DNA of 9,397 nt from Desulfuromonas sp. SDB (GTDB taxonomy: Bacteria; SDB-A): assembly GCA_001412365.1 (NCBI GenBank), contig LKUE01000165.1, positions 1-9,397 on the forward strand, given 5' to 3'. Positions 1 through 9,397 of the stretch are shown here, in pieces (position 1 is the stretch's first letter; each line of letters starts with the position of its first letter). A program made the translations under genes and the position numbers. The notes beneath the pieces are model-generated. The model saw nothing but the letters and a program-made list of their open reading frames with translations, was not told the DNA's origin and ran no database searches.

Positions 1-7
1 TTTTCAT
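1..7 (-). CDS. possible start of a further downstream gene, cut by the left edge
   Basis: On the minus strand an ATG at position 7 is followed by AAA and then the window edge. It is preceded by the purine-rich stretch AAGGGGAAG about 4 nt upstream, which could serve as a ribosome binding site. Only two codons are visible, so nothing can be said about the product. If real, the gene would lie about 115 nt downstream of the second pstS, beyond its 3' stem-loop. The alternative is chance. Confidence 0.22.
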
Positions 8-52
8 GAAACTTCCCCTTTTATTTTTTTATTGATAAAATTTTCAAAATTT

Positions 53-110
53 CCTGTAGGGAAGAACAGGAGGAAGATAAATCTCATTAGGCAGGATTCT
101 CCCCTACAGG
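53..110 (-). terminator. stem-loop downstream of the second pstS (possible terminator or mRNA 3'-end stabiliser)
   Basis: The arms at 97-110 and 53-66 form a 14-bp stem in the minus-strand transcript (CCUGUAGGGGAGAA with UUCUUCCCUACAGG). One G-U wobble is the only non-Watson-Crick pair. The loop is about 30 nt. The stem begins 11 nt after the pstS stop codon. The sequence that follows, AAATTTTGAAAATTTT, is AT-rich but has no clean U-run right after the stem, so a canonical rho-independent terminator is not certain. A barrier to 3' exonucleases is the other reading. Confidence 0.5.
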
Positions 111-121
111 CAGGAAGTGTA

Positions 122-1159
122 TTAAAGCAAGGGCGAACCGTTGTAAGTTATAGATTTAAGTATAATTTCTGCATTTCTAACTGCTTCATCCGGCAAAGGG
201 GCATAATGAAGGGGGGTATTATGTGACTGACCGTCGTGTATCATCCACCAAATTAAATTAACCACTTCTTCAGCCCTGGTTTTTTCCCGGTTATCATAAT
301 TCTGTTCCTGGTAGAGAATTATCCAGGTAAATCCGCTGATAGGATAACCATTGGAAGCATCTGTATTGGTGATGGAAACTCTCATATCCGCGGGCAGGGC
401 AACATTTGCCGATGCGCTGACTGACTCTATGCTGGGTTGAATGAAATTTCCGCTTTTATTTTTAATATGAGCAGTGGGCATATCATTACTCAAGGCGTAT
501 ATTAATTCTACGTAACCAACTGCTCCCGGTGTTGATTTAACCAACCCCGCCACCCCGGGATTTCCGCTGGCGCCTAAACCAGTAGGCCACTCCAATGATT
601 TTCCTCTGCCCACCGTCTCTTCCCATTCCTTGCTGACTTTGCAGAGATAATCGCTGAATATAAAAGTGCTTCCGCTACCGTCTGAACGATGGACAACAAT
701 AATATCCATATCGGGAAGTTCTACTCCTGGATTCAACTGGGAAATTTTATTATCATTCCATTTGGTGATTTTTCCCAAAAATATATCACTAACCACTTCC
801 GAAGTAAGTTTTAAAGTGGGATTACCCGGCAAATTGTAGGTAACTACAATAGCTCCCAGGCAGGTGGGAATATGCAAAATCTGGTTGTTTTCCGCCATAG
901 ACATTTCCTCCTCACTCATAAAGGCATCAGTCCCTCCAAAATCAACCGTCCGGTCAAGAAGACTCCGGATTCCACCGCCAGAGCCAATTCCCTGGTAGTT
1001 AACCTGAATCCCGGTTGACTGTTTGTAACTGTCAAACATTTTAGTGTACAAGGGAAGAGGGAATGTAGCTCCCGCTCCTAAAATATCCAGTGAATATACC
1101 GTCCCTATGCTAAGAAATATTCCCAATAAACAGAATATCCAAAATTTGTTAAAAGACAT
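122..1159 (-). CDS. pstS: phosphate ABC transporter substrate-binding protein PstS, second copy, non-lipidated
   Basis: Binds inorganic phosphate outside the inner membrane and delivers it to the PstCAB transporter. It has 345 residues. A hydrophobic signal peptide (about 1-23) ends in Val-Tyr-Ser, a plausible signal peptidase I site. There is no lipobox cysteine at its end, so the mature protein should be soluble in the periplasm. PstS hallmarks follow: GAGATFP (28-34), GSGGG (59-63), DFGGTD (73-78) and the phosphate-contacting RSDGSGST (158-165). From residue 26 onward it aligns without gaps, over 320 residues, to the other PstS in this window at roughly 70% identity by eye. The ATG at 1159 has AGGAGGT about 5 nt upstream. 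It is separated from phoU by 265 nt that contain its own Pho-box-like array, so it is probably a separate Pho-controlled transcript, possibly with read-through from phoU. Confidence 0.95.
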   Translation of the reverse strand: MSFNKFWIFCLLGIFLSIGTVYSLDILGAGATFPLPLYTKMFDSYKQSTGIQVNYQGIGSGGGIRSLLDRTVDFGGTDAFMSEEEMSMAENNQILHIPTCLGAIVVTYNLPGNPTLKLTSEVVSDIFLGKITKWNDNKISQLNPGVELPDMDIIVVHRSDGSGSTFIFSDYLCKVSKEWEETVGRGKSLEWPTGLGASGNPGVAGLVKSTPGAVGYVELIYALSNDMPTAHIKNKSGNFIQPSIESVSASANVALPADMRVSITNTDASNGYPISGFTWIILYQEQNYDNREKTRAEEVVNLIWWMIHDGQSHNTPLHYAPLPDEAVRNAEIILKSITYNGSPLL

Positions 1160-1235
1160 CTGAACCTCCTAATTTCTGTATAAAACTAAATCAACTTTAA
1201 ACCGGAAATAAAAATTTGAAATCTTAATAGCCAGT

Positions 1236-1242
1236 ACCTCCT
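1236..1242 (-). promoter_or_regulatory. extra Shine-Dalgarno-like sequence in the pstS (second copy) leader
   Basis: The minus strand reads AAAAGGAGGT here, a near-perfect anti-SD match, 72 nt upstream of the real pstS ribosome site at 1164-1170. No ATG, GTG or TTG start lies at a suitable distance. A CTG at 2-nt spacing would open a 22-codon frame ending inside the real SD, which is not convincing. The porin leader has the same AAAGGAGGT element at a similar distance from its operator. It may bind 30S subunits to stabilise mRNA, or be chance. Confidence 0.35.
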
Positions 1243-1280
1243 TTTTTTGTTGTATTTAATAAAAATATTTATCTTTATAC

Positions 1281-1319
1281 TGTTAACTAAAAATAAATAA
1301 TTTATTAAGTTTTGGTTAA
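1281..1319 (-). promoter_or_regulatory. Pho-box-like operator upstream of the second pstS
   Basis: Four hexamers on the minus strand start exactly 11 bp apart: TTAACC (1319-1314), TTAATA (1308-1303), TTTATT (1297-1292) and TTAACA (1286-1281). The 11-bp direct-repeat geometry is that of PhoB/PhoP operators, and the TTAACA core matches the Bacillus PhoP consensus TT(A/T)ACA. The order of repeats, including the degenerate third TTTATT, is the same as in the operator upstream of the porin. I could not assign a -10 box with confidence; TATAAA lies 1 nt downstream, which is closer than expected. Confidence 0.72.
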
Positions 1320-1424
1320 ATTATAAAAACTGTAAATTACCAATTTTTCTTAATATAAACTTTTAGGGAATAAATTTGGGAAAAGTGAATCTTAAATTAA
1401 AAAAATTACGGAATATGTAGTTTT

Positions 1425-2081
1425 CTATACTTCCTGAGTATGGTGTTTGATAATTTTACCTTTGGTCAGGTAAACTACTTCTTCGGAAATATTTGTGGAA
1501 AGGTCGGCAATTCTCTCCAAGTTATAGCATATATTCATCATTTTTATGGCTCGCTCTACAATATCCGGATCTTTTATCATCATGTGACTTAACTTTGAAA
1601 TAACTTTATACAGCATTTTATCCACAATATCATCTCTTGAGCAAACATCGGTGGCAAGGTCATAATTCTGATCAATAAAAGCAGTTAATGAATCATTGAG
1701 CATATTGATAACTTCCTGCTCCATGCTGGGAATATCCATTAAAACACTTAAATCTGGTTTATCAATTAAAAATAAAGAACTCTGAGCAATATTTACCGAA
1801 TGATCGGCAATTCTCTCCATATCATTATTCATTTTCAATATCATTAAAACCATTCTCATATCCGAAGCCATTGGGGAAAACTGGGCAATAATAGTTGTGC
1901 ACATTTCATCAATAAGAATTTCCTTACTATTAGCAATTGGTTCATCTTTCTCGATTACTTCATTTAACAAATCTTTATCTTTTTCAATTAAACCTTTTAT
2001 GCTTTTATAAATCATATGCTGGACATGTGATGCGAAACTGATACTTTCACCTTTTAATTTGTCAATTTTTTCCTCTATCAT
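1425..2081 (-). CDS. phoU: phosphate signalling regulator PhoU
   Basis: Cytoplasmic negative regulator that links Pst transporter activity to the PhoR kinase and prevents excess phosphate uptake. It has 218 residues, the normal length, arranged as two related three-helix repeats. Each repeat carries the family metal-binding signature: MERIADHS (88-95) and LERIADLS (188-195). The first is preceded by the typical PMASDMRMVLMILKMNND stretch. The ATG at 2081 has AGGAG about 5 nt upstream. It starts 25 nt after the pstB stop and is the last gene of the porin-pstSCAB-phoU operon. No strong terminator hairpin follows it. Confidence 0.95.
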   Translation of the reverse strand: MIEEKIDKLKGESISFASHVQHMIYKSIKGLIEKDKDLLNEVIEKDEPIANSKEILIDEMCTTIIAQFSPMASDMRMVLMILKMNNDMERIADHSVNIAQSSLFLIDKPDLSVLMDIPSMEQEVINMLNDSLTAFIDQNYDLATDVCSRDDIVDKMLYKVISKLSHMMIKDPDIVERAIKMMNICYNLERIADLSTNISEEVVYLTKGKIIKHHTQEV

Positions 2082-2106
2082 CTTTTCTCCTAGTCATCTC
2101 CTTTTA

Positions 2107-2865
2107 TCAACCAAATTTCCCGGTAAGATACTCTTCGGTTCTCTTATCTTCAGGAGTAGTAAACATCTTTTGAGTTTGTCCGTATTCAACTAATTCCCCT
2201 AAAAACAGAAATGCAGTATAATCAGATACTCTTGCCGCTTGGGACATATTATGAGTAACCAACACCATTGTAACATAAATTTTCAATTCTTCAATTAAAG
2301 ATTCAATTTTAGTGGTAGCTTTAGGATCCAGAGCAGAGGTAGGTTCGTCTAAAAGAAGTATTTCCGGTTTCATAGCCAAAGCTCTGGCTACACAAAGCCT
2401 TTGTTGCTGTCCGCCTGATAGAAAAGTTCCTTTACGGTGGAGTTTATCCTTAACTTCTTCCCAGAGTGCAGCTTTTTTCAATGAATCTTCCACAATTATA
2501 TCTCTGTCTGCCCTTTTCAGTCTAATTCCATTCAACTTGTATCCTGCAATAACATTATCGTAGATACTCATGGTGGGGAAAGGATTAGGTCTTTGAAAAA
2601 CCATCCCAATTTTACGCCTTAATACTATTGGAGAGATAGAATGAATTTCCGTATCATAAAGTCTAATTTCTCCGGTAGTTCTGGTATCGGCAACCAGCTC
2701 ATGCATTCTATTTATAGACCTTAACAGAGTAGTCTTTCCACAACCAGAAGGCCCCATAATCGCAGTCACTTTATTTTTATAAACATCCATGGATATATTA
2801 TCAACCGCTTTAGTATCTCCATAATACATCGAGAAATCTTTTATTTCTAAAACTCTACTTTCCAT
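2107..2865 (-). CDS. pstB: phosphate ABC transporter ATP-binding protein PstB
   Basis: ATPase that drives phosphate import through PstC and PstA at the inner membrane, and a partner of PhoU/PhoR in signalling. It has 252 residues, normal for PstB. Motifs in order: Walker A GPSGCGKTT (38-46), Q-loop Gln91 followed by RPNPFPTMSIYDNV, which is typical of PstB, ABC signature LSGGQ (149-153), Walker B ILLLDE (169-174) and switch His205 in VTHNM. The ATG at 2865 lies inside the end of pstA, giving a 19-nt overlap in another frame. GGAG sits 10 nt upstream. The overlap implies translational coupling with pstA. Confidence 0.97.
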   Translation of the reverse strand: MESRVLEIKDFSMYYGDTKAVDNISMDVYKNKVTAIMGPSGCGKTTLLRSINRMHELVADTRTTGEIRLYDTEIHSISPIVLRRKIGMVFQRPNPFPTMSIYDNVIAGYKLNGIRLKRADRDIIVEDSLKKAALWEEVKDKLHRKGTFLSGGQQQRLCVARALAMKPEILLLDEPTSALDPKATTKIESLIEELKIYVTMVLVTHNMSQAARVSDYTAFLFLGELVEYGQTQKMFTTPEDKRTEEYLTGKFG

Positions 2866-3743
2866 TTCTTGGCTACTCCGTTGGCAACTAAATTTGTAAA
2901 TAATACGAAAACAATTAAGAACAAAGAGGCACCCCAGGCAATACGGTGCCAGTCCTGATAAGGACTGGTGGCATAATTGAAAATAAGCAGGGACAGGGAG
3001 TTCATTGGTTTAAATATATTTAAATTCATAAAAGGATTGCCAAATGCTGTAAACAGCAAGGGTGCTGTTTCCCCGGCAATTCTGGCAATACCAATAAGAA
3101 CGCCGGTAACAATTCCGCTTATACTTGATGGTAAAACCACTTTCAATATAGTCTTATAATAAGGAACTCCCAGTGACATTGAGGCTTCCTTTAAGGAATG
3201 CGGTATTAATTTCAACGTCTCCTCGGTATTCTTTATAATTACCGGAAGCATCATCATCCCCAGGGCAATTGCCCCGGAGAAGCCGGAAAAAATCCCCATT
3301 GGTCTTACCACCCACAGGTAAGCAATAATTCCCATCACTATTGAGGGAACTCCCTGAAGCACCTCTACAAATAATCTGACCACATAGGCTAATTTTGAAT
3401 TTTGGTATTCTGAAAGAAATATTCCCGTACCCACCCCTAAGGGCACTGACATCAGGGAAGACATTAAAATTATCAGAAAAGTTCCTATTATGGCATTTGA
3501 AATACCCCCCCCTTCAACTCCAACCGGTTTAGGCAGCTTAACAAAAAAATCCCAATCAATAGCAGTTATTCCTTTTTGAAGGACATAAAATAATATTAAA
3601 AACAGGGGTATGATTGAAATAATTGAAAAAAGTATAATTGAAGTTTTAAATAAAATATTGTAAATCTTTCTAAAAAATATATGCTTATCATTTACTATAA
3701 ATGATTGATTGTTTTCCAAATTTTTATTAATTTCTTTTTCCAT
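2847..3743 (-). CDS. pstA: phosphate ABC transporter permease PstA
   Basis: One of the two membrane subunits of the phosphate importer, pairing with PstC. Counting from the ATG at 3743 it has 298 residues. There are several hydrophobic membrane segments, the first at about 32-56. The cytoplasmic EAA loop, EASMSLGVPYYKTILKVVLP, contacts PstB and is followed by the PstA-typical ARIAGETAPLLFTAFGNPF. I chose the ATG at 3743 because it overlaps the pstC stop as TAATG, a common coupling arrangement, and has AAGGA upstream at a rather long spacing of about 13 nt. An in-frame ATG at 3773 would add 10 residues and overlap pstC by 31 nt, but has no visible ribosome site. The 3' end overlaps pstB. Confidence 0.94.
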   Translation of the reverse strand: MEKEINKNLENNQSFIVNDKHIFFRKIYNILFKTSIILFSIISIIPLFLILFYVLQKGITAIDWDFFVKLPKPVGVEGGGISNAIIGTFLIILMSSLMSVPLGVGTGIFLSEYQNSKLAYVVRLFVEVLQGVPSIVMGIIAYLWVVRPMGIFSGFSGAIALGMMMLPVIIKNTEETLKLIPHSLKEASMSLGVPYYKTILKVVLPSSISGIVTGVLIGIARIAGETAPLLFTAFGNPFMNLNIFKPMNSLSLLIFNYATSPYQDWHRIAWGASLFLIVFVLFTNLVANGVAKKWKVEF

Positions 3744-4609
3744 TAAACTTTTGACGTCCTTTTGATAACCCATCTGCTGATTATATTTATAGCAGCGCTG
3801 ACTACAATCAGCAATAAACCTAACTCCACCAGTGAAGACAGATAAATTGAGTCCACCGCTTCAGAAAATTCATTGGCAATAATGCTGGCCATGGTATTGG
3901 AAGGGGCAAATATAGATGTGGGCAGAACATTGGCATTTCCAATAACCATAGTAACTGCCATGGTTTCTCCTAATGCCCTTCCTAAAGCAAGAATTAATCC
4001 TGCGGTAATCCCGGATTTTGAATAGGGGATTACCACTCCCTTTAAGACTTCAAATCTGGTTGCCCCTAATGAATAAGCGGCTTCTTTGAGGTCAGCGGGA
4101 ACCAATTTCATTACCTCTCTTATTATTGATGCTGAATAAGGTATTATCATAATTGCCAATAACAGGGAGGCGGTAAAAATACCCACCCCGTAGGGCGGTA
4201 CATGTAATTTTAATTCTAAATTTCTGATAACCGGAACTAAAACAAAAAGTCCCCAAAAACCGTAAATCACTGAGGGAATGCCTGAAAGCAGCTCCACTCC
4301 GCTCCTTATCACGCTAGATAGCGCTCCTCTTTTAAAATATTCACTTAAAAACACCGCTATGGACAAAGAAAAAGGTGTAGAAATAATCAACGCTAAAAAG
4401 GAGGTGATTAAAGTTCCCACCAAAAAGGGCAGAGCGCCAAATTCGCCCTTTACCGGATTCCATCTGGTGCTGATGAAAAATTTTAATCCCAACGACTTAA
4501 TCGAGGGCAGCGAATTAACAAACAAAGTAATAAATATTAACGATAACAGCGCCAGAATTATTACTGCGATTAAATGAAGTACATATTTAAATACGGTGTC
4601 AGATTTCAT
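3743..4609 (-). CDS. pstC: phosphate ABC transporter permease PstC
   Basis: Inner-membrane subunit of the phosphate importer, partner of PstA. It has 288 residues. There are about six hydrophobic segments, near 11-31, 62-88, 104-128, 145-165, 198-225 and 256-279. The EAA loop EAAYSLGATRFEVLKGVVIP (176-195) is followed by RALGETMA (211-218), a PstC hallmark. A stop codon lies just upstream in frame, so the ATG at 4609 is the earliest possible start. It has no good Shine-Dalgarno site: the sequence just before it reads AAGCAATTGAA. A 16-bp stem-loop sits between it and pstS. Both features suggest it is expressed below pstS. Confidence 0.95.
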   Translation of the reverse strand: MKSDTVFKYVLHLIAVIILALLSLIFITLFVNSLPSIKSLGLKFFISTRWNPVKGEFGALPFLVGTLITSFLALIISTPFSLSIAVFLSEYFKRGALSSVIRSGVELLSGIPSVIYGFWGLFVLVPVIRNLELKLHVPPYGVGIFTASLLLAIMIIPYSASIIREVMKLVPADLKEAAYSLGATRFEVLKGVVIPYSKSGITAGLILALGRALGETMAVTMVIGNANVLPTSIFAPSNTMASIIANEFSEAVDSIYLSSLVELGLLLIVVSAAINIISRWVIKRTSKV

Positions 4610-4626
4610 TTCAATTGCTTAATCTC

Positions 4627-4671
4627 ATGCAATGAGGGAGGAGAGAAGGTTAAGTTCCTCCCCCACTGCAT
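4627..4671 (-). ncRNA. stem-loop in the pstS-pstC intergenic region (mRNA processing or stability element)
   Basis: The arms at 4656-4671 and 4627-4642 pair over 16 bp in the minus-strand transcript (AUGCAGUGGGGGAGGA with UCCUCCCUCAUUGCAU). Two G-U wobbles are the only non-Watson-Crick pairs, and the loop is 13 nt. No U-run follows (GAGATTAAGC), so it is not a standard rho-independent terminator. It begins 10 nt after the pstS stop. In Bacillus subtilis, a stem-loop in this position is linked to pstS mRNA being far more abundant than the downstream genes. A like role here is inference. Confidence 0.75.
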
Positions 4672-4681
4672 CAAAATTTAT

Positions 4682-5782
4682 TTATAGAATTGCTTCTCCG
4701 TTATAGGTCATTGATCTCAATAGAGATTCCGCTTTTTTCACCGCTTGCTCAGGCAGGGGTGCATAGTGAAGAGGCTGGGGATGACTTTGTCCTTCATGAA
4801 TCATCCACCACATAAGCTTGGCAACCTGCTCTGCGCGGACCTTATCACGGTTGTTGTAATTTTGTTCCTGATAGACAATAATCCAGGTGAATCCGCTGAT
4901 GGGATAACCATCAGGAGCATCGGTATCTGTAAGTGATACCCGCATGTCATTGGGCAGTTCAACATTAGCTGCAGCGCTTACTGCTTCAGGAGTGGGTTCA
5001 ATAAAATTGCTGCTGCTGTTCTGTATATGGGAAACCGGCATGTTGTTGCTCAAGGCATAAGTCAGCTCAACATAGCCAATTGATCCCGGTGTTTGCTGAA
5101 TTAATCCAGCCACTCCCGGATTTCCTTTTGCCCCTAATCCAGTAGGCCACTCCAGTGATTTACCTCTGCCCACCATTTCCGCCCAATCTTCATGTATTTT
5201 AGTTAGGTAATCGCTGAAGATAAAGGTGCTGCCGCTGCCGTCGGAACGGTGTACTACCACTATATCCATGTTGGGAAGTTCCACTCCGGGATTGAGATTC
5301 TGGATTTGGTTGTTATTCCATTTTTTTATTCTGCCCAGGAAAATATCCGCAACTACTTGACCGGTTAATTTCAAAGTGGGATTATCCGGTAAATTATAGG
5401 TAACTACAATTGCTCCCAGACATGTAGGTATATGTAATATTTGATTACCTGCTGCTTGAGCCATATCCTCTTCGCTCATGAAAGCATCAGTTCCGCCGAA
5501 ATCAACAGTTTTATCCAACAGATTTCTAATTCCGCCGCCGGAACCAATTCCCTGATAGTTAACCATGGGACCATATTTCTGATGGTAATCCTCGAACATC
5601 GCAGTGTACAAAGGAAGAGGAAAAGTAGCTCCTGCTCCTAAAATTTCAATATCAACTTTTTCTATCTCTTCCGGTCCATTCTGTCCTTGATCTTGCTGCT
5701 GCTGTTGCTGAGGTTCTTGACTGCAACTGAACACAGTCAACATCACCGCAGCAATAGTCAAAAGGGTTAAAAATTTCTTCAT
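4682..5782 (-). CDS. pstS: phosphate ABC transporter substrate-binding lipoprotein PstS
   Basis: High-affinity phosphate-binding protein of the Pst importer. It has 366 residues. The signal peptide ends in the lipobox-like V-F-S-C, so Cys20 would be lipidated and the protein membrane-anchored. A flexible linker rich in Gln, Gly and Glu follows (about 21-42), with a run of six glutamines at 25-30. The PstS domain carries GAGATFP (49-55), GSGGG (80-84), DFGGTD (94-99) and RSDGSGST (179-186). Its 320-residue core aligns without gaps to the second PstS in this window. The ATG at 5782 has AGGAGG about 8 nt upstream. It starts 18 nt after the porin stop and is followed by a strong stem-loop before pstC. 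A lipidated PstS is usual in Gram-positive bacteria but less so beside an outer-membrane porin. Confidence 0.95.
   Translation of the reverse strand: MKKFLTLLTIAAVMLTVFSCSQEPQQQQQQDQGQNGPEEIEKVDIEILGAGATFPLPLYTAMFEDYHQKYGPMVNYQGIGSGGGIRNLLDKTVDFGGTDAFMSEEDMAQAAGNQILHIPTCLGAIVVTYNLPDNPTLKLTGQVVADIFLGRIKKWNNNQIQNLNPGVELPNMDIVVVHRSDGSGSTFIFSDYLTKIHEDWAEMVGRGKSLEWPTGLGAKGNPGVAGLIQQTPGSIGYVELTYALSNNMPVSHIQNSSSNFIEPTPEAVSAAANVELPNDMRVSLTDTDAPDGYPISGFTWIIVYQEQNYNNRDKVRAEQVAKLMWWMIHEGQSHPQPLHYAPLPEQAVKKAESLLRSMTYNGEAIL
5693..5710 (-). repeat. short CAG/CAA codon run encoding polyglutamine in PstS
   Basis: The minus strand carries six consecutive glutamine codons, mostly CAG, in the linker just after the lipidated cysteine of PstS. 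Such trinucleotide runs can change length by slippage without breaking the reading frame. The run lies in a disordered tether and not in the phosphate-binding domain, so length changes should be tolerated. The second PstS has no such linker. Confidence 0.6.
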
Positions 5783-5800
5783 TTACCATTCCTCCTATGC

Positions 5801-6829
5801 TTATATTGCCGTTTTAAATTTCCAGCGGAACTGCAGAGCAAATACATCAACCGGATCTACTCCATCAGCTTCCCAGGATAATCTTTCATAATTAGCCTGA
5901 ATCATTACCGTGTTGCTTCCATCTTTATAGGCATTCCAATTAATTCCGGCGATGATGCGGTTATGTCCGTCATCATCCACATCGGTATTTGGATCCCATT
6001 GATCATATCTTGCAACTAATTCCACATCTGCGCCAGTCATATTTTTCAGACTTAACACCGGCATTACTGTAAATCCCTGGGCGGTGATGGTTGTGTCCAA
6101 GTTGGGATCATCATCCTGATCAACAATGTATTCAAACCAAATATTAATGGGATCAAAATTAATATTTGCCACACCGGCGTAAGCCATCTGGGTGTTGTAC
6201 TCATCGTTTATTGAATCAACAGTTCCGTATTTATGATAGCGAATTGACCCCCCAATGGTGAAGTATTCAATTGGGCTGATTCTGACATTGCCCATGAAAC
6301 AGGGGTTGGTATTTACATCATCGCCGGTTTTTTTATAACCCTCGCCATTGTAAACCGCGACATTATAGGTGAAGTAATCAAACTTACCGGTAACTCCCAA
6401 TCCGTAGTCAGTTGAAGACAATACATGTTCCAGGTCATTTATATCTTTTTCAATGGTTGGATATTCCCAATCATAAATGGTTCCGAAGTAGTTTTTCATC
6501 AAACCAACAGTTATGGTGTGATAATCAATTAAATTGACAAAGTCCAGATAAGCATATTTAAGCTTCAGTCCGGCTCCATTTGCATCATTGCCTTTATCAC
6601 TGGAGAAGACATCAATGTTGAATCTGCCCTTAATATAATCTCCAAATTTTGGTTCAATTCTGAAATAAGCTCTTTCCACAGACATGTAATTCTCAGTTAT
6701 ACTATCCTGGTTGACAATAGTCCATCTGTCCCAAATCTCCATGGACAAATTCACATCTAGACCATAAGCCAAAGTTACAAATAGGATTGAAAAGGAAATA
6801 ACTGATAACAATAACTTTTTAGATACCAC
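5801..6829 (-). CDS. outer-membrane porin, probably phosphate-related (OprP/OprO-like role)
   Basis: Predicted beta-barrel channel that would let phosphate cross the outer membrane. It has 342 residues. A signal peptide (about 1-23) ends in Ala-Tyr-Gly. The mature part alternates short amphipathic, aromatic-rich strands with Asp/Asn/Gly-rich loops. Examples are VERAYFRIEP near residue 51, LKLKYAYLDF near 88 and the porin-like VARYDQWDPN near 272, followed by an acidic DVDDDG loop. The last strand, ALQFRWKF, is followed by a four-residue tail instead of ending in the usual terminal aromatic. It is shorter than OprP of Pseudomonas (over 400 residues), so phosphate selectivity is inferred from its position as first gene of the pst operon. 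The start is GTG at 6829 with AGGAGG 5 nt upstream. The next gene, pstS, begins 18 nt downstream. Confidence 0.82.
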   Translation of the reverse strand: MVSKKLLLSVISFSILFVTLAYGLDVNLSMEIWDRWTIVNQDSITENYMSVERAYFRIEPKFGDYIKGRFNIDVFSSDKGNDANGAGLKLKYAYLDFVNLIDYHTITVGLMKNYFGTIYDWEYPTIEKDINDLEHVLSSTDYGLGVTGKFDYFTYNVAVYNGEGYKKTGDDVNTNPCFMGNVRISPIEYFTIGGSIRYHKYGTVDSINDEYNTQMAYAGVANINFDPINIWFEYIVDQDDDPNLDTTITAQGFTVMPVLSLKNMTGADVELVARYDQWDPNTDVDDDGHNRIIAGINWNAYKDGSNTVMIQANYERLSWEADGVDPVDVFALQFRWKFKTAI

Positions 6830-6905
6830 AGATTCCTCCTTGTTTTTGTTTTAGCAGTATCCAGTATACAGATACACTTCTGGTATTATTCCTGAAAAAA
6901 CTCTC

Positions 6906-6925
6906 AAGCCATAATTTAATGGCTT
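6906..6925 (-). other. small hairpin in the porin leader followed by a T-run
   Basis: AAGCCAT (6906-6912) and ATGGCTT (6919-6925) form a perfect 7-bp stem with a 6-nt loop. In the transcribed minus strand it is followed, after the 5 nt GAGAG, by six Ts. This loosely resembles an attenuator, but the gap before the T-run and the short stem make termination here doubtful. Confidence 0.3.
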
Positions 6926-6953
6926 CTAATTTCTTCAAAAAACAGAACAAATA

Positions 6954-6960
6954 ACCTCCT
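6954..6960 (-). promoter_or_regulatory. extra Shine-Dalgarno-like sequence in the porin-pst leader
   Basis: The minus strand reads GAAAGGAGGTTAT here, about 120 nt upstream of the porin's own ribosome site. It lies about 45 nt downstream of the Pho-box-like array. GAAAGGAGG is the form of the mRNA-stabilising SD (STAB-SD) known from Bacillus thuringiensis cry3 leaders. A TTG 4 nt downstream opens a 43-codon frame (6819-6950) whose stop overlaps the porin start, so a leader peptide is an alternative. Neither role is proven. Confidence 0.4.
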
Positions 6961-7005
6961 TTCCCATAGTTTTTCTAAGTTTTGGAAAAAAAGTTAAAAT
7001 AGCTG

Positions 7006-7044
7006 TGTTAACTGTTAATAAAAATAATGTTAAATTTCAGTTAA
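7006..7044 (-). promoter_or_regulatory. Pho-box-like operator upstream of the porin-pstSCAB-phoU operon
   Basis: Four hexamers on the minus strand start exactly 11 bp apart: TTAACT (7044-7039), TTAACA (7033-7028), TTTATT (7022-7017) and TTAACA (7011-7006). This is the direct-repeat geometry of PhoB/PhoP sites with a Bacillus-like TTAACA core. It begins 8 nt after the kinase stop codon and lies about 180 nt upstream of the porin start, so the operon probably starts its own transcript here. The outer units are also part of a 9-bp inverted repeat (TGTTAACTG at 7006-7014, CAGTTAACA at 7038-7046). Confidence 0.78.
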
Positions 7045-7052
7045 CAAAAAAT

Positions 7053-8807
7053 TTACTGTTTAGGGAAACAAATAGTAAAAACAGTTCCCATACCCACCGT
7101 ACTGGAAACTTCAATGGTGCCCTGGTGAAGAGAAACGATATGCTTGACAATGGACAGGCCTAAACCAGTACCTCCCTGTTTTCTGGACCTGGATTTATTT
7201 ACAACATAAAATCTTTCAAAAATCCTGTTAAGGTGATCTTTGGAAATTCCAATTCCAGTATCTTCAACAATTAAAATTATACTATCCTCATCTTGTCTAA
7301 GTTTTAAGTCAATCCTGCCCTCAGGGACATTGTATTTGATGGCATTGTCAATTAAATTAATTAAAAGCTGTTCAAACCAAAATAGGTCAATCTCAATAAA
7401 TTTTATATTCTCATCAATGTGAAAATTTAAATTTATATCTTTTTGTTTAAGTTTTTCTGAAAAAATTGTAATTATATTCTCCAAAACATCCTTGATATCC
7501 ACTTCACTTAAATTGATTTTACTTTCTTTTCTCTCCAATTGAGAAATCGACAATAAATCAGTAATAATATTATTTAAGCGATCAACATTTCTTAGTATTA
7601 TTTCCACATACCTTTTCTGATTTTCCGGCAAATCTAATTGTAAGGTCTCTGCAAAGCCCTTTATGCTGGTAAGAGGTGTTTTTAATTCATGGGTGGTATT
7701 AGCTACAAAATCATTCTTTATCTGTTCTAATCTTCTCAACTCGGTTATATCATGAAAGACAATTACAATTTCTTGTCTGGGAGGCTCATTTATAAAAGAC
7801 CCACTGGCAAGATAAGTTCTGTCCTCAAGGTTAATTTCTTTTTTAATATCTCTTTTTTCAGTGGATATTTCCTTAATTAAATCATCTAGTTGCTTATTTC
7901 GGATAACTTCCCAAAAATAGTAATTAAATAAATCAAAAGATTTATCTAAAATTGATAATTTAACAATTTCCTTATTGTAAAGGACTATTCTTTTATTTTT
8001 ATCTAAAACCATAATGGCATCATTCATTGATTCAAGAATGGATTTAAGCTCCTCTCTTTCCAATTTTAATCTTCTAAACTGTTGCTGAAGTTCGGTGGAC
8101 ATTTCATTAATTGACCTGGAAAGTGCTCCAATTTCATCTTTCCGTTTAAAGAATATTCTCGCTTGAAAATTTCCCTTACCGATACTATCTGCTACATTGG
8201 CAATTTCCTTAATGGGCTTGGAAAATGACCGGGAGATATAAATTGAAAATAGTAAAACCAATAAAATTAACACTGCCGTAATGATAATGAGATTTCTCAT
8301 CACTAAAAATAATTTTCGATTGAGGTCATCAAAATTTGAACTAACTCTAATAATTCCCCATAATTCACCGGTATCTTTGACATATAGGGGCATAGCTACA
8401 AACATGAACTCCTGGTGGTATGTAGTATCTACCCTGGTATCAACACCTATATAACCCTTACGGGCTAACTCAATTTCAGTTAGACTTCTAAGATTCATTC
8501 CCTCTTCTGCCTGCTGCTTTGAATCAGTCAGTAATATCCCTGAAGAATCAAATATTGATATTCTGTATCCGGTACGGTTGCTAATTAAGTCAACCTCCTG
8601 CTTTAAATCCGAATACCTTACTTCCGACAGTAGATGACGGACATGAATTTCGGTATTGAAACATTGATTTAAAAGGTTTTGTTTAAGATCAGCTGTTGCT
8701 TTTAATTTAAGTTCCTGAAAAGTAAAAAAAATTATAAGAACAGACAGGGAAACAGAAATAAGCAGATAATAAAAAAAATATTTCCAGGTTAAACCCAACT
8801 TGTTCAT
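7053..8807 (-). CDS. phoR: phosphate-responsive sensor histidine kinase, PhoR type
   Basis: Membrane kinase that phosphorylates the adjacent response regulator when phosphate is scarce. It has 584 residues. Domains in order: membrane segment 1 (about 10-30), extracytoplasmic sensor domain of about 135 residues (31-167), membrane segment 2 (about 169-192), HAMP linker (193-245), PAS domain (about 252-358), HisKA with H-box ANTTHELKTPLT and phospho-acceptor His373, and an ATP-binding domain with N-box Asn488, G1 motif EDTGIG (515-520) and G2 motif GGTGLG (545-550). This architecture and length match Bacillus-type PhoR better than E. coli PhoR, which lacks a large sensor domain. The ATG at 8807 follows the regulator stop by 2 nt, with AAGGA inside the end of that gene, indicating coupled translation. 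All catalytic motifs are intact. The specific phosphate role rests on architecture plus the pst operon next door. Confidence 0.9.
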   Translation of the reverse strand: MNKLGLTWKYFFYYLLISVSLSVLIIFFTFQELKLKATADLKQNLLNQCFNTEIHVRHLLSEVRYSDLKQEVDLISNRTGYRISIFDSSGILLTDSKQQAEEGMNLRSLTEIELARKGYIGVDTRVDTTYHQEFMFVAMPLYVKDTGELWGIIRVSSNFDDLNRKLFLVMRNLIIITAVLILLVLLFSIYISRSFSKPIKEIANVADSIGKGNFQARIFFKRKDEIGALSRSINEMSTELQQQFRRLKLEREELKSILESMNDAIMVLDKNKRIVLYNKEIVKLSILDKSFDLFNYYFWEVIRNKQLDDLIKEISTEKRDIKKEINLEDRTYLASGSFINEPPRQEIVIVFHDITELRRLEQIKNDFVANTTHELKTPLTSIKGFAETLQLDLPENQKRYVEIILRNVDRLNNIITDLLSISQLERKESKINLSEVDIKDVLENIITIFSEKLKQKDINLNFHIDENIKFIEIDLFWFEQLLINLIDNAIKYNVPEGRIDLKLRQDEDSIILIVEDTGIGISKDHLNRIFERFYVVNKSRSRKQGGTGLGLSIVKHIVSLHQGTIEVSSTVGMGTVFTICFPKQ

Positions 8808-8809
8808 CG

Positions 8810-9397
8810 CTATCCTTCAAACTTATAGCCAATCCCCCTAATTGACTTGATAAATGAACCATAATCACCCAATTTCTTCCTTAATTTTACTATATGAACA
8901 TCAATAGTTCTATCAATGACAATCTTTTCCATTCCCCATAACTTATCCAATAAAGTATCCCTGTCGTAAACCCGGCCGGGTTTATTAACTAAAATGGTAA
9001 GTAATCTAAATTCAGTGGGAGTTAACTCAATTTCTTCTCCTCTAATTTTCACTTTAAAAGTACTGCTATCAATTAACAAATCCTTGTATTCGATGGTGTT
9101 TTGTTCTGTCTGTTCATCTGTCCTGTCCGTTCTTCTCAACACTGCCTTTACCCTTGCCATCAATTCTCTTACGCTGAACGGCTTAACCACATAATCGTCC
9201 GCGCCTAACTCCAAACCAATTACCCGGTCCGCCTCCCCGTCTTTTGCGGTTACCATAATTATGGGTATTCTCTTAGACTTATCTTCAAAACGCAGATACT
9301 TGCATATCTCCAATCCATTTACCCCGGGTAACATCAAATCTAAAATAATTAAATTAAAAGTATATTTTTTCAAAGATTCAATAAATTTTTGTCCGTC
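8810..9397 (-). CDS. phoB: response regulator, PhoB/PhoP type (OmpR family), N-terminus cut by the window edge
   Basis: DNA-binding partner of the adjacent kinase and the likely activator at the two 11-bp arrays. The open frame runs to the window edge with 196 visible codons; roughly the first 40 residues are missing. Counting from the first visible residue, the receiver has phospho-acceptor Asp20 in LIILDLMLPG, Thr50 in IIMVTA and Lys72 in VVKPF. A winged-helix output domain follows, including ELTPTEFRLL and the recognition-helix region DRTIDVHIVKLRKKL, ending IRGIGYKFEG. A TTG at 9373 is not the true start, because eight in-frame residues upstream (DGQKFIES) continue the receiver fold. In Bacillus nomenclature it would be phoP. 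The stop is 2 nt before phoR. Confidence 0.93.
   Translation of the reverse strand, partial: DGQKFIESLKKYTFNLIILDLMLPGVNGLEICKYLRFEDKSKRIPIIMVTAKDGEADRVIGLELGADDYVVKPFSVRELMARVKAVLRRTDRTDEQTEQNTIEYKDLLIDSSTFKVKIRGEEIELTPTEFRLLTILVNKPGRVYDRDTLLDKLWGMEKIVIDRTIDVHIVKLRKKLGDYGSFIKSIRGIGYKFEG

Follow-up and report, generated by a model that had tools for sequence, protein, structure and literature searches.

Gene content of the window

The stretch of DNA analysed here (the window; 9,397 bp) is one entire contig of Desulfuromonas sp. SDB, the genome of which (3.14 Mb) is distributed over 433 contigs. On its minus strand lie, in this order, phoB, phoR, a porin-like gene, pstS1, pstC, pstA, pstB, phoU and pstS2. 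The phoB gene (8810..9397) specifies a PhoB-type response regulator and is cut by the contig end, beyond which its 5' end and its promoter fall. The product of phoR (7053..8807), a sensor kinase of the PhoR/PnpS type, possesses HAMP, PAS, HisKA and HATPase domains; among NCBIfam models it scores highest against PnpS (394.6 bits; cut-off 400) and not against the proteobacterial PhoR.

The gene at 5801..6829 matched no Pfam or NCBIfam model, and is called porin-like on the basis of its position, its reading in the first-pass annotation and the conserved operon that it opens. It is followed by pstS1 (4682..5782), pstC (3743..4609), pstA (2847..3773), pstB (2107..2865) and phoU (1425..2081), and then by the second pstS, pstS2 (122..1159). 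Named relatives of PstS were found solely in Apibacter and Gemmatimonadota, with identities of about 50%. An Rfam search of the window returned no family.

The leader of the porin-like gene (6819-6950, minus strand) is some 100 bases longer than those of its relatives. It is associated with a Shine-Dalgarno sequence (6960-6955), a possible TTG-initiated frame of 43 amino acids reaching into the start of the porin gene, and a hairpin that resembles a terminator and carries a T tail (6925-6906, minus strand; fold z -2.5). It could specify a leader peptide or act as an attenuator.

Two four-unit arrays

Two putative Pho boxes, each of four units, were recognized through pattern matching, conservation and shuffled controls. 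The first (7006..7044, minus strand) precedes the porin-pstSCAB-phoU operon and comprises TTAACT (7044-7039), TTAACA (7033-7028), TTTATT (7022-7017) and TTAACA (7011-7006), in full TTAACT-gaaat-TTAACA-ttatt-TTTATT-aacag-TTAACA. The second (1281..1319, minus strand) precedes pstS2 and comprises TTAACC (1319-1314), TTAATA (1308-1303), TTTATT (1297-1292) and TTAACA (1286-1281), in full TTAACC-aaaac-TTAATA-aatta-TTTATT-tttag-TTAACA. Both are co-directional with the genes downstream, unit 1 being in each case the most gene-distal. The first-pass annotation had reported two arrays of four hexamers at 11-bp steps, in the same order and with an identical off-consensus third unit; its coordinates are exact, and TTTATT is read in both.

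With up to three mismatches allowed, the joint pattern matches the window at these two places only, and none of 200 dinucleotide shuffles contained it. A generic four-unit score, built without the TTTATT form of unit 3, reached 22.5 for the porin array and 21.8 for the pstS2 array, against 15.7 and 16.4, respectively (sd about 1 in each case), in shuffles of their own upstream regions. Among steps of 7 to 15 bp the score peaked at 11 bp alone, and the top-scoring arrays of the window were these two, one of which also scored in an overlapping register. Because no other array reaches the top scores, the genes from the porin to phoU are predicted to form probably one transcription unit and pstS2 another.

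Proposed -10 elements, TAACTT (6991..6996, minus strand) and TAAATA (1266..1271, minus strand), occupy the same offset, 48-53 counted from the T that opens the porin and pstS2 arrays, respectively. A consensus scan of the porin promoter revealed no -35 element. The published rule for E. coli places Pho boxes about 10 bp ahead of TAN3T/A (PMC1906773), and the arrays of the window lie at that distance.

Conservation in related genomes

A footprint set of eight sites was assembled from the two arrays of the window and six sites in three genomes of the same family, belonging to another genus. All three relatives retain the order phoB-phoR-porin-pstSCAB-phoU and carry the second pstS on a separate contig, and the same array was present at all six corresponding promoters (those of the phoR-adjacent porin operon and of the second pstS). 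Pairwise identity over the eight sites was 79% in the units, 39% in the spacers and 34% in the flanks. The TTAT of unit 3 was invariant (8/8 sites), as was the TA at offsets 48-49 (8/8), which opens a TANNNT-like -10 element. The p-value for two such neighbouring invariant columns in the stretch downstream (5e-5; 20,000 shuffles) is indicative only, since the eight sites are related by descent. The regions upstream of phoB in the relatives contained no array, their best scores (14.8-16.0) lying within the range of shuffles.

In the PstS tree the two proteins of the window pair with one another (support 0.96), and PstS1 and PstS2 of the relatives form a group of their own (0.96). Because the copies group by genus, it appears that each of the two genera duplicated pstS (4682-5782 and 122-1159 in the window; L050-L055) on its own, or that gene conversion has acted. 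The second pstS of both genera nevertheless carries the same operator.

These data bear on the suggestion that the arrays are chance matches, or recent copies of each other. The intergenic DNA is indeed AT-rich, and pstS1 and pstS2 of the window are duplicates (74% identical); on the other hand, the pattern was absent from all 200 shuffles, the spacers and flanks of the two arrays differ, and the sister genus, with its seemingly independent pstS duplication, has the same array. Conservation in three other genomes has already refuted this explanation, to which we assign next to no probability.

Genome-wide search and size of the regulon

The matrix scan was run with a sequence-only covariance model and with patterns. 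With unit 3 left free, the genome of the window gave three perfect matches, namely the two arrays and a third site overlapping a reading frame; with unit 3 included, and at most one mismatch, the two arrays alone were recovered. In all four genomes the full pattern occurred at eight places with at most one mismatch, seven of which belong to the pst and porin promoters described above. At the remaining place (L083; G003:C49:15454) the array has one mismatch; it runs over the end of a frame and stands 30 bases ahead of the gene of an exported lamin-tail-domain protein.

Matches with two or three mismatches were rejected as noise, the reversed control being equally frequent; the weaker candidates in the genome of the window were mostly within genes or ahead of unrelated ones. 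A match neighbouring a calcineurin-like phosphoesterase (G000:C416) had two mismatches, was on the opposite strand and was likewise discarded.

A model 54 bases long, for which the six sites of the relatives served as training set, ranked the pstS2 array first in the genome of the window (E=0.007) and the porin array 14th of 16 (E=3.8); sequence outside the units is therefore weakly conserved. Members of the PhoA and PhoD families were absent from all four genomes. Since full-pattern matches are few and weaker matches are noise, the regulon in the genome of the window seems to be small. The first-pass annotation had proposed a genome scan for further phosphate targets, and in this genome none was convincing.

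Occurrence outside the family

A strict scan of 386 genomes (units 1, 2 and 4, a TTAT third unit and a -10 element) yielded 13 matches in nine genomes, compared with one for the reversed control. Of the seven outside the family, three lie ahead of pstS or a PstS-like gene, three ahead of porins, two of them standing opposite phoB, and one ahead of an EAL/GGDEF gene. When unit 3 was left free the same genomes gave 37 matches in 27 genomes (reversed pattern, 2), and none of the 28 sites examined fell inside a long reading frame. Eighteen of the 30 matches with context, a count which includes the family's own sites, adjoin pstS, pstC, a phosphate or window-like porin, psiE or phoB.

Several of the individual sites deserve mention. 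In L138 (G081:C161) a Pho box with a TTTATT third unit lies ahead of an EAL-CBS-GGDEF protein, which suggests phosphate control of cyclic di-GMP in that lineage. In two related genomes (L166 and L161, family f113), TTAAC arrays lie ahead of genes for exported beta-propeller proteins of unassigned role, and these proteins are possible new members of the Pho regulon. In another lineage (L059:8794, G056) an array of the Bacillus-like form, TTTACA/TTTACA/TTTACT/TTAATA, is situated ahead of pstS.

The third unit

The set obtained with unit 3 unconstrained was analysed by genus. T at the second and A at the fourth position each occurred in 86%, which identifies unit 3 as a real unit; its fifth base was C in just 27%. 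Third units most often belonged to the class NTTAT (8 of 22 genera), followed by NTAAT/A (5) and NTAAC (4). An off-consensus third unit is therefore common, and no peculiarity of the window.

The Pho boxes might be real and the third unit merely a tolerated weak half-site, free to drift in AT-rich DNA since the other three protomers, binding cooperatively, would be enough. Other genera do carry NTAAC, NTAAT or unrelated third units, and those of E. coli and several cyanobacteria are also off consensus. Drift of this kind sits poorly with a TTAT that is invariant at all eight sites while the adjoining spacers are 39% identical, and with the preference for T and A at positions 2 and 4 in the unconstrained set; we consider it rather unlikely. 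Conservation supports the reading of the third unit as a maintained variant and not as decay, as had been proposed at the outset, TTAT being found in other lineages besides the eight sites. A further proposal can be advanced tentatively, and we do not favour it: that TTAAC-TTAAC-NTTAT-NTAAY with a TANNNT at a fixed offset constitutes a class of operator, present in at least eight genera, in which unit 3 would be a specialised half-site, as opposed to a weak copy, at the overlap of sigma region 4 and the -35 region.

The regulator

In each of the four genomes (that of the window and its three relatives) exactly one Trans_reg_C protein was found, the neighbouring PhoB. Among solved structures the best match to its DNA-binding domain is E. 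coli PhoB. Residues W184, G185, V190 and D192, through which E. coli PhoB contacts the polymerase (PMC3348028), are all kept in PhoB of the window and of the relatives. The recognition helix reads DRTIDVHIVKLR in the window and DRTVDVHIRRLR in E. coli, the forms HIVK, HIKN and HIRK occurring in this set versus HIRR in E. coli; this difference would fit the different sequence of the units.

A link between the arrays and the neighbouring regulator, which the first-pass annotation had put forward, is strongly supported as a prediction by the uniqueness of this Trans_reg_C protein and the conservation of the arrays at matching promoters. Factors without a winged helix could in principle use direct repeats, so that another regulator might bind here; with a single Trans_reg_C protein in each of four genomes, and arrays that follow phosphate genes across families, this is very improbable. 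Judged from sequence, it is almost certain that the single PhoB-type regulator of the cell reads both arrays.

Proposed mechanism

We propose, with a probability of roughly 0.92 for the model as a whole, that each array is a double Pho box, composed of two tandem pairs of 11-bp units. Under low phosphate the adjacent kinase would phosphorylate the neighbouring PhoB-type regulator, and two PhoB dimers would then bind the array in a head-to-tail arrangement. Of the two pairs of units, the proximal one (units 3 and 4) would cover the -35 region, the TANNNT -10 element starting 9 bases past the last hexamer. From this position of the proximal pair we infer that PhoB would replace the -35 contact and recruit sigma-70 polymerase, as at E. 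coli pstS. One operator design would in this manner switch on the porin-pstSCAB-phoU operon and the second pstS together.

In this model the TTTATT of unit 3 would be a conserved, low-match half-site holding the upstream protomer of the proximal dimer. In the E. coli model it is this protomer which touches sigma region 4 and the alpha-CTD (PMC3348028). Since the modelled sigma-touching protomer sits, by position, on unit 3, the conserved variant form of the unit may matter for activation. What looked like a flaw in the array becomes a testable element of polymerase recruitment by PhoB. The arrays also provide a precise and searchable signature of Pho promoters in poorly known lineages, with very few false matches, by means of which phosphate regulons can be deduced for genomes of uncultured organisms.

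Comparison with known systems

The arrays consist of direct repeats at 11-bp steps, lie in the promoters of phosphate-acquisition genes and are accompanied by a gene for a cognate regulator of the OmpR/PhoB family. They are predicted with high confidence to be ordinary Pho boxes, a known kind of operator.

The pstS promoter of E. coli, checked in E. coli genomes, is similar in having a homologous regulator domain and four 11-bp units, CTGTCAT, CTGTCAT, CTTACAT and CTGTCAC, the third of which is off consensus. There the box reads CTGTCATAAAA-CTGTCATATTC-CTTACATATAA-CTGTCAC, followed by TATTTT. This -10 element begins 10 bases past the last core, whereas those of the window are one to two bases closer, and the units differ, being TTAAC in the window and CTGTCA in E. 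coli.

The Bacillus PhoP box is TT(A/T)ACA. It likewise has four direct repeats of 11 bp, and the hexamer is almost the same, although TTTACA units are lacking from the arrays of the window. The PnpS-like kinase, just below the cut-off, was the only Bacillus-like trait found at this locus, and the DNA-binding domain of the regulator is PhoB-like.

The cyanobacterial SphR/PhoB box is composed of CTTAACCT with a 3-bp linker at 11-bp steps (PMC1906773), and shares with the arrays the TTAAC core, the 11-bp step and a location ahead of pst; in cyanobacteria the box also precedes phoA. In Synechocystis the TTAA cores are required for binding (PMC11126600). Several cyanobacterial third units are TTTATATT- or CTTATATT-like, some reading TTTATATT itself (PMC1906773 Table 1). 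Among the differences are the number of units, three being reported there and four found here, and the variable distance to the start codon.

The first-pass annotation had called the boxes of the window Gram-positive-like. Their sequence is neither restricted to nor typical of Gram-positive bacteria: TTAACC is a published cyanobacterial SphR unit (PMC1906773, PMC11126600), many families that are not related to one another carry TTAAC arrays upstream of pst or porin genes, the porins often being those of the outer membrane, and of all solved structures E. coli PhoB is the one nearest to the DNA-binding domain. The label is not supported, since TTAAC boxes are of the cyanobacterial form and their layout is similar to that of E. 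coli pstS.
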